Below are positions 1 to 64,000 of a stretch of DNA of 64,000 nucleotides, one piece after another. Below the pieces are notes generated by a model. It ran no database searches, was not told the origin of the DNA, and saw only the letters and a list, made by a program, of their open reading frames with translations. Origin of the DNA: Streptomyces sp. T12 (lineage in GTDB: Bacteria; Actinomycetota; Actinomycetes; Streptomycetales; Streptomycetaceae); assembly GCF_028736035.1 (NCBI RefSeq), contig NZ_CP117866.1:7915001-7979000 (forward strand), read 5' to 3'. How positions within the stretch are numbered: position 1 is the stretch's first letter; each line of letters begins with the position of its first letter. The position numbers were made by a program, and so were the translations under genes.

Positions 1-230
1 CTCATGGGTGGAACGTTGATTATTCGGCACCGTCAGTCATCTCGGGCTGTTAGTACTGCTCTTCGGAGTGTGGAACGCTGATCACGAGTGGCGAGGGTGT
101 CGGGCACGCTGTTGGGTATCTGAGGGAATGAACCCCCTCGTGATGCCGACCCCAGTGAACTTGCCTCAAGGGGCAGGGTGATGGGTGGTTGGTCGTTGTT
201 TGAGAACTGCACAGTGGACGCGAGCATCTG
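1..230 (+). other. 16S-23S internal transcribed spacer (partial)
   Basis: This is the 3' part of the spacer between 16S and 23S rRNA; the 16S gene lies upstream of the window. No tRNA is visible in it, as is usual for Streptomyces rRNA operons. Bases 210-226 are perfectly complementary over 17 nt to bases 3355-3371 just after the 23S gene. Together they form the long stem that RNase III would cut to release pre-23S rRNA. Confidence 0.9.
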
Positions 231-3350
<3,120 letters not shown>

Positions 3351-3437
3351 CAGTTGCTCGCGTCCACTGTGTTGGTTCTGAAACCACGAACAGCCCCACG
3401 TTTCACAGAGCGTGGTGCGGCTGGATAGTTTCATAGT

Positions 3438-3556
3438 GTTTCGGTGGTTATAGCGTGAGGGAAACGCCCGGTTACATTCCGAACCCGGAAGCTAAGCCTT
3501 ACAGCGCCGATGGTACTGCAGGGGGGACCCTGTGGGAGAGTAGGACGCCGCCGAAC
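3438..3556 (+). rRNA. 5S ribosomal RNA
   Basis: This is 5S rRNA of about 119 nt, starting GTTTCGGTGGTTATAGCG and ending in the complementary GACGCCGCCGAAC, so the terminal helix closes. It lies about 85 nt after the 23S gene in the usual 16S-23S-5S order and is followed at once by a strong terminator. Confidence 0.97.
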
Positions 3557-3567
3557 TCCTTTTAATA

Positions 3568-3609
3568 GGGTTGGACCTGGAACTTCGGTTCCGGGTCCAA
3601 CCCTTTTTT
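3568..3609 (+). terminator. rRNA operon terminator
   Basis: A 16-bp stem (arms 3568-3583 and 3588-3603, one G-T pair) closed by a TTCG tetraloop is followed by a run of six T. This is a textbook intrinsic terminator directly after 5S and ends the rRNA transcript. Confidence 0.95.
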
Positions 3610-3655
3610 GTTGTGCGTCACCTGAAGTTCACGTTCCGCAACGAACATCCCCCGT

Positions 3656-4333
3656 ATGGGTACTGCTGCAATGCTCAGGGCGGCCGGCGTAGGCGTCGGT
3701 GACGAGGTTGTCGTACCGGCCTTCGGGAACATCGAAGTAGCCGAAGCTGTGGTTCTGGCCGGCGCACTGCCGGTCTTCGCCGACATAGACCCGGTGACGT
3801 ACTGCCTGGAAGCTGTGGCTGTCGAGGCGGTCGTCACCCCGCGGACGGCGGCTGTCATCGCCGTACATCGATTTGGTCGTTCGGCCGATATCGCGCGGTT
3901 GCACGAGCTCGGGCAGCGGCATGGGCTGTTGGTGTTGGAGCAGGGTGAGTCCGAGGCTCCGTACGACGAGATTGCTCAGCGCAGGCAGCGGGCCTCCTAT
4001 CTGGATGCGAAGTTGAAGGGTGTTCAGACGCCTGACGGCGGTGACGGGCACACCTACCAGCAGTACGTCGTGCGGGTGCCGGGCAACGGGCGGCCGGACC
4101 GGGACGCTTTCGCTCGGGCCGTGCGGGCCCGGGGAGTTGAGTGCCGGGTGCCGGTGAAGACGCCCGTACATCGACTTCCTGAGTACCGGCGGTGTGTGTC
4201 TCTGCCGGAGACTGAGCGGGCCGCTGATGAAACGTTGGCTCTGCCTGTCGACGCCTCTCTGACGAAGCGGGACATGCAGCGGATCGTGTCGGCCTGCAAT
4301 GCGCTCGGAGGACTGCTCCAACCCGCCTTCTGA
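3656..4333 (+). CDS. Truncated DegT/DnrJ/EryC1/StrS aminotransferase-like protein
   Basis: This 225-aa protein resembles the DegT/DnrJ/EryC1/StrS family of PLP-dependent sugar aminotransferases but is far shorter than the usual 370 or so residues. The N-terminal part keeps the segment 'GVGVGDEVVVPAFGNIEVAEAV' in modified form and the 'PVFADIDP' strand. The C-terminal small domain ('HTYQQYVVRV', 'GVECRVPVKTPVHRLP') is also recognisable. The usual DxAQ position reads 'LEQGES', and the stretch that should hold the PLP-binding lysine is missing between about residues 103 and 125, so aminotransferase activity is unlikely. An in-frame stop at 3623 rules out a longer start; ATG 3656 or the ATG at 3671 could be used. 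I recall similar short versions beside rRNA operons in other Streptomyces, so this may be a maintained short protein rather than fresh decay. Confidence 0.7.
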   Translation: MGTAAMLRAAGVGVGDEVVVPAFGNIEVAEAVVLAGALPVFADIDPVTYCLEAVAVEAVVTPRTAAVIAVHRFGRSADIARLHELGQRHGLLVLEQGESEAPYDEIAQRRQRASYLDAKLKGVQTPDGGDGHTYQQYVVRVPGNGRPDRDAFARAVRARGVECRVPVKTPVHRLPEYRRCVSLPETERAADETLALPVDASLTKRDMQRIVSACNALGGLLQPAF

Positions 4334-4410
4334 GCGAGTTTGGGAGCACGGGTGTGTTCGGGGTATGATCTATTCCGTTGCCGCGAGGGAAACTTCGCAA
4401 AAGGTGACAG

Positions 4411-4483
4411 GCCCCTATAGCTCAGTCGGCAGAGCGTCTCCATGGTAAGGAGAAGGTCAACGGTTCGATTCCGTTTGGGGGCT
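4411..4483 (+). tRNA. tRNA-Thr (anticodon GGT)
   Basis: A 73-nt cloverleaf. The acceptor arm GCCCCTA pairs with TGGGGGC, the anticodon stem is TCTCC/GGAGA with loop ATGGTAA, giving anticodon GGT (Thr, reads ACC/ACU), and the T-loop is GTTCGATTC. CCA is not encoded; the sequence continues CCGAA. A terminator follows directly. Confidence 0.95.
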
Positions 4484-4491
4484 CCGAACAG

Positions 4492-4520
4492 AAGGCCCCG
4501 CCCATTCGGGCGGGGCCTTT
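4492..4520 (+). terminator. tRNA-Thr terminator
   Basis: A 12-bp GC-rich stem (4492-4503 with 4508-4519, loop ATTC) is followed by TTTCTC. It lies between the tRNA and the convergent phosphatase gene and could serve both strands, since the minus-strand side begins with AAGG and has weak A/T flanking. Confidence 0.8.
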
Positions 4521-4544
4521 CTCATGCCCTCCGAGTGTCTTCGC

Positions 4545-7295
4545 TCAGTCCTTGTGGATGCCCGGCACGCGCATTGCCAGGATCGCCATGTCGTCGGACG
4601 GGGCGTCCGAGGCGAAGCGTTCGACCGCGCGCATGATGCGGGCTGCCACCGCGCCCGCCGTCAGGCCGGTGCAGGTGGTGAGAACGTCGGTGAGGCCGTC
4701 GTCGCCCAGCATGCGGCTGCCTTCGCGGCGTTCGGTGACGCCGTCCGTGACGCACAGGAGCACGTCGCCCGGGTCGAGGGTGACCGTCTGCTCGTAGAGC
4801 TCCAGGTCCTCCATGACGCCGAGAAGCGGCTGCGGCTCGGCGGCCGGCTCGACCGTGCCGTCCTGGCGCAGGCGGAGCGGGAGCGGGTGGCCGGCGCAGA
4901 CCACCTTCAGCTCCGCGCTTCCGTCCTCCTGCGGCCTCAACTCGCCGTAGAGGAGCGTCAGGAAGCGGCTGCGGGCGCCCTCGTCGAGGATCGCGGAGTT
5001 CAGGCGCTCCAGGACCGCCGGGCCGCTGAGGCCCTCGCGTGCGAGGAGGCGTAGCGCGTGCCGGGCCAGGCCCGTGACCGCGGCGGCGTTCGGGCCCGTA
5101 CCGCAGACGTCGCCGATGGCGAAGCCGTAGGCGCCGTCGCTGATCGGGAAGAGGTCGTAGAAGTCGCCGCCGACCTCGTTGCCCTCGCCGGCCGCGCGGT
5201 AGATGACCTCGACCTCGACGCCGTCGATTTCGGGGAGCTCGGGCGGCAGGAGGCTGCGCTGGAGGGACTGGCTGATGGCCGTGCGCTCGGAGTAGAGGCG
5301 GGCGTTGTCCAGGGCCAGGGCGGCTCGGCGGCTCAAGTCCTCGGCCAATTCCAGGATTTCCTGGCGGAAGTGCTCGTCGGTCGGCTTGCCCAGCGTCAAC
5401 ATGCCGATGACTCGGTTGCGGGCCACCAACGGCAGTACGACCGTCTCGCCGCCCACCGCGGATGCCGTGGCCAGGGTGGGGCCGATGCCTGCGCTGATGC
5501 GGCCGATCGGCTCGCCCAGGCCCAGACTGCGCATGGAGGTGCGCAGGGCCGCCTGGTGGGCCGACTCGGCGGGAGCCGACCAGACGCGGGCGCCGGGGGT
5601 GGGGACCGGGTCCGGTGGGGCGATCTTCGACAGCAACGACTTAATGCCGTCGATGAGTTCCTCGTCCTCGTGCAGGACGTACGACAGGTACGGCTCCGAG
5701 GCCTGGTCGGCGATCGTGTAGACAGCGCACCAGGTGGCCAGGGTCGGGACCGTCATCTGGGCCATCAGGGCCAGGGTCTGGTCGCGGTCCAGGGTGCCGG
5801 CGAGCAGGTCGGAGGCCTCGACGAGGAAGCTGAGTGAGCCTCGGCGCAGGCGTTCCAGTTCGCCCAGGCGGGCCGACTCCACCGCCAACGCGATGCGGTC
5901 GGCGGCGAACTGCAGGCGCAGCGCCTCTTCGTTGGAGTATCTGGCCGGCGCCTCGGCGGCGACGCCGAGCGAGCCGGTGAGGCGGCCTTCGACCTTCAGG
6001 GGCACCGTGACGACCGAGCGCATGCCGGTGCCGTTCAGCAGTGGTACGGCGCCGGGGACCATGGTGAGGTCCTCGTGGACCGCCGGCATACGGGCCGACC
6101 CGTAGCGGCCTGGGCCCGCTTCGACGGGCACGCGCGCGAAGCGCTGGCGGGCGGAGGGCAGGCCGGTCGAGGCGCGGACCTCCAGCTCCGTTTCGTCGTC
6201 GGTCGCGAGAAGCAGGAACGCGGAGTCGCCGTCGAGCATGTCGCGGGCGCGTTCCACCGTGCGCTGGAGGAGGCCGTCGAGGTCGTCCGGGGCGGGGGAG
6301 CCGATGAACACCTCGAAGGGGTCGGTGCTCTGGCCCTCGGAGGTGGTGGACGTGTCGGAGGCCGGTACGCGCAACGGGGTCTGCAGGACGGCGCGTTCGT
6401 GGTCCCGGACCAGGAGGCAGACCGTGGAGGGTTCGCCGCCCGTGTCGCGGACGCGGAGGTGGGAGGCGTACACCGGTGTGACGCGGCCGTTGGCGCCCCT
6501 TATGCCGTAGCTGCCCTCCCAGCGGGAGAGTTGGAGCGCCTCGGCGATACCGGTACTGGTGCCCGGCGTGTGCGGCCAGGCCGCGAGGTCGGTCAGGGGC
6601 TTGCCGATGACCTGCTCGGCCGCATAGCCGAAGAGATCCTCCGCGTCCTCGTTCCAGGACGAGATGGCGCCCGTACGGTCGATCTGGACCACCGCGACGC
6701 GGACGCGGCCGTCGGCGAGCGGGAGGAGGTCGGAAGGGAGCGCCGGGCCGGCCGCGCGGGTGCCCACCGGGCGTTCGGGGAGGTCGAGTTGGAACCAGAC
6801 CTGCTTGTGGGTGGGCGTGTACTCGACGCCCCAGCAGGCGGCCAGGGCCGCGCACAGCTGGAGGCCGCGGCCGCCCTCGCGGTCGGGGCTGCCCATGTTG
6901 ACAGGCGAGCCCTGGAGAGGGATCTCCCGCTCCGGATACCGGTCGGCCACCTCGATCCGTACGCCGTCGTCACTGCGCAGGCACAGAACGTCCGCGGACG
7001 TTCCCGCGTGTACGACGGCGTTCGTCACCAGCTCGCTGGTGAGGACGACCGCGTCGTCGACGATGTCGGCGAAGCCCCAGCCCTGGAGCGTGTCGCGGAC
7101 GAAGGAGCGGGCGCTCGCAACTGATCGCCCGACGGGATCGAAGCTGGCTGCCGCGCGCGCGGTGATCACAGAACTCCTCGTCCGGTTGTCGACGTGCAGG
7201 GCTCCGTGGCCGAGCGGGTCGCGCCGCTGGTGCGGCATGTGCGCGCCCGTCGGCCGGTCCGGGGATGGTCCCCCCGGGATCAGTCCGGTGGTCAT
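4545..7295 (-). CDS. PAS/GAF-containing SpoIIE-type protein phosphatase with N-terminal anti-sigma-like ATPase domain
   Basis: This 916-aa cytoplasmic signalling protein has, in order, an HATPase domain of the RsbW/anti-sigma type (about 50-175, N-box 'SELVTNAVVHAG', G-box 'DREGGRGLQL'), a PAS domain (about 200-310, 'ISSWNEDAEDLFGYAAEQVIGKP'-like core), two GAF domains (about 345-480 and 505-665) and a C-terminal PP2C/SpoIIE phosphatase (about 690-910, 'NEVGGDFYDLF', 'IGDVCGTG', 'SDDMAILAMRV'). Such proteins dephosphorylate anti-anti-sigma factors and may also phosphorylate them, in partner-switching control of alternative sigma factors. The ATG at 7295 is preferred to an upstream in-frame start because GGAGGGG lies nine bases before it. 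The gene is divergent from osaA. The sensory ligand and the partner anti-sigma antagonist are not visible here. Confidence 0.9.
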   Translation of the reverse strand: MTTGLIPGGPSPDRPTGAHMPHQRRDPLGHGALHVDNRTRSSVITARAAASFDPVGRSVASARSFVRDTLQGWGFADIVDDAVVLTSELVTNAVVHAGTSADVLCLRSDDGVRIEVADRYPEREIPLQGSPVNMGSPDREGGRGLQLCAALAACWGVEYTPTHKQVWFQLDLPERPVGTRAAGPALPSDLLPLADGRVRVAVVQIDRTGAISSWNEDAEDLFGYAAEQVIGKPLTDLAAWPHTPGTSTGIAEALQLSRWEGSYGIRGANGRVTPVYASHLRVRDTGGEPSTVCLLVRDHERAVLQTPLRVPASDTSTTSEGQSTDPFEVFIGSPAPDDLDGLLQRTVERARDMLDGDSAFLLLATDDETELEVRASTGLPSARQRFARVPVEAGPGRYGSARMPAVHEDLTMVPGAVPLLNGTGMRSVVTVPLKVEGRLTGSLGVAAEAPARYSNEEALRLQFAADRIALAVESARLGELERLRRGSLSFLVEASDLLAGTLDRDQTLALMAQMTVPTLATWCAVYTIADQASEPYLSYVLHEDEELIDGIKSLLSKIAPPDPVPTPGARVWSAPAESAHQAALRTSMRSLGLGEPIGRISAGIGPTLATASAVGGETVVLPLVARNRVIGMLTLGKPTDEHFRQEILELAEDLSRRAALALDNARLYSERTAISQSLQRSLLPPELPEIDGVEVEVIYRAAGEGNEVGGDFYDLFPISDGAYGFAIGDVCGTGPNAAAVTGLARHALRLLAREGLSGPAVLERLNSAILDEGARSRFLTLLYGELRPQEDGSAELKVVCAGHPLPLRLRQDGTVEPAAEPQPLLGVMEDLELYEQTVTLDPGDVLLCVTDGVTERREGSRMLGDDGLTDVLTTCTGLTAGAVAARIMRAVERFASDAPSDDMAILAMRVPGIHKD

Positions 7296-7672
7296 GTCCG
7301 GCTGCCCCTCCGATGCCCGCTCGTGCTCCTCCTGCCACCGCCCAGGCCGGACGGACCGGCGCGGCTGGACAGCCGCATGCAAGGTTACTTACCTTCGACG
7401 GCCATGCGGATGCCGGTCTGCAGTGTTTCCGTCCGGAGGGTGTGCGGACGATGTGCGAAGCTGCCGAACTGTTATGGCCGGGTTCAGCCAGGGTGAAACA
7501 CTGGGCAAGCTTCTTGTGAAGGTCCGGGCAGGCTGAGTGTCATTCGCGTTCTGCGGGCAGCAGCACGTGGTGTGGCCTGGTATATCCGGCAGGAATGCCC
7601 AGCAGTAACGGGTACGCCGAGTAGTAGAACCCGAGCACAGCAGTAACGGTCGACCCCTGCGGGAGGGACACA
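7296..7672. other. Divergent promoter region between the phosphatase and osaA
   Basis: These 377 bp separate two divergent start codons and must hold both promoters. I see no convincing -35/-10 pair, tRNA, small gene or repeat. The only clear signal is the ribosome-binding site GGGAGGGAC just before the osaA GTG. Confidence 0.5.
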
Positions 7673-10600
7673 GTGGAGTCTGGCGCAGCGACGCGGGGCA
7701 CTAAGACGCGCGCGAAAGGCGGACAGTCCCTGAAGAACGAGCGCAAGCCGCGCAACGGGACCACTGCGGTGGACACCGCTGCCCTGAACCGGCTGATGGC
7801 GGCCTTGGTGTCGATGCGCGACGGGAACTTCCGGAAGCGGCTCACGGTGTCCGGGGACGGCGTGATGTCCGAGATTGCCGCGGTTTTCAATGAGGTGGCC
7901 GACCGCAATCTCCACTTGACGGGTGAGTTGGCGCGGGTGCGGCGCATGGTGGGCCGTGAGGGCAAGCTCACGGAGCGGCTGGAGACGGGCGCCTGTGAGG
8001 GTTCCTGGGCGGCCGCCGTCGACAACTCCAACGCCCTGGTCGACGACCTCGTACGGCCCGTCTCCGAGGTCGGCCGGGTGCTGTCCGCGGTGGCCGAGGG
8101 TGATCTGTCGCCGCGTATGGAGCTGCGGACGCAGGCGCCGGACGGGACCGGGCATCCGCTGCGGGGTGAGTTCCTCAAGGTCGGGCGGACTGTAAACAAC
8201 CTTGTCGATCAGCTGTCGACGTTCACCGACGAGGTCACGCGCGTGGCCAGCGAGGTGGGCACCGAGGGCAAGCTCGGCGGGCAGGCACGCGTGCGTGGCA
8301 TGTCGGGTTCGTGGAAGGACCTCACGGACTCCGTCAACACGATGGCGTACCGGCTGACTGCCCAGGTGAGGGACATCGCGCTGGTGACCACGGCGGTCGC
8401 CAAGGGCGATCTGTCCCGGAAGGTCACTGTTCATGTGGCCGGCGAGATGCTGGAGCTCAAGAACACCGTCAACACGATGGTGGACCAGCTGTCGTCGTTC
8501 TCGTCCGAGGTGACGCGAGTCGCGCGCGAGGTGGGCACCGAGGGCGAGCTGGGCGGGCAGGCGCAGGTGCCGGGTGTGGCCGGTGTGTGGAAGGACCTCA
8601 CCGATTCGGTGAACCTCATGGCCGGCAACCTGACCGCGCAGGTGCGAGGGATCGCCCAGGTGACCACCGCGGTCGCCAACGGTGACCTGTCGCAGAAGGT
8701 GACCGTGTCGGCGCGCGGCGAGGTCGCGCAGCTCGCGGACACGATCAACCAGATGACCGAGACGCTGCGGATCTTCGCGGACGAGGTCACACGCGTGGCC
8801 AACGAGGTCGGTGCGGCCGGACAGCTGGGCGGTCAGGCGAATGTGCCGGGTGCGGCCGGTACCTGGAAGGACCTGACGGACTCCGTCAACACGGTGTTCC
8901 GGAATCTCACCATTCAGGTGAGGGACATCGCCGCGGTCACAACGGCCGTGGCCAACGGTGATCTCTCTCAGAAGGTCACGGTCAACGTGGCCGGCGAGAT
9001 GCTCGAGCTGAAGAACACCGTCAACGGCATGGTCGATCAGCTCTCATCCTTCGGTTCCGAGGTCACGCGTGTCGCGCGTGAGGTCGGTGTCGAGGGTGAG
9101 CTGGGCGGGCAGGCGCAGGTGCCGGGTGCGGCGGGGACGTGGAAGGACCTGACGGACTCCGTCAACACCGCGTTCCGGAACCTCACCGGACAGGTGAGGA
9201 ACATCGCCCAGGTCACGACGGCGGTGGCCAACGGCGACCTGTCGCAGAAGGTCACCGTGGACGTCTCCGGCGAGATGCTCCAGCTGAAGAACACCGTGAA
9301 CACGATGGTGGATCAGCTGTCGTCGTTCGCCGACCAGGTGACGCGGATGGCCCGGGACGTGGGTACCGAGGGCCGGCTGGGCGGTCAGGCGGTCGTACCG
9401 GGTGTGGCCGGCACGTGGAAGGAGCTCACCGACTCCGTCAACGGAATGGCAGGGAACCTCACCGCCCAGGTGCGGAACATCGCGCAGGTCACCACTGCGG
9501 TGGCCCGCGGTGACCTGTCGCAGAAGATCGACGTCGATGCGCGCGGCGAGATCCTGGAGCTGAAGAACACCATCAACACGATGGTCGACCAGCTCTCCGG
9601 CTTCGCCGACCAGGTGACCCGGGTCGCCCGTGAGGTGGGCACCGAGGGCCGCCTGGGTGGTCAGGCGCAGGTGCCCGGCGTCGCGGGTGTGTGGCGGGAC
9701 CTGACCGACTCCGTGAACGGAATGGCAGGAAACCTAACGGCCCAGGTGCGGAACATCGCGCAGGTCGCCACGGCGGTCGCCCGGGGTGACCTGTCGCAGA
9801 AGATCACCGTGGACGCGCGCGGCGAGATCCTGGAGCTCAAGAACACGCTGAACACGATGGTCGACCAGCTGTCGTCGTTCGCGGAGGAGGTCACCAGGGT
9901 CGCCCGCGAGGTGGGTACGGAGGGCCAGCTCGGTGGTCAGGCCGAGGTGCAGGGCGTCTCCGGCACCTGGAAGGACCTCACCCAGTCCGTGAACTTCATG
10001 GCGAACAACCTGACCATCCAGGTGCGTCAGATCGCCGAAGTCACGACCGCGGTCGCCAAGGGTGACCTGTCGAAGAAGATCACCGTTGACGCGAAGGGCG
10101 AGATCCTCGAGCTCGTCACGACCGTCAACACCATGGTCGACCAGCTGTCCAGCTTCGCCGAGCAGGTGACCCGGGTGGCCCGTGAGGTGGGCACCGAGGG
10201 CATCCTGGGCGGCCAGGCGCACGTTCCCGGTGTCACGGGCATCTGGAAGGACCTGAGCGGCAACGTCAACCTGATGGCCAAGAACCTGACCATGCAGGTG
10301 CGGAACATCTCCCAGGTCGCGGCGGCGGTCGCCAACGGTGACCTGACGCGGACGGTGACGATCGAGGCGCGCGGCGAGGTCGCTCAGCTCGCCGACACCT
10401 TCAACACCATGGTCAAGACGCTCAGTTCGTTCGCCGACCAGGTCACCAAGGTGGCCCGCGAGGTGGGCACGGACGGCATCCTCGGTGGTCAGGCGCATGT
10501 GCCGGGCGTGGCGGGCACCTGGAAGGACCTCACCGAGTCCGTGAACCAGATGGCGTCCAACCTGACCGGTCAGGTGCGCAACATCGCCCTGGTCACGACC

Positions 10601-13147
10601 GCCATCGCCAAGGGCGACCTCTCCAAGAAGATCGACATTGACGCTCGTGGCGAGATCCTCGAACTCAAGACGACGATCAACACGATGGTCGACCAGCTGT
10701 CGTCCTTCGCGGAGGAGGTCACCCGAGTCGCCCGCGAGGTGGGAACCGAGGGGCAGCTCGGCGGCCAGGCACGCGTGCGTGACGTCGACGGGACCTGGCG
10801 CGACCTCACCGAGTCCGTGAACGAAATGGCAGGAAACCTTACTCGGCAGGTGCGTGCCATCGCGCGCGTGGCGACCGCGGTGACCCGCGGTGACCTGAAC
10901 CTGAAGATCGACGTCGACGCCTCCGGCGAGATCCAGGAACTCCAGGACTACATCAACAAGATGATCGCCAACCTGCGCGACACCACGATCGCCAACAAGG
11001 AACAGGACTGGCTCAAGGGCAACCTCGCCCGGATCTCCGCCCTGATGCAGGGCCGCCGTGACCTGGAGGACGTGGCCTCGCTGATCATGAGCGAGCTGAC
11101 GCCGGTGGTGACAGCGCAGCACGGCGCGTTCTTCGTCGCCATGCCGCTCCTCGACGGCAAGGACCTGGCTGCCGAGAACGACGACCACTACGAGCTGCGG
11201 ATGCTCGGGTCGTACGGCTACTCGATGGGTTCCATGCCGACGTCCTTCCGGCCGGGTGAGGCGCTCATCGGGACGGCCGCCGAGGAGAAGCGCACGATCC
11301 TCGTGGAGAACGCGCCGAGCGGCTATCTGAAGATCTCCTCCGGGCTCGGCGAGGCGCCGCCCGCGCAGGTGATCGTCCTTCCGGTGCTGTTCGAGGGCAA
11401 GGTGCTCGGCGTGATCGAGCTGGCGTCCTTCACGCCGTTCACGCAGATCCAGAAGGACTTCCTCAACCAGATCGCCGAGATGATCGCGACCAGCGTCAAC
11501 ACCATCTCCGTCAACACCAAGACCGAGGTGCTGCTGAAGCAGTCGCAGGAGCTGACCGAGCAACTCCGTGAGCGGTCCGCCGAGTTGGAGAACCGGCAGA
11601 AGGCCCTCCAGGCGTCCAACGCCGAGCTGGAGGAGAAGGCCGAGCTGCTGGCTCAGCAGAACCGCGACATCGAGGTGAAGAACACCGAGATCGAGGAGGC
11701 GCGGCAGGTCCTGGAGGAGCGTGCCGAGCAGCTCGCGGTCTCCATGCGCTACAAGAGCGAGTTCCTCGCCAACATGTCGCACGAGCTGCGTACGCCGCTG
11801 AACTCGCTGCTGATCCTCGCCAAGCTGCTCGCCGACAACGCCGAGGGCAACCTCTCGCCCAAGCAGGTCGAGTTCGCCGAGACCATCCACGGCGCCGGTT
11901 CCGACCTGCTCCAGCTGATCAACGACATTCTCGACCTGTCGAAGGTCGAGGCGGGCAAGATGGACGTCTCCCCGACGCGTATCGCGCTCGTCCAGCTCGT
12001 CGACTACGTGGAGGCCACCTTCCGGCCGCTGACCGCGGAGAAGGGCCTGGACCTGTCCGTACGGGTCTCGCCGGAGCTGCCCGCCACGCTGCACACCGAC
12101 GAGCAGCGGCTCCTGCAGGTGCTGCGCAACCTGTTGTCCAACGCGGTGAAGTTCACCGACTCCGGATCGGTCGAGCTGGTCATCCGGCCGGCCAGCGCGG
12201 ACGTGCCGATGAAGATCCGGGAGCAGCTGCTGGAGGCCGGTTCGCTGACCGAGGCGGACGCGCCGCTGATCGCGTTCTCCGTGACCGACACCGGTATCGG
12301 GATCGCGGCCAGCAAGATGCGGGTGATCTTCGAGGCGTTCAAGCAGGCGGACGGCACGACCAGCCGTAAGTACGGCGGTACGGGGCTGGGGCTGTCCATC
12401 TCGCGGGAGATCGCGCAGCTGCTCGGCGGGGAGATCCATGCGCAGAGCGAGCCGGGACGCGGCTCGACATTCACGCTGTATTTGCCGCTGCACCCGAGCG
12501 AACTGCCCCCGCACGGCTACCAGCAGCAGCTGCCGGCCCTCGACGCCGGCGCCCTGGTGGCATCGGCGGCCGAGCTGGCGGAGCTGTCCGACGTGGAGAT
12601 CGAGACGCCGGCCGAGGTGAGGTCGTACCGGGAGACGCAGAACGGCGCCGCCGCGCTCTTCAGGCGCCGCCGCAGGGCCGCGAGCGAGCTCGAACAGCGG
12701 CCGGCGCAGCAGGAGCAGTGGCCGGCGGCGGAGCGGGAGGCGGCGCCGCAGGCGCACCGGGGCATCCGGTTCGGTGGTGAGAAGGTGCTCATCGTCGACG
12801 ACGACATCCGCAACGTCTTCGCACTGACCAGCGTCCTGGAGCAGCACGGCCTGTCCGTGCTGTACGCCGAGAACGGCCGAGAGGGCATCGAGGTCCTGGA
12901 GCAGCACGACGACGTGGCAGTCGTCCTGATGGACATCATGATGCCCGAGATGGACGGATACGCGACGACCACGGCGATCCGCAGGATGCCGCAGTTCGCC
13001 GGGCTCCCGATCATCGCGCTGACCGCCAAGGCGATGAAGGGCGACCGGGAGAAGGCGATCGAGTCGGGCGCTTCCGATTACGTCACGAAGCCGGTCGATC
13101 CCGATCATCTGCTGGCGGTGATGGATCAGTGGATGAGGGAGCAGTGA
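7673..13147 (+). CDS. osaA: OsaA-type hybrid histidine kinase with tandem HAMP-like repeats
   Basis: This 1824-aa protein has no membrane segment or signal peptide, so it should be cytoplasmic. After a short basic N-terminus it carries one degenerate and eleven clear HAMP-like units (about residues 40-1105). A GAF-like domain (about 1110-1280) and a coiled coil (about 1285-1360) follow. Then come HisKA with '[11 protein letters not shown]' (His1370), an HATPase ('LLSNAVKF', 'DTGIGI', 'GGTGLGLS') and a receiver domain (about 1703-1822) with '[12 protein letters not shown]' (Asp1754). The layout and the following osaB gene match OsaA of Streptomyces coelicolor, which with OsaB is known for osmoadaptation and development. 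GTG 7673 is chosen because GGGAGGGAC lies four bases upstream. The phosphate presumably passes from His1370 to Asp1754 and then to OsaB; a separate phosphotransfer protein is not seen. Confidence 0.92.
8214..10973 (+). repeat. Ten in-frame 276-bp repeats coding for HAMP-like units in osaA
   Basis: The codon pair for Gly-Asp in the recurring 'GDLS' motif falls at 8405, 8681, 8957, 9233 and so on to 10889, always exactly 276 bp apart. That gives ten 92-aa units without a single indel. A preceding GDLS (8099) is 306 bp from the next, so unit one carries a ten-residue insertion. The copies are diverged at DNA level but strongly conserved in protein. Confidence 0.92.
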
Positions 13148-13391
13148 CAGGAACCAACAGTGTTCACACGGAGTTGCTGACTCAGTGTGCTCGAAGCCGT
13201 GTAGAAGTGCGGGATTGGGGGAACCTTCTGGTCTCCCGCTACGTTTCTGCTACGTGCACAGTGACATCGCGGTGACAGGGTGTGGCGACAGGCGGGGTGC
13301 GGCTACCATGACCGGCACGAGGGCGGGCGGCGTAAGGGAGTCGTCCCCTGGGGCGGAGCCCGGTGCACTGCCGGGGCGAGGAGGGCGGGCC

Positions 13392-14072
13392 ATGGTGCAG
13401 AAGGCCAAGATCCTCCTGGTCGATGACCGGCCGGAGAATCTGCTGGCGCTGGAGGCGATCCTCTCTGCGCTCGATCAGACGCTGGTACGGGCATCGTCCG
13501 GGGAGGAAGCGCTCAAAGCACTGCTGACGGACGACTTCGCGGTCATTCTGCTGGACGTCCAGATGCCGGGAATGGACGGTTTCGAAACCGCGGCGCACAT
13601 CAAGCGGCGGGAACGGACCCGCGACATCCCGATCATCTTCCTCACCGCGATCAACCACGGCCCGCATCACACGTTCCGTGGCTACGCGGCGGGGGCGGTG
13701 GACTACATCTCCAAGCCGTTCGACCCGTGGGTGCTGCGGGCGAAGGTCTCCGTGTTCGTCGAGCTGTACATGAAGAACTGCCAGCTGCGCGAGCAGGCGG
13801 CGCTGCTGCGGCTCCAGTTGGAGGGCGGCGGCAAGGCCACGGACGGGGACGCGAAAGAGCCGGCGGGCCTGCTCGCCGAGCTGTCGGCGCGGCTCGCCGC
13901 GGTCGAGGAGCAGGCCGAGGCGCTGTCCAAGCAGCTTGACGACGAGTCGGCGGACGCGGCGGCGGTGGCCACGGCAGCTCATCTCGAACGCAAACTCACG
14001 GGATTGCGGCGGGCACTGGACGCGCTGGAGCCGGGCACGGGGAGCACCTCCTCGGTGCCCTCGCAGAACTGA
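13392..14072 (+). CDS. osaB: OsaB-type response regulator with C-terminal coiled coil
   Basis: This 226-aa protein starts with a receiver domain: acidic pair 'VDD' at about 10-12, phospho-acceptor Asp55 in 'LLDVQMPGMDG', Lys in 'YISKPFDP'. It then has no DNA-binding domain; residues from about 130 to 215 are alanine, leucine and glutamate rich and look like a coiled coil. This matches OsaB, the response regulator needed for osmoadaptation in S. coelicolor, as remembered from the literature. It follows osaA by 244 bp and is its likely phosphoryl acceptor. ATG 13392 is chosen over longer in-frame starts because GAGGAGGG precedes it and the receiver begins right after. Confidence 0.9.
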   Translation: MVQKAKILLVDDRPENLLALEAILSALDQTLVRASSGEEALKALLTDDFAVILLDVQMPGMDGFETAAHIKRRERTRDIPIIFLTAINHGPHHTFRGYAAGAVDYISKPFDPWVLRAKVSVFVELYMKNCQLREQAALLRLQLEGGGKATDGDAKEPAGLLAELSARLAAVEEQAEALSKQLDDESADAAAVATAAHLERKLTGLRRALDALEPGTGSTSSVPSQN

Positions 14073-14233
14073 CATCGCGGTGGCGCGCGTTGGCCGGCGA
14101 GCGACGCCGAGCCGTCCTGGGCGTGACCGGCCCGTGAATCGGCGTCAGTTCACCGCCTCCACAAGCGCGACACGAACGGGTGAAGCAGTGGGCACACGTG
14201 TCCGCTGCTTCCTCCACCGGTAACCTCACACCC

Positions 14234-16975
14234 ATGGCCTCACGTCCCTCCGCAGCCAAGAAGCCGCCCGCGAAGAAGGCGGCCGCTTCCGCGAAGGCTC
14301 CGGCGAAGAAGGCCGCTGCCAAGAAAGCCCCCGCGAAGAAGGCGCCGGCCAAGAAGGCCGCGGCGAAGAAAGCCGCGCCCGCACCCAAGCCGGCGCCGAA
14401 TCCGACCGGGGGCATCTACCGGCTCGTGCGCGCCGTCTGGCTCGGGCTCGCGCACGCGGTCGGCGCGGTGTTCCGGGGCATAGGGCAGGGTGCGAAGAAC
14501 CTCGACCCCGCCCATCGCAAGGACGGCATCGCGCTCTTGCTCCTCGGGCTCGGGCTGATCGTCGCGGCCGGCACCTGGTCCAATCTGCGTGGTCCCGTCG
14601 GCGATCTCGTCGAGATCATCGTGACCGGCGCGTTCGGCCGGCTCGACCTGCTCGTGCCGATACTGCTCGCGGTCATCGCCGTACGGTTCATCCGGCACCC
14701 CGAGAAGCCCGAGGCCAACGGCCGAATCGTCATCGGCCTGTCCGCACTCGTCGTCGGCGTGCTCGGCCAGGTCCACATCGCCGTCGGCTCGCCCGCCCGC
14801 AGCGACGGCATGCAGGCCATAAGGGACGCCGGCGGGCTCATCGGCTGGGGCGCGGCGACCCCGCTGACGCACACCATGGGCGAGGTCCTCGCCGTACCGC
14901 TGCTCGCGCTGCTCACGATCTTCGGGCTGCTGGTCGTCACGGCCACCCCGGTCAACGCCATCCCGCAGCGGCTGCGGCAGTTGGGTGTGAAGCTCGGCAT
15001 CCTGCCCGACCCCGACGAGGACGACGACTACACCGAGGACGAGCAGCGCTACGACGACCAGTGGCGCGAGGCCCTGCCCGCGTCGCGCGGCCGTAGGCGC
15101 ACTCCGGCCCCCGAGGCGTACGACCCCGACAGCGCCGAGCAGGAGGCCCTCTCGCGGCGTCGCGGCCGCCCGAGGCGCTCCGCGGTGCCACAGCCCGAGA
15201 TGGACCGTCCCATGGACGCTGTGGACGTCGCGGCGGCCGCCGCTGCCGCGCTCGACGGCGCCGTCCTGCACGGGATGCCGCCCTCGCCGATCGTCGCCGA
15301 CCTCACTCAGGGCGTGAGCGTGGGCGACCGCGCGGAGACCACCCCGGTGCCGACGCCCGTCCCTGCCGCGCGGCCCAAGCAGGAGAAGCTCCCCAAGACC
15401 GAGGTTCCGGATCTCACCAAGTCCGAGGTTCCGGATCTCACCAAATCAGCGCCCGACAAGATGCGGGACCTGCCGCCGCGTGCCGAACAGCTCCAGCTGT
15501 CCGGCGACATCACGTACTCGCTCCCGTCGCTCGACCTCCTTGAGCGCGGCGGTCCCGGCAAGTCGCGCAGCGCCGCCAACGACGCGATCGTCGAGTCGCT
15601 GACCACCGTCTTCTCCGAGTTCAAGGTCGACGCCCGCGTCACCGGCTTCACGCGCGGGCCGACGGTCACGCGCTACGAGGTCGAGCTCGGCCCCGCCGTG
15701 AAGGTCGAGCGGATCACCGCGCTGACGAAGAACATCGCGTACGCGGTCGCCAGCCCGGACGTGCGGATCATCAGCCCGATCCCCGGCAAGTCCGCGGTCG
15801 GCATCGAGATCCCCAACACCGACCGCGAGATGGTCAACCTGGGCGACGTGCTGCGCCTCGCGGCCGCCGCGGAGGACGACCACCCGATGCTGGTCGCCTT
15901 CGGTAAGGACGTCGAGGGCGGCTACGTCATGCACTCGCTGGCGAAGATGCCGCACATGCTCGTTGCCGGTGCGACCGGTTCCGGTAAGTCGTCGTGCATT
16001 AACTGCTTGATCACTTCGGTCATGATGCGGGCGACCCCGGAGGACGTCCGCATGGTGCTGGTCGACCCCAAGCGCGTCGAGCTCACCGCGTACGAGGGCA
16101 TCCCGCACCTGATCACGCCGATCATCACCAACCCGAAGCGGGCCGCCGAGGCGCTCCAGTGGGTCGTACGGGAGATGGACCTGCGGTACGACGACCTCGC
16201 GGCGTACGGCTACCGGCACATCGACGACTTCAACGAGGCCGTGCGCAACGGCAAGGTGAAGGCGCCGGAAGGCAGTGAGCGCGAGCTCCAGCCGTACCCC
16301 TACCTGCTGGTGATCGTCGACGAGCTCGCCGACCTGATGATGGTCGCCCCCCGCGACGTCGAGGACGCGATCGTGCGCATCACGCAGCTCGCGCGCGCGG
16401 CCGGCATCCACCTGGTGCTCGCCACGCAGCGGCCGTCGGTCGACGTCGTCACCGGTCTCATCAAGGCGAACGTCCCCTCACGGCTCGCCTTTGCCACGTC
16501 GTCGCTCGCGGACTCGCGCGTCATCCTCGACCAGCCCGGTGCCGAGAAGCTGATCGGCAAGGGCGACGGGCTGTTCCTGCCGATGGGGGCGAACAAGCCG
16601 ACCCGTATGCAGGGTGCCTTCGTGACCGAGGAGGAGGTCGCGGCCGTCGTCCAGCACTGCAAGGACCAGATGGCGCCCGTCTTCCGGGACGACGTCACCG
16701 TGGGCACCAAGCAGAAGAAGGAGATCGACGAGGAGATCGGCGACGACCTCGATCTGCTGTGTCAGGCGGCCGAACTGGTGGTCTCCACGCAGTTCGGGTC
16801 GACGTCCATGCTGCAGCGCAAGCTGCGTGTCGGGTTCGCCAAGGCCGGGCGGCTGATGGACCTCATGGAGTCGCGGGGCATCGTGGGGCCGAGCGAGGGT
16901 TCCAAGGCTCGTGACGTTCTTGTGAAACCTGATGAGCTGGACGGCGTGCTGGCCGTGATCCGCGGGGAGGCTTAA
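14234..16975 (+). CDS. ftsK: FtsK/SpoIIIE DNA translocase
   Basis: This 913-aa ATP-driven DNA pump moves chromosomal DNA away from closing septa. The first 60 residues are a basic Lys/Ala-rich tail. About four membrane segments lie between residues 90 and 245. A charged, proline-rich linker follows, then the motor domain with Walker A 'GATGSGKSS' (about 579-587) and Walker B 'LLVIVDELADLMM' (about 690-702). The C-terminal gamma winged-helix domain (about 840-905, 'STSMLQRKLRVGFAKAGRLM') reads polar KOPS-like sequences. ATG 14234 has a weak ribosome-binding site; a GTG 54 bp upstream is possible but would add a non-conserved extension. The gene heads the ftsK-rodZ-rimO-pgsA-cinA-clgR neighbourhood, which is conserved in actinobacteria. 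Confidence 0.95.
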   Translation: MASRPSAAKKPPAKKAAASAKAPAKKAAAKKAPAKKAPAKKAAAKKAAPAPKPAPNPTGGIYRLVRAVWLGLAHAVGAVFRGIGQGAKNLDPAHRKDGIALLLLGLGLIVAAGTWSNLRGPVGDLVEIIVTGAFGRLDLLVPILLAVIAVRFIRHPEKPEANGRIVIGLSALVVGVLGQVHIAVGSPARSDGMQAIRDAGGLIGWGAATPLTHTMGEVLAVPLLALLTIFGLLVVTATPVNAIPQRLRQLGVKLGILPDPDEDDDYTEDEQRYDDQWREALPASRGRRRTPAPEAYDPDSAEQEALSRRRGRPRRSAVPQPEMDRPMDAVDVAAAAAAALDGAVLHGMPPSPIVADLTQGVSVGDRAETTPVPTPVPAARPKQEKLPKTEVPDLTKSEVPDLTKSAPDKMRDLPPRAEQLQLSGDITYSLPSLDLLERGGPGKSRSAANDAIVESLTTVFSEFKVDARVTGFTRGPTVTRYEVELGPAVKVERITALTKNIAYAVASPDVRIISPIPGKSAVGIEIPNTDREMVNLGDVLRLAAAAEDDHPMLVAFGKDVEGGYVMHSLAKMPHMLVAGATGSGKSSCINCLITSVMMRATPEDVRMVLVDPKRVELTAYEGIPHLITPIITNPKRAAEALQWVVREMDLRYDDLAAYGYRHIDDFNEAVRNGKVKAPEGSERELQPYPYLLVIVDELADLMMVAPRDVEDAIVRITQLARAAGIHLVLATQRPSVDVVTGLIKANVPSRLAFATSSLADSRVILDQPGAEKLIGKGDGLFLPMGANKPTRMQGAFVTEEEVAAVVQHCKDQMAPVFRDDVTVGTKQKKEIDEEIGDDLDLLCQAAELVVSTQFGSTSMLQRKLRVGFAKAGRLMDLMESRGIVGPSEGSKARDVLVKPDELDGVLAVIRGEA
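15401..15448 (+). repeat. 24-bp tandem duplication in the FtsK linker
   Basis: Two adjacent 24-bp copies (15401-15424 and 15425-15448, differing only at the end) encode the repeated peptide EVPDLTKS. They lie in the disordered linker of FtsK and keep the frame, so they probably only change linker length. Confidence 0.85.
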
Positions 16976-17256
16976 AGGGAGTCCGGGGCGGAAACGGGAC
17001 GCAGCGGTCGCCTTGTGAACAGGTGGGTGATGAGTCGATGTTCGATTGTGACTCACCCGTAAGGGATCATTGAGCAACCGTTCCCCTTCGGCGTACGTCA
17101 AGTTGAGGGAAGCGCGACAATCTCGTACTCCGTCATCGGCGTGTCCGGCCATTCCGATGGCGTACAAAGTCCCACCGCCCGGTTGCCCCACCCTTTCGTA
17201 CCCCCCATAGACTGAACCTCCAGCACAGGTGGCTTAAACGCTCGAAAGGCGCCCCC

Positions 17257-18087
17257 GTGTCCATCGGCAACTCCCCTGAAGACGAGCGTCCGTTCGAAGA
17301 CGTGTCCGAGGAAGCCCGCCCCTCGATCGGCCGTGCCCTCCAGCAGGCGCGCATCGACGCAGGGCTGACCGTCGACGACGTCAGTAACGCCACCCGGGTC
17401 CGCATCGCCATCGTGCATGCCATCGAGGCGGAAAACTTTGCTGCCTGCGGTGGCGACGTGTACGCCCGAGGCCACATCCGGACCCTGGCCAAAGCCGTCC
17501 ACCTCGATCCGGCCCCGCTTCTCGCCCAGTACGACGCCTCGCACGGCGGACGACCGGCGCCGACCCCGGCTGCCCCCCTGTTCGAGGCGGAGCGCATCCG
17601 GCCCGAGCGGCGCGGGCCCAACTGGACCGCGGCCATGGTCGCCGCGATCGTCGCCGTGGTCGGGTTCGTCGGGTTCACCGCGGTCAAGGGCGAGGACGGG
17701 GGCGGCAAGTCGTCGGTCGCCGAGGGCGGCTCGACGCCGACGGCCGACAAGACCACGCCCACCCCGAAGACCGACAAGCCCAAGGACCCGAAGCCGTCGG
17801 ACAGCGCCATCGCCGCCGTCCCGCAGGACAAGGTGACCGTCCAGGTCAGCGCCGCCGACGGCAGGAGCTGGGTCGGTGTCAAGGACCACAACGGCAAGCT
17901 GCTCTTCGACGGACTCCTCAAGCAGGGCGACTCCAAGACCTTCCAGGACGGCGAGAAGATCAACCTCGTCCTCGGTGACGCGGGTGCGATCGACCTGTAC
18001 GTCAACGGCAAGAAGATCGAGGACGACTGGCAGCCGGGCGCCGTGGAGCGCCTCACGTACACGAAGGGCGACCCGCAGGCCGGATAA
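17257..18087 (+). CDS. RodZ-like helix-turn-helix membrane protein
   Basis: This 276-aa protein has an N-terminal HTH_25 domain (about 22-85, 'GRALQQARIDAGLTVDDVS', 'YARGHIRTLAKAV'). One membrane helix (about 123-143) is followed by a Thr/Lys/Pro-rich stretch and a C-terminal DUF4115 beta domain (about 190-265). This is the RodZ architecture. In rods RodZ links MreB to the wall machinery; in Streptomyces the role is less clear and probably concerns spore wall or division. The start is GTG 17257, with no strong ribosome-binding site. The gene lies between ftsK and rimO and a terminator-like hairpin follows. Confidence 0.85.
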   Translation: MSIGNSPEDERPFEDVSEEARPSIGRALQQARIDAGLTVDDVSNATRVRIAIVHAIEAENFAACGGDVYARGHIRTLAKAVHLDPAPLLAQYDASHGGRPAPTPAAPLFEAERIRPERRGPNWTAAMVAAIVAVVGFVGFTAVKGEDGGGKSSVAEGGSTPTADKTTPTPKTDKPKDPKPSDSAIAAVPQDKVTVQVSAADGRSWVGVKDHNGKLLFDGLLKQGDSKTFQDGEKINLVLGDAGAIDLYVNGKKIEDDWQPGAVERLTYTKGDPQAG

Positions 18088-18110
18088 GTCGGGCTGAAGG
18101 GTTGAGCACG

Positions 18111-18142
18111 GACGGGGTTGGCCAAGATCGGCCAACCCCGTC
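18111..18142 (+). terminator. Terminator-like hairpin between the rodZ-like gene and rimO
   Basis: A perfect 13-bp stem (18111-18123 with 18130-18142) closes a six-base loop. There is no T-run, so it may be a weak terminator or a processing site. It suggests rimO has its own promoter. Confidence 0.65.
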
Positions 18143-18180
18143 GACGTGGGCTGTCAGTGAGACAAAGTAGTCTTGAGCCC

Positions 18181-19662
18181 ATGTCTGAACGCCGTACCGT
18201 CGCACTGGTCACTCTTGGCTGCGCCCGTAACGAGGTGGACTCGGAGGAGCTCGCAGGCCGCTTGGAGGCGGACGGCTGGGACCTTGTGGAGGACGCCGGG
18301 GACGCGGATGTCGCCGTCGTCAACACGTGCGGCTTCGTCGACGCCGCCAAGAAGGACTCCGTCGACGCCCTCCTGGAGGCCAACGACCTCAAGGGGCATG
18401 GGAGAACCCAGGCCGTCGTGGCGGTGGGCTGCATGGCCGAGCGGTACGGCAAGGAACTCGCCAAGGCCCTCCCCGAGGCCGACGGCGTGCTCGGCTTCGA
18501 CGATTACGCGAACATCTCGGACCGCCTGCAGACCATCCTGAACGGCGGCATCCACGCCTCCCACACCCCGCGCGACCGGCGCAAACTGCTGCCGATCAGT
18601 CCGGCCGAGCGGCAGGAGTCCGCGGCCGCGGTCGCGCTTCCCGGGCATGCGCCCGTGGATCTTCCGGAGGGGCTCGCTCCGGCCTCCGGCCCCCGTGCGC
18701 CGCTGCGCCGCCGTCTCGACGGTGCCCCGGTCGCCTCGGTGAAGCTCGCCTCCGGCTGCGACCGGCGGTGCTCCTTCTGCGCCATCCCGTCCTTCCGCGG
18801 CTCCTTCATCTCGCGCCGCCCCAGCGACGTGCTGAACGAGACGCGGTGGCTCGCCGAGCAGGGCGTCAAGGAGATCATGCTGGTCTCCGAGAACAACACG
18901 TCCTACGGCAAGGACCTGGGCGACATCCGCCTGCTGGAGTCCCTCCTGCCGGAGCTGGCAGAGGTCGACGGCATCGAGCGTGTCCGCGTCAGCTACCTCC
19001 AGCCGGCCGAGATGCGGCCCGGCCTCATCGACGTGCTGACCTCGACGCCGAAGATCGCCCCGTACTTCGACCTGTCCTTCCAGCACTCCGCGCCCGGCGT
19101 GCTGCGCGCGATGCGCCGCTTCGGCGACACCGACCGCTTCCTGGAGCTGCTCGACACCATCCGCGGCAAGGCTCCCCAGGCCGGCGTGCGCTCCAACTTC
19201 ATCGTGGGATTCCCCGGCGAGACCGAGGCCGACCTGGCCGAGCTGGAGCGGTTCCTGAACGGCGCGCGGCTGGATGCCATCGGTGTCTTCGGGTACTCCG
19301 ACGAGGACGGCACGGAAGCCGCGACGTACGACAACAAGCTCGACGAGGACGTCGTCGCCGAACGGCTGGCGCGTGTCTCCCGGCTCGCCGAGGAACTCGT
19401 CTCGCAGCGGGCCGAGGAGCGCCTCGGGGAGACCGTGCACGTGCTCGTCGAGTCGGTCGGCTCCGAGGACTCGGCGGAGGGCGCGTACGGCCGTGGCGCG
19501 CACCAGGCGCCGGAGACGGACGGCCAGGTGCTGCTCACGAGCGGCGAAGGGCTGAGCGTCGGTCGTATGGTCGAGGCGAAGGTGGTCGGCACGGAAGGTG
19601 TCGACCTGGTGGCCGAGCCGCTGCAGGGCATGCTCGCGTGTAGTGAGGAGGCGGGCAGATGA
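18181..19662 (+). CDS. rimO: Ribosomal protein S12 methylthiotransferase RimO
   Basis: This 493-aa radical SAM enzyme adds a methylthio group to a conserved Asp of ribosomal protein S12. The N-terminal UPF0004 domain has the three cluster cysteines C14, C50 and C84. The radical SAM domain has C193, C197 and C200 ('CDRRCSFC'), and a TRAM domain closes the protein. RimO is told apart from the related MiaB by '[12 protein letters not shown]' and by its S12-type organisation; a true MiaB lies at 62010. A 50-residue Ala/Pro-rich insert (about 138-187) between the first two domains is longer than in E. coli. The stop overlaps the pgsA start by four bases (ATGA), implying coupled translation. Confidence 0.93.
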
Positions 19663-20441
19663 CCGGAGTTCCGGCGTCCGCCGCGGGTGGTTCCTCGCAG
19701 GCGGGCGCGGCGGGCAAGGCGAGCGCGGTGGGTTCGTCCAAGGCCGCTGGCTCGAACAAGGCCTCCGGTTCGAAGACCGGCGGCGCCGAAGCCGGTGTCC
19801 CGGGCGGTGCGAAGCCCGCGCGCGGTGGGAAGATCGCGGCCGCGGCCGTCAACCAGGCCAGCGTCTGGAACATCGCCAACCTCCTGACCATGCTCCGGCT
19901 GGTCCTCGTGCCCGCGTTCGTCGCCCTGATGCTGGCCGACGGCGGATACGACCCGGCGTGGCGCTCGCTCGCCTGGGCGGCCTTCGCCGTCGCCATGATC
20001 ACCGACCTGTTCGACGGCCATCTGGCCCGGACGTACAACCTCGTCACCGACTTCGGGAAGATCGCCGATCCCATCGCCGACAAAGCGATCATGGGCGCGG
20101 CGCTGATCTGTCTGTCCGCACTGGGTGATCTGCCGTGGTGGGTGACGGGCATCATCCTCGGCCGGGAACTCGGAATCACGCTGCTGCGTTTCATCGTCAT
20201 CCGGTACGGCGTCATCCCCGCGAGCCGCGGCGGCAAGCTCAAGACCCTCACGCAGGGCGTGGCCGTCGGGATGTACATCCTGGCGCTGACGGGGTGGCTG
20301 GCCACTCTGAGGTTCTGGGTGATGGCTGCGGCGGTCGTCCTGACCGTGGTGACCGGACTCGACTATGTGAGACAAGCCATTGTGCTGCGCAGGCAGGGAA
20401 TCGCCGAGCGCGAAGCCGCGTTGGAGGAGACGGAAGCGTGA
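19659..20441 (+). CDS. pgsA: CDP-diacylglycerol--glycerol-3-phosphate 3-phosphatidyltransferase
   Basis: This 260-aa integral membrane enzyme makes phosphatidylglycerol phosphate. The CDP-alcohol phosphotransferase motif is complete: D-G-x2-A-R-x8-G-x3-D-x3-D in '[20 protein letters not shown]' and the next residues. About six hydrophobic segments follow. The first 60 or so residues are an Ala/Ser/Gly/Lys-rich extension not needed for catalysis. The start overlaps rimO by four bases and the stop overlaps cinA by four bases (GTGA). A related CDP-alcohol enzyme such as phosphatidylinositol phosphate synthase is possible, but the clgR/cinA context fits PgsA. Confidence 0.88.
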
Positions 20442-20983
20442 GTTCCCGGGCCGCCGACGTCGTGCGACTACTCACAGTGAAGGGTGAGACGCTCGCTGTC
20501 GCCGAGTCACTGACGGGCGGACTGGTTGCGGCGGAGATTACAGCCGTCTCTGGCGCCTCCCAGGCCTTCCGGGGCTCGGTGACCGCCTACGCCACCGAGC
20601 TGAAGCACCGGCTGCTCGACGTCGACGCCACCTTGCTGGAGCAGCAGGGGGCGGTGAATCCGCAGGTTGCGGTACAGATGGCGGCCGGCGTACGAAGGGC
20701 CCTGGGAGCCGACTGGGGCATCGCGACGACCGGCGTCGCGGGGCCCGAGACGCAGGACGGACAGCCCGTAGGGACGGTTTTCGTGGCCGTGGACGGCCCC
20801 GTCGGCCCTGGTTCCGGTTCTGCCGGTGGCGGAAAAGTGGAGGCCCTGCGGTTGAACGGCGACCGCGCGGAAATTCGTATGGAGAGTGTACGGAGCGTAC
20901 TCGCGCTGCTCCTGACGGAGCTTGCGAGCGAACACACTGGGAATGAGCGGACACAGGATACGGAACAGAACGGGGGGTTTTGA
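20438..20983 (+). CDS. cinA: CinA C-terminal domain protein (nicotinamide-nucleotide amidohydrolase, PncC-type)
   Basis: This 181-aa protein is the stand-alone CinA C-terminal domain. It includes the conserved 'LAVAESLTGGLVAAEITAVSG' core and 'GIATTGVAGPETQDGQPVGT'. The family deamidates nicotinamide mononucleotide and recycles pyridine nucleotides. It starts at GTG 20438, overlapping pgsA. In actinobacteria it sits between pgsA and clgR, as here. A Gly/Ser-rich loop around residue 125 and the charged tail are variable. Confidence 0.87.
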   Translation: MSSRAADVVRLLTVKGETLAVAESLTGGLVAAEITAVSGASQAFRGSVTAYATELKHRLLDVDATLLEQQGAVNPQVAVQMAAGVRRALGADWGIATTGVAGPETQDGQPVGTVFVAVDGPVGPGSGSAGGGKVEALRLNGDRAEIRMESVRSVLALLLTELASEHTGNERTQDTEQNGGF

Positions 20984-21092
20984 TGTTTGCAGCCCTTAGT
21001 GAACACGACATCGCTCCCCGCACGGCCGCGGCGCAAGGCGGTACGGTGGGGCGTGAAGGATGCGGCTACGCGGTCCGAGGAGGGAGCCACCG

Positions 21093-21473
21093 ATGATTCT
21101 GCTCCGTCGCCTGCTGGGTGACGTGCTGCGTCGGCAGCGCCAGCGCCAGGGCCGTACTCTGCGCGAAGTCTCCTCGTCCGCCCGAGTCTCACTCGGCTAT
21201 CTCTCCGAGGTGGAGCGGGGGCAGAAGGAGGCTTCCTCCGAGCTGCTTGCCGCGATCTGCGACGCGCTGGACGTACGGATGTCCGAGCTCATGCGGGAAG
21301 TGAGCGACGAGCTCGCCCTCGCCGAGCTGGCCCAGTCTGCAGCTGCCACCCCCAGCGAGCCTGTACCCACGTCGGTGCGACCGATGCTGGGTTCCGTGTC
21401 GGTGACCGGTGTGCCACCGGAACGGGTGACCATCAAGGCGCCTTCCGAGGCGGTGGACGTGGTCGCCGCGTGA
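21093..21473 (+). CDS. clgR: ClgR-type XRE transcriptional regulator
   Basis: This 126-aa DNA-binding protein has an XRE helix-turn-helix at about residues 12-70 ('[20 protein letters not shown]', '[19 protein letters not shown]'). It is very similar to ClgR, the activator of clp protease and other stress genes in Streptomyces, Corynebacterium and Mycobacterium, where the gene also lies after pgsA/cinA. In other species ClgR is itself degraded by Clp through its C-terminal residues; here the tail ends '...EAVDVVAA', a plausible ssrA-like Ala-Ala degron. ATG 21093 has the strong site GAGGAGGGAG upstream; a longer start at 21060 has none. Confidence 0.92.
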
Positions 21474-21749
21474 CGGTGACGCCGGTGCGCGTGTGACCAC
21501 GCGCTGAGGAGTTGTGTGAGGCCCCGGCCAGGGCTTCTCCAGGGAGACCTGGGGGAGTGCGGTCGGGGTTTCGTGCTGTACGGGCCCTTTCGGAGTCCGT
21601 TTGCCGGTATGTGACCCGGCGGTCATGGTGGAGGGTGTGACGGCGCCTGACGCGCTGTGACGACGTTGGCCCGCGCTGCATCCGTGTGCCGTTGGTGCGC
21701 CCTCCCGGCGGGTGAACGGGCGGCCTAGCCTCGGGCTGGAGGTGGGTGG

Positions 21750-22028
21750 ATGGCACGGCCGATAGCGCGCTGGGGGGTGGCCCTCGGGCTCGGGGCACTG
21801 TGGTGGTGGGCCGTGCTGCGGCTCGCGCTGGCGCCGGACGCAGGGGTGCTGGAGGGGGCCGTCGCCGCCGGAGGGTGGGGGCTGAGCCTGTTGCCGGTGC
21901 ACTGTGTGCCGAAGGCGCGGGCCGCGGGTGCCGTCGACCCGCGGCGGTGGACGGAAGCCTGGCGGGCGGGGCGGGCTACCACGGCATCGCCACACCGCCG
22001 TTCGGACGCAGGATCTGCCCCGTCGTGA
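21750..22028 (+). CDS. Small hypothetical membrane-associated protein
   Basis: This 92-aa open frame starts at ATG 21750 behind GGAGGTGGGTGG. The N-terminal half is hydrophobic ('GVALGLGALWWWAVLRLAL' and 'GGWGLSLLPVHCVP'), giving one or two membrane segments, followed by an Arg/Ala-rich tail. Its last 53 bp overlap the 3' end of the convergent SDR gene. I do not recognise a family. The good ribosome-binding site and the WWW-containing helix argue for a real gene, but the tail is low complexity and could be read in the wrong frame. Confidence 0.55.
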   Translation: MARPIARWGVALGLGALWWWAVLRLALAPDAGVLEGAVAAGGWGLSLLPVHCVPKARAAGAVDPRRWTEAWRAGRATTASPHRRSDAGSAPS

Positions 22029-22740
22029 AGGCCGAGGCGTCGGACGCCAGGTGCAGCACGGCGTGGGCTATGTCCTCCGGTTCGCCGACCCGGCCCAGCG
22101 GCGACATCCGGGCCATGAACGCCTCGGTCTGTGTCTGCGCCGCGGTGTCGTGGCGGTCGGTCATGGGGGTGCGGATCCAGCCCGGGGCGACCGCGTTGAC
22201 GCGGATGCCGTGTGGGCCCATCTCCGTCGCCAGCGTCTTCGTCAGCTGCACGACCGCCGCCTTGGCCGCGCCGTAGCAGAGCAGGCCGGGGCCACCGGTG
22301 TCGACGGCGCCGGAGGCCATGGTGATGATGCTGCCCTTCGTGTGCTGCGCGAGCATCGCGCGGGCGGCCTCCTGGCAGGCGTACAGCACGCCCTTGAAGT
22401 TGACGTTCAGTACCCGGTCGAGGTCCTCGTCGCGGGTCTCCAGGACCGGGCTGCTGTGCATGATCCCGGCGACCGCGGCCATCACGTCGAGCCGCTCGCA
22501 GGAGGCGACGGCTCGGCGGAGCTGTTCCCGGTCGGTGACGTCCAGGTGGTGGGTGCGGCCGGTGCCGCCGCGCGCCTTGATCAGGGTCGCCGTGTCGTGC
22601 AGGCCCTGTGCGTCGCGGTCGGCGCAGTGCACTGCGGCGCCTGCCTCGGCGAGCAGGACGGCCGAGGCGCGGCCGATGCCGCTGGCGGCGCCGGTGACGA
22701 ATGCGGTGCGTCCGGTGAGGTCGTACGCCTTGACGGCCAT
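21976..22740 (-). CDS. SDR family oxidoreductase
   Basis: This 254-aa short-chain dehydrogenase/reductase has the N-terminal Rossmann motif 'TGAASGIG' (about 16-23), an NAG-like 'AAVAGIM' and the catalytic 'YGAAK' with a preceding Ser in 'TMASGAVD'. It also has the C-terminal 'VNAVAPGWIRTPM'. Asp in 'HCADRD' after the second strand suggests an NAD(H) preference. The substrate cannot be read from sequence. It lies alone, convergent with the small membrane gene and 32 bp upstream of the glycosylase start region on the same strand, so the two could be co-expressed. Confidence 0.9.
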   Translation of the reverse strand: MAVKAYDLTGRTAFVTGAASGIGRASAVLLAEAGAAVHCADRDAQGLHDTATLIKARGGTGRTHHLDVTDREQLRRAVASCERLDVMAAVAGIMHSSPVLETRDEDLDRVLNVNFKGVLYACQEAARAMLAQHTKGSIITMASGAVDTGGPGLLCYGAAKAAVVQLTKTLATEMGPHGIRVNAVAPGWIRTPMTDRHDTAAQTQTEAFMARMSPLGRVGEPEDIAHAVLHLASDASAFTTGQILRPNGGVAMPW

Positions 22741-22772
22741 GAAGGGACGTTACGAGGGTTTCTGACGGGGCG

Positions 22773-23678
22773 TCAATTGGTGGGACGGTGCTGAGTTCTG
22801 CGCGACGAGGCCGCGCCGGGCACTGGGCCTGGGGCCGGGCCGGCCTGGCAGTTCGGGCACCAGTAGGTGGGGCGCTCGCGGGAGCCGTCGCCCTGGTCGG
22901 CCACGCGGATCGGGGAGTTGCAGCGCAGGCAGGGGTGGCCGGCGCGGCCGTACACGAAGAGGTCCTGGCCGCGGCGGCCCGTCGTACTGCGGATCGGGCG
23001 GTCGCGGTTGGCTTCCAGGAGCTTCTTGGCGAGTACGGGCAGTTGGGCGGTGTGTTCGGCGGGGAGTGCGGCTACGGGGAGCCAGGGGGTGACGCGGAGC
23101 AGGAAGCAGAGCTCGCTCTTGTAGACATTGCCGATGCCGGCGAGGTTGCGCTGGTCCAGCAGGGCCTCACCGAGGGGGCGGGCGGGGTCCGTGAGGAGGT
23201 TGGCGAGGGCGCGGTCGGGGTCCCAGTCCGGGCCCAGGAGGTCGGGGCCGAGGTGGCCGACGGCGCGGTGCTCTTCGGTGGTGCGCAGGAGGTCCAGGAC
23301 GGGGAGGCGGTAGCCGACGGCCGTGCGGGCGGGGTGGGCGTCGGTTGCGGGGTCGGTGTCGACGGCGGGGGTGGCCGCGGGGGTGGGGGCGGCGGCGAGG
23401 ATCACGCGGATCTGGTGGGCGGGGCCGCCTGTCCAGCGCTGCTGGTCGGCGTACACCTTCCAGGAGCCTTCCATGCCGAGGTGCGAGTGCACTGTGAGGC
23501 CGCCCTCGATGCGGGTGAGGAGGTGCTTGCCGCGTGGTGTGACGTCCAGGACGGCGCGGCCCGTGAGGTCGACCGTGGCGTACTTCGGCACCCGGAAGTC
23601 GGTGCGGGTCAGCGTCTTGCCCGCGAGCGCGGTGTGGAGCCGTCTCGCGGTCTGCCAGACCGTGTCGCCTTCGGGCAT
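22773..23678 (-). CDS. Fpg/Nei family DNA glycosylase (endonuclease VIII type)
   Basis: This 301-aa base-excision repair enzyme removes oxidised bases and cleaves the abasic site. It begins 'MPEGDTVWQTARRL', so mature Pro1 and Glu2 form the catalytic N-terminus. The helix-two-turn-helix is at about 170-235 ('QRNLAGIGNVYKSELCF'). The C-terminal zinc finger has 'CLRCNSPI' and 'YWCPNCQ'. The TVW start and the finger are typical of the actinobacterial Nei-like group. A variable Thr/Asp/Pro-rich loop near residues 95-120 is longer than in E. coli Nei. Confidence 0.92.
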   Translation of the reverse strand: MPEGDTVWQTARRLHTALAGKTLTRTDFRVPKYATVDLTGRAVLDVTPRGKHLLTRIEGGLTVHSHLGMEGSWKVYADQQRWTGGPAHQIRVILAAAPTPAATPAVDTDPATDAHPARTAVGYRLPVLDLLRTTEEHRAVGHLGPDLLGPDWDPDRALANLLTDPARPLGEALLDQRNLAGIGNVYKSELCFLLRVTPWLPVAALPAEHTAQLPVLAKKLLEANRDRPIRSTTGRRGQDLFVYGRAGHPCLRCNSPIRVADQGDGSRERPTYWCPNCQAGPAPGPVPGAASSRRTQHRPTN

Positions 23679-23940
23679 GGGTCAAGGGTGGCATGGGGTG
23701 GGGCGAGGTGGGGGTGGTGAGTGGGGTGGGTGGGATGCGGGTTGGGGTGGGCTGCGGCCTGGGGCGGGGCGGGGCGGGTTGGGCTGGGGTCCCGGTTGGC
23801 TGTGGCTGGTCGGGGCAGGCCGGGGCCCCGGACGGGTGTGGGGCGAGTTGGGCCAGGGTGGGGCGTCCGGCTGGGCTGCGGCTCGGGTTGGGTCAAGGCG
23901 CGCTGCGGGTCTCGTCATGGTGGCTGGGATGCGGGTTGGA
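23679..23940. other. G-rich intergenic tract
   Basis: These 262 bp between lhr and the glycosylase are strongly purine/G-biased on the plus strand, with dozens of GGGG and GGGTGGG runs and short degenerate repeats such as GGGGCGGGGCGGGG. Open frames here are a by-product of composition. Several four-run clusters could form G-quadruplexes in the plus strand, that is, the non-template strand for neither flanking gene. Confidence 0.7.
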
Positions 23941-26900
23941 TCAGGCGCGTAGGCGTAGGCCTCGGGGCGTCGCGATGAAGCCTGCTCCTTCCAGGAGGGT
24001 GCCTATGGGGGAGGTCAGGGCCGAGGCGCCGTTGACGCGCTCCACCGTGACTGTGCCGAGGGAGCCCGCGCGGGCGGCTGCAGCGAGGGCCTCCGCTGCC
24101 GTGTGCAGGCGGGGGTCGTCGGTGGGTTCTGTGTCCGGGGCCGAGGGCCAGGCCAGCAGCGTTTTGCCGCCGCGCTCCATGTATAGGGTCAGCTCGCCGT
24201 CGACGAGCACTACGAGGGAGCCCGCCTTGCGGCCCGGCTTGTGGCCGGCGCCGGTGGGGGGCTCCGGCCAGGCCAGGGCGGCGCCGTACGCGTTCGCCGG
24301 GTCGGCAGCCGCGAGGACGACGGTTCGGGTTTCGGTGGTGGGGCGGGTGTGGCGGGTGGCGAAGCCGGGGCCGGGGCTGTACGGGGGGCCGCCGTTGTGC
24401 CAGGCGGGGCCTTGGGAGGTGCGTGGGCCGCGCTGGGGGGCCACGTCGCGGGGGGAGACGTAGTCGCCGGGGCCGAGGTGGGCGTCCAGGAAGTCGTGGT
24501 CGAGGTCGGGGATGTCGTAGGCGGGTGTGCCGTCCGGGCTGTCGTACGTAGAGATGTTGCCGCGGTCAGCCGTGGGGGTGTTGCCCTCGTCAGCGCCGGG
24601 GCTGCTGAAACTGCCCAGGGCGCCGTACGTGTCAGGTGCGCCGAAGTCGTCGGGGGCGCCGCTCGTGGCGGGGGTGCCCGGGCCGGGCAGGCCGTCGCCT
24701 CGGTCGCGGGCGTTGGCCACCGCGCGGAGGCGGTCGACTGCGCCGTCCATCGCGAACTGAGCGGCGCCGAGCCCTTCGACCACGTAGCCGCGGCGTGCCT
24801 GGCCGCTCTCCTCGAAGGCGGACAGGATGCGGTACGTCGCCGAGAAGCCGCCCTCGACGCCCTCTGCGGCGACCGCTCCCCGGGTCACCACGCCGTGTCG
24901 GTCGAGGAGCGTGCGGGCCAGGGCGTGGGCGCGCACGGTGGGGTCGGGTTCGTGCGCCGGGAGCAGGGACCAGCGGCCGGCGACGGTCGGCGGGCCGGTG
25001 CGGGAGGCGGGGCGTGCGGCGGCCGTGAGGGAGCCGTAGCGGCCGCGCGGGACCGTGCGCTTGGCGCGGTGGGCGGTGGAGCCGGCGGTGCGGCCCGAGC
25101 CCAGCAGGGAACGCATGGGTGCGAGCGTGTCGTTCGTCAGGCGGCCCGACCAGGCCAGGTCCCAGAGGGCGTCGGCGAGTTGGGGGTCGGTGACGTCGGG
25201 GTGGGTGGTGGCGCGGACCTGGTCGGTGATCTGGCGGAAGAACAGGCCGTAGCCGCCGGACAGCGCGTCCAGGACGGACTGGTGCAGTGCCGTCAGTTCC
25301 AGGGGGTGAGGCTGCGGCAGGAGCAGGGGGGACGCGTCCGCCATGTAGAGGGAGACCCAGCCGTCCTTGCCGGGGAGCGAGCCGGCTCCGGCCCAGACGA
25401 CCTCGCCGGCTGCGGTGAGTTCGTCGAGCATCGCGGGGGTGTAGTTCGCGACGCGGGACGGCAGGACGAGCTTCTCCAGGGCGGACGCGGGCACGGACGC
25501 GCCCTGCAACTGCTCGATGGCGCGGACCAGTCCGTCGATGCCGCGCAACCCGTGGCCCTTGCCGATGTGCTGCCACTGGGGCAGGAACTGCGCGAGCGCG
25601 GCCGGTGGCACCGGCTCCAGTTCATGACGTAGCGCGGCGAGGGACCGGCGGCGGAGGCGACGCAGGACCGTGGCGTCGCACCACTCCTGGCCGATGCCCG
25701 CCGGATGGAACTCGCCCTGGACGACACGGCCGCTCGCCGCCAGTCGCTGGAGGGCACCGTCCGTGATCGCCGCGCCCAGGCCGAAGCGCGCCGCCGCCGT
25801 GGCCGATGTGAATGGGCCGTGGGTGCGGGCATAGCGCGCGAGGAGGTCGCCGAGCGGGTCCTTGACCGGCTCGGTGAAGGCCTCGGGGACGCCGACCGGC
25901 AGGGCCGTGCCGAGGGCGTCGCGCAGGCGGCCCGCGTCCTCGATCGCCGCCCAGTGGTCGGTGCCGGCGATGCGGACCTTGATCGCGCGGCGGGCGGCGG
26001 CCAACTCCTGGGCCCAGTGTGGCTCGGCGCCCCGCTCGGCCAGCTCGGCGTCGGTGAGCGGGCCGAGGAGACGGAGGACGTCGGCGACGCCTTCGATGTC
26101 CTTGACACGGCGGTCCTCGGTGAGCCACTGGAGCTCCTGTTCCAGCTCGGTCAGCACCTCGGCGTCGAGCAGCTCCCGCAGTTCCGCCTGGCCGAGCAGC
26201 TCGGCCAGCAGTCGCGAGTCCAGGGACAGGGCGGCGGCGCGGCGCTCGGCGAGCGGGGAGTCCCCCTCGTACAGGAACTGGGCGACGTACCCGAAGAGGA
26301 GGGAGCGTGCGAAGGGGGACGGCTCGGGGGTGGTGACCTCGACCAGGCGCACCTTGCGGGACTCGAGGTCACCCATGAGCTCGGTCAGCCCCGGGACGTC
26401 GAAGACGTCCTGCAGGCATTCGCGGACCGCCTCCAGGACGATCGGGAAGGAGCCGAACTCGCTGGCCACCTGCAGCAGTTGGGCGGCGCGCTGGCGCTGC
26501 TGCCACAGTGGGGTGCGCTTGCCGGGGTTGCGGCGCGGCAGCAGCAACGCGCGGGCGGCGCACTCGCGGAAGCGGGACGCGAACAGGGCCGAGCTGCCCA
26601 CCTGGTCGGTGACGAGCTGGTCGACGTCGCCCTTGTCGAAGACGACGTCCGCCGCGCCGACGGGCGCCTGGTCGGCGTCGTACTCCGTGCCGGCCTTGGC
26701 CGGTTCCTGGTCAAGGAGGTCCAGGCCCATGAGGTCGGCGTCGGGCAGGCGCAGCACGATGCCGTCGTCGGCGTGCATGACCTGCGCGTCCATGCCGTAC
26801 CGCTCGGAGAGCTTCGCGCCGAGGGCGAGTGCCCAGGGGGCGTGGACCTGGGCGCCGAAGGGGGAGTGCACGACGACCCGCCAGTCACCGAGCTCGTCGC

Positions 26901-28941
26901 GGAAGCGCTCGACGACGATCGTGCGGTCGTCCGGGACGTGGCCGCAGGCCTCGCGCTGCTCGTCGAGGTAGGACAGGACGTTGTCGGCCGCCCAGGCGTC
27001 CAGGCCGGCGGTGAGGAGGCGGAGGCGGGCGTCCTCCTTGGACAGCGAGCCGACCTCGCGCAGGAACGCGCCCACGGCGCGGCCCAGTTCGAGCGGGCGG
27101 CCCAGCTGGTCGCCCTTCCAGAAGGGAAGCCTGCCCGGTACGCCCGGGGCGGGGGAGACCAGGACGCGGTCGCGCGTGATGTCCTCGATGCGCCAGGAAC
27201 TGGTGCCGAGCGTGAAGACGTCGCCGACGCGGGACTCGTAGACCATCTCCTCGTCGAGCTCGCCGACCCTGCCGCCGCCCTTCTTGGGGTCGGCTCCGGC
27301 GAGGAAGACCCCGAAGAGGCCGCGGTCGGGGATCGTGCCCCCGGAGGTGACGGCCAGTCGCTGTGCACCGGGGCGGCCGGTGATCGTGCCGGCGACGCGG
27401 TCCCAGACCACGCGCGGGCGAAGCTCCGCGAAGGCGTCGGACGGGTAGCGGCCGGCCAGCATGTCGAGGACCGCGGTGAAGGCGGATTCGGGGAGGGACG
27501 CGAAGGGGGCGGCTCGGCGGACGGTGGCGAGGAGGTCGTCGAACTGCCAGGTGTCCAACGCCGTCATGGCGACGATCTGCTGGGCGAGGACGTCCAGGGG
27601 GTTGGCCGGGACCTTGAGGGACTCGATGGAGCCGGTGCGCATCCGTTCGGTGACCACAGCTGCCTGGACGAGGTCGCCGCGGTACTTCGGGAAGACCACG
27701 CCGGTGGAGACCGCGCCGACCTGGTGGCCTGCGCGGCCCACGCGTTGGAGGCCGGAGGCAACGGAGGGTGGTGATTCGACCTGGACGACGAGGTCGACCG
27801 CGCCCATGTCGATGCCCAGTTCGAGGCTGGACGTGGCCACCACCGCGGGCAGGCGGCCCGCCTTCAGGTCCTCCTCGACCAGGGCGCGCTGTTCCTTGGA
27901 GACCGAGCCGTGGTGGGCGCGGGCGATGACAGGCGGTGCGCCCTGGGCGGCGCCCGAGCCGCCCATGAGCTCGGCCGGGGCGTGGTGCTCGTCCAGGGGT
28001 TCGCCGGTGGCCCGCTCGTAGGCGATCTCGTTGAGGCGGTTGCAGAGGCGCTCCGCGAGACGGCGGGAGTTGGCGAAGACGATCGTGGAGCGGTGGGCCT
28101 GGACGAGGTCGGTGATCCGCTCCTCCACGTGTGGCCAGATCGAGGGGCGCTCCGCGCCTTCGGATCCGTCGGCGACCGGGGAGCCGCCGAGTTCGGCGAG
28201 ATCCTCGACGGGGACCACGACCGAGAGGTCGAACTCCTTGCCCGACTTCGGCTGGACGATCTCCACCTTGCGGCGGGGGGAGAGATAGCGGGCCACCTCG
28301 TCGACCGGGCGGACGGTCGCGGAGAGGCCGATGCGGCGGGCCGGCTTCGCAAGGAGCTCGTCCAGGCGCTCCAAGGAGAGCGCGAGGTGGGCGCCGCGCT
28401 TGGTGCCCGCCACCGCGTGGACCTCGTCCAGGATCACCGTCTCGATGCCGGTCAGGGCATCGCGTGTCGCTGACGTCAGCATCAGGAAGAGGGATTCCGG
28501 GGTGGTGATCAGGATGTCCGGCGGGCGGGTCGACAGGGCTCGGCGCTCCGCGGCGGGGGTGTCGCCCGAGCGGATGCCGACCTTTACCTCGGGCTCGGGC
28601 AGGCCCAGGCGTACGGATTCCTGGCGGATGCCGGTCAGCGGGCTGCGGAGGTTGCGCTCCACGTCGACGGCCAGGGCCTTGAGGGGGGAGACGTAGAGGA
28701 CTCGGCAGCGCTTCTTGGGGTCGGCGGGTGGGGGTGTGGAGGCGAGCTGGTCCAGGGCGGCGAGGAAGGCGGCCAAAGTCTTGCCGGAGCCGGTAGGGGC
28801 GACCACCAGCACATCCGAGCCCTCGCGGATGGCCTGCCACGCGCCTGCCTGGGCTGCGGTGGGCGCGGAGAATGCCCCCGTGAACCAGCCGCGGGTCGCG
28901 GGGGAGAAGCCTTGCAGGGCTCGGTGTGCTGAGCTGACCAT
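23941..28941 (-). CDS. lhr: Lhr-type ATP-dependent helicase
   Basis: This 1666-aa superfamily 2 helicase has the Lhr layout. The RecA-like core has Walker A 'APTGSGKT' (about 48-55), DEVH box 'ILDEVHAVAGTKRG' and motif III 'GLSATVRP'. The second RecA domain has 'ATSSLELGIDMGAVD' and 'QRVGRAGHQ'. A winged helix, the Lhr core and a long C-terminal region follow. Lhr proteins unwind RNA:DNA hybrids with 3'-5' polarity and act in DNA repair. ATG 28941 (AGGATGG upstream) is chosen; a 390-bp longer frame reads through composition-biased intergenic DNA. A low-complexity Gly/Asp/Thr/Ser stretch at about residues 1440-1510 separates the C-terminal domain and is probably disordered. Confidence 0.94.
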   Translation of the reverse strand: MVSSAHRALQGFSPATRGWFTGAFSAPTAAQAGAWQAIREGSDVLVVAPTGSGKTLAAFLAALDQLASTPPPADPKKRCRVLYVSPLKALAVDVERNLRSPLTGIRQESVRLGLPEPEVKVGIRSGDTPAAERRALSTRPPDILITTPESLFLMLTSATRDALTGIETVILDEVHAVAGTKRGAHLALSLERLDELLAKPARRIGLSATVRPVDEVARYLSPRRKVEIVQPKSGKEFDLSVVVPVEDLAELGGSPVADGSEGAERPSIWPHVEERITDLVQAHRSTIVFANSRRLAERLCNRLNEIAYERATGEPLDEHHAPAELMGGSGAAQGAPPVIARAHHGSVSKEQRALVEEDLKAGRLPAVVATSSLELGIDMGAVDLVVQVESPPSVASGLQRVGRAGHQVGAVSTGVVFPKYRGDLVQAAVVTERMRTGSIESLKVPANPLDVLAQQIVAMTALDTWQFDDLLATVRRAAPFASLPESAFTAVLDMLAGRYPSDAFAELRPRVVWDRVAGTITGRPGAQRLAVTSGGTIPDRGLFGVFLAGADPKKGGGRVGELDEEMVYESRVGDVFTLGTSSWRIEDITRDRVLVSPAPGVPGRLPFWKGDQLGRPLELGRAVGAFLREVGSLSKEDARLRLLTAGLDAWAADNVLSYLDEQREACGHVPDDRTIVVERFRDELGDWRVVVHSPFGAQVHAPWALALGAKLSERYGMDAQVMHADDGIVLRLPDADLMGLDLLDQEPAKAGTEYDADQAPVGAADVVFDKGDVDQLVTDQVGSSALFASRFRECAARALLLPRRNPGKRTPLWQQRQRAAQLLQVASEFGSFPIVLEAVRECLQDVFDVPGLTELMGDLESRKVRLVEVTTPEPSPFARSLLFGYVAQFLYEGDSPLAERRAAALSLDSRLLAELLGQAELRELLDAEVLTELEQELQWLTEDRRVKDIEGVADVLRLLGPLTDAELAERGAEPHWAQELAAARRAIKVRIAGTDHWAAIEDAGRLRDALGTALPVGVPEAFTEPVKDPLGDLLARYARTHGPFTSATAAARFGLGAAITDGALQRLAASGRVVQGEFHPAGIGQEWCDATVLRRLRRRSLAALRHELEPVPPAALAQFLPQWQHIGKGHGLRGIDGLVRAIEQLQGASVPASALEKLVLPSRVANYTPAMLDELTAAGEVVWAGAGSLPGKDGWVSLYMADASPLLLPQPHPLELTALHQSVLDALSGGYGLFFRQITDQVRATTHPDVTDPQLADALWDLAWSGRLTNDTLAPMRSLLGSGRTAGSTAHRAKRTVPRGRYGSLTAAARPASRTGPPTVAGRWSLLPAHEPDPTVRAHALARTLLDRHGVVTRGAVAAEGVEGGFSATYRILSAFEESGQARRGYVVEGLGAAQFAMDGAVDRLRAVANARDRGDGLPGPGTPATSGAPDDFGAPDTYGALGSFSSPGADEGNTPTADRGNISTYDSPDGTPAYDIPDLDHDFLDAHLGPGDYVSPRDVAPQRGPRTSQGPAWHNGGPPYSPGPGFATRHTRPTTETRTVVLAAADPANAYGAALAWPEPPTGAGHKPGRKAGSLVVLVDGELTLYMERGGKTLLAWPSAPDTEPTDDPRLHTAAEALAAAARAGSLGTVTVERVNGASALTSPIGTLLEGAGFIATPRGLRLRA

Positions 28942-29200
28942 GCGTCCATCCTGCACCCGGGGACTGACAATGGGGCTGAGCTGGGGAAATGTCGTCGGCC
29001 CGGGGGCGGGTGGGGTGCGTGGCGGATGCCTGCGGCGGCCTGGGCGGGTGTGGTGGGGGTGCGCGTAGCGCCTGATGGTGCGCTGTGGGTCGGGGCGGGG
29101 TCGGGGCGGGGTCGGGGCCGTGCCAAGGGCCTCGGCCGGAGGTTGCGGTGGCTCGCAGCTCGCCCGGAAGTGGGTGTGAGCCGTCGCTGAGAATGGGTGT

Positions 29201-30040
29201 ATGGCAGGTTCAGGCGAGCGGGCGCGGCACTGGCGGTACGCCGAGATGCCCGGAGTCGACCTGCTGCGGGCCCGGTACATCCGAAAGACGTTCGTGCGGC
29301 ACACCCATGAGGACTTTGTGATCGCTGCCATCGCCGATGGTGTGGAGGTCTTTCACTGCCGGGGTGCCGATCAGTACGCGGGGGCCGGTGCCCTCGCCCT
29401 GGTCAATCCGGATACGCCGCATACGGGGCGGGCGGGGGTTCCTGAGGGGTGGCAGTACGGAGCTGTGTACCCGTCGCCGGAGGTGGTGGCGGAGATCGCG
29501 GCCGAGACCACCGTGATCCGGGGGACGCCGGGGTTCGTCAGGCCGGTGCTGGATGATCCGTACACCGTGGGGCTGGTTCATCAGGTGCTGCGTGCCGCTG
29601 ACGAGGGCAACGCGCTGGCGGCCGACACCTTGCTTCGGGTTGCCGTGACCCGGCTGCTGCGGTTGAACGGTGGGGCTCTGCCGCAGCGGGAGGTGCGGAC
29701 GGCGGGAGCCCGGATCGCGGTACGCGCGCGTGAGGTGCTGGAAGGGCGGATGGCCGAGCCGCCGAGTCTGGAGAGGCTGGCCTCCGATCTCGGTACCGGT
29801 CCGTTTGCTTTGCTGCGGGCGTTTCGGGATCTGTATGGGATGCCGCCGCATGCCTGGCTGACCGATGCGCGGATACGGCGGGCTCGGCGGCTGCTGGACG
29901 CAGGTGTCTCGCCGGCGGAGGCGGCCCTCGCCGTGGGGTTCACCGATCAACCGCATCTGAACCGGCACTTCAACCGGATCATCGGCGTTCCTCCGGGGGC
30001 CTACCAGCGGGAGCGCAAGAACGTACAAGACGCCAGGTAA
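29201..30040 (+). CDS. AraC family transcriptional regulator
   Basis: This 279-aa regulator has an N-terminal cupin-type ligand domain (about 15-150, 'FVRHTHEDFVIAAI', 'VNPDTPHTGRAGVPEGWQY'). Two helix-turn-helix motifs follow at the C-terminus (about 170-272, 'SLERLASDLGTGPFALLRAF', 'AALAVGFTDQPHLNRHFNRI'). It sits 22 bp upstream of azlC in the same direction, so it probably senses an amino acid and controls the azlCD exporter. ATG 29201 has only a weak upstream site. Confidence 0.9.
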   Translation: MAGSGERARHWRYAEMPGVDLLRARYIRKTFVRHTHEDFVIAAIADGVEVFHCRGADQYAGAGALALVNPDTPHTGRAGVPEGWQYGAVYPSPEVVAEIAAETTVIRGTPGFVRPVLDDPYTVGLVHQVLRAADEGNALAADTLLRVAVTRLLRLNGGALPQREVRTAGARIAVRAREVLEGRMAEPPSLERLASDLGTGPFALLRAFRDLYGMPPHAWLTDARIRRARRLLDAGVSPAEAALAVGFTDQPHLNRHFNRIIGVPPGAYQRERKNVQDAR

Positions 30041-30062
30041 TAGCTGTCCTAGCGTCGCGGGC

Positions 30063-30794
30063 GTGGCAGAACAGAGAACTCTCGCAGACCTCCGCGCGGA
30101 CGGGGACAAGCCCGATGCCGTCGTCGTACGCGATGCCCTGGGCGTCGGAGTCGCCGTCGGGCTGTCCGGGTTTGCCTTCGGGGTGACGTCGGCGGGCAGT
30201 GGGCTCACGCTCGTGCAGACCTGTGCGCTCAGCCTGCTGGTGTTCACGGGAGCGTCGCAGTTCGCGCTCGTGGGGGCGCTCGCGGCCGGCGGCAGTGCGC
30301 TGACCGCGGCCGCGGGTGCCTTCTTCCTGGGGGTGCGCAACGCCTTCTACGGGCTGCGGCTGTCGCAGTTGCTGAGCCTCACGCGCGCGGTGCGGCCGTT
30401 CGCCGCGCAATGGGTGATCGATGAGACGGCGGCTGTCGCGCTGGCGCAGCCGACGCGACGCGGCGCGCGGATCGGGTTCGTGGTGACAGGGCTCAGTCTG
30501 TACGTGCTGTGGAACCTCACCACGTTGCTCGGTGCGCTCGGGGCAGAGGCGATCGGCGACACCGATGCCTGGGGGCTCGATGCGGCCGGCCCCGCGGTGT
30601 TCCTGGCGCTGCTCGCGCCGATGCTGAAATCCGCGACCGAGCGTGCTGTCGCCGGTCTTGCCGCGCTGCTGGGGCTGGGGTTGTTGCCTGTGCTGCCCGC
30701 CGGTGTGCCTGTTCTGGTGGCCGCCCTCGCGGCGCCGGTCGTGCTGTGGGCGGAAGGGCGTCGCAGGGGAGACGTACGGGAGGGGGAGCGGTGA
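30063..30794 (+). CDS. azlC: AzlC family branched-chain amino acid exporter subunit
   Basis: This 243-aa membrane protein has six to seven hydrophobic segments and the AzlC signature near its N-terminus ('GFAFGVTSAGSGLTLVQTC', 'LLVFTGASQFALVG'), plus 'GVRNAFYGLRLS'. AzlC is the large subunit of the AzlCD (LIV-E) pump that exports branched-chain amino acids and analogues. It starts at GTG 30063 and overlaps azlD by four bases. Confidence 0.92.
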   Translation: MAEQRTLADLRADGDKPDAVVVRDALGVGVAVGLSGFAFGVTSAGSGLTLVQTCALSLLVFTGASQFALVGALAAGGSALTAAAGAFFLGVRNAFYGLRLSQLLSLTRAVRPFAAQWVIDETAAVALAQPTRRGARIGFVVTGLSLYVLWNLTTLLGALGAEAIGDTDAWGLDAAGPAVFLALLAPMLKSATERAVAGLAALLGLGLLPVLPAGVPVLVAALAAPVVLWAEGRRRGDVREGER

Positions 30795-31099
30795 GCGTCT
30801 GGGTCGCCATCGGAGCCACCGCTCTGGGCTGTTACGCCGTCAAGCTCGTCGGGCTTCTGGTGCCCGCGGGCGCTCTTGAGGACCCTGTCGTCCGGCGTCT
30901 TGCCGCCCTGTTGCCGGTGGCCCTGCTGGCCGCCCTCACCGCCCAGCAGACGTTCAGCGACGGGCACGCGCCGGCGCTGGACGCGAGAGCGGCCGGAGTC
31001 GCTGCCGCTGCGGTGGCGCTCTTCCTGCGGGCCCCGTTCCTGCTCGTCGTCGCGGCGGCCGTGGTGGTGACGGCTGGGGTGCGGGCCATAGGCGGCTGA
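30791..31099 (+). CDS. azlD: AzlD family small exporter subunit
   Basis: This 102-aa protein has about four hydrophobic helices and is the small partner of AzlC. It starts at GTG 30791 in a GTGA overlap with the azlC stop, a sign of coupled translation and equal amounts. The conserved 'VRRLAALLPVALLAALTAQQ' segment is typical of AzlD. Confidence 0.9.
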   Translation: MSVWVAIGATALGCYAVKLVGLLVPAGALEDPVVRRLAALLPVALLAALTAQQTFSDGHAPALDARAAGVAAAAVALFLRAPFLLVVAAAVVVTAGVRAIGG

Positions 31100-31105
31100 G
31101 GCGGG

Positions 31106-32050
31106 TCAGCCGATGCGGCGGCCGTATGCCCTGAGCGTGCGCAGCGCCCTGATCGTCACCATGGGTCGTGCCTCCAGGGCGGTGCCCGGCGCCCACTGGC
31201 GCCAGCTGATCGGCCAGCCTCCGTCTTCCTGCTGTTCGCCGGCGAGGTGGTCGAGGGAGCGGCTCATCTCGTCGTCGGTGAACCACGCGCGCGCGTGGGA
31301 GCGCGGCGTCCGCGCGTAGTCGTGCGGGAAGTGGTGCTCGCCGGGGGCGTAGCCGGGTGGGACCGGGTACGCGGCGAGGTCGTCCGGCTCCAGCGCCGCC
31401 AGGCGCTGTTCGCGCACCAGGCGGCCCAGGCGGTCGGCGGCTGCCTCCGCGCGCGTGCGATCGGGAGCGGAGTCCAGGAAGGCCACGGCGGCCTCGATCT
31501 CGTACGGATGGGACTTCTCCAGGGATTCGACCGCCTGCCAGCAGAAGTCCGTGGCCCGGAACAGCCAGGCGTGCCACACCTCGTTGCGGTGCAGCAGACC
31601 GACCACCGGCCCGGTGGCCAGGAGTGAGCTGGGCGGGTCGTCCACGATCGGGATGAAGGGGGCCGCGGGGTAGCCGCGCTGGCTGGGATGGATCGCCGGG
31701 AGGGCGCCGTCCGTGGTGGAGACCGAGGTGAGGTAACGGCATACGCGATCCACGCGCTGCCCGCCGCAGCGCTCGATGGCGTCCAGGACGTGGAGTGCGT
31801 GGCCGGTGTGCAGTGGCTGGCTGACCGGGCCGCGCAGATCGGGCTCCAGCGCGTGCCCGTACCCCCCGTCCTCGTTGCGGTAGGCGTCCAGCGCGGTCTC
31901 CACCGCGGCGGCGGCGCCGTTCAGGAAGTGATACGCGAAGAGGCGCTGTTCGAGCACGCGCGCGGTGAGCCAGACGAACTGCTCGGCGCGGAAGAGAGGG
32001 GAGTGCGCCGGGGGCGTCGGGGGGAGTGGGGAAGCTCCTGTTTCGGCCAT
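31106..32050 (-). CDS. Prenyltransferase/squalene-cyclase-like toroid protein
   Basis: This 314-aa protein has QW-like repeats of the alpha/alpha-toroid fold ('YRNEDGGYGHALEPDLRG', 'QQEDGGWPISWRQWAPG') separated by helical segments, as in squalene-hopene cyclases and prenyltransferase beta subunits. It lacks the cyclase DxDD motif and has no clear zinc site, so its activity is unknown. It is convergent with azlD (6 bp apart). It is the last gene of the conserved block before the island. Confidence 0.75.
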   Translation of the reverse strand: MAETGASPLPPTPPAHSPLFRAEQFVWLTARVLEQRLFAYHFLNGAAAAVETALDAYRNEDGGYGHALEPDLRGPVSQPLHTGHALHVLDAIERCGGQRVDRVCRYLTSVSTTDGALPAIHPSQRGYPAAPFIPIVDDPPSSLLATGPVVGLLHRNEVWHAWLFRATDFCWQAVESLEKSHPYEIEAAVAFLDSAPDRTRAEAAADRLGRLVREQRLAALEPDDLAAYPVPPGYAPGEHHFPHDYARTPRSHARAWFTDDEMSRSLDHLAGEQQEDGGWPISWRQWAPGTALEARPMVTIRALRTLRAYGRRIG

Positions 32051-32355
32051 GCGTCAGACCGTAGGGCGGAAAGCGGTCTCGGCAAGCGGTCCCGGCGTAG
32101 GCCCACTCTCAGGGGCGGGATACTGAACGCGTGCGGTTGACGGTCAGCAGGAAGACAGGCGTGGTGGGGGGCTGTGTGCTCGGGATGAGGTAGGCCTGCG
32201 GTCGGCCCATCGGTTCATCGCCGGAAACGATCTTCTCTTGCGCCAGGTACGCGCTGGTTGCGACTTCCGCCAGTGCCCCATGACATGACCGCTCGTCGTC
32301 TCAGCCGATCTGGCGGACCGGAGCAGCTGGGCGCCGCGCCGCTCATCCAGCAGGC
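32051..32355. other. Left island flank with a coding-like remnant on the minus strand
   Basis: These 305 bp hold no complete gene. On the minus strand a frame from about 32296 down to a TGA at 32109-32111 reads like real protein, including the segments 'AYLAQEKIVSGDEPMGR' and 'QAYLIPSTQPPTTPVFLLTV'. It has no ATG, GTG or TTG start, only a CTG. It may be the broken 3' end of a gene lost when the island formed. Confidence 0.4.
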
Positions 32356-32784
32356 CTATCTCGCCTTGTGCAGCAGGGCCGCGACGAGGGTGGCGGTTTT
32401 CTCGCCTGCTCGCTGCTTGATCAGACCTTCCTTGGCAGCTGCGCGAAGCCGGACCTCCGAGCCGTTCTGCCCGCCCTTCGACACCAGCGCAGTCACCACT
32501 ACAGGATTCATGCCGCCGGCACCGCCGCGCGCAACGACACGGATGGTCTGTTCGTCCCTGTCAGGGGCAACCTGCATGTTCTCGACCGCTCGCCCTACCT
32601 GATTGAGCATGCCGGAGACGTGCTCCACGGCGTCGTTGAACGGCAAGGGGATGACGAGTTCGATCTCATGGACGTTCTTCCTCATGAGCATGGCCACCCA
32701 CCGGACCAGGCGACCGCTGCCCCCACTCACCGCACCCAGAGCCGCAAGCTCATCAGCCAGGATCTGGTCCTCACTCCGGTCCAC
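32356..32784 (-). CDS. Hypothetical protein
   Basis: This 142-aa soluble protein of unknown function starts at GTG 32784 behind GGGGAG. It mixes hydrophobic strands and helices ('VHEIELVIPLPFNDAVEHV', 'EQTIRVVARGGAGGMNPVVV', 'KEGLIKQRAGEKTATLVAAL') and has no signal peptide, membrane segment or cysteine. The composition is balanced and codon use looks coding, so I take it as real. It points away from the peptide cluster and borders its upstream region. Whether it belongs to the cluster or is left over from the earlier locus cannot be told. Confidence 0.6.
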   Translation of the reverse strand: MDRSEDQILADELAALGAVSGGSGRLVRWVAMLMRKNVHEIELVIPLPFNDAVEHVSGMLNQVGRAVENMQVAPDRDEQTIRVVARGGAGGMNPVVVTALVSKGGQNGSEVRLRAAAKEGLIKQRAGEKTATLVAALLHKAR

Positions 32785-32830
32785 GCGCTCCCCATACGAC
32801 TCGATCGCTCTCTGGCCCGCCGCCGGCGTC

Positions 32831-32942
32831 CCGGACAGGCTCAGTCATCCACGTCGGCACACCATGCTGACGTATCCCGGACAGGCTCAGTCATCCACGT
32901 CGGCACACCATGCTGACGTATCCCGGACAGGCAGTCATGGAC
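32831..32942. repeat. 46-bp tandem repeat
   Basis: Two perfect 46-bp copies (32831-32876 and 32877-32922) are followed by a partial third that breaks after about 20 bp (32923-32942). Each unit starts CCCGGACAGG and contains CATCCACGTCGG and CACCATGCTGACG. It lies between the hypothetical gene and the precursor promoter. Confidence 0.9.
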
Positions 32943-33169
32943 ACCGTGCCTCACCCCCGAACGGATAGGCAACTGCCTCCCTGGCAGCAGGTCATGCAGG
33001 GCCTGTTCTTTCACGGTTCCAAATTCCTTGAAATGCTTGAGTAAATAGATTCTTCATGCGGTATCGGCGGATCTCCGAAAGAGTCTTGAAGGCCACTGAT
33101 GAATGTGATTCCGTCTGATTCAAGAGGTTGGCCGACCGGTCATCCGTTAATCCCGAGTTGGGGGATGTC

Positions 33170-33346
33170 ATGTCTGTGACGTCACTGTCCGAGCGACTCG
33201 CCGGCAATGGACTGCAGCAGCATCTGCACGCGGAGGCGACGGCTGTGGAGGAGGGTTGCATTCCGCGCTATGAGTCGTGCGCCTGGGACTCTCAGTGCTG
33301 CCACGGCCTGATCTGCGAGTGGTTCCACTGCTACCTGCAGGGCTGA
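33170..33346 (+). CDS. Knottin-like (inhibitor cystine knot) RiPP precursor peptide
   Basis: This 58-aa peptide starts at ATG 33170, five bases after GGGGGA. Residues 1-28 look like a leader (acidic, amphipathic, 'LSERLAGNGLQQHLHAEA'), and 29-58 like a core beginning at Gly29. Six cysteines fall at 30, 37, 43, 44, 49 and 54, giving C-x6-C-x5-CC-x4-C-x4-C. That is the framework of inhibitor-cystine-knot peptides such as spider gating modifiers (ProTx-II is CX6CX5CCX4CX3C) and omega-conotoxins. The core is also rich in aromatic residues (Tyr34, Trp39, Trp51, Phe52, Tyr55). There is no Sec signal. The neighbours are lasso-type B and C homologues, a PqqD-type RRE, a MauE-thioredoxin fusion, a protease and an exporter, all downstream on the same strand. 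A lasso ring from Gly29 to Glu35 is conceivable, but the usual Thr at -2 is absent. Confidence 0.85.
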   Translation: MSVTSLSERLAGNGLQQHLHAEATAVEEGCIPRYESCAWDSQCCHGLICEWFHCYLQG

Positions 33347-33364
33347 CAGCCGGCGGATGAATGC

Positions 33365-33411
33365 CCCCGTCGGGGAGGTGGACCCGGAACAGGTCCACCG
33401 CCCCGGCGGGG
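33365..33411 (+). promoter_or_regulatory. Intercistronic hairpin after the precursor gene
   Basis: A long near-perfect stem: outer arms 33365-33375 and 33401-33411 (11 bp with one G-T), an A/G mismatch, inner arms 33377-33384 and 33392-33399 (8 bp), and a seven-base loop. It starts 18 bp after the precursor stop and has no T-run. It probably stabilises the precursor mRNA or reduces read-through into the enzymes, so that peptide outnumbers enzyme. Confidence 0.8.
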
Positions 33412-33477
33412 TCGGGACGACCGTGAAGGGGGCGCGACGGCCCCACTCCACCACCGCGGCAGCCTGGGGGCAGCGGA

Positions 33478-33873
33478 ATGCTGAGACTGTGGAAAGCGGC
33501 GCGGACGGCACGGGAGTTCGTGTTGTCCGCCCGGCGTGACGGCGGTACATACGAACTGGAATGGCCGCACGTGCAGCGGAAATTCGGTGCGGCAGCGCGC
33601 GGCGCGCCGTCCGCAGTGGCCCGGCTGCGAATAGCAGAAAGAATACTCATGGGTTTCCTCGACCCGGTCGAGGATGCATTGTTCGTGGCCGCGGGCCTGA
33701 TTTCGCTCGGATATCCGGCCTCCTTTCATATCGGCCGGGAAACGGCCCCGGTCGTGGCACCGGGGGGCTTCTACGCCTGGGTGCAGTGCGCCGGCGCCGT
33801 GGTGAGCACCTCGCTGCCCGTCCGGGAGGAGTACACCGAGGTGCTGCGCGCAGGGGAGGAAGCATCGTGCTGA
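33478..33873 (+). CDS. Lasso peptide B2-like (transglutaminase-fold) protein, catalytic residues lost
   Basis: This 131-aa protein aligns by eye with the C-terminal protease (B2) that removes the leader of lasso peptides. It shows the helix 'ALFVAAGLISLGYPASFHIG' and the strand 'GGFYAWVQCAGAVVS' in the right order and spacing. In active B2 proteins the first helix begins with the catalytic Cys (G-C-L-x-R-S-L) and the strand holds the catalytic His (HAWVE). Here those positions read Asp62 ('LDPVEDAL') and Tyr99 ('YAWV'). Two of three triad residues are gone, so it should not cleave peptides; it may bind the substrate or act as a scaffold. ATG 33478 has a weak GGGCAGCGGA site. It overlaps the next gene by seven bases. 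Confidence 0.72.
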   Translation: MLRLWKAARTAREFVLSARRDGGTYELEWPHVQRKFGAAARGAPSAVARLRIAERILMGFLDPVEDALFVAAGLISLGYPASFHIGRETAPVVAPGGFYAWVQCAGAVVSTSLPVREEYTEVLRAGEEASC

Positions 33874-35321
33874 AGGTCGTGACCACAGACCGTCACGATG
33901 CCGTGACCGCGCCCGTGGGTCCCCGGGGCCTGGCGCTGGAACGGCGGGAGATCGGCGAGAGGGATGTGTACTACCGCGTCGGTCCCGGGCGGCTGGAGTG
34001 GAGCGAGGACCCCGCGGACCTCGCCGGTGGAAGGGACGGGCAGCTGCCCGACAGGCACCTTCCCGCACCGGGCACCCTGCTTGCCCTGGTCCACGGTCTG
34101 GCTCCGCCACCGGACGCCACACCGCTGCCGGGGGTCCGCCGTCTGGCGCTGGGCACAGCGGTGCACGTGGGCCCCGATGGGGTCACCGTCTCCCGCCGAC
34201 GGCCGACCCTGCCGGCCGAGTCGGGCAGTCTCCTGGGGGCAGTCGCCGACGTCCTGGCCGCTGCGCCCGACGACTATGCCATCGCCTACGGCGGTGGACT
34301 GTCGTCCGCCTTCCTCGCGGTTGCCGCGCTGGCCGTCGGCCACCGACCGCAACTGGTCCACGCCGACCTGGGTCTGCCCGGCTTCCGCCCGGCCCCGGCT
34401 CCCCTTCGCGGGCTGGACGTCCGCCGGGTACCGATCGACGTGTTCGACCTGCTCGACCATCACCGGGCGCCCCTCGGCGGATTGACGCCGACCCTGCCCG
34501 ACGTGGAGTTCCCCCGCAGGCTGGCCGCCGCTCTGTCCTCCGCGGCAGGACGGCCGCTGGCTTCGGCCGCGCTCCTGGAGGACCTGGCCGCCGCCAAACT
34601 GTCGGACCTCGACATGGGATACCGCGACTGGCGGCTCCTGACCTGCGAACCGTTCCACCTCTCCGGTGTGCTGCCCTCCCTGCGGGAGGCCGCCGACCTG
34701 CTGGCGCAGGGCGTGGTGCGCAGCGATCGGCCCGACGCGGGCGTCCCTGAAGACGCCCAGCCTCTCGACGGGCCTCCTCCGCCTCCCCCGCTGGGCAGGC
34801 GCGACCTGCCGGTGATGACGCCGCAGGGCCGCGTCGCCCTGCAGACGACCCAGCAGGCATCCCTGTCCGTCTGGAAGGACCATCTGGATTTCCTGGGCCC
34901 GCTGCTGGGCCGCGCCGACGCCGGGGTGACCGAACGGGTGCCCCGGGACAGCCTGGTCCTTCCGGCCCTCGATCCGTTGGTGCTGGGGGCACTGGAGGCC
35001 CTGCCCCCCGAACGGCTCGGCCGCGTCTCCCGGGGGCTGTTCCGCAACAACGGGCCGCTGGTCGCGGCGGTCGCCCGGCATCGGGTGCGTGGGCTGCGAC
35101 GCGCCTCGTCGTCGTTCGACCTCAGGCTCGCGGCAGCCGCCTATCTGCATCGCGAACGCGCCAAGATCATCGATGAGCTGGAGCGGGAGAGCGCCCTGGC
35201 GGACATGGGGGTGATCGACCCGGGCGCGGTGGCCGGTCTGATGAGGAGCGGCCCCGGCCGCGCGGACCACGCCCTGCCGCTGCTCCGACTGCTGTGGATC
35301 GACCGATGGCTGAAGGGCTGA
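33867..35321 (+). CDS. Asparagine-synthetase-like (lasso cyclase C-type) protein with altered PP-loop
   Basis: This 484-aa protein has the layout of lasso peptide cyclases. A degenerate amidotransferase-like N-terminal domain without the Ntn cysteine contains 'PLPGVRRLALGTAVHV'. An ATP-pyrophosphatase domain begins at about residue 125. Active members carry SGGxDS in the PP-loop, needed to adenylate the ring Asp/Glu. Here it reads Y141-G-G-G-L-S-S147, with Leu145 where the Asp should be and Tyr for the first Ser. ATP use is therefore doubtful or changed. A six-proline run lies near residue 307. GTG 33867 is preceded by GGGGAGGA. The likely role is binding or tailoring of the precursor with the B-like and RRE proteins. 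Confidence 0.75.
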   Translation: MLKVVTTDRHDAVTAPVGPRGLALERREIGERDVYYRVGPGRLEWSEDPADLAGGRDGQLPDRHLPAPGTLLALVHGLAPPPDATPLPGVRRLALGTAVHVGPDGVTVSRRRPTLPAESGSLLGAVADVLAAAPDDYAIAYGGGLSSAFLAVAALAVGHRPQLVHADLGLPGFRPAPAPLRGLDVRRVPIDVFDLLDHHRAPLGGLTPTLPDVEFPRRLAAALSSAAGRPLASAALLEDLAAAKLSDLDMGYRDWRLLTCEPFHLSGVLPSLREAADLLAQGVVRSDRPDAGVPEDAQPLDGPPPPPPLGRRDLPVMTPQGRVALQTTQQASLSVWKDHLDFLGPLLGRADAGVTERVPRDSLVLPALDPLVLGALEALPPERLGRVSRGLFRNNGPLVAAVARHRVRGLRRASSSFDLRLAAAAYLHRERAKIIDELERESALADMGVIDPGAVAGLMRSGPGRADHALPLLRLLWIDRWLKG

Positions 35322-35326
35322 CCGCC

Positions 35327-35584
35327 ATGACCGCTCCCGCAAGGCACCCCTCCGGGCGCTTCGTCCTCGGCCCCGGAGTACGACTGACGTGGCTCCCCTT
35401 CGGGGGCGCGGTCCTGCTGAACGAAAAGACCCTCGCCCTTGCCGAATGCGTCGAGGAGGACGCCGCGGTGATGGAGCGCCTGTTGGCGGGCGAACGGCCC
35501 GACCCCGGCGACCCGGACGTACGGCGAGTGGTCCGCGACCTGTTGACATCCCAGTGGCTCGTCGTCACCGACGAAGCGAAGTGA
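35327..35584 (+). CDS. PqqD-like RiPP recognition element
   Basis: This 85-aa protein has the PqqD winged-helix pattern: 'RFVLGPGVRLTWLPFGGAVLLNEKTL', then a helix, 'DPDVRRVVRDLLTSQWLVV'. PqqD-type domains (RRE) bind the leader peptide and deliver it to modifying enzymes; lasso B1 proteins are of this kind. It starts at ATG 35327, just after the cyclase-like stop; an ATG at 35306 is an alternative that would overlap it. Of the three lasso-like proteins this one keeps the most typical sequence, which supports true precursor recognition. Confidence 0.82.
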   Translation: MTAPARHPSGRFVLGPGVRLTWLPFGGAVLLNEKTLALAECVEEDAAVMERLLAGERPDPGDPDVRRVVRDLLTSQWLVVTDEAK

Positions 35585-35590
35585 GGTCCC

Positions 35591-36382
35591 ATGCCATCCC
35601 GACTTCCGCAGGCGGCGCTGGCCGCACTGGCCGGACCGCTGCTCGTCGGCGGTGCCGCGAAACTCCTCACCCCCGCGGCCCGGCTGGCGTGGCCGTACCG
35701 CAAAGGACCCCTGCGCGCGCCGCTCGGGCCCCGTCTGGCGGGCGGTGCGGAACTCGCCGCGGCGGCCTCGCTCGTCCTGCTGCCCGGCCGCGCGGCTCCG
35801 GCCGCCGCCGTGGTCACCTACGGCACGCTGACCGCCGTGGCACAGTCCCTGGACGGACAGCGCTGCGCGTGCTTCGGAGCCGCCCGCCTGGCGACCGTGG
35901 GCCGAGCGCACATCGGTGCCAATGCCCTGGGCAGCGCCGTGGCGGCCACTCTGCTCGCCTGCGAGCTGCCTGCCCGGCCCCGGCTGCGCGGGGCGACCGC
36001 CGCGCTGGCCGCCACCGTGACGGCGGCCGCCGTACTCTTCGCCGACCGGCAAAGGGCACAGGGGGCGGCGGATGCGGTGGAACGCTGCGAGCAAGCGGTG
36101 GCCGCCGTACGGCTGTACGTCTCGGACAACTGCCCCGCGTGCCGGGCGCTCAAGCAGCTGCTCGGTGCGATGGAGCCGGTGCGCCAGGACCGCGTCACCC
36201 TGACGGTGGTCGGCAGCGGCAGCGAACTGCCGCCGGAGATGGCGGACATGTCGGTGCCGTGCGCCCTGCCGGTCGACGCGGCCGGCGACCCCGTCTGCTC
36301 GCCGGTTTCCGGGATCGGGGCGGTCAAGGCTCTGATCGACACCGTCGTCATCGCCGGGGCGGACGCGCCGCATGCCGCCTGA
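35591..36382 (+). CDS. MauE-type membrane protein fused to a thioredoxin-like CPAC domain
   Basis: This 263-aa fusion has an N-terminal MauE/DoxX-like domain with four hydrophobic segments (about 5-25, 48-66, 70-86 and 106-150) and the conserved Cys pair 'RCACFG' (Cys92, Cys94). A C-terminal thioredoxin-like domain follows (about 165-255, 'VRLYVSDNCPACRALKQLL', Cys181 and Cys184). MauE proteins help form disulfides, classically in methylamine dehydrogenase. Fusion to a CxxC thioredoxin resembles a self-contained oxidase-isomerase pair. Beside a six-cysteine precursor it is the obvious candidate to make the three disulfides. The gene begins 6 bp after the RRE stop and overlaps the protease gene by 11 bp. 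Confidence 0.82.
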   Translation: MPSRLPQAALAALAGPLLVGGAAKLLTPAARLAWPYRKGPLRAPLGPRLAGGAELAAAASLVLLPGRAAPAAAVVTYGTLTAVAQSLDGQRCACFGAARLATVGRAHIGANALGSAVAATLLACELPARPRLRGATAALAATVTAAAVLFADRQRAQGAADAVERCEQAVAAVRLYVSDNCPACRALKQLLGAMEPVRQDRVTLTVVGSGSELPPEMADMSVPCALPVDAAGDPVCSPVSGIGAVKALIDTVVIAGADAPHAA

Positions 36383-38630
36383 ACCTCTGGGGTCCGCCGT
36401 CCTCGCCCGGCCCGGCGGAGCCGCACACGACACCGTGCTCTTCCGGCCGGATCTGTCCGTCTGGGCCGTACTCGGCTCCGCCGAACGGCCTTCCGTGGCC
36501 GACCACAACCCCCGGACCGTCCACTGGCGGGACCTGCCGGTGGATCCCGGCCTGGCCGGTGTCGCGCCGGCACGTGCCCGGCACGCCGACGTGGTGATCG
36601 GCGGCGTGCCAGGATCCCCTCCGTGGCGGCTGCCGCTGCGGACGGTCCTGTCCGCGGGGCTCGCCTGGCATCCCCGACTCCCCCTCGTCGCGGGCCTCGT
36701 CCAGCAGGGCGAGGGCCTGCATCCATGGAGCGCCGACTACGCGACCCGTCGGCTGACTGTCCACCAACGCGTGCGGGCCGCGCTGTCCCTGCTCTGCCGC
36801 CGCCCGGGCCGATCGGTCCTCGCATGGTGCTCGGACGGGCAGTCGGCCCTTCTTGCGCTGCCTGCTCTCGTGGCGACCGGCCCGCCGGACGAGGGCGGCC
36901 AGGACCGGGCGTGGAGTCCGATGGTGTACGAGGCCGCAGGACCGGGTCATGTCGCCTTCGTGCCCGGTCACGCCGAACTCCTGCGCCTGGCCGGCGCCTC
37001 GGTGTCCGTGGTCGACCCGGTCACCGGAGCCCTGCGCACGCTGACCCCGCCGTTGCTCGTGGGAGGCCTGGAATCCTCTCCGAGCGGACGGCGACTGCTC
37101 GTCGAGCACAGCACCGCGGCCGACAGCGGCCCGGCGCAGCGGCCGCCGGGGCCCGGCGACGGGCTCGTCTGGTCTCGCGCCGTGCTGCGGACCGACAGTG
37201 GCTCTTGGGCGGCCGTGCCGGCAACCACCCGCTGGGCCACGGGGCACGACGGGGACACGACGGCCGCGAGCACGGTCGTCGCGGGGGGCACGGCGATCGA
37301 GTTGCACACGCTGCCCGACGGCGAAGGTCCCCCCGCGGCCGAGGAGCGGGTCGCGACCGCCGGACTGACGGTCACTCACGAAGTCGACGACCCACCCGTG
37401 TGGTGGCACTGCCTGACAGTGGGCGGCGAGCCGGCCGTCGTGAGCCGCCACCGCGCTTCGCTTCGCCTGCGCACGGGTGCGGACGACCTCCGCGTGGCGC
37501 TGCCGCGGGCACTCGGTAGGCTCGGCCCGGCGGCGGCCGGTCCCGACGCGGCAGGGGTCGTCATCTCCTGTGTGCTGGACGGCCGGGCGGGGTTCCTCCG
37601 GCTGGACCGTGGCGAGCCGGTCGCCTGCATCGCGGTCGAGCCACCGGGGGAAGGCGACGACGCCCCCCTCGAAGCCAGCTGGGCCACGGTCGAAGACGGT
37701 GTCCCCCGCCTCATCACGCGTCGTGCGGGACGCTTCGCCCGCCACGAGCTGTGCGGCCTGCGCCTCGATCCGGCGCACGGGACCGTCCCCCCGCCGGTGT
37801 GTCCGGCGCCGTCCCGCACCCGGGGTCGAGCCGCGCCACCCGCGCACGTCCTGGCCCCGCCGCCGGGAGGGGAGAGCCCCCGGCTGACCCACGTCGACGG
37901 CCCGGCCCCAGGAGCGCGGGCGGCGGCGCAGCTGCTGTGGATCCAGGTACGCCGGAGCACCGGCACACCGACGGGTGGCACAGCAGTGGAGGGTGGCGCA
38001 GCAGCGGACGGGGGCGCCCCCGTCCATCTCACCGGCCTGCGGTCGCGCACCTGGCTGCTCGATCTCCCGCTCATGTGGACGGCCGACGTCCGGCCGGACG
38101 CTGTCCGGCAGCAGATCGTCCATGCGGTCGATCAAGCCGTGGCGATCCTGCGGGAACGGCCCCCGCGGGGCGGCCCCGTCGTTGTCGGCGGCCACAGTTT
38201 CGCCGCCACCGTCGCCCTCCACGCCCTTGCCCACTGCCCGTCACTGGCGGGCGCGATAGCGCACAGCGGGTGCTACAACCGGACGCTGACGCCGGAGGGT
38301 TTCCAGTACGAGCGGCGTAGCTACTGGCAGGTCCCCGAGCTCTACCGGGCCTTCAGCGCCCTCGACTTCGCCGACCGCCTGACCCGCCCGGTGCTGCTCG
38401 TCCACGGCCTCGACGACACCAACGCGGCCACCCCGCCGGACCAGGCGGTGGCCCTGTACCGCGCCGTCGTGGCCACCGGTGGACGGGGCCGGCTTGTTCT
38501 CCTGCCGTACGAGGGACACAACTTCCGCCACCGCGAAAGCCTGGAGACCGTGGCACGGGAGCACGACGCATGGCTGGCGGCCTGCGTCGCACTCTCCGAT
38601 CACCGGGCGGAGAGCCTGGAAAGGACCTGA
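36372..38630 (+). CDS. S9 prolyl-oligopeptidase-like serine peptidase
   Basis: This 752-aa protein has a poorly conserved N-terminal region consistent with a beta-propeller (about 1-520) and a C-terminal alpha/beta-hydrolase domain. The catalytic residues are Ser609 in 'VVGGHSFAA', Asp681 or Asp682 in 'VHGLDDTNAATP' and His716 in 'YEGHNFRH', as in the S9 family. There is no signal peptide, so it acts in the cytoplasm. With the B-like protease degenerate, it is the best candidate to remove the leader. Lasso isopeptidases such as AtxE2 also belong to this superfamily, so a role in turnover or immunity is the alternative. The gene overlaps the previous one by 11 bp. It has several degenerate Gly-Gly-Thr-Ala repeats near residue 540. 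Confidence 0.8.
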   Translation: MPPEPLGSAVLARPGGAAHDTVLFRPDLSVWAVLGSAERPSVADHNPRTVHWRDLPVDPGLAGVAPARARHADVVIGGVPGSPPWRLPLRTVLSAGLAWHPRLPLVAGLVQQGEGLHPWSADYATRRLTVHQRVRAALSLLCRRPGRSVLAWCSDGQSALLALPALVATGPPDEGGQDRAWSPMVYEAAGPGHVAFVPGHAELLRLAGASVSVVDPVTGALRTLTPPLLVGGLESSPSGRRLLVEHSTAADSGPAQRPPGPGDGLVWSRAVLRTDSGSWAAVPATTRWATGHDGDTTAASTVVAGGTAIELHTLPDGEGPPAAEERVATAGLTVTHEVDDPPVWWHCLTVGGEPAVVSRHRASLRLRTGADDLRVALPRALGRLGPAAAGPDAAGVVISCVLDGRAGFLRLDRGEPVACIAVEPPGEGDDAPLEASWATVEDGVPRLITRRAGRFARHELCGLRLDPAHGTVPPPVCPAPSRTRGRAAPPAHVLAPPPGGESPRLTHVDGPAPGARAAAQLLWIQVRRSTGTPTGGTAVEGGAAADGGAPVHLTGLRSRTWLLDLPLMWTADVRPDAVRQQIVHAVDQAVAILRERPPRGGPVVVGGHSFAATVALHALAHCPSLAGAIAHSGCYNRTLTPEGFQYERRSYWQVPELYRAFSALDFADRLTRPVLLVHGLDDTNAATPPDQAVALYRAVVATGGRGRLVLLPYEGHNFRHRESLETVAREHDAWLAACVALSDHRAESLERT

Positions 38631-38633
38631 CCG

Positions 38634-40586
38634 ATGGCACGAGTCGACGCGGAGCACCCTGACGGCCTGGACACGACCTCGGACGAGACCGGTGAGGAGG
38701 CACGGATCAGCACCGCCGACCTGATGCGGGCCAGCGCGTACATGGTGCGTATGGCATGGCGGGCGGACCGTTCGCGGCTGGCGGGCATTGTCGCGGTGCA
38801 GTTGCTGACGGCGGCGGGCCTGGCCGCGCTGGTGCTGGTGCTGCGGGACATGCTGGGAACGGCGTTCTCGCCCGGCGGCGCGGGCGGCCCGTCGGGGGAC
38901 GGACTGCTCCTCGCGCTGTGCGGGCTGGTGGTGCTCACCTCCGCGGGCGGCATTCTGCGTACGGTCGCGAGCGGCTGGCAGCGGATGCTGACGGTGAAGA
39001 CCGACCGGCACATCATGGCCGCGGTGCTGCGGAGTGCGGCACGGTCGGACCTCGCCCGCTTCGAGGATCCGGCGTTCCATGACCGGCTGCAACAGGCCGT
39101 GTTCGCGTCGCGGTCCCAGCCGGTGATGGTGGTGACGGCCCTGATCGGCGCGCTCCAGGCGCTGTTGAGCATGGCCGCGGTGGGAGCCGCGTTCGCCGTC
39201 ATGACCTGGTGGCTGCTGCCGTTCACTCTGCTGGCCGTGCTGCCCGTGCTCAAGGCGGCCCGCGATGAACGGGACGCCGACTACCGTCTGCACGGGCAAC
39301 TGGCGGAGGGCCGCCGGGCGCGCGAGTACCTTGAGCACCTCCTGGCCGGGCACGACGCGGCCAAGGAGATCCGCGCCCTGAACCTGGGCGACACCCTGCG
39401 CGACCGCTGGAACAGCGGCTACGCCCGGGAAATCGCCAGTACGGCCGCGATGCAGCGTCGGCACACCCGGCGCAAGGTGCTCGCGCGGCTGATAGGTGAT
39501 GTCCTCTTCGTCGCCGTCATCGGCGGTATGTGGTGGACGGTACGCAGTGGCGGCGTCGCCCTTCCCACGGCGCTGGCCGCGCTGGCGGCGTTGCTGATGC
39601 TCGCCACCCGCGTGCAGATGCTCGGCTACCTCTTCAACAACATCGGCGCCTCCGCCGCGTACGTGAAGGACATCCGCACCTTCACGCGGGACGGCGACGG
39701 CACGGATCGCGGGCGCGCTGCCGCGCTGCCGGACGACAGCCGCTCTCCGGCCTCGCCGCCCACGCGGCCGGCCTTCTCCTCCCTGCGCGCCGACAGGATC
39801 TCCTTCACCTATCCGGGCTCCGCCGGGGCCGCGCTGCACGACGTGTCGGTGGAGCTGGGCGCCGGCGAACTGATCGCCGTCGTGGGAGCGAACGGCTCGG
39901 GCAAGACGACACTGGCGAAGATCCTCGCCGGCCTGTACGAGCCTGACGGCGGGTGCTTGCTGTGGAACGGGCTCGGCGAGTCCCGCCCCGAGCTGCGGCG
40001 GGCCGCGACGGCGATGGTCTTCCAGGACTTCGTCCGCTTCAAGCTTCCCGCTCGGGACAACATCGCCTTCGGCCGTCCCGAGGAGCCCGCGGATGTGGAC
40101 GCCGTCACCGGTGCGGCGGCCGAAGCGGGGGCCCGAGGCGTCATCGAGGGGCTTGCGCAGGGCTACGAAACGGTCCTGAGCAAGGAGTTCAGCAACGGCG
40201 CCGACCTGTCGCTGGGCCAGTGGCAGCGGCTGGCCTTGGCCCGCGCCTTCTACCGAGACTCGCCCTTCGTCATCCTGGACGAGCCGACCGCCTCCCTCGA
40301 TCCGCAGGCGGAGGCCGATCTCTTCGGCCGCATCCGCACCCTGTTCGCCGGCCGGACGGTTCTGGTGATCTCCCACCGGTTCTCCAACGTCCGCGACGCC
40401 GACCGGATCTACGTCATGGAGTCCGGCCGGGTCATCGAGCAGGGCACCCACGACGAACTGACCGCGGCCGACGGCACCTACGCCCGGCTGTTCAGGCTTC
40501 AGGCCGAGGCGTACCAGCACGGTCGGCGCGGTCAGCGCCGCAAGGGGCCGGCCGACGGAACGGCCGCGGTTGCCGCACTGCCCTGA
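38634..40586 (+). CDS. ABC transporter, fused permease and ATPase
   Basis: This 650-aa half-transporter has a hydrophilic N-terminus of about 35 residues, a six-helix type I exporter domain (about 40-350) and an ATPase domain. The ATPase has Walker A 'GANGSGKTT', a Q-loop, the signature 'LSLGQWQR' (LSGGQ variant), Walker B 'FVILDEPTA' and the H-loop 'VISHRFS'. It resembles lasso D-type and other peptide exporters, but it has no peptidase C39 domain, so leader cleavage must be separate. It starts three bases after the peptidase stop and is the last gene of the putative operon. It probably exports the mature peptide and so gives immunity. Confidence 0.88.
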   Translation: MARVDAEHPDGLDTTSDETGEEARISTADLMRASAYMVRMAWRADRSRLAGIVAVQLLTAAGLAALVLVLRDMLGTAFSPGGAGGPSGDGLLLALCGLVVLTSAGGILRTVASGWQRMLTVKTDRHIMAAVLRSAARSDLARFEDPAFHDRLQQAVFASRSQPVMVVTALIGALQALLSMAAVGAAFAVMTWWLLPFTLLAVLPVLKAARDERDADYRLHGQLAEGRRAREYLEHLLAGHDAAKEIRALNLGDTLRDRWNSGYAREIASTAAMQRRHTRRKVLARLIGDVLFVAVIGGMWWTVRSGGVALPTALAALAALLMLATRVQMLGYLFNNIGASAAYVKDIRTFTRDGDGTDRGRAAALPDDSRSPASPPTRPAFSSLRADRISFTYPGSAGAALHDVSVELGAGELIAVVGANGSGKTTLAKILAGLYEPDGGCLLWNGLGESRPELRRAATAMVFQDFVRFKLPARDNIAFGRPEEPADVDAVTGAAAEAGARGVIEGLAQGYETVLSKEFSNGADLSLGQWQRLALARAFYRDSPFVILDEPTASLDPQAEADLFGRIRTLFAGRTVLVISHRFSNVRDADRIYVMESGRVIEQGTHDELTAADGTYARLFRLQAEAYQHGRRGQRRKGPADGTAAVAALP

Positions 40587-40612
40587 GACCGCCCGGCCGG
40601 CGGCGGCTCAGG
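40582..40612. terminator. Likely bidirectional terminator at the end of the peptide cluster
   Basis: An interrupted stem (CCTGAG with CTCAGG at the outside, CCGCC with GGCGG inside) spans the ends of the converging ABC transporter and regulator genes. It has no T-run, which is common in Streptomyces. Confidence 0.5.
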
Positions 40613-41594
40613 AGGCGAGGGCACCCAGCAGCCGTTCACCGCGCCGGGTCAGCAGCAGCCGCACCTGCTGACCCTGACGCTTGCGCCGGACGAGTCCGGC
40701 CGCCTCCAGCAGCTTGCAGTGGTGCGTCGCGGCTCCGGGCGCGCACTGGAGCAGCGCGCTCACCTCTCCCATGGTCAGCCCCCGGTGTGCGTGACGCATG
40801 ACCCGGGCCCGCATACCGCCGAGAACCGCCTCCAGAGGGTCGAGGGCACGGTGGTTCGTGGTGGCCGAACCGGCTGCCAGCTCCCGCAGCCCCGGCACGG
40901 GGTAGCCGATCCAGGACGGGCCCTTGCCGCCGAGGCCGAGCACGGCCGCGGTGGTACCGGACACCAGGGGAACGAGCAGGAGCCTGCGGTCGGGCAGGTC
41001 CAGCGTGCCCGCGGCGCGCCCCGGCAGCCACAGCCCCTCCGGGGTCCGGTGGACGCGAGGACCGAGCCCCGTCAGGGCGGTGTCCAGTGTTCCGGTGACC
41101 GCGGCGATACCGATGCGCTCCACCTCACGTTCGAGAAGGTGCCGCGACCGATGCCATACCGGCGCGAACGCCGACCAGATACCCGCCGCCGCATGGACGT
41201 AGCCGTCGATGAACGGCGCCGGCCGTTCGAGTACGCGTTGCCACGCCTCGGGGATGCCGGCCGGGAACCTCTTGGCCAGTTCCTCGCCGAGTTGCTCCGT
41301 GGTGACCGCGGCCGCCCGGTCGAGTTGTGCGGGGACATCGTCCGTGTCGAGCGGAGAAGGGGACAGACAGTCCGGCAGCCACAACCGGTCGCTGCCGCAC
41401 GCGGGACTCAGCGCCTGGGCCGCGGCGCGCGGACACGCGCGGCGAGCCGCGGACCGCCACTCGGGCGGTACCCCCTGGACGGCCGCGCCGAGGGCATCGG
41501 CCAGCAGTGACAGCACCGTCGGCAGAGGCTGACGGCACACGGAAACCCTCAGACGGGCCACGGGCCCTAAGCGCAGTATGGACTCGTTCCTCAC
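40608..41594 (-). CDS. ArsR-like winged-helix regulator with N-terminal DUF5937-type domain
   Basis: This 328-aa protein ends in an ArsR-type winged helix (about 245-325, 'TMGEVSALLQCAPGAATHHC', 'KLLEAAGLVRRKRQGQQVRL'). A long N-terminal region ('LRVSVCRQPLPTVLSLLADAL') is typical of a Streptomyces family I know as DUF5937. GTG 41594 is chosen for the GGGGGAG site; longer frames are not supported. It converges on the peptide operon, 22 bp from its end, and may be its regulator. The metal-binding cysteines of classical ArsR proteins are not obvious, so the signal is unknown. Confidence 0.82.
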   Translation of the reverse strand: MRNESILRLGPVARLRVSVCRQPLPTVLSLLADALGAAVQGVPPEWRSAARRACPRAAAQALSPACGSDRLWLPDCLSPSPLDTDDVPAQLDRAAAVTTEQLGEELAKRFPAGIPEAWQRVLERPAPFIDGYVHAAAGIWSAFAPVWHRSRHLLEREVERIGIAAVTGTLDTALTGLGPRVHRTPEGLWLPGRAAGTLDLPDRRLLLVPLVSGTTAAVLGLGGKGPSWIGYPVPGLRELAAGSATTNHRALDPLEAVLGGMRARVMRHAHRGLTMGEVSALLQCAPGAATHHCKLLEAAGLVRRKRQGQQVRLLLTRRGERLLGALAS

Positions 41595-41729
41595 GTGCTC
41601 CCCCGTTTGTTCGCAGCAGCCCCTCCGGTCCTCGTCCGAGCCGGTCGCCGCCGGAGAAGCCGTGGTCTGTTCGCTGTTGCGGGAGTCAGTCAAGAACACC
41701 GGTGCGCGGGCGTGAACCTGAGAGGTCTG

Positions 41730-41752
41730 AGGGTGAGCGGCAGCCTCACCTT
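41730..41752. promoter_or_regulatory. Possible operator upstream of the regulator
   Basis: The inverted repeat AGGGTGAG (41730-41737) with CTCACCTT (41745-41752) matches at seven of eight positions around a seven-base centre. It lies about 140 bp upstream of the regulator start, where a self-binding ArsR-type protein could act. Chance occurrence cannot be excluded in GC-rich DNA. Confidence 0.3.
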
Positions 41753-41886
41753 GACAATTGCACGCCAGGGACGCGTCACCGCGCCGCGCCGAGGCAGGCA
41801 CCAGATCCACCCCCAACTCCTGCCCCCCACCAGCACTTCAAGTCCGCCGAACGCCTATCCACGTCCGGACAGAATGGAGTCGCTCA

Positions 41887-42078
41887 TGCCTTGCGGTCGC
41901 CGAGTGGATCGCGGATGCCCCGGAGCATGTGCTGGAACAGCTCGGCGCCTGTCCGGATCCGCTCCTGCCCAAGAAGCTGACTCCCTCGGAATCGGCAGAG
42001 TGCCGCCTCCTGACCCGCGTCGACGGCGAAGCGCTGGATCGGGCTCTGGGCCGATGGCTCGCCGACCGCCGACCGCCG
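41887..42078 (+). pseudogene. ISAs1-type transposase fragment
   Basis: About 64 residues, with 'AVAEWIADAPEHVLEQLG' and 'LLTRVDGEALDRALGRWLAD', match the N-terminal associated domain of ISAs1-family transposases. The rest of the transposase, including the DDE catalytic part, is missing, and the frame runs straight into integrase-derived sequence. This is a dead remnant. Confidence 0.7.
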
Positions 42079-42103
42079 GTCCGGGCACCCCGGGACTCAA
42101 CTC

Positions 42104-42303
42104 ATCGGCAAAGTGGACCTACGCCGGCGTCCAGCTCGAAGCCGGCGAGCCGATCGTCTCCCTCGCCCGCTGGCTCGGGCACACCGACCCTGGCTTTACT
42201 CTGCGTACATACACGCACCTTTATGCCCGACGCGGGCAGGCGAGGTCGCGCCGCCATGGATGCTTGGTTCAGCAGGGAGGCCAACTCCCTGGAAACTCCC
42301 TGA
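42104..42303 (+). pseudogene. Tyrosine recombinase (integrase) 3' fragment, frameshifted
   Basis: The C-terminal end of a phage-type integrase is recognisable: 'YAGVQLEAGEPIVSLARWLG' then 'HTDPGFTLRTYTHL', carrying the catalytic His of the LGH box and the nucleophile Tyr. The frame must shift near 42220 to continue with 'MPDAGRRGRAAMDAWFS'. Upstream catalytic Arg and Lys regions are missing. It abuts the ISAs1 fragment and marks the right edge of the island. Confidence 0.75.
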
Positions 42304-42366
42304 CGGTCATGCGGCGGTGTAAGAGGTGGGAAACATGCAGGTCAAGGTGTGTATGGAGCGGAATTC

Positions 42367-42561
42367 ATGCGGTTGACGGTCTTCTGGGAGCGGATGGCGG
42401 ATCACTTCGGTCCGGGATACGCCGACACCTTCGCGCGCGACCACGTGATGACGGAGCTCGGCGGGCGCACGGTGCACGAGGCGCTGGACGCCGGCTGGGA
42501 GGCCAAGGATGTGTGGCGTGTGGTGTGCGCCGTCATGAACGTTCCGGGGGAGAAGCGCTGA
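42367..42561 (+). CDS. DUF3046 family protein
   Basis: This 64-aa protein ('MRLTVFWERMADHFGPGYAD', 'HEALDAGWEAKDVWRVVCAV') matches DUF3046, a small actinobacterial family usually found near recA. Its function is unknown. ATG 42367 follows GGAGCGG. It is the first intact gene of the conserved block after the island; the integrase remnant ends only about 60 bp upstream. Confidence 0.9.
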   Translation: MRLTVFWERMADHFGPGYADTFARDHVMTELGGRTVHEALDAGWEAKDVWRVVCAVMNVPGEKR

Positions 42562-42621
42562 CCGGTCACGAAGATCGCAGGACGGCAGCCGGTTGTCGGT
42601 GGCGTGGGCGACACTTGCTCC

Positions 42622-43893
42622 GTGGCACGCACTGACGAGACCGGGCAGCTCGCCCGGCACGGATCCCCGTTCGGCACGACGCCGCCCACCCGGCCCCCGG
42701 GCGAGGGCGCCGCCGGGTCGAGCGGCCGCATGCCGCGCTGGCTGCCGCGGGCCATGGTGCTGGCGCTGGCGCTCGTCGGCGCGTTCCAGCTGGGCAGCTG
42801 GGCCTTTCACCAGCTCACGGGGCTGCTGATCAATATCCTCATCGCATTCTTCCTGGCTCTGGCCATCGAGCCGGCGGTGAGCTGGATGGCCGCGCGCGGC
42901 ATGCGTCGAGGGCTGGCCACCGGCATCGTCTTCCTCGCCGTGATCATCGTGTCCGCCGGGTTCGTGACGCTGATGGGGTCGATGCTCGCGGGCCAGATCA
43001 TCAAGATCGTCGAGGATTTCCCGAACTACCTCGACTCCGTCATCAACTGGATCAACACGCACTTCCACACCGAGCTGCGCCGCGTGGACGTCCAGGAGGG
43101 CCTGCTGCGCTCCGACTGGCTACGCAACTACGTGCAGAACAGCGCCACTGGCGTCCTGGACGTGTCCGCCCAGGTCCTCGGCGGTCTCTTCCAGCTGCTG
43201 ACGATCACGCTGTTCTCGTTCTACTTCGCCGCTGACGGCCCGCGACTGCGCCGCGCACTGTGCTCCGTACTGCCGCCGGCCAGGCAGGCCGAGGTGCTGC
43301 GCGCGTGGGAGATCGCCGTCAACAAGACGGGTGGCTACCTGTACTCGCGCGGCCTGATGGCGCTGATCTCCGGCATAGCCCACTACATCCTGCTGGCGAG
43401 CCTGGACGTGCCGTACGCGCCCGTGCTCGCCGTGTGGGTCGGCCTGGTGTCGCAGTTCATCCCCACCATCGGCACGTATCTCGCGGGCGCCCTGCCCATG
43501 CTGATCGCCTTCACGGTCGATCCTTGGTACGCGCTGTGGGTGCTGGCCTTCGTCGTGGTCTACCAGCAGTTCGAGAACTATGTGCTGCAGCCCAAGCTGA
43601 CCGCGAAGACCGTAGACATCCACCCCGCGGTCGCCTTCGGTTCGGTCATCGCGGGCACCGCCCTTCTCGGCGCGGTGGGCGCACTGATCGCCATCCCGGC
43701 GGTCGCCACGCTGCAGGCGTTCCTCGGGGCCTACGTGAAGCGGTACGACGTCACGGACGACCCGCGCGTCCATGGACATCGGGGACGGGGCACAGGCGGC
43801 AACCTGTTTGCACGCGCGCGTGAGTTGTGGGTACGACGGCCGGGGAAGCAGCCCCCGGCAGAGACGGGGAGCTCCGGGGGGAGCTCCGTCTGA
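42622..43893 (+). CDS. AI-2E family transporter
   Basis: This 423-aa membrane protein has about eight hydrophobic helices and the family segments 'LLINILIAFFLALAIEPAVS', 'LVSQFIPTIGTYLAGALPM' and 'YQQFENYVLQPKLTAKTVDI'. The name refers to autoinducer-2 export; in actinobacteria the true substrate is unknown, and some members are Na+/H+ antiporters. The start is unsure: GTG 42622 gives a normal N-terminus, while GTG 42604 adds six residues, and neither has a clear ribosome-binding site. It lies 60 bp after the DUF3046 gene. Confidence 0.88.
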   Translation: MARTDETGQLARHGSPFGTTPPTRPPGEGAAGSSGRMPRWLPRAMVLALALVGAFQLGSWAFHQLTGLLINILIAFFLALAIEPAVSWMAARGMRRGLATGIVFLAVIIVSAGFVTLMGSMLAGQIIKIVEDFPNYLDSVINWINTHFHTELRRVDVQEGLLRSDWLRNYVQNSATGVLDVSAQVLGGLFQLLTITLFSFYFAADGPRLRRALCSVLPPARQAEVLRAWEIAVNKTGGYLYSRGLMALISGIAHYILLASLDVPYAPVLAVWVGLVSQFIPTIGTYLAGALPMLIAFTVDPWYALWVLAFVVVYQQFENYVLQPKLTAKTVDIHPAVAFGSVIAGTALLGAVGALIAIPAVATLQAFLGAYVKRYDVTDDPRVHGHRGRGTGGNLFARARELWVRRPGKQPPAETGSSGGSSV

Positions 43894-43984
43894 GCCCCCA
43901 GCTGCGCGCGACGGGAATCCGGAGCGTCCAGGATTGAGTAGCCGTACTCAAGTCCGGATGGGCTCAACGCCGGAAGATGAGTCC

Positions 43985-44119
43985 ATGCTCGCGTGGGTCG
44001 TGGACGTCTTCGTGGCGGTCTGGATCACAGCGCTCGATGTGCTGCTGCTGGCGGTGTACTGGTTCTGGGTAGGCCCAAGCAATGGGCGTCTGAAAGACAC
44101 ACCCCTGGTCCGACAATGA
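43985..44119 (+). CDS. Small membrane protein upstream of recA
   Basis: This 44-aa frame from ATG 43985 consists mostly of one strong membrane helix ('VVDVFVAVWITALDVLLLAV', then 'YWFWVGPSNG') and a short polar tail. Its stop overlaps the next start by four bases (ATGA), which favours a real translated pair. I recognise no family. Confidence 0.5.
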   Translation: MLAWVVDVFVAVWITALDVLLLAVYWFWVGPSNGRLKDTPLVRQ

Positions 44120-44361
44120 GCCTCTGCCTGGTGCTGACGGTCGGGCCTGCCGGATCCACCGTGGTCGGCTTCGGGTTTTACCGGGCGGATCTGGTGGTGG
44201 CCGCTGTATCTCAGCTCGTCGTGGCCGCAGCGCTCCTAGTCGTTCTGTTGCTGGGGCTCGGCACCGAGTGCGCGCGCTGGGCCGCCCGGCGCCGCCAGCG
44301 CCGTCGTCTCGTGCGTGAACGCCGCGCTCAACCTTCACCTTCGCCGACACGGGACACGTAG
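44116..44361 (+). CDS. Hypothetical small membrane protein
   Basis: This 81-aa frame from ATG 44116 has two hydrophobic stretches ('LCLVLTVGPAGSTVVGFGF', 'LVVAAVSQLVVAAALLVVLL') and a very basic C-terminus (WAARRRQRRRLVRERR). It is coupled by ATGA to the preceding small gene. It ends 25 bp before the recA -35 box. The coding potential is moderate and the function unknown. Confidence 0.5.
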   Translation: MSLCLVLTVGPAGSTVVGFGFYRADLVVAAVSQLVVAAALLVVLLLGLGTECARWAARRRQRRRLVRERRAQPSPSPTRDT

Positions 44362-44385
44362 TCTCGAGGGTGTCGCGTGGTGTGC

Positions 44386-44415
44386 TTGACACAAAAATCG
44401 AACATCCATTCTCAT
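44386..44415 (+). promoter_or_regulatory. recA promoter with SOS (LexA/Cheo-type) box
   Basis: A consensus -35 TTGACA (44386-44391) is followed at 17-18 bp by a weak -10 (TTCTCA or TCTCAT). Between them TCGAACATCCATTCTC (44398-44413) fits the actinobacterial SOS box GAAC-N4-GTTC with one mismatch (ATTC for GTTC). LexA bound here would block the promoter, giving DNA-damage induction of recA and recX. Confidence 0.75.
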
Positions 44416-44575
44416 GGAGGCTCCGGCGGGGCGCTCGACGGGCAGTTCGCCACGGTTTCGATGGAGAAGTGCCCCAGTTATCCACAGGCCGGACGGGCGT
44501 CGGGGCGCATTGTCAGTGGCAGGCGTTAGCGTCTTTGACGTGAAGCGATCGACTCAAGCAAACCGGGTGGAACCC

Positions 44576-45703
44576 ATGGCAGGAACCGACCGCGAGAAGG
44601 CGCTCGACGCCGCGCTCGCACAGATTGAACGGCAATTCGGCAAGGGCGCGGTCATGCGCATGGGCGAGCGGCCGAACGAGCCCATCGAGGTCATCCCCAC
44701 CGGGTCGACCGCACTCGACGTCGCCCTCGGCGTCGGCGGCCTGCCGCGTGGCCGGGTGGTGGAGGTGTACGGCCCGGAGTCCTCCGGTAAGACGACCCTG
44801 ACCCTGCACGCGGTGGCGAACGCCCAGAAGGCCGGCGGCCAAGTCGCCTTTGTGGACGCGGAGCACGCCCTCGACCCCGAGTACGCGAAGAAGCTCGGCG
44901 TCGACATCGACAACCTGATCCTGTCCCAGCCGGACAACGGCGAGCAGGCCCTGGAGATCGTGGACATGCTGGTCCGCTCCGGAGCCCTCGACCTCATCGT
45001 CATCGACTCCGTCGCCGCGCTCGTCCCGCGCGCGGAGATCGAGGGCGAGATGGGCGACAGCCACGTCGGTCTGCAGGCCCGTCTGATGAGCCAGGCCCTG
45101 CGGAAGATCACCAGCGCGCTCAACCAGTCCAAGACCACCGCGATCTTCATCAACCAGCTCCGCGAGAAGATCGGCGTGATGTTCGGCTCCCCGGAGACCA
45201 CGACCGGTGGCCGGGCGCTGAAGTTCTACGCGTCGGTGCGTATCGACATCCGCCGCATCGAGACCCTGAAGGACGGCACGGAGGCGGTCGGTAACCGCAC
45301 CCGCTGCAAGGTCGTCAAGAACAAGGTCGCGCCGCCCTTCAAGCAGGCCGAGTTCGACATCCTCTACGGCCATGGCATCAGCCGCGAGGGCGGCCTGATC
45401 GACATGGGCGTGGAGCACGGCTTCGTCCGCAAGGCCGGCGCCTGGTACACGTACGAGGGCGACCAGCTCGGCCAGGGCAAGGAGAATGCGCGCAACTTCC
45501 TGAAGGACAACCCCGACCTGGCCAACGAGATCGAGAAGAAGATCAAGGAGAAGCTGGGCGTCGGCGTGCGTCCGGAGAAGCCGGCCGCCGAGCCGGGCGC
45601 GGACGCCGCGGTCTCCGCCACCCCGGACGACACCGCGAAGACGGTGCCGGCTCCGGCGGCGGCCAAGGCGGCCAAGACCAAGGCCGCGGCAGCCAAGAGC
45701 TGA
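44576..45703 (+). CDS. recA: Recombinase RecA
   Basis: This 375-aa strand-exchange ATPase also triggers LexA self-cleavage. It has Walker A 'GPESSGKTT' (66-74), the MAW motif, Walker B '[10 protein letters not shown]', loop L2 with '[19 protein letters not shown]' and '[12 protein letters not shown]'. The C-terminus is a long Ala/Lys-rich tail, as in other Streptomyces RecA proteins. ATG 44576 is the start by homology, with a weak GGGTGGAA site. recX follows after three bases. Confidence 0.98.
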
Positions 45704-45706
45704 CCC

Positions 45707-46687
45707 GTGACACGACGCACGGACTGGGCCGAGTACGCCGCCTACCCGGACGCTCCGCGCAAGCGGGGGCGAGGCGGCGACGCGGGCTCCTCCGGACTGG
45801 GCGGCTACGCCTACGGAGGGGACGCGACCGATGCGGCCCATGGCATGGACGGGGGGAACGACGGCACGGCGCCGTACGGCACGAGTGGGGTGTACGACGG
45901 GTACGGCGACGAGCCGGGCCTGGCGTACGGCGACGGTGCGGGCTTGGCGTACGGCGACGAGCAGCGCCATGGCGCGGTGGACGGCGAGGCGGGGTCGGAG
46001 GGCGGCTCGGTGCTCGGTGCCGGTGCGCCCGGCGGCGGCTCGCGTCGCGGTCGTGGCCGTGGTGGGGCTCGGGGATCGGATGGCTCGGGCGGCTCACACG
46101 GGCGTCGTCGGCGCGGCCGCACGGAGCCGTCCGGTGAGGACGGAGGTGCCCCTGCTTCGTCGAGGGCCGGGATGGGGGCGCCCCCAGGGGACCCGGTGGA
46201 GCAGGCGCGGGCGATCTGTCTGCGCCTGCTCACCGGGACCCCGCGCACGCGGAAGCAACTCGCGGACGCCCTGCGCAAGCGGGAGATCCCGGATGACGCC
46301 GCCGAGGAGGTGCTGTCGCGGTTCGAGGAGGTCGGCCTCATCAACGACAGTGCGTTCGCGGACGCCTGGGTGGAGTCCCGGCACCACGGCCGAGGGCTGG
46401 CCCGACGTGCGCTCGCCCAGGAACTGCGCACCAAGGGCGTCGACTCCACGCTGATCGACGCGGCCGTCGCCCAGCTCGATTCCGAGCAGGAGGAGGCGAC
46501 CGCTCGCGAACTCGTCGCCCGCAAACTGCGCTCCACCCGCGGCCTCGACCGCGACAAACGCCTGCGCCGCCTCGCGGGCATGCTCGCCCGTAAGGGCTAC
46601 CCCGAGGGCATGGCCCTGCGGGTGGTCCGACAGGCCTTGGAGGAAGAGGGCGAGGACACGGAGTTCCTCGGGGACGAGGGGTTCTGA
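45707..46687 (+). CDS. recX: Recombination regulator RecX
   Basis: This 326-aa protein inhibits RecA by binding its filament. The RecX domain is at about 165-325 ('ARAICLRLLTGTPRTRKQLA', 'EVLSRFEEVGLINDSAFADAW', 'QELRTKGVDSTLIDAAVAQL'). The first 160 residues are a Gly/Tyr/Asp-rich low-complexity extension with short repeats such as GLAYGD, then an Arg/Gly-rich stretch, absent from E. coli RecX. It starts at GTG 45707, three bases after the recA stop, so the two are co-transcribed under the same SOS promoter. Confidence 0.93.
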   Translation: MTRRTDWAEYAAYPDAPRKRGRGGDAGSSGLGGYAYGGDATDAAHGMDGGNDGTAPYGTSGVYDGYGDEPGLAYGDGAGLAYGDEQRHGAVDGEAGSEGGSVLGAGAPGGGSRRGRGRGGARGSDGSGGSHGRRRRGRTEPSGEDGGAPASSRAGMGAPPGDPVEQARAICLRLLTGTPRTRKQLADALRKREIPDDAAEEVLSRFEEVGLINDSAFADAWVESRHHGRGLARRALAQELRTKGVDSTLIDAAVAQLDSEQEEATARELVARKLRSTRGLDRDKRLRRLAGMLARKGYPEGMALRVVRQALEEEGEDTEFLGDEGF

Positions 46688-46991
46688 CTCCTGTAGCGGG
46701 CCGGGCTCGGAAGCAGAGGCTCTGGTAGCTGAGGGCCTGGAAGCGGGCGAGGGTTCGCGAACGCAGGATTCCGGCCCCGGACACGGTGGACGCGCGGGGG
46801 CGCTCATCGCGTTCGGGGCCGGGCGGGGTGAGGGGGCGGTCGTAGGGGTGTAGGGGTGAGGCTCGGTGGGCGTGCGTGTGCCGCGCTACGTGGCCGCGCT
46901 CGCCGGCAGAGCCGAGGTCGGCAATGACGCGCCGATGACGGCAACGACGGAGATGACTACGGCCCCGTCAGAGATGAACTTAGGCCAGCCG
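46688..46991. other. Intergenic region between recX and the rhodanese gene
   Basis: These 304 bp lie between convergent genes. I see no RNA gene or clear terminator. A short perfect palindrome GTTCGCGAAC lies at 46753-46762. An open frame from 46866 has poor composition and overlaps the rhodanese gene, so I do not accept it. Confidence 0.5.
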
Positions 46992-47507
46992 CTAGCCCTC
47001 CACCTCGACCTCCGCCCCGGCAACAGACCCCGCCCCCGAAGTCACCGGAAACCCTTCCGCGCGCCACCCCTGGAACCCCCCGACGAGATCGGTGGCCCGG
47101 TGCAGCCCCAGTCGTCGTAGCGACTCGACGGCCAGGCTGGACGCGTAGCCCTCGTTGCAGATCACCACGACTCGCAGGTCGTGGCTCGTGGCCTCGGGGG
47201 TGCGATGGCTGCCCTGTGGATCGAGCCGCCACTCCAGTTCGTTGCGCTCGATGACGAGGGCGCCGGGGATCAGGCCGTCCCGCTCGCGCAGGGCCGCGTA
47301 CCGGATGTCGACCAGTAGAGCCTCGCCGTGCTGAGCGGCCTCGTAGGCCTCCCGAGGCTCGATCCGCTCGTAGCCGGAGCGCACGCGCTCCAGCAACTCG
47401 TCGATGCCGACCGGCCGTTCACCCGTGTCGCTCACGCTGCCCTGCGACTCACCGCCGACGGCCCGCTGCTTGCCCACACCGCCCAACGTCGACTCGCCCC
47501 CGCTCAC
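46992..47507 (-). CDS. Rhodanese-like sulfurtransferase
   Basis: This 171-aa single rhodanese domain has 'ALLVDIRYAALRERDGLIPG' and the active-site loop 'VVICNEGYASS' with Cys117. Rhodaneses carry a persulfide on this Cys and pass sulfur to acceptors. The GTG start at 47507 overlaps the stop of the upstream cysteine dioxygenase (GTGA), so the two are translated together. Together they suggest a pathway that oxidises cysteine sulfur and handles sulfane sulfur. Confidence 0.9.
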   Translation of the reverse strand: MSGGESTLGGVGKQRAVGGESQGSVSDTGERPVGIDELLERVRSGYERIEPREAYEAAQHGEALLVDIRYAALRERDGLIPGALVIERNELEWRLDPQGSHRTPEATSHDLRVVVICNEGYASSLAVESLRRLGLHRATDLVGGFQGWRAEGFPVTSGAGSVAGAEVEVEG

Positions 47508-48076
47508 TGCCAGTCCTCCGGCTGCTCCACCTGCTCCAGACGCAGGATCGGTCCGCTGCGGCTGAAGCGGCGGATCTGCGGGAGGGGCGGGTAGTAGGCG
47601 TGAACGGAGATCGCATGCCGGTCGGAGGACTCGTTGAGGACCTCGTGCACATGGTGGCGGCCGAAGGAGCGGCCCTTTCCGGCCGGCAGCGGGCGTGACC
47701 GATCCACGTCGTCCGCCAGTTCCAGCGTCTTCCAGCCGTCGGCGGGCAGTCGGACGGCGAGGGAGTGCTCCCTGAGCTCACCGGCCGCTGTCACGAAGGC
47801 CCCGACCGACTCGGCGTGGTCGTGCCAGCCGGTGCCGGTTCCGGGCGGCCAGCCGATCAGCCAGGCTTCGCTGCCGCCGGGGCCTTCGAGGCGTACCCAG
47901 GTACGGCCCTCGGGGTCGAGCGGAAGCGAGGCGATCAAGTCGGAGTCGGCGGCAGTACGCCGTACGAAGTCGAGAAGGTCTGCCTGTGTGGGCAGGGAAA
48001 CCGACGCGGAGGCCGATGTGGAAGCCGACGCGGAAACCGGCTGGGAAGCGTCAACGGCGGCAGAAGAGACAGACAC
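47504..48076 (-). CDS. Cysteine dioxygenase family protein
   Basis: This 190-aa cupin enzyme should oxidise L-cysteine to cysteine sulfinate with iron and O2. The metal-binding histidines lie in 'GTGWHDHAESVGAFVTAAGE' and in 'GRHHVHEVLNESSDRHAISV'. It starts at GTG 48076 behind AGGACGG; a longer frame continues upstream but reads through the leader region. The N-terminus has an Ala/Ser-rich low-complexity stretch. A Cys-rich leader peptide gene lies 107 bp upstream, pointing to control by cysteine supply. Confidence 0.9.
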   Translation of the reverse strand: MSVSSAAVDASQPVSASASTSASASVSLPTQADLLDFVRRTAADSDLIASLPLDPEGRTWVRLEGPGGSEAWLIGWPPGTGTGWHDHAESVGAFVTAAGELREHSLAVRLPADGWKTLELADDVDRSRPLPAGKGRSFGRHHVHEVLNESSDRHAISVHAYYPPLPQIRRFSRSGPILRLEQVEQPEDWQ

Positions 48077-48183
48077 GGGCACCGTCCTGAGGAGAGTTCG
48101 CACAGAGCCCGCGAGGCCACATGCAACAAGCGACAGGAGTGGCACGCGCGGGAAGAACGCGGGGAAGAAATGGGGATGCGAAT

Positions 48184-48270
48184 TCAGCAGGATGGGCGAC
48201 ACACGCAGCCCGCATAGCGGACGAGGTCCATATGGACCCTCCGCCACAGGCGCACACAGGTGTCGGTCAT
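48184..48270 (-). CDS. Cys-rich leader peptide (attenuator uORF) for cysteine dioxygenase
   Basis: This 28-aa frame begins 'MTDTCVRLWRRVHMDLVRY' and ends with 'CVCRPSC' just before the stop, five Cys in all and four in the last seven residues including the Gly-Cys. The shape (Arg-rich middle, H-x-D-L, Cys cluster at the end) matches short 'putative leader peptides' known upstream of sulfur-metabolism genes in Streptomyces. Ribosomes stalling on the Cys codons when Cys-tRNA is low could change folding of the 107-nt gap and so control the downstream genes. The ribosome-binding site is weak; it may be leaderless. Confidence 0.75.
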   Translation of the reverse strand: MTDTCVRLWRRVHMDLVRYAGCVCRPSC

Positions 48271-48366
48271 GGTCGGGAGTACAGCATGCCGCTGCGGGCC
48301 GGTCAACTCACAGTCGTCGGGATTACCGGAGGATGCCCCAGTCTTCGGGCCGGGGGTGCCTCCCGC

Positions 48367-48570
48367 TCACGGGGGAGAACCCGGGTTCCTGTGGAGTGGG
48401 CCAGGAGTCGCTGCATCACTGTCCGGTGATCCGGCGTCCGCTCCAGTGGTACTGAGGGCGATCTCGATGAGATGGAGGATCTCGGAGTTGAGGGACCGGC
48501 GGTCCGTGGCCGCGCGAGCGATCACCCATTCGTGTAGGTCTTCCGGCATGCGGAGTGAGAAGCGGATCAT
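48367..48570 (-). CDS. Arc/ribbon-helix-helix DNA-binding protein
   Basis: This 67-aa protein has a ribbon-helix-helix fold in its first 45 residues ('MIRFSLRMPEDLHEWVIARA', 'SLNSEILHLIEIAL'), as in Arc/MetJ-type repressors, and then a Ser/Pro/Asp-rich tail. It is divergent from tnpB with only 17 bp between start codons, so it probably binds this gap and represses itself and tnpB. No toxin gene is present, so it is not a typical toxin-antitoxin pair. Confidence 0.78.
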   Translation of the reverse strand: MIRFSLRMPEDLHEWVIARAATDRRSLNSEILHLIEIALSTTGADAGSPDSDAATPGPLHRNPGSPP

Positions 48571-48587
48571 GGCGCTATTTCGGCATC

Positions 48588-49808
48588 ATGACGACGCCAC
48601 CGGAAATGCAGGGGACTGGGCACGCCCGGTACACCTACCGGCTGCGTGTGTCGTCGACGAGCCGTTCGGCACTGCTGGCGGAGTGGGACCGATGCCGGTG
48701 GATCTGGAACGAATGTGTCGCCAAGTCCAAGGCCACCCACCTGTACAACAAGGCCACAGGCGAGCAGCGGACTTGCGGCCCGGCACAGCTCGACAAGATG
48801 CTGACTGCGGCGCGGGAGCATACGCCGTGGTTGCGTGAGGGCTCCAGCGTTCCGCAGCAGCAGCTGATCCGGGACTTCGGCAAGTCCCGCGCCAAGGCAC
48901 ACAAGGACATCCGGGAACGCCTGCCTCAGTGGCAGCGGGCCGGGATGCCGAAGTGGAAGAAGAAGCACGAAGCCTTGCCGACGCTGAACTACACCCGGCG
49001 CGGGTTCCGGCTGAAGGACGATCGCTTGCACTTGGCGGGCGGGATCGTGTTGACGGTGGTGTGGTCGCGGGACCTGCCCGCCGAACCCTCCTCGGTGGGC
49101 GTGTATCAGGACAGCGTTGGGCACTGGTACTGCTCGTTCGTGGTTCCGACCCAGATGCAGCCGTTACCCGAGACCGGCCAGGTGCTCGGCGTGGACTGGG
49201 GCGTGAAGGAGACCGCGACCACTACGTCCGACGCGCACGACCTCCCGCACGCCCAGCACGGCCGCAAGAGCCAGGCCAAGCTGACGCGGTATGACCGGAT
49301 GATGGCCCGTCGCAGACCGAGGAAGGGGCAGGCTGCTTCGAAGGGTTATCGGGAGGCGCAGAAGTGGCGGGCGAAGACCTACGCGAAGATCGCCCGGCAG
49401 CGGCAGGACACCGGCCGCAAGTGGGCGAAGAAGGTCGTGACCGACCATGACGCCGTCGCTGTCGAGGACTTCAAGCCGAAGTTCCTCGCCAAGTCCTCAA
49501 TGGCGCGCAAGGCGGCGGATGCAGCGATCGGCGCCGTGAAGAGGGCCCTGCTGGAGATGGGCCGCAAGCACGGGCGGGACATCCGCCTCGTGCATCCTGC
49601 GCACACCACCATGGACTGCGCATTGTGCGGAGCGAGAACCAAGCACGCACTGCCGCTGTCCGCGCGCACGTACACCTGCACCGCGTGCGGAGCCGTGTCT
49701 CCCAGGGACAAGAACTCCGCCCGCGTGATGCTCGTCCGGGCAGGTCTGAACCCGGCTGGTGTTGAGGGCATAAGACCTTCGGGGGCGCTGCTCCCAGAGG
49801 CAGCCTGA
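48588..49808 (+). CDS. tnpB: TnpB-family RNA-guided nuclease (IS200/IS605-type)
   Basis: This 406-aa protein has the TnpB layout: N-terminal WED/REC-like part, RuvC-like domain and zinc ribbon. The three RuvC acidic residues are intact: Asp203 ('LGVDWGVKET'), Glu293 ('AVEDFKPKF') and Asp374 ('SPRDKNSARV'). The zinc ribbon uses Cys344, Cys347, Cys364 and Cys367. TnpB cuts DNA with an omega-RNA guide from its own 3' end. No tnpA transposase is nearby, so the element cannot move itself. The start is ATG 48588 by length; an ATG at 48606 is possible. Confidence 0.93.
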   Translation: MTTPPEMQGTGHARYTYRLRVSSTSRSALLAEWDRCRWIWNECVAKSKATHLYNKATGEQRTCGPAQLDKMLTAAREHTPWLREGSSVPQQQLIRDFGKSRAKAHKDIRERLPQWQRAGMPKWKKKHEALPTLNYTRRGFRLKDDRLHLAGGIVLTVVWSRDLPAEPSSVGVYQDSVGHWYCSFVVPTQMQPLPETGQVLGVDWGVKETATTTSDAHDLPHAQHGRKSQAKLTRYDRMMARRRPRKGQAASKGYREAQKWRAKTYAKIARQRQDTGRKWAKKVVTDHDAVAVEDFKPKFLAKSSMARKAADAAIGAVKRALLEMGRKHGRDIRLVHPAHTTMDCALCGARTKHALPLSARTYTCTACGAVSPRDKNSARVMLVRAGLNPAGVEGIRPSGALLPEAA

Positions 49809-49827
49809 GCCAGGAATCCCCGTTCAG

Positions 49828-49859
49828 TCCGGATGGCAGGCAACCCCCTCCCATCCGGA
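49828..49859 (+). ncRNA. Hairpin at the right end of the TnpB element; possible omega-RNA part
   Basis: A perfect 9-bp stem (TCCGGATGG 49828-49836 with CCATCCGGA 49851-49859) lies 19 bp after the tnpB stop. In IS200/IS605 elements such a right-end hairpin belongs to the omega-RNA scaffold, with the guide taken from sequence just beyond the element end. The true RNA probably begins inside tnpB; its ends cannot be fixed from sequence alone. Confidence 0.5.
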
Positions 49860-49941
49860 AGGGGAGCAGTCAATATGCGGACCGCACAGTTTGATTTGAA
49901 CGAGTAACACCTCCGGTGGGCGCCACTTCCCCGCGGCCGGC

Positions 49942-51639
49942 TCAGCGCGAGCCGGCCGTAGCCCCCGCCTCCTCGGCCGCCTTGGCAGACTGGGCCGGTC
50001 CACCCAGCGCCGTCTCGGCCGCCGCATACAGATCGGCCGGCCGCACCCCGCTCAACGCCGTCACCAGGTGTCCGTCAGGCCGCACCAGCAGGACCGAATG
50101 CGCGGCCGCCCCCGGATAGCTCTCCGCGACCAGCAACTCGGCCGGATACGGCAGCGCCGTCACCGCGGCCGCCAGCCGGGGCATGATCCCGGCGGTGGCC
50201 CAGTGCTTGCGGTCCCACACGCCCGTGCCCGGCGCGATCAGTACGACCAGCAGCGCGCCCCGCCCGAGCCGGTCCCGCAGCTGCACGAAGGACCCGTCCT
50301 CCGCGGTGACCCGCACGTCCATGACCGGCGCACCGCGCGGCGTGTCCACGGGGACCTCGCCCTCCAGGGACCGGGGCGCGAGCGGGGAGTCGGCGTACGT
50401 CCCCGGCGCACCGATCGCTCCGTGCCCCAGGTGGCCGTCCATCAGCAGCGCGTCATGGCCTCGCGCGGAGCCGGGGACGACCGCGCGCAACCCTCCGCCG
50501 CCGCGCAGCAGCGGCAGCGCCTGGTCGGCGGCGCGCAGCCGGGCGGCGACGGCCGAGCGCCGCTCCGCCTGATAGCTGTCGAGCAGAGCCTCGTGCGGCC
50601 CGTGGTGCCAGGCCGACGCCAGCTTCCAGGCGAGGTTGTCGGCGTCCCGCAGCCCCTCGTCCAGGCCGTGCGTGCCGAGCGTGCCGAGGCAGTGCGCCGC
50701 GTCCCCGGCGAGAAAGACGCGGCCCACGCGCCAGCGCCGGGCCAGGCGGTGGTGGACCGTGTGAACCCCGGTGTCGAGGAGCTCGTACGGCGGTGTCGGC
50801 CCGCCGGTCCACCCGGCGAGCGTCTCCCGGACGCGGGCCACCAGCATCTCGGGCGTGACCAGGTCCTTGCCCGGCGGCAGCAGCCAGTCCAGGCGCCACA
50901 CCCCGTCCGGGAGCGGCCGTCCGGTCACCTCCCCGCCCGAAGGACCGGACGTCCGCCACGGCGGCATCCGATGGAGCAACGCCTGACCGTCCCAGGGAAG
51001 TTCCGCGCGCAGCGCGGCCACGGCGTGTCGCTCCACCGCCGTACGGCCCGGAAAGCGGATGTCCTCCAGCTTTCGTACGGTCGAGCGCTGACCGTCGCAG
51101 CCCACCAGGTAACTGCCTCGCCACCAGGTGCCCTTGGGGCCGCGGGTGTGGGCGGTGACGCCCGAGGGCTCCTGCTCGATCGCGTCCAGGCGGCTGTCCA
51201 CGACGACCTTGACGAGCCGTTCGCCGGCGAGGGCCGCGCGCAGGGCGTCGGTCAGCAGGTGCTGGGCGATGTGCAGGGGGGCGGGGTTCGTGACGCCCCC
51301 CTGGTTCGTTACGCCCCCAGGCTTCGGGACGCCTCCAGGGCTCATGACGCCACCGCCGCCCCCGTCTGCGGCGTCGTCGAATGTGACCTCGCGCATCACC
51401 TGCTTGCGCCGCATCGCCCGCCATCCGGCCCAGCGTGCCCCGGCCTCGGCGACCGGAACGCCCGTCAGGCGCTCTATGAGGGCGGTGGTGTCCTCGCGCA
51501 GGACGGCGGTGCGCGCGAGGCGGGGTTCGTCCTTGCCGGGGCCCTCGTCGAGGACGACGGACGGCACCTCCTGACGGGCCAGCGCCAGGGCGAGCGTGAG
51601 CCCGACGGGCCCCGCTCCGACGATGATCACCGGGTCCAC
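49942..51639 (-). CDS. FAD-dependent monooxygenase (aromatic hydroxylase type)
   Basis: This 565-aa flavoprotein has the FAD-binding 'VIIVGAGPVGLTLALALARQ' at the N-terminus, the DG motif 'SYLVGCDGQRSTVRKL' and the GD motif 'RVFLAGDAAHCLGTLGTHGL'. The C-terminal thioredoxin-like domain is typical of PHBH/phenol-hydroxylase relatives. It should use NAD(P)H and O2 to hydroxylate an aromatic or polyketide-like substrate that is not identifiable here. GTG 51639 is chosen because the Rossmann motif follows at once. A Gly-rich repeated insert lies at about residues 97-118. Confidence 0.9.
   Translation of the reverse strand: MDPVIIVGAGPVGLTLALALARQEVPSVVLDEGPGKDEPRLARTAVLREDTTALIERLTGVPVAEAGARWAGWRAMRRKQVMREVTFDDAADGGGGGVMSPGGVPKPGGVTNQGGVTNPAPLHIAQHLLTDALRAALAGERLVKVVVDSRLDAIEQEPSGVTAHTRGPKGTWWRGSYLVGCDGQRSTVRKLEDIRFPGRTAVERHAVAALRAELPWDGQALLHRMPPWRTSGPSGGEVTGRPLPDGVWRLDWLLPPGKDLVTPEMLVARVRETLAGWTGGPTPPYELLDTGVHTVHHRLARRWRVGRVFLAGDAAHCLGTLGTHGLDEGLRDADNLAWKLASAWHHGPHEALLDSYQAERRSAVAARLRAADQALPLLRGGGGLRAVVPGSARGHDALLMDGHLGHGAIGAPGTYADSPLAPRSLEGEVPVDTPRGAPVMDVRVTAEDGSFVQLRDRLGRGALLVVLIAPGTGVWDRKHWATAGIMPRLAAAVTALPYPAELLVAESYPGAAAHSVLLVRPDGHLVTALSGVRPADLYAAAETALGGPAQSAKAAEEAGATAGSR
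51285..51351 (-). repeat. 18-bp imperfect tandem repeat in the FAD monooxygenase
   Basis: Three 18-bp units (51285, 51303 and 51321) and a partial fourth encode a repeated Pro/Asn-x-Gly-Gly-Val peptide. They sit in a surface loop after the second conserved block and keep the frame. This looks like slippage expansion. Confidence 0.75.
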
Positions 51640-51755
51640 GGCGCGGCGCCCCCTGCCCGCAGCGGTGTCCCGAAAGACGCAAGTGAACAGAGAGTTGGAG
51701 CAGGGTGCACGATCACAGAACGTATGCAACCCATTGCCGGTGCTTGCGTCAAGTG

Positions 51756-51791
51756 ACGGAGGGCAGTGGCGATCATGCCACTGCCCTCCGT
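51756..51791 (-). terminator. Terminator of the gluABCD operon
   Basis: A perfect 15-bp stem (51756-51770 with 51777-51791, loop GATCAT) lies about 50 bp after the gluD stop. It separates the glutamate operon from the monooxygenase gene on the same strand. There is no long T-run, as is common here. Confidence 0.85.
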
Positions 51792-51842
51792 GCCGTTCAT
51801 GCCACTTGACTGCTCATCAGATGGCAGCCCTCGGACCGTTCA

Positions 51843-52751
51843 TCAGATGGAGCCACCGGCGCCTGTCCCGTAGGTGCCGCCCGTCGCTGCCGGGTTGAGC
51901 TCCTCCATATCCTCGGCGCTGAGGACCGCGCCCGTGCTCTTCTTGCTGCGGCGGAGCCGCTGCTCCAGCCAGCTCGCGAAGCTGGTGAGCATGAAGTTGA
52001 GCACGATGTAGATGATCGACACCACGATGAAGCTGGCGATGGGGTTGGCGTAATTGGCCGCCAGGGTGCCGCGTGAATTGAGCAGCTCGGTGAACCCGAT
52101 CATCACGCCGCCCAGCGCGGTGTCCTTCACGATGACCACGAGCTGGCTGACGATGGCCGGCAGCATGGCGGTGACGGCCTGCGGCAGCAGGATGGTCCGC
52201 ATCGTCTGGCCCTTGCGCAGGCCGATCGCCTTGGCGGCCTCCGACTGCCCCTTGGGCAGGGCGAGGATGCCCGCGCGGACGACCTCGGCGAGGACAGACG
52301 CGTTGTAGAGCACCAGGCCGGTGACGACTGCGTAGAGCTGCCGCTGTTCAGTGGTGACGTTCGCCCAGCGATCGTAGGCCTCGTTGGCGAACAGGATCAG
52401 CAGGAGGACCGGGATCGCCCGGAAGAACTCGATCACCGAGGCGGCCGGACCCCGTACCCACCGGTGGTCGGACAGACGCGAGATGCCGAAGAAGGCGCCC
52501 AGCGGAAGCGCGATCACCATGGCCAGCGCCGCGGCCTTCAGCGTGTTGCCGAGGCCCGGCAGCAGATAGGTAGTCCAGGCCTCCGACTGGGTGAACGGCT
52601 TCCACAGGGCCCACTCCAGCTGGTTCTTCTCGTCCATGGCGTCCCAGATGAACCACGCGAGAAGGGCGAGCAGGGCGAAGAAGATCACCGAGATGAGCAC
52701 ATTGCGCCGCTTGGCGCGAGGGCCCGGGGCGTCGTAGAGAACGGAGGTCAT
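51843..52751 (-). CDS. gluD: Glutamate ABC transporter permease GluD
   Basis: This 302-aa inner-membrane permease of the polar amino acid (HisMQ) type has five or more helices. The EAA loop is 'EVVRAGILALPKGQSEAAKA' followed by 'IGL'. It pairs with GluC to form the channel of the GluABCD importer. The start overlaps the gluC stop by four bases. It has a charged N-terminal tail and a polar C-terminal tail rich in Gly and Thr. Confidence 0.92.
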   Translation of the reverse strand: MTSVLYDAPGPRAKRRNVLISVIFFALLALLAWFIWDAMDEKNQLEWALWKPFTQSEAWTTYLLPGLGNTLKAAALAMVIALPLGAFFGISRLSDHRWVRGPAASVIEFFRAIPVLLLILFANEAYDRWANVTTEQRQLYAVVTGLVLYNASVLAEVVRAGILALPKGQSEAAKAIGLRKGQTMRTILLPQAVTAMLPAIVSQLVVIVKDTALGGVMIGFTELLNSRGTLAANYANPIASFIVVSIIYIVLNFMLTSFASWLEQRLRRSKKSTGAVLSAEDMEELNPAATGGTYGTGAGGSI

Positions 52752-53422
52752 CGCTTCACCGCCAGTCGCTTGCTCAGCCAGCCGAGGAAGAGGCCGGTGG
52801 GCAGGGTCAGTACCACGAAACCGAAGGCGAAGACCGCGCCGATGAGCAGGGTCTGAGCCTCGTTCTCGATCATTTGCTTCATCAGGTAGGCGGCTTCGGC
52901 GACGCCGATCGCGGCGGCCACCGTGGTGTTCTTGGTCAGGGCGATCAACACGTTGGCCAGCGGGCCGATGACCGAGCGGAAGGCCTGCGGCAGGATGATG
53001 AGCCGCAGGGTCTGGCTGAAGGTCAGCCCGATGGCACGGGCCGCCTCGGCCTGGCCGAGCGGCACGGTGTTGATGCCGGAACGAATCGCCTCGCAGACGA
53101 AGGCTGCGGTGTAGACGACGAAACCGAGGATCGCCAGGCGGAAGCCCCGGACCTGGAAGTCGGAGGCGCCCATCGTCACGCCGAAGACATCGGCGAGGCC
53201 GAGCGAAGTGAAGATGATGATGACCGTCAGGGGGATGTTCCGGACGATGTTGACATAGGCCGTGCCGAACCCACGCATGAGCGGGACCGGGCTGACCCGC
53301 ATCGCGGCCAGAAGGGTTCCCCAGATCAGGGAGCCGATGCCGGAGAAGAAGGTGAGTTTCACCGTCATCCAGAAGGCGCCCAACAGGGTTGGGTTGTCAT
53401 AGTCAGAAAGAAAGTCGAACAC
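52748..53422 (-). CDS. gluC: Glutamate ABC transporter permease GluC
   Basis: This 224-aa permease subunit has about five helices and the EAA loop 'CEAIRSGINTVPLGQAEAAR'. It forms the membrane channel with GluD. It is separated from gluB by 96 bp containing a strong hairpin, so it may be made at a lower level than the binding protein. Confidence 0.92.
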   Translation of the reverse strand: MFDFLSDYDNPTLLGAFWMTVKLTFFSGIGSLIWGTLLAAMRVSPVPLMRGFGTAYVNIVRNIPLTVIIIFTSLGLADVFGVTMGASDFQVRGFRLAILGFVVYTAAFVCEAIRSGINTVPLGQAEAARAIGLTFSQTLRLIILPQAFRSVIGPLANVLIALTKNTTVAAAIGVAEAAYLMKQMIENEAQTLLIGAVFAFGFVVLTLPTGLFLGWLSKRLAVKR

Positions 53423-53464
53423 GATCTCCCGCGCTTCCGGGTGGGTGGCGTACGTGGATAGCGC

Positions 53465-53504
53465 GGCGCGCCGCCGCCCTGATCGCGGTGGACGGCGGCG
53501 CGCC
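53465..53504 (-). promoter_or_regulatory. Hairpin between gluB and gluC
   Basis: A perfect 12-bp GC stem (53465-53476 with 53493-53504) closes a 16-base loop just after gluB. Such hairpins after binding-protein genes protect the upstream mRNA from decay and partly stop transcription, so that GluB exceeds the permeases. Confidence 0.75.
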
Positions 53505-53518
53505 GGTGGACCCTTGCG

Positions 53519-54364
53519 CTACTTGACGATGACGCCGATCTTCGGCGCGGGCTCGTTCTTGTAGTTGGCCGGACCGAAGTTGTCGGTGACCGCCTTGTCC
53601 CAGGCCTTCGAGCTGACCATCTTCTCGAGGGCGGCGTTGATCTTGTTGAGGGTCTCGGTGTCGCCCTTCTTGACGCCGATGCCGTAGTTCTCGTTGCTCA
53701 GCTTCAGGCCGGCGAGCTTGAACTGACCCTTGTACTGCTCCTGCGCGGCGAAGCCGGCGAGGATCGAGTCGTCCGTGGTCAGGGCGTCCACGGCACCGCT
53801 CTGCAGCGAGGAGATGCACTCCGAGTAGCCGCTCCGCTCCTGCAGATTGGCCTTCGGTGCGAAGTCGTCATGGACGTTCTGCGCCGAGGTGGAGCCGGTC
53901 ACCGAGCACAGGTTCTTGCCGTTGAGGTCGGTGGCCTCGGTGATGTCGGAGTCGGTCTTGACCAGCAGGTCCTGGTGGGCCAGCAGGTAGGGGCCGGCGA
54001 AGTCGACGGACTTCTTGCGCTCGTCGTTGATCGAGTACGTGGCAGCGATGAACTTCACGTCACCGCGCTTGAGCGCGTTCTCGCGGTCGGCACTCTTGGT
54101 CTCGACCCACTCGATCTGGTTGGCGTCGTAGCCAAGCTCCTTGGCCACGTACGTCGCCACGTCCACGTCGAAGCCGGAGAAGGTGCCGCCCGGCTCCTTC
54201 AGGCCCAGACCCGGCTGGTCGTACTTGATGCCGATCTTGATCTTGTCGCCACCACCGGAACCCGAGCCGCCCTCGTTGTCACCGTCACCGCCACCACAGG
54301 CGGTGGCAGTGAGGGAGAGCACGAGTGCAGCGGCCGCCGCGGCGGAGACCTTGCGGAGCTTCAT
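53519..54364 (-). CDS. gluB: Glutamate-binding lipoprotein GluB
   Basis: This 281-aa solute-binding protein (SBP_bac_3 family) has a lipoprotein signal with lipobox 'LTATAC' (Cys23), followed by a Gly/Asp/Ser linker. The binding domain has 'IGIKYDQPGLGLKEPGGTFS' and 'GFDVDVATYVAKELGY'. It captures glutamate outside the membrane and delivers it to GluCD. The ATG at 54364 (AAAGGA eight bases upstream) is preferred to the one nine bases earlier, which overlaps that site. Confidence 0.93.
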   Translation of the reverse strand: MKLRKVSAAAAAALVLSLTATACGGGDGDNEGGSGSGGGDKIKIGIKYDQPGLGLKEPGGTFSGFDVDVATYVAKELGYDANQIEWVETKSADRENALKRGDVKFIAATYSINDERKKSVDFAGPYLLAHQDLLVKTDSDITEATDLNGKNLCSVTGSTSAQNVHDDFAPKANLQERSGYSECISSLQSGAVDALTTDDSILAGFAAQEQYKGQFKLAGLKLSNENYGIGVKKGDTETLNKINAALEKMVSSKAWDKAVTDNFGPANYKNEPAPKIGVIVK

Positions 54365-54472
54365 GGTGAACATCCTTTGCGTGAAGAAGAGATGCGTGCC
54401 GTCAGGAACGGCGGTTGACGCAGGTCGTCGGGTGCGTGAAGCAGTCCGTCAGTGGTGCGGTATCGCACCCCG

Positions 54473-55249
54473 TCAGTGGTGCAGGATCTTGGACAGGAAG
54501 TCCTTCGCGCGGTCGCTGCGCGGGTTGCTGAAGAACTGGTCGGGCACAGCTTCTTCGACGATCTTGCCGTCCGCCATGAACACCACCCGGTTGGCGGCCG
54601 AACGGGCGAAGCCCATCTCGTGGGTGACGACGATCATGGTCATGCCGTCGCGGGCGAGCTGCTGCATGACCTCCAGGACCTCGTTGATCATCTCCGGGTC
54701 GAGAGCCGACGTCGGCTCGTCGAAGAGCATGACCTTGGGGTCCATGGCCAGCGCACGGGCGATGGCCACACGCTGCTGCTGGCCGCCGGAGAGCTGTGCG
54801 GGGTACTTGTCCGCCTGGCTGCCCACGCCCACCCGGTCGAGCAGGGAGCGGGCCTTCTCCTCGGCCTTCTTCTTGTCGGTCTTGCGGACCTTGATCTGGC
54901 CCAGCATCACGTTCTCGAGCACGGTCTTGTGCGCGAAAAGGTTGAAGGACTGGAAGACCATTCCGACATCGGCACGCAGTTTGGCCAGCGCCTTGCCCTC
55001 GGCGGGCAGGGGCTTGCCGTCGATCGCGATCGCGCCGGAGTCGATCGTCTCCAGGCGGTTGATGGTGCGGCACAGGGTGGACTTCCCGGACCCGGAGGGT
55101 CCGATGACCACGACGACCTCGCCGCGGGCGATCGTCAGGTCGATGTCCTGGAGCACGTGCAACGCGCCGAAGTGCTTGTTCACGTTCTTCAGGACGACCA
55201 GCTCGCCGGTCGCGGCCACATCTTCCTTGGCCACCGATACTTCGGTCAT
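54473..55249 (-). CDS. gluA: Glutamate ABC transporter ATPase GluA
   Basis: This 258-aa ATPase drives the importer. It has Walker A 'GPSGSGKST', Q-loop 'VFQSFNLF', signature 'LSGGQQQR', Walker B '[12 protein letters not shown]' and H-loop 'VVTHEMGFA'. It is the first gene of the gluABCD operon; its promoter lies in the 288-bp gap shared with the divergent response regulator. The gap to gluB is 108 bp. Confidence 0.94.
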
Positions 55250-55537
55250 CGCTCTCAGGCTCCGTCCTCCTCGGTTTCGGAGGACAGTAATAACCGTATC
55301 CGACCTGCGTCATTAGTTCTGAGGGGAATCTGAGCATCACGATCCGATAGCAATCGGACACGTGTCGTAGCACTTGGGACCTGGGCGCGTACCGGCTGCA
55401 TAACGGAAGCCGTGAGCAACCGGAACCCACTTGACGGCGTCGTCGTCCATCAGCGTGACTGCCATGATGCACGCGCGCGTGTGCACGCACTGTTTAGCTA
55501 CCTGAATCGTACGGCCGATGAACCGAAGGAGGCCGGG

Positions 55538-56224
55538 ATGAGACTGCTCCTCGTAGAGGACGACAACCACGTCGCCGCCGCGCTGTCCGCGGTCCTGGCA
55601 CGGCACGGTTTCGAGGTCACGCACGCGCGTAGCGGCGAGGAGGCCCTCCAGGCACTCGTCCCCGAGGGCAACGGCTTCGGCGTCGTCCTCCTCGACCTCG
55701 GCCTGCCCGACCAGGACGGGTACGAGGTCTGCGGCAAGATCCGCAAGCGCACCAGCACCCCGGTGATCATGGTCACCGCGCGCTCCGACGTCCGCTCCCG
55801 CATCCACGGCCTCAACCTCGGGGCCGACGACTATGTGGTGAAGCCGTACGACACCGGAGAGCTGCTCGCCCGGATCCACGCCGTCAGCCGGCGCACCGTG
55901 CAGGAGGATGCCGAAACGGGTGGCGACGGCGTGCTGCGCCTGGGCGCCGTACACATCGAACTGCCCACCCGCCAGGTCAGCGTCGACGGTTCGGTTGTCC
56001 AACTGACCCGCAAGGAGTTCGATCTCCTCGCCCTGCTCGCCCAGCGCCCCGGGGTGGTCTTCCGCCGGGAGCAGATCATCAGCGAAGTGTGGCGCACGAG
56101 TTGGGAGGGGACGGGGCGCACCCTTGAGGTGCATGTGGCGTCCCTGCGCGCCAAGCTGCGCATGCCGGCGCTGATCGAGACCGTACGCGGCGTCGGCTAC
56201 CGACTCGTCTCCCCGGCCTCGTAG
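55538..56224 (+). CDS. OmpR/PhoB-family response regulator
   Basis: This 228-aa regulator has a receiver domain ('LLLVEDDNHVAAAL', phospho-acceptor Asp53 in 'VLLDLGLPDQDG', Lys in 'YVVKPYDTGEL'). A winged-helix DNA-binding domain follows (about 130-225, 'LTRKEFDLLALLAQRPGVVF', 'EVHVASLRAKL'). ATG 55538 follows the strong site GAAGGAGG; a longer frame has none. It is followed nine bases later by its kinase and is divergent from gluA, but a role in glutamate uptake control is only a guess from position. Confidence 0.93.
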   Translation: MRLLLVEDDNHVAAALSAVLARHGFEVTHARSGEEALQALVPEGNGFGVVLLDLGLPDQDGYEVCGKIRKRTSTPVIMVTARSDVRSRIHGLNLGADDYVVKPYDTGELLARIHAVSRRTVQEDAETGGDGVLRLGAVHIELPTRQVSVDGSVVQLTRKEFDLLALLAQRPGVVFRREQIISEVWRTSWEGTGRTLEVHVASLRAKLRMPALIETVRGVGYRLVSPAS

Positions 56225-56233
56225 CGGGTAAGG

Positions 56234-57625
56234 GTGCGCACTCGTCTCCTCCCGCTGCTCATCGTCCTGATGGCGGCCGTGCTGCTCGCCCTCGGCGTAC
56301 CGCTCGCCGTCAGCCTGGCCGCGGCCCAGCAGCAGAAGGTCGTCGTCGACCGGATCGACGACACGGCGTACTTCGCGGCCATCGCACGGCCCGGCGCCGC
56401 CACCACCTCCGGGCCCCGCGACGAGCTCCGCATCCTGAGCCGGGAACTCGAGAGCTACTACGACGTCTACGGCATCCGGGCCGGCGTCTTCCTGCCCAAC
56501 GACACGCCCCTGGCCAACGGGCCGACGACCTGGTTCCTGCCCGAGACCGGCGAGGTGCGCGACGCCTTCGAGGAGTCGCTGCTCAGCCGGCGCAGCCACG
56601 ACCCCAAGCAGGTGTGGCCCTGGCAGCGCGGCCGCCTCGTCATCGCCTCGCCGGTCATCCGGGACGGCGACGTCGTCGCGGTCGTCGTCACCGACTCGCC
56701 CACCGGGCAGATGCGTTCGCGGATCCTGCACGGCTGGCTGATCATCGGCGCGGGGCTGACGGCCGCGATGCTGGTGGCCGTCGGCGCCGCGCTCCGGCTC
56801 ACCGGCTGGGTGCTCAGGCCGGTTCGGGTGCTCGACGCCACCACGCACGCCATCGCCAGCGGGCGCCTGAAATCACGGGTCGCGGTGGCCAGCGGTCCGC
56901 CGGAACTCCGGCGGCTGGCTCGGGCGTTCAACGAGATGGCGGACAACGTCGAGGACGTGCTGGAGCAGCAGCGCGCCTTCGTCGCCGACGCCTCGCACCA
57001 GCTGCGCAACCCGCTCGCGGCGCTGCTGCTGCGCATCGAGCTGCTCGCCTTCGAACTTCCCGAGGGCAATGAGGAGATCGCTTCGGTGCAGGCCGAGGGC
57101 AAGCGCCTGGCGCAGGTCCTGGACGACCTGCTCGACCTGGCCCTGGCCGAGCACACCGACGCCGATCTCCGGCTCACCGACGTCGGCGCGCTGGCCGCCG
57201 AGCGTGTCGCGGCCTGGTCGCCGACGGCCGAGGCCAAGGGCGTACGGCTGGTGGGGGACTGTCCGCCCACCACCGCGTGGGCCGACCCGATCGCGCTGTC
57301 CAGCGCGCTGGACGCGGTGATCGACAACGCGGTCAAGTTCACGCCGGAGGACGAGCGGGTCGAGGTGACCGTCACCTCCAACGGCAGTGCGTCGACGATC
57401 GTCGTGACCGACAACGGCCCCGGCCTCACCGACGAGGAGCTCGCCCGCATCGGCGACCGCTTCTGGCGCAGCGGCCGGCACCAGAACATCAAGGGCTCGG
57501 GTCTGGGGCTGTCGATCTCGCGCGTGCTGCTCGCGGCGGGCGGGGGCTCCATCTCGTACGGCCGTCATGAGCCGCACGGCTTGCAGGTGACGGTGACGGT
57601 GCCCAGGTCGGGGCCGACGTCCTAG
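56234..57625 (+). CDS. Sensor histidine kinase
   Basis: This 463-aa membrane kinase has a first membrane helix (about 5-30), an outside sensor domain of some 130 residues and a second helix (about 163-190). HAMP ('LRPVRVLDATTHAIASGRL') and HisKA with 'DASHQLRNPLAALL' (His255) follow. The ATPase has 'IDNAVKFT', 'VTDNGPGLTDEEL' and '[13 protein letters not shown]'. It presumably phosphorylates the adjacent regulator at Asp53. The start is GTG 56234. The signal is unknown. A TAXI-type binding protein lies next to it on the other strand and could be a sensory partner. Confidence 0.93.
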   Translation: MRTRLLPLLIVLMAAVLLALGVPLAVSLAAAQQQKVVVDRIDDTAYFAAIARPGAATTSGPRDELRILSRELESYYDVYGIRAGVFLPNDTPLANGPTTWFLPETGEVRDAFEESLLSRRSHDPKQVWPWQRGRLVIASPVIRDGDVVAVVVTDSPTGQMRSRILHGWLIIGAGLTAAMLVAVGAALRLTGWVLRPVRVLDATTHAIASGRLKSRVAVASGPPELRRLARAFNEMADNVEDVLEQQRAFVADASHQLRNPLAALLLRIELLAFELPEGNEEIASVQAEGKRLAQVLDDLLDLALAEHTDADLRLTDVGALAAERVAAWSPTAEAKGVRLVGDCPPTTAWADPIALSSALDAVIDNAVKFTPEDERVEVTVTSNGSASTIVVTDNGPGLTDEELARIGDRFWRSGRHQNIKGSGLGLSISRVLLAAGGGSISYGRHEPHGLQVTVTVPRSGPTS

Positions 57626-57694
57626 CGCGGGTCGGCAAGGTTCTTACGCCGGCAGGGTTCGCAGGTCCGTCGAGTTCTCACGGCGGCAGGGTTC

Positions 57695-58690
57695 CTACGG
57701 TTTGACCGAGCGGTAGTAGTTCCGGGCGCCGTCGTGCAAGGCCAGGGGGTCCGTGTAGATCGCCGTGCGCAGGTCGACCAGTTGCGCGGAGTGGACGTGG
57801 GCGCCGATGCCGTCGCGGCTCTTGATCACTGTACGGGTGACCCATTCGGTGAGGCGGGGGTCCATGTCCTTGCGGGTGATCAGCAGGTTGGAGACGGCGA
57901 TCGTCGGCACCGTGTCCCCGTTCTGGACGGTGGGGTAGGCCGACTCCGGCATGTTGGTCGCGCGGTAGAAGTGGGCCGCGTCGCCCTGCGTGTGCACCTT
58001 GGCGACGAGGGCGGCGCCGATCGGCACGAACCGGAACCCGGAGGTCTCGGCGATCTTCTCCAGCCCGTCCGTGGGCACCCCGCTCGACCAGAAGAACGCG
58101 TCGAGCTCGTGCCCCAGCCGCTTGGGTCCGGTGTCGATGCCGTCCGACCGGGGAGTGATGTCCTTCTCCGGGTCGATGCCGGCGGCCTCGAGTACGCGCG
58201 TGGCGATCAGCCGCACACCGGAGTCGGGCAGCCCTATGGCCACCCGCTTGCCTTTCAGGTCCGCCACGGAGCGGATGTCCGAGTCCGGCGGGACGACGAG
58301 CTGTACGTAGTCGTCGTACAAGCGGGCGACACTGCGCAGCCGGTCGGTGACGGGCTTGTCGTCGATCTTGAACGTGTCCACCGCGTCGGCGGCGGCGATC
58401 GTGAAGTCGGCCTGCCCTGTCGCCACGCGCTCGACGTTCTCCTGCGACCCGTCGCTCGTCAGCAGCCGCACCTTCAGCTGTGGCATGTCCTTGGCCAGCT
58501 CGTTGCGCAGGAGCTCGCCGTACTCCTGGTAGACCCCCGCGCGCGTGCCCGTACTGAACGTGATCGTCCCGCTCGGCGGCTCCTCGCCCAGGGGCAGCAG
58601 CCACCACAACAGCAACCCGAGGGCGACGAACCCGGCGGCCGCGCCCTCCAGGGCCCGGCGCCTGCTGATGCGGGAGAGTGCCTTGGACAT
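57695..58690 (-). CDS. TAXI family TRAP-type solute-binding protein
   Basis: This 331-aa protein has an N-terminal hydrophobic helix after basic residues ('RRRALEGAAAGFVALGLLLW'), so it is exported or membrane-anchored. A TAXI domain follows: 'TITFSTGTRAGVYQEYGELL', 'GQADFTIAAADAV', 'DLKGKRVAIGLPDSGVRLIA'. TAXI proteins usually feed TRAP transporters, but no TRAP permease gene is in the window. ATG 58690 follows AGGA. It converges with the sensor kinase, which hints that it may serve sensing rather than uptake. Confidence 0.88.
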   Translation of the reverse strand: MSKALSRISRRRALEGAAAGFVALGLLLWWLLPLGEEPPSGTITFSTGTRAGVYQEYGELLRNELAKDMPQLKVRLLTSDGSQENVERVATGQADFTIAAADAVDTFKIDDKPVTDRLRSVARLYDDYVQLVVPPDSDIRSVADLKGKRVAIGLPDSGVRLIATRVLEAAGIDPEKDITPRSDGIDTGPKRLGHELDAFFWSSGVPTDGLEKIAETSGFRFVPIGAALVAKVHTQGDAAHFYRATNMPESAYPTVQNGDTVPTIAVSNLLITRKDMDPRLTEWVTRTVIKSRDGIGAHVHSAQLVDLRTAIYTDPLALHDGARNYYRSVKP

Positions 58691-58853
58691 GGCCGCGATC
58701 CTGCCAGCCGCCATGCGGTCCTGACCAGGGCAGGGGTCACAGGGAGAGCGGGGGAGGGCGGCTGCCGGAGCCGGACGCATCGGCGAGGAGGCCTGTCGGC
58801 GCCGGCTGCATCCGCAAGGAAGGACTGTCAGACCCGGCCGCTACAGTCGCCGT

Positions 58854-59258
58854 ATGAGTTCGTCGCCCGCTGACCTGGTCCGTGCCTTCCACCTCGCCTT
58901 CGGGCTCGACGCCCGCAGTACACCGGCCGAGGTCTCCCCTGAACTCGCAGCACACCGTGGAGAGCTGCTCGCCGAGGAGGCCGCGGAGGTCGCCGAGGTC
59001 TCCGTCACCGGCCCGCTCGACAGACTCGCGCACGAGCTGGCGGACGTCGTCTACGTCGCGTACGGCACGGCCCTGGTGCACGGCATCGACCTCGACGCCG
59101 TACTGGCCGAGATCCACCGCTCCAACATGACCAAGCTGGGCCCCGACGGCCAGGTCGCCCGACGGGCCGACGGCAAGGTGCTCAAGGGTGCGCATTACGA
59201 GGCACCGGACGTGTCGGGCGTGCTGCGCCGACAGGGGTGGGCGGCCGACGGGGCGTGA
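58854..59258 (+). CDS. MazG-like nucleotide pyrophosphohydrolase
   Basis: This 134-aa all-alpha protein has the acidic metal site of the MazG/PRA-PH superfamily: 'ELLAEEAAEVAEVS' followed by 'LAHELADVVYVAYG'. Members hydrolyse nucleoside triphosphates or related compounds. The C-terminal 'KLGPDGQVARRADGKVLKG' segment is typical of phosphoribosyl-ATP-pyrophosphohydrolase-like MazG proteins from phages and actinobacteria. It starts at ATG 58854 without a strong site. It stands alone between the TAXI gene and the convergent oxidoreductase operon. Confidence 0.82.
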   Translation: MSSSPADLVRAFHLAFGLDARSTPAEVSPELAAHRGELLAEEAAEVAEVSVTGPLDRLAHELADVVYVAYGTALVHGIDLDAVLAEIHRSNMTKLGPDGQVARRADGKVLKGAHYEAPDVSGVLRRQGWAADGA

Positions 59259-59318
59259 CCCACGGGGAGAGGGGGCGCGAGGAACTCGCGGACCAGTCGT
59301 CCTCCTCGCCGGTGCGGG

Positions 59319-60266
59319 TCAGGGCAGGATGACCGTCTTGCCGCGGGAGCCGCCGGCGCGGGCGCGGGCCACGGCGGTGGGGGCGTCGGCCAGGGGGACC
59401 TCGGCGTCGATCGTGATACGGAGCTTCCCGGCGTCGGCGAGGGCGGCGAGGGACTCCAGCTCTGCCCGGCTGGGGTCGTTGACGAGGTTGATGCCGTGGA
59501 TCTCGCGGGCGGCCAGCGCGTCGGGGTCGGCGGCCCGGTTGGTGCTGATGAGCCTGCCGCCGGGCTTGAGCAGGCCGGCCAGGGCGTCGATGTCACCGCC
59601 GGGCTGGGTGACCAGGTCGAGGACGGCGTCGATGCCGCCTGGGTGGGCGGCGAGGACCTGCTCGGCGGTGGGTGCGGCGGCGAAGTCGATGACCCGGTCG
59701 GCGCCCAGCTCGCGGAGGTGGCCCGCTATGTCGCCAGTGCCGGTGGCCAGCACGTGGGCCCCCTGGAGGGCGGCGAACTGGATCGCGGACTGGCCCACAC
59801 CGCCGGATGCCCCGTTGATGAGGATCACGTGGCCGGTGTCGAGGCGGGCGGCCTCGATGGCCTGGTAGGCGGTGACACCGGCGGTGGGCAGCGCGGCCGC
59901 GACGGCGAACGGCAGGTCGTCGGGCATGCGGGCGATCGTGCCGTCCTCGGCGGCCAGGACGTACTCGGCGTAGGAGCCCCGGCCGTACGGGAGGTTCATG
60001 AGCTGGCCGTAGACGGTGTCGCCGGGCCGGAAGCGGTTCACGCCGGGGCCGATGCGTTCGACCACGCCGGCGCCGTCCGAGCCCATGACGAGGGGAAAGT
60101 CGTGCTCGACCACGCCCTTGAGGGCTCCGTCGGCGACCTTCCAGTCGAAGGGGTTGAGCGAGGCGGCGTGCAGGCGGACCAGCAGCTCTCCCGGGCCCGG
60201 TTCCGGCATGGGCAGGTCGGTGACGAGCGGCTCGGCCCCGAAGTCGGTGATGATGACGGCCTTCAT
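59319..60266 (-). CDS. NADP-dependent zinc-free oxidoreductase (quinone oxidoreductase type)
   Basis: This 315-aa medium-chain reductase has a GroES-like domain ('PGPGELLVRLHAASLNPFDW') and the Rossmann motif 'LINGASGGVGQSAIQFA'. It lacks the zinc cysteines of alcohol dehydrogenases. It should reduce quinones or enones with NADPH. ATG 60266 follows GGAGAAAGG; a longer frame reads through the next gene. It is the last gene of the MarR-controlled ribA-DUF2218 operon, so it may detoxify the compound that MarR senses. Confidence 0.9.
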   Translation of the reverse strand: MKAVIITDFGAEPLVTDLPMPEPGPGELLVRLHAASLNPFDWKVADGALKGVVEHDFPLVMGSDGAGVVERIGPGVNRFRPGDTVYGQLMNLPYGRGSYAEYVLAAEDGTIARMPDDLPFAVAAALPTAGVTAYQAIEAARLDTGHVILINGASGGVGQSAIQFAALQGAHVLATGTGDIAGHLRELGADRVIDFAAAPTAEQVLAAHPGGIDAVLDLVTQPGGDIDALAGLLKPGGRLISTNRAADPDALAAREIHGINLVNDPSRAELESLAALADAGKLRITIDAEVPLADAPTAVARARAGGSRGKTVILP

Positions 60267-60316
60267 GGCGATGCCTTTCTCCTGTCTCCTGGGTCTGTCG
60301 TCAGTTGGGTCTGTCG

Positions 60317-60613
60317 TCAGTCCTGAGCGGGCTCGTCCCATGTGACGGTCAGTTCGTTGCGCCGTCCGAAGCGTTCGAGGTGGCTGCCCACGACGTCCTG
60401 GATGGCGGCGAGCGTGGTCGTGTCGGGTGCGGTGACCCGAATCAGCAGCTGGTCGTCCAGGGCTTCGAGGACGACGTCGGTGTGCTGGAAGGTGAGGCGG
60501 TGCCCGCCGTCGGGTGTCTCCTCGACGGGGATCTTCCGGCCGAAGTGCGAGGCGAGCTGCTTGGCGTAGCGCGGGGCGGCGTCGGTGGCGACGTGGGCGA
60601 GGGAGGAAGGCAC
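60317..60613 (-). CDS. DUF2218 family protein
   Basis: This 98-aa protein has an alternating alpha/beta pattern ('APRYAKQLASHFGRKIPVEE', 'LTFQHTDVVLEALDDQLLIR') and matches DUF2218, a small family of unknown function often found beside iron or redox genes. It sits between ribA and the oxidoreductase on the same strand with short gaps (26 and 50 bp), so it is probably in one operon with them. Confidence 0.85.
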   Translation of the reverse strand: MPSSLAHVATDAAPRYAKQLASHFGRKIPVEETPDGGHRLTFQHTDVVLEALDDQLLIRVTAPDTTTLAAIQDVVGSHLERFGRRNELTVTWDEPAQD

Positions 60614-60639
60614 GAGAGAACTCCAGGGGGCGGGGTGCG

Positions 60640-61272
60640 TCAGCCGGCCAGCGCGGCCAGGCCGACCGGTTCGGGCAGGGCGATGGTGTGGTGGGTGTGC
60701 TGGGCCTTGGCGTGCAGGTAGCGGACGTTGCTGTCGGTGGCGAAGACCCCGGTGGGCCGGACGAAGCGCACGGGGATGCCCAGGTCGCGGAGCTGCCCGG
60801 CCTTGTCGGGGTTGTTGGTGAGCAGGTCCAGCTCGTCGACACCGAGGGCGGTCAGCATCTGGGCGGCGGCGGTGTAGTCGCGGCCGTCCTGGGGCAGGCC
60901 GAGCGCGGTGTTGGCCTCGTAGGTGTCCAGGCCCGTGTCCTGCAGCGCGTAGGCGTCCAGCTTGTTGTAGAGGCCGATGCCGCGGCCCTCCTGGCGGAGG
61001 TAGAGCAGGACGCCGCCGGTGGTGGCGATGCGCTCCACGGCCTCACGCAGCTGCGGACCGCAGTCGCAGCGCGCCGAGCCGAACACGTCCCCGGTCAGGC
61101 ACTCGGAGTGCAGCCGCACCAGCGGTGCCGGCGTCGCCGTGGGATCACCGAGGACGAGCGCGACATGCTCCTTGCCGTCGGCCAGGCCGTGGAACGTGAC
61201 TGCCTCGGCGGTGACCTCGTAGCCGTCGCCGAAGCGCAGCGGGATGGTCACGCGGGTCCGTACTGAAGCCAT
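60640..61272 (-). CDS. ribA: GTP cyclohydrolase II
   Basis: This 210-aa enzyme opens GTP in the first step of riboflavin synthesis. The zinc site is complete (Cys58, Cys69 and Cys71 in 'ECLTGDVFGSARCDCGPQL'), as are 'LYLRQEGRGIGLYNKLDAY' and 'LLTNNPDKAGQL'. It is a single-domain RibA, not fused to RibB. It is likely an extra copy, since it lies away from a rib operon and behind MarR-type operators. Extra flavin could support a flavin-using response. ATG 61272 follows GGAGTACTC. Confidence 0.92.
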   Translation of the reverse strand: MASVRTRVTIPLRFGDGYEVTAEAVTFHGLADGKEHVALVLGDPTATPAPLVRLHSECLTGDVFGSARCDCGPQLREAVERIATTGGVLLYLRQEGRGIGLYNKLDAYALQDTGLDTYEANTALGLPQDGRDYTAAAQMLTALGVDELDLLTNNPDKAGQLRDLGIPVRFVRPTGVFATDSNVRYLHAKAQHTHHTIALPEPVGLAALAG

Positions 61273-61304
61273 GAGTACTCCTTCGAGGGCTGGACGAACC
61301 GGCA

Positions 61305-61320
61305 GGTTCAAATTTGAACC
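61305..61320. promoter_or_regulatory. MarR-type operator 1
   Basis: The perfect 16-bp palindrome GGTTCAAATTTGAACC lies 32 bp upstream of the ribA start, in the gap shared with marR. It is an ideal binding site for the MarR dimer. Confidence 0.85.
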
Positions 61321-61346
61321 TCGATGCATCGACGATAGCGCGAAGT

Positions 61347-61359
61347 TTCAAATTTTGAA
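61347..61359. promoter_or_regulatory. MarR-type operator 2
   Basis: The half-sites TTCAAA and TTTGAA are separated by one extra T. This is the same motif as operator 1 with one-base wider spacing. Confidence 0.75.
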
Positions 61360-61429
61360 CAACTGCTTCCGTGTTGCGCCGGTCACATCGCGCGGATGTG
61401 GGCCGCCCCGCGCGCCGCACGCGGCCCCA

Positions 61430-61445
61430 GGTTCGAATTTGAACC
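61430..61445. promoter_or_regulatory. MarR-type operator 3
   Basis: GGTTCGAATTTGAACC differs from operator 1 by one base. It ends 19 bp before the marR start, so binding here should block marR itself. Confidence 0.85.
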
Positions 61446-61464
61446 ATCGCGATAACGTGGACGC

Positions 61465-61941
61465 ATGACCGCCCCGCAGTGGTTGAACGAGGACGAGCTG
61501 CGCGCCTGGTACGCCTTCGTGGCCGCCGGTGCGCTGATCAATCGCCGGCTGGATCAACAGCTCAAGGACGACGTGGGGATCACGCACCTTCAGTACGAGA
61601 TCCTCGTGCGCCTCAACGCGGCCCCGGACCGGGAGATGCGCATGAGCGCGCTCGCCGACGCGCTCCTCAACTCCAAGAGCGGCCTGACGTACCAGATCAC
61701 CCAGCTGGAAAAGGCGGGGCTGGTGACCCGGCGTTCCTCCCCCAGCGACCCGCGCGCGGTCTACGCCGTCCTCACCGACACGGGCAGGCACATGCTGGAG
61801 CGGGCGGCCCCGGGCCATGTCGCACAGGTCCGCGAGCTGCTCATCGACGTCCTCACACCACAGCAGCTCGCGACCATCGCCGACGGCCTGACCGAGGTAA
61901 CCCACCGCATCCAGAACAGCGAAGCCCGCCCCGCGCGGTAG
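61465..61941 (+). CDS. MarR family transcriptional regulator
   Basis: This 158-aa winged-helix regulator has '[20 protein letters not shown]' and '[20 protein letters not shown]', then the wing '[20 protein letters not shown]'. It is divergent from ribA across 192 bp with three copies of one operator, so it very likely represses both itself and the ribA-DUF2218-oxidoreductase operon. The inducer is unknown, perhaps a quinone or phenolic compound. It has no cysteine, so direct thiol sensing is excluded. Confidence 0.92.
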
Positions 61942-62009
61942 TCCTCTCCCACCGGTGCCGCCGTCGAACGCCGGGGCGGGCGGCTCTGGCGACCGCATAC
62001 CCTTGTCCC

Positions 62010-63524
62010 ATGAGCAGCAGCGACCGGAGCCAGGCAGTGGGCGTGAAGACATACGAGGTGCGCACCTACGGGTGCCAGATGAACGTCCACGATTCCGAGC
62101 GATTGTCCGGGCTGCTCGAAGACGCCGGTTACGTACGCGCCCCCGAGGGCTCGAACGGCGACGCGGACGTCGTCGTCTTCAACACCTGCGCGGTCCGCGA
62201 GAACGCCGACAACAAGCTGTACGGCAACCTCGGCCACCTCGCGCCGATGAAGACCAAGCGCCCCGGCATGCAGATCGCGGTCGGCGGCTGTCTCGCGCAG
62301 AAGGACCGCGACACCATCGTGAAGCGGGCGCCCTGGGTGGACGTCGTCTTCGGCACGCACAACATCGGCAAGCTGCCCGTCCTGCTGGAACGCGCGCGCG
62401 TGCAGGAGGAGGCGCAGGTCGAGATCGCCGAGTCGCTGGAGGCGTTCCCGTCGACGCTGCCGACGCGGCGCGAGAGCGCCTACGCGGCCTGGGTGTCGAT
62501 CTCCGTCGGCTGCAACAACACCTGCACCTTCTGCATCGTCCCGGCCCTGCGCGGCAAGGAGAAGGACCGTCGCACCGGCGACATCCTCGCCGAGATCGAG
62601 GCCCTGGTCGCCGAGGGCGTCAGCGAGATCACGCTGCTCGGCCAGAACGTCAACGCGTACGGCTCCGACATCGGCGACCGCGAGGCGTTCAGCAAGCTGC
62701 TGCGGGCCTGCGGGGCCATCGAGGGCCTGGAGCGCGTCCGCTTCACCTCCCCGCACCCGCGCGACTTCACCGACGACGTCATCGCCGCCATGGCCGAGAC
62801 GCCGAACGTGATGCCCCAGCTCCACATGCCGCTCCAGTCCGGCTCGGACACGGTCCTGAAGGCGATGCGCCGCTCCTACCGCCAGGAGCGCTACCTGGGG
62901 ATCATCGAGAAGGTCCGCGCCGCCATCCCGCACGCCGCGATCACCACCGACATCATCGTGGGCTTCCCCGGCGAGACCGACGAGGACTTCGAGCAGACGC
63001 TGCACGTGGTCCGCGACGCCCGCTTCGCGCAGGCCTTCACCTTCCAGTACTCCAAGCGCCCCGGAACCCCGGCGGCCACCATGGAGAACCAGATCCCCAA
63101 GCAGGTCGTCCAGGCGCGCTACGAGCGTCTCGTTGCCCTCCAGGAGGAGATCTCCTGGGAAGAGAACAAGAAGCAGGTCGGCCGCACGTTCGAGCTGATG
63201 GTCGCCGAGGGCGAGGGTCGCAAGGACGGCGCCACCCACCGCCTGTCCGGCCGCGCCCCCGACAACCGCCTGGTCCACTTCACCAAGCCGGAGCAGGAGG
63301 TTCGCCCCGGCGACGTGGTGACGGTCGAGATCACGTACGCCGCCCCGCACCACCTCCTCGCCGAGGGCGCCGTCCTCGACGTCCGCCGCACGCGCGCGGG
63401 CGACGCCTGGGAGAAGCGGAACGCCGCCGCGCAGGCCAAGCCGGCCGGTGTGCTGCTCGGCCTGCCCAAGGTGGGCGTACCGGAGCCGCTGCCGGCGGTC
63501 ACCGGAGGCTGCGCCGTCGACTGA
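62010..63524 (+). CDS. miaB: tRNA-2-methylthio-N6-dimethylallyladenosine synthase MiaB
   Basis: This 504-aa radical SAM enzyme adds a methylthio group at A37 of tRNAs that read codons starting with U. The N-terminal domain has Cys22, Cys60 and Cys94. The radical SAM domain has Cys168, Cys172 and Cys175 ('[14 protein letters not shown]'), and a TRAM domain ends the conserved part. '[20 protein letters not shown]' is the MiaB signature. It has a C-terminal extension of about 45 residues rich in Ala and Pro. ATG 62010 is the start by homology. Confidence 0.95.
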
Positions 63525-63587
63525 CCGGGCTGACTGACTGACCGGGCGCCGACGGACCGCGACTGACCAGGCCACGACACACATGGC

Positions 63588-63632
63588 CGCGACAGAGCGG
63601 ACCGCGACAGAGCGGACGGCGACAGACCGGAC
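63588..63632. repeat. 15-bp tandem repeat downstream of miaB
   Basis: Two perfect copies of CGCGACAGAGCGGAC (63588 and 63603) and a third with two changes (63618) lie in the 218-bp gap after miaB. Related GACCG/GACAG words continue on both sides. There is no clear hairpin. Confidence 0.75.
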
Positions 63633-63742
63633 CGGCGAGAGGCCAGAGATCGGACCACGAGCGACTGGACCACGCCGGTCGACGCCCGTGACCAAAGGAC
63701 GCGTCCCGGGTGCCCCCTGGGCCGCGCAGTAGGCTGCCGATC

Positions 63743-64000
63743 ATGCTTGTCGCCGCCGCAGTCTGCCCTTGCCCCCCGCTCCTCGTGCCCGAGCTCGCCG
63801 CGGGTGCCGCGCCCGAGCTGGATGCCGCGCGAGCCGCCTGCACGGACGCGCTCGGCGTGCTCGCGGCCGCCCGGCCGGACCTTCTCGTGGTCGTCGGCAC
63901 TGCCGAGGAGAGCGGGCACGGGACATATGCGGAAGGTACGCCGGGCTCCTTCCGTGGCTTCGGCGTGGACATCGACGTACGGCTGGGCGGGGTCCAGGAC
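63743..64000 (+). CDS. Class III extradiol dioxygenase-like protein (partial)
   Basis: Only the first 86 residues lie in the window. 'MLVAAAVCPCPPLLVPELAA' and 'ARPDLLVVVGTAEESGHGTY' match the N-terminal part of class III extradiol dioxygenase subunit B-like proteins that follow miaB in Streptomyces. The usual metal-binding His in the first strand is replaced by Cys-Pro-Cys in this group, so dioxygenase activity is uncertain. The start is ATG 63743. Confidence 0.75.
   Translation, partial: MLVAAAVCPCPPLLVPELAAGAAPELDAARAACTDALGVLAAARPDLLVVVGTAEESGHGTYAEGTPGSFRGFGVDIDVRLGGVQD

Follow-up and report, generated by a model that had tools for sequence, protein, structure and literature searches.

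What does a cluster make when it sets a six-cysteine peptide gene in front of relatives of lasso-peptide enzymes: a lasso, a cystine knot, both, or nothing? This question is raised by a locus of Streptomyces sp. T12, which we analysed within a 64,000-nucleotide stretch (hereafter the window; contig NZ_CP117866.1, positions 7,915,001 to 7,979,000) that sits at 7.9 Mb in a genome of 11.46 Mb.

The precursor gene and its homologues

The first gene of the cluster runs from an ATG at 33170 to a stop at 33346 and, on reading the sequence, encodes 58 residues with cysteines at positions 30, 37, 43, 44, 49 and 54 in the spacing C-x6-C-x5-CC-x4-C-x4-C (6-5-0-4-4), exactly as the initial annotation had described it.

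33170..33346, + strand: knottin precursor gene, 58 aa (open reading frame; 47 matching proteins including its own; dN much below dS)
33170..33253, + strand: predicted leader, residues 1-28 (motif common to most homologues)
33254..33343, + strand: predicted core, residues 29-58, six Cys in cystine-knot (ICK) spacing (profile, AlphaFold2, structural matches)

A six-frame search of the window found the exact cysteine spacing a single time, whereas 100 dinucleotide shuffles of the window returned it 0 times and a relaxed pattern 3 times in total; the shuffles and the homologues together rule out a pattern that arose by chance. The start at 33170 is backed by homologues whose alignments begin at the same place, and a G-rich stretch lies directly 5′ of this ATG. 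A sigma-70-like promoter was looked for at 32900-33600 and none was found. A little upstream of the cluster there is a perfect 46-bp tandem repeat of 2.3 copies (32829-32932). Comparison with five diverged Streptomyces copies (L026-L029 and L031) revealed purifying selection on the precursor, with dN of 0.015-0.09 and dS of 0.43-1.05; a sixth Streptomyces copy, L025, is nearly identical and was uninformative for dN/dS.

When 5.8 billion proteins were searched with a profile, 47 matched, counting that of the window, and the peptide is present in 8 of 392 genomes of the same genus, own genome included. We analysed 45 precursors, again with the window's among them, leaving out the near-duplicates P0002 and P0003. 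Loops 1 and 2 comprise 6 and 5 residues in 42 of the 45, the exceptions being P0041, P0043 and P0046, and 18 of the 45 share the exact cysteine spacing of the window peptide. The leader-like first half that had been claimed is borne out by a motif of about SxxxRLxxxGLQQHxxxEPTxVxE, which is found in most precursors; P0029, P0034 and the peptide of L017 have a different leader, and P0045 and P0048 have a short N-terminus. In 39/45 precursors the first Cys is preceded by Glu at -1 or -2 and, judging from the alignment, the leader may be cleaved after this conserved residue.

Several variations on this arrangement were observed. Five clusters (L034, L035, L036, L042 and L049) each carry a tandem pair of precursor genes with differing cores. 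L033 and L048, where the cluster comprises four genes only, encode a variant precursor with the spacing C-x6-C-x5-CC-x13-CC, and the core of P0030 has an extra Cys pair. At L017 (8422-9917) a knottin with an unrelated leader adjoins P0004, an apparently PqqD-like protein with a CxxC segment and no Pfam or NCBIfam match; B2-like and C-like matches are absent there, and this locus is possibly a second bacterial knottin context.

A conserved seven-gene set

Downstream of the precursor, six co-directional open reading frames span 33478-40586, so that the operon reads knottin precursor, B2-like, C-like, PqqD-like B1, MauE-like/thioredoxin-like, S9 peptidase and ABC exporter. A scan with an alignment and patterns of the B2-like protein collected 31 actinobacterial loci from 11 genera; because B2-like patterns were used, knottins beside other gene sets, such as that of L017, would escape it. 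The initial annotation had named as its refutation that homologous peptides would not lie beside similar enzymes in other genomes. Such peptides do exist: the precursor is directly upstream of the B2-like gene in 29 of the 31 loci (10 genera; L033 and L048 with the variant core), and the full seven-gene set, with its order kept, is present in 21 of the 31. The six co-directional genes that had been assigned to recognition, disulfide formation, proteolysis and export thus form, by sequence, a conserved set.

Of the two loci without a precursor, L043 lies where its contig begins and L055 keeps a short B2 remnant only. Incomplete sets are due to contig ends in L028, L038, L043, L050 and L053, whereas L033, L039 and L048 hold the first four genes only and L054 and L055 are remnants. 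Both of the latter clusters are apparently decaying, with a precursor frame that runs into a B2 remnant in L054 (5868-6134) and a B2 remnant of 18 residues in L055 (3312-3365). Beyond the exporter of the window, a convergent gene (40608-41816, minus strand), which is also found in L011, shows weak C-terminal matches to ArsR/MarR-type winged helices, all below cut-offs, and is possibly a regulator.

The B2-like and C-like proteins lack key catalytic residues

33478..33873, + strand: B2-like protein, relative of the lasso leader peptidase (PF13471 in 23 of 24 family members, best 3.6e-9)
33664..33666, + strand: Pro63 codon, in the column of the B2 catalytic Cys (joint alignment)
33772..33774, + strand: Tyr99 codon, in the column of the B2 catalytic His (joint alignment)
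33867..35321, + strand: C-like protein, relative of the asparagine-synthetase-type lasso cyclase (start GTG at 33867; hhalign, AlphaFold2 model)
34290..34310, + strand: degenerate PP-loop GGGLSSA replacing SGGxDSx (alignments)

The window's own B2-like protein matches PF13471 at 2e-4 and NF033537 at 0.0029, both below the curated cut-offs. Comparison of the B2-like alignment with PDB chains gave a single weak match, to yesE (E 0.049), and hhalign against one ordinary B2 was uninformative (probability 3%). In the joint alignment, the column of the catalytic Cys holds Pro in 24 of 24 family members and Cys in 29 of 29 ordinary B2 proteins, while the column of the catalytic His holds Tyr in 18, Phe in five and His in one of the 24. 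A recount in the 31 loci (Pro in all 29 that hold the stretch; Tyr in 24 and Phe in seven in the His column) was set aside, because these loci had been chosen with patterns containing those residues. Lacking the nucleophilic Cys, the B2-like protein is, by alignment, a degenerate relative of the lasso peptidase.

The C-like protein shows the corresponding loss. Pfam found no match in any of five members, but hhalign of the 25-member C-like alignment against 14 intact C proteins gave an E-value of 7.9e-10, and the AlphaFold2 model matches TsnB9 and beta-lactam synthetase. The Asp of the SGGxDS motif is a ligand of Mg-ATP in beta-lactam synthetase. This Asp is absent from the C-like protein in 29 of 29 loci, whereas SGGxDS is intact in 14 of 18 control regions; the short control loci covered the motif in only 7 of 29 cases, and larger regions were then used for 18 of the 29. 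Without the Asp of the ATP motif, the C-like protein too is a degenerate relative, in this case of the lasso cyclase, as far as the alignments tell. The lasso-like enzymes of the initial annotation are not supported as described: they are relatives of B2 and C, and both lack key catalytic residues. A lasso-like cluster with an intact B2 (Cys, HAW) and an intact C (SGGIDS) lies elsewhere in the same genome (L024:7007-9835, C1:5.57 Mb); a precursor for it was looked for and not found.

The C-like protein may have changed its function rather than lost it, adding a further modification to the core, in which case the product would join a knottin scaffold with unknown chemistry. The GG-x-S of its loop and an EPFH motif are invariant among 25 C-like proteins and many further columns are invariant or nearly so, which is more than a mere relic would need, and other chemistry is carried out by PP-loop folds of the same kindred, for instance LarE, which are listed among sulfur transferases. 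Given the uniform loss of the SGGxDS Asp, we nevertheless consider such a modification unlikely.

Predicted fold of the core

We examined the core by AlphaFold2, a structure prediction that the initial annotation had proposed as a check, and obtained a model with a pLDDT of about 90. The structural matches listed for it are mostly cystine-knot peptides, mainly solved knottins of animals and plants and including the ProTx-II analogue 6mk4 among the Foldseek matches, with E-values that are weak for so short a chain. Profile comparison with solved ICK structures likewise matched mostly ICK peptides, and the loop sizes agree. When the defensin CS-alpha-beta framework was considered, the spacing of the window peptide proved ICK-like, and among the structural matches listed, which are mostly ICK, there were no defensin entries. 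The core is thus predicted by modelling to be an ICK-type miniprotein, and the claim of such a core gains support from both sequence and structure prediction. With three disulfides, residues 29-58 would have a calculated monoisotopic mass of 3500.375, and a core beginning at Cys30 one of 3443.354.

The likeness to gating modifiers that had also been claimed fared less well. Gating modifiers of ion channels are usually cationic, whereas the net charge of the core (K+R-D-E) has a median of -2 among the 45 precursors, with a range of -5 to +2, and the analogy was dropped on this ground. The mostly acidic cores also argue against a classical cationic membrane peptide.

The six cysteines might pair otherwise, in a Dickkopf-like fold or a metal-binding peptide. 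Among Pfam families the window peptide scores best with Dickkopf_N (3.8e-4, short of the cut-off), Dickkopf chains are also among the structural matches of the core, certain database records name the peptide a Dickkopf-domain protein, and there are deviating members, namely the two with C-x13-CC and the one with an additional Cys pair. Against the near constancy of the first two loops and the preponderance of ICK peptides in the profile and structure matches, such a fold appears improbable.

Given the kinship of the gene set with lasso enzymes, and a Glu35 that falls at ring position 7 of the window peptide when counting starts at Gly29, a disulfide-bearing lasso, with a macrolactam from the core N-terminus to Glu35 in addition to the disulfides, can be drawn. 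Asp or Glu at ring positions 7-9 is, however, found in just 9 of the 45 precursors (with either of two starts, the window's being among the nine). A product that is lasso and knot at once is unlikely because the B2-like and C-like proteins lack their key catalytic residues, and we regard it as very improbable; a lasso peptide as the product was rejected on these catalytic residues, although the window's own peptide does carry a possible ring acid.

Putative leader binder, redox fusion, peptidase and exporter

35327..35584, + strand: PqqD-like B1, RRE-type leader binder by homology (NF038044 7.9e-24, above cut-off)
35591..36382, + strand: MauE-like domain (CACFG) fused to a thioredoxin-like CPAC domain (motifs; Pfam matches of homologues)
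36372..38630, + strand: S9 (prolyl-oligopeptidase family) peptidase, putative leader peptidase (PF00326 1.4e-10)
38634..40586, + strand: ABC exporter (PF00005 2.6e-25; ABC motifs present)

The B1 frame is open from a GTG at 35294. Its family, NF038044, is named actinodefensin-associated protein B, and we take the actinodefensin of NCBIfam to be of the same kind as actifensin. The family is not specific: the B1 of the lasso-like cluster L024 is also above the cut-off, so that a match to NF038044 was rejected as a sign that singles out actinodefensin loci. Surveying 396 genomes of the phylum with NF038044 gave five with E up to 0.001 and one, the own genome, above the cut-off; no actifensin locus was obtained in this survey.

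Pfam MauE gave sub-cut-off matches in two of three homologues tried and none in the window's own protein. CACF and CPxC are nonetheless both present in 28 of 28 MauE-like/thioredoxin-like proteins, the window's included, and these redox motifs occur in all 11 genera. The S9 peptidase of the window has its Ser, Asp and His motifs; the nucleophile motif GGHSF is found in 23 of 27 proteins, the other four being three contig-end cuts and the decaying L054, and all three motifs were matched by patterns in 17 of the 27. ABC motifs are present in 22 of 23 cases, the remaining one being cut. Our main argument is drawn from this contrast: the redox, S9 and ABC motifs are kept while the B2 and C motifs are lost, so that the pathway appears to be alive and its lasso chemistry dropped. 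That the cluster is a decayed, productless lasso locus, for which remnants at two of the 31 loci and three loci without the later genes might speak, is barely credible and as a general reading was ruled out, since the precursor is under purifying selection, gene order is kept at 21 loci and the redox motifs persist in every genus.

Discussion

On balance, we think it probable that the gene encodes the precursor of an ICK core, likely in a RiPP pathway whose degenerate lasso pair has given up both cleavage and cyclisation of the peptide. As both relatives of lasso enzymes lack key catalytic residues, disulfide knots are likely made here by a retired lasso machine. The cluster contains, by homology, what characterises a RiPP pathway, namely a leader-core precursor with a conserved leader and an RRE/PqqD protein (NF038044). 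In the pathway that we propose, the PqqD-like B1 would bind the leader at its conserved motif; the core would be held, or scaffolded for threading, by the B2-like and C-like proteins, acting as a holdase without catalysis; and the MauE-like/thioredoxin-like protein would drive oxidation of the core to three disulfides. Leader removal, after the conserved Glu, would have passed to the S9 peptidase, and the ABC transporter would export the mature knottin; a macrolactam step would be absent. Our guess, from the neighbouring genes, is that the product is probably a stable peptide secreted to antagonise other organisms.

The nearest described system that we found appears to be the actifensin locus of Actinomyces, likened here by its published description. 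As far as that description goes, these loci encode a six-Cys bacteriocin precursor with a leader, with several precursors per locus; downstream come an ABC transporter, an alpha/beta hydrolase and three genes annotated as hypothetical, and a Glu stands at -1 of the mature peptide (PMC6989792). Membership of B1 in NF038044 adds to the likeness, subject to the lack of specificity of this family, but actifensin itself is defensin-like, whereas the window core has ICK spacing. With lasso peptides the window set shares related B2-like and C-like proteins and a PqqD-like B1; it differs in the lost B2 Cys and C Asp, in a ring acid that is mostly absent, and in the added MauE-like/thioredoxin-like fusion and S9 peptidase. 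In the lasso pathways covered by PMC5067487, B1 binds the leader and hands it to B2, and a prefolding role is proposed there for the B protein. Lasso isopeptidases, as introduced in PMC9266682, are alpha/beta-hydrolase serine peptidases beside lasso-type genes, as in the window set, but the S9 peptidase of the window stands beside a predicted disulfide knot that would have no isopeptide bond.

Eukaryotic ICK knottins of spiders, cone snails and squash have the same Cys framework and predicted fold; unlike them, the window family is bacterial, has a leader and an RRE-type B1 gene, and has mostly acidic cores. Sponge knottins are reported as RiPPs in the account of PMC13418204. Section 14 of a review (PMC13352647) places the cystine-knot motif in all kingdoms of life and names no bacterial case in that section, and the same review counts both lasso peptides and cystine knots as [1]rotaxanes. 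Among the matches listed from an open-access literature library, as titles and abstract starts, no bacterial knottin or ICK RiPP was found.

More tentatively, and with less than even confidence, we suggest that these loci represent a new actinobacterial RiPP class in which a lasso pair shorn of catalysis is kept as a chaperone that threads the disulfide ring. Knottins are prized, stable scaffolds, and their biosynthesis would become accessible to study in a genetically tractable bacterial pathway equipped with its own leader, leader binder and dedicated redox enzyme. The family would, besides, show clearly that two partner enzymes of a RiPP pathway can outlive their catalytic residues, making a separable folding role of lasso enzymes testable. 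If the proposal is true, evolution would have exchanged an isopeptide-threaded for a disulfide-threaded interlocked peptide, and actinobacteria would possess a bacterial route to genuine knottins.
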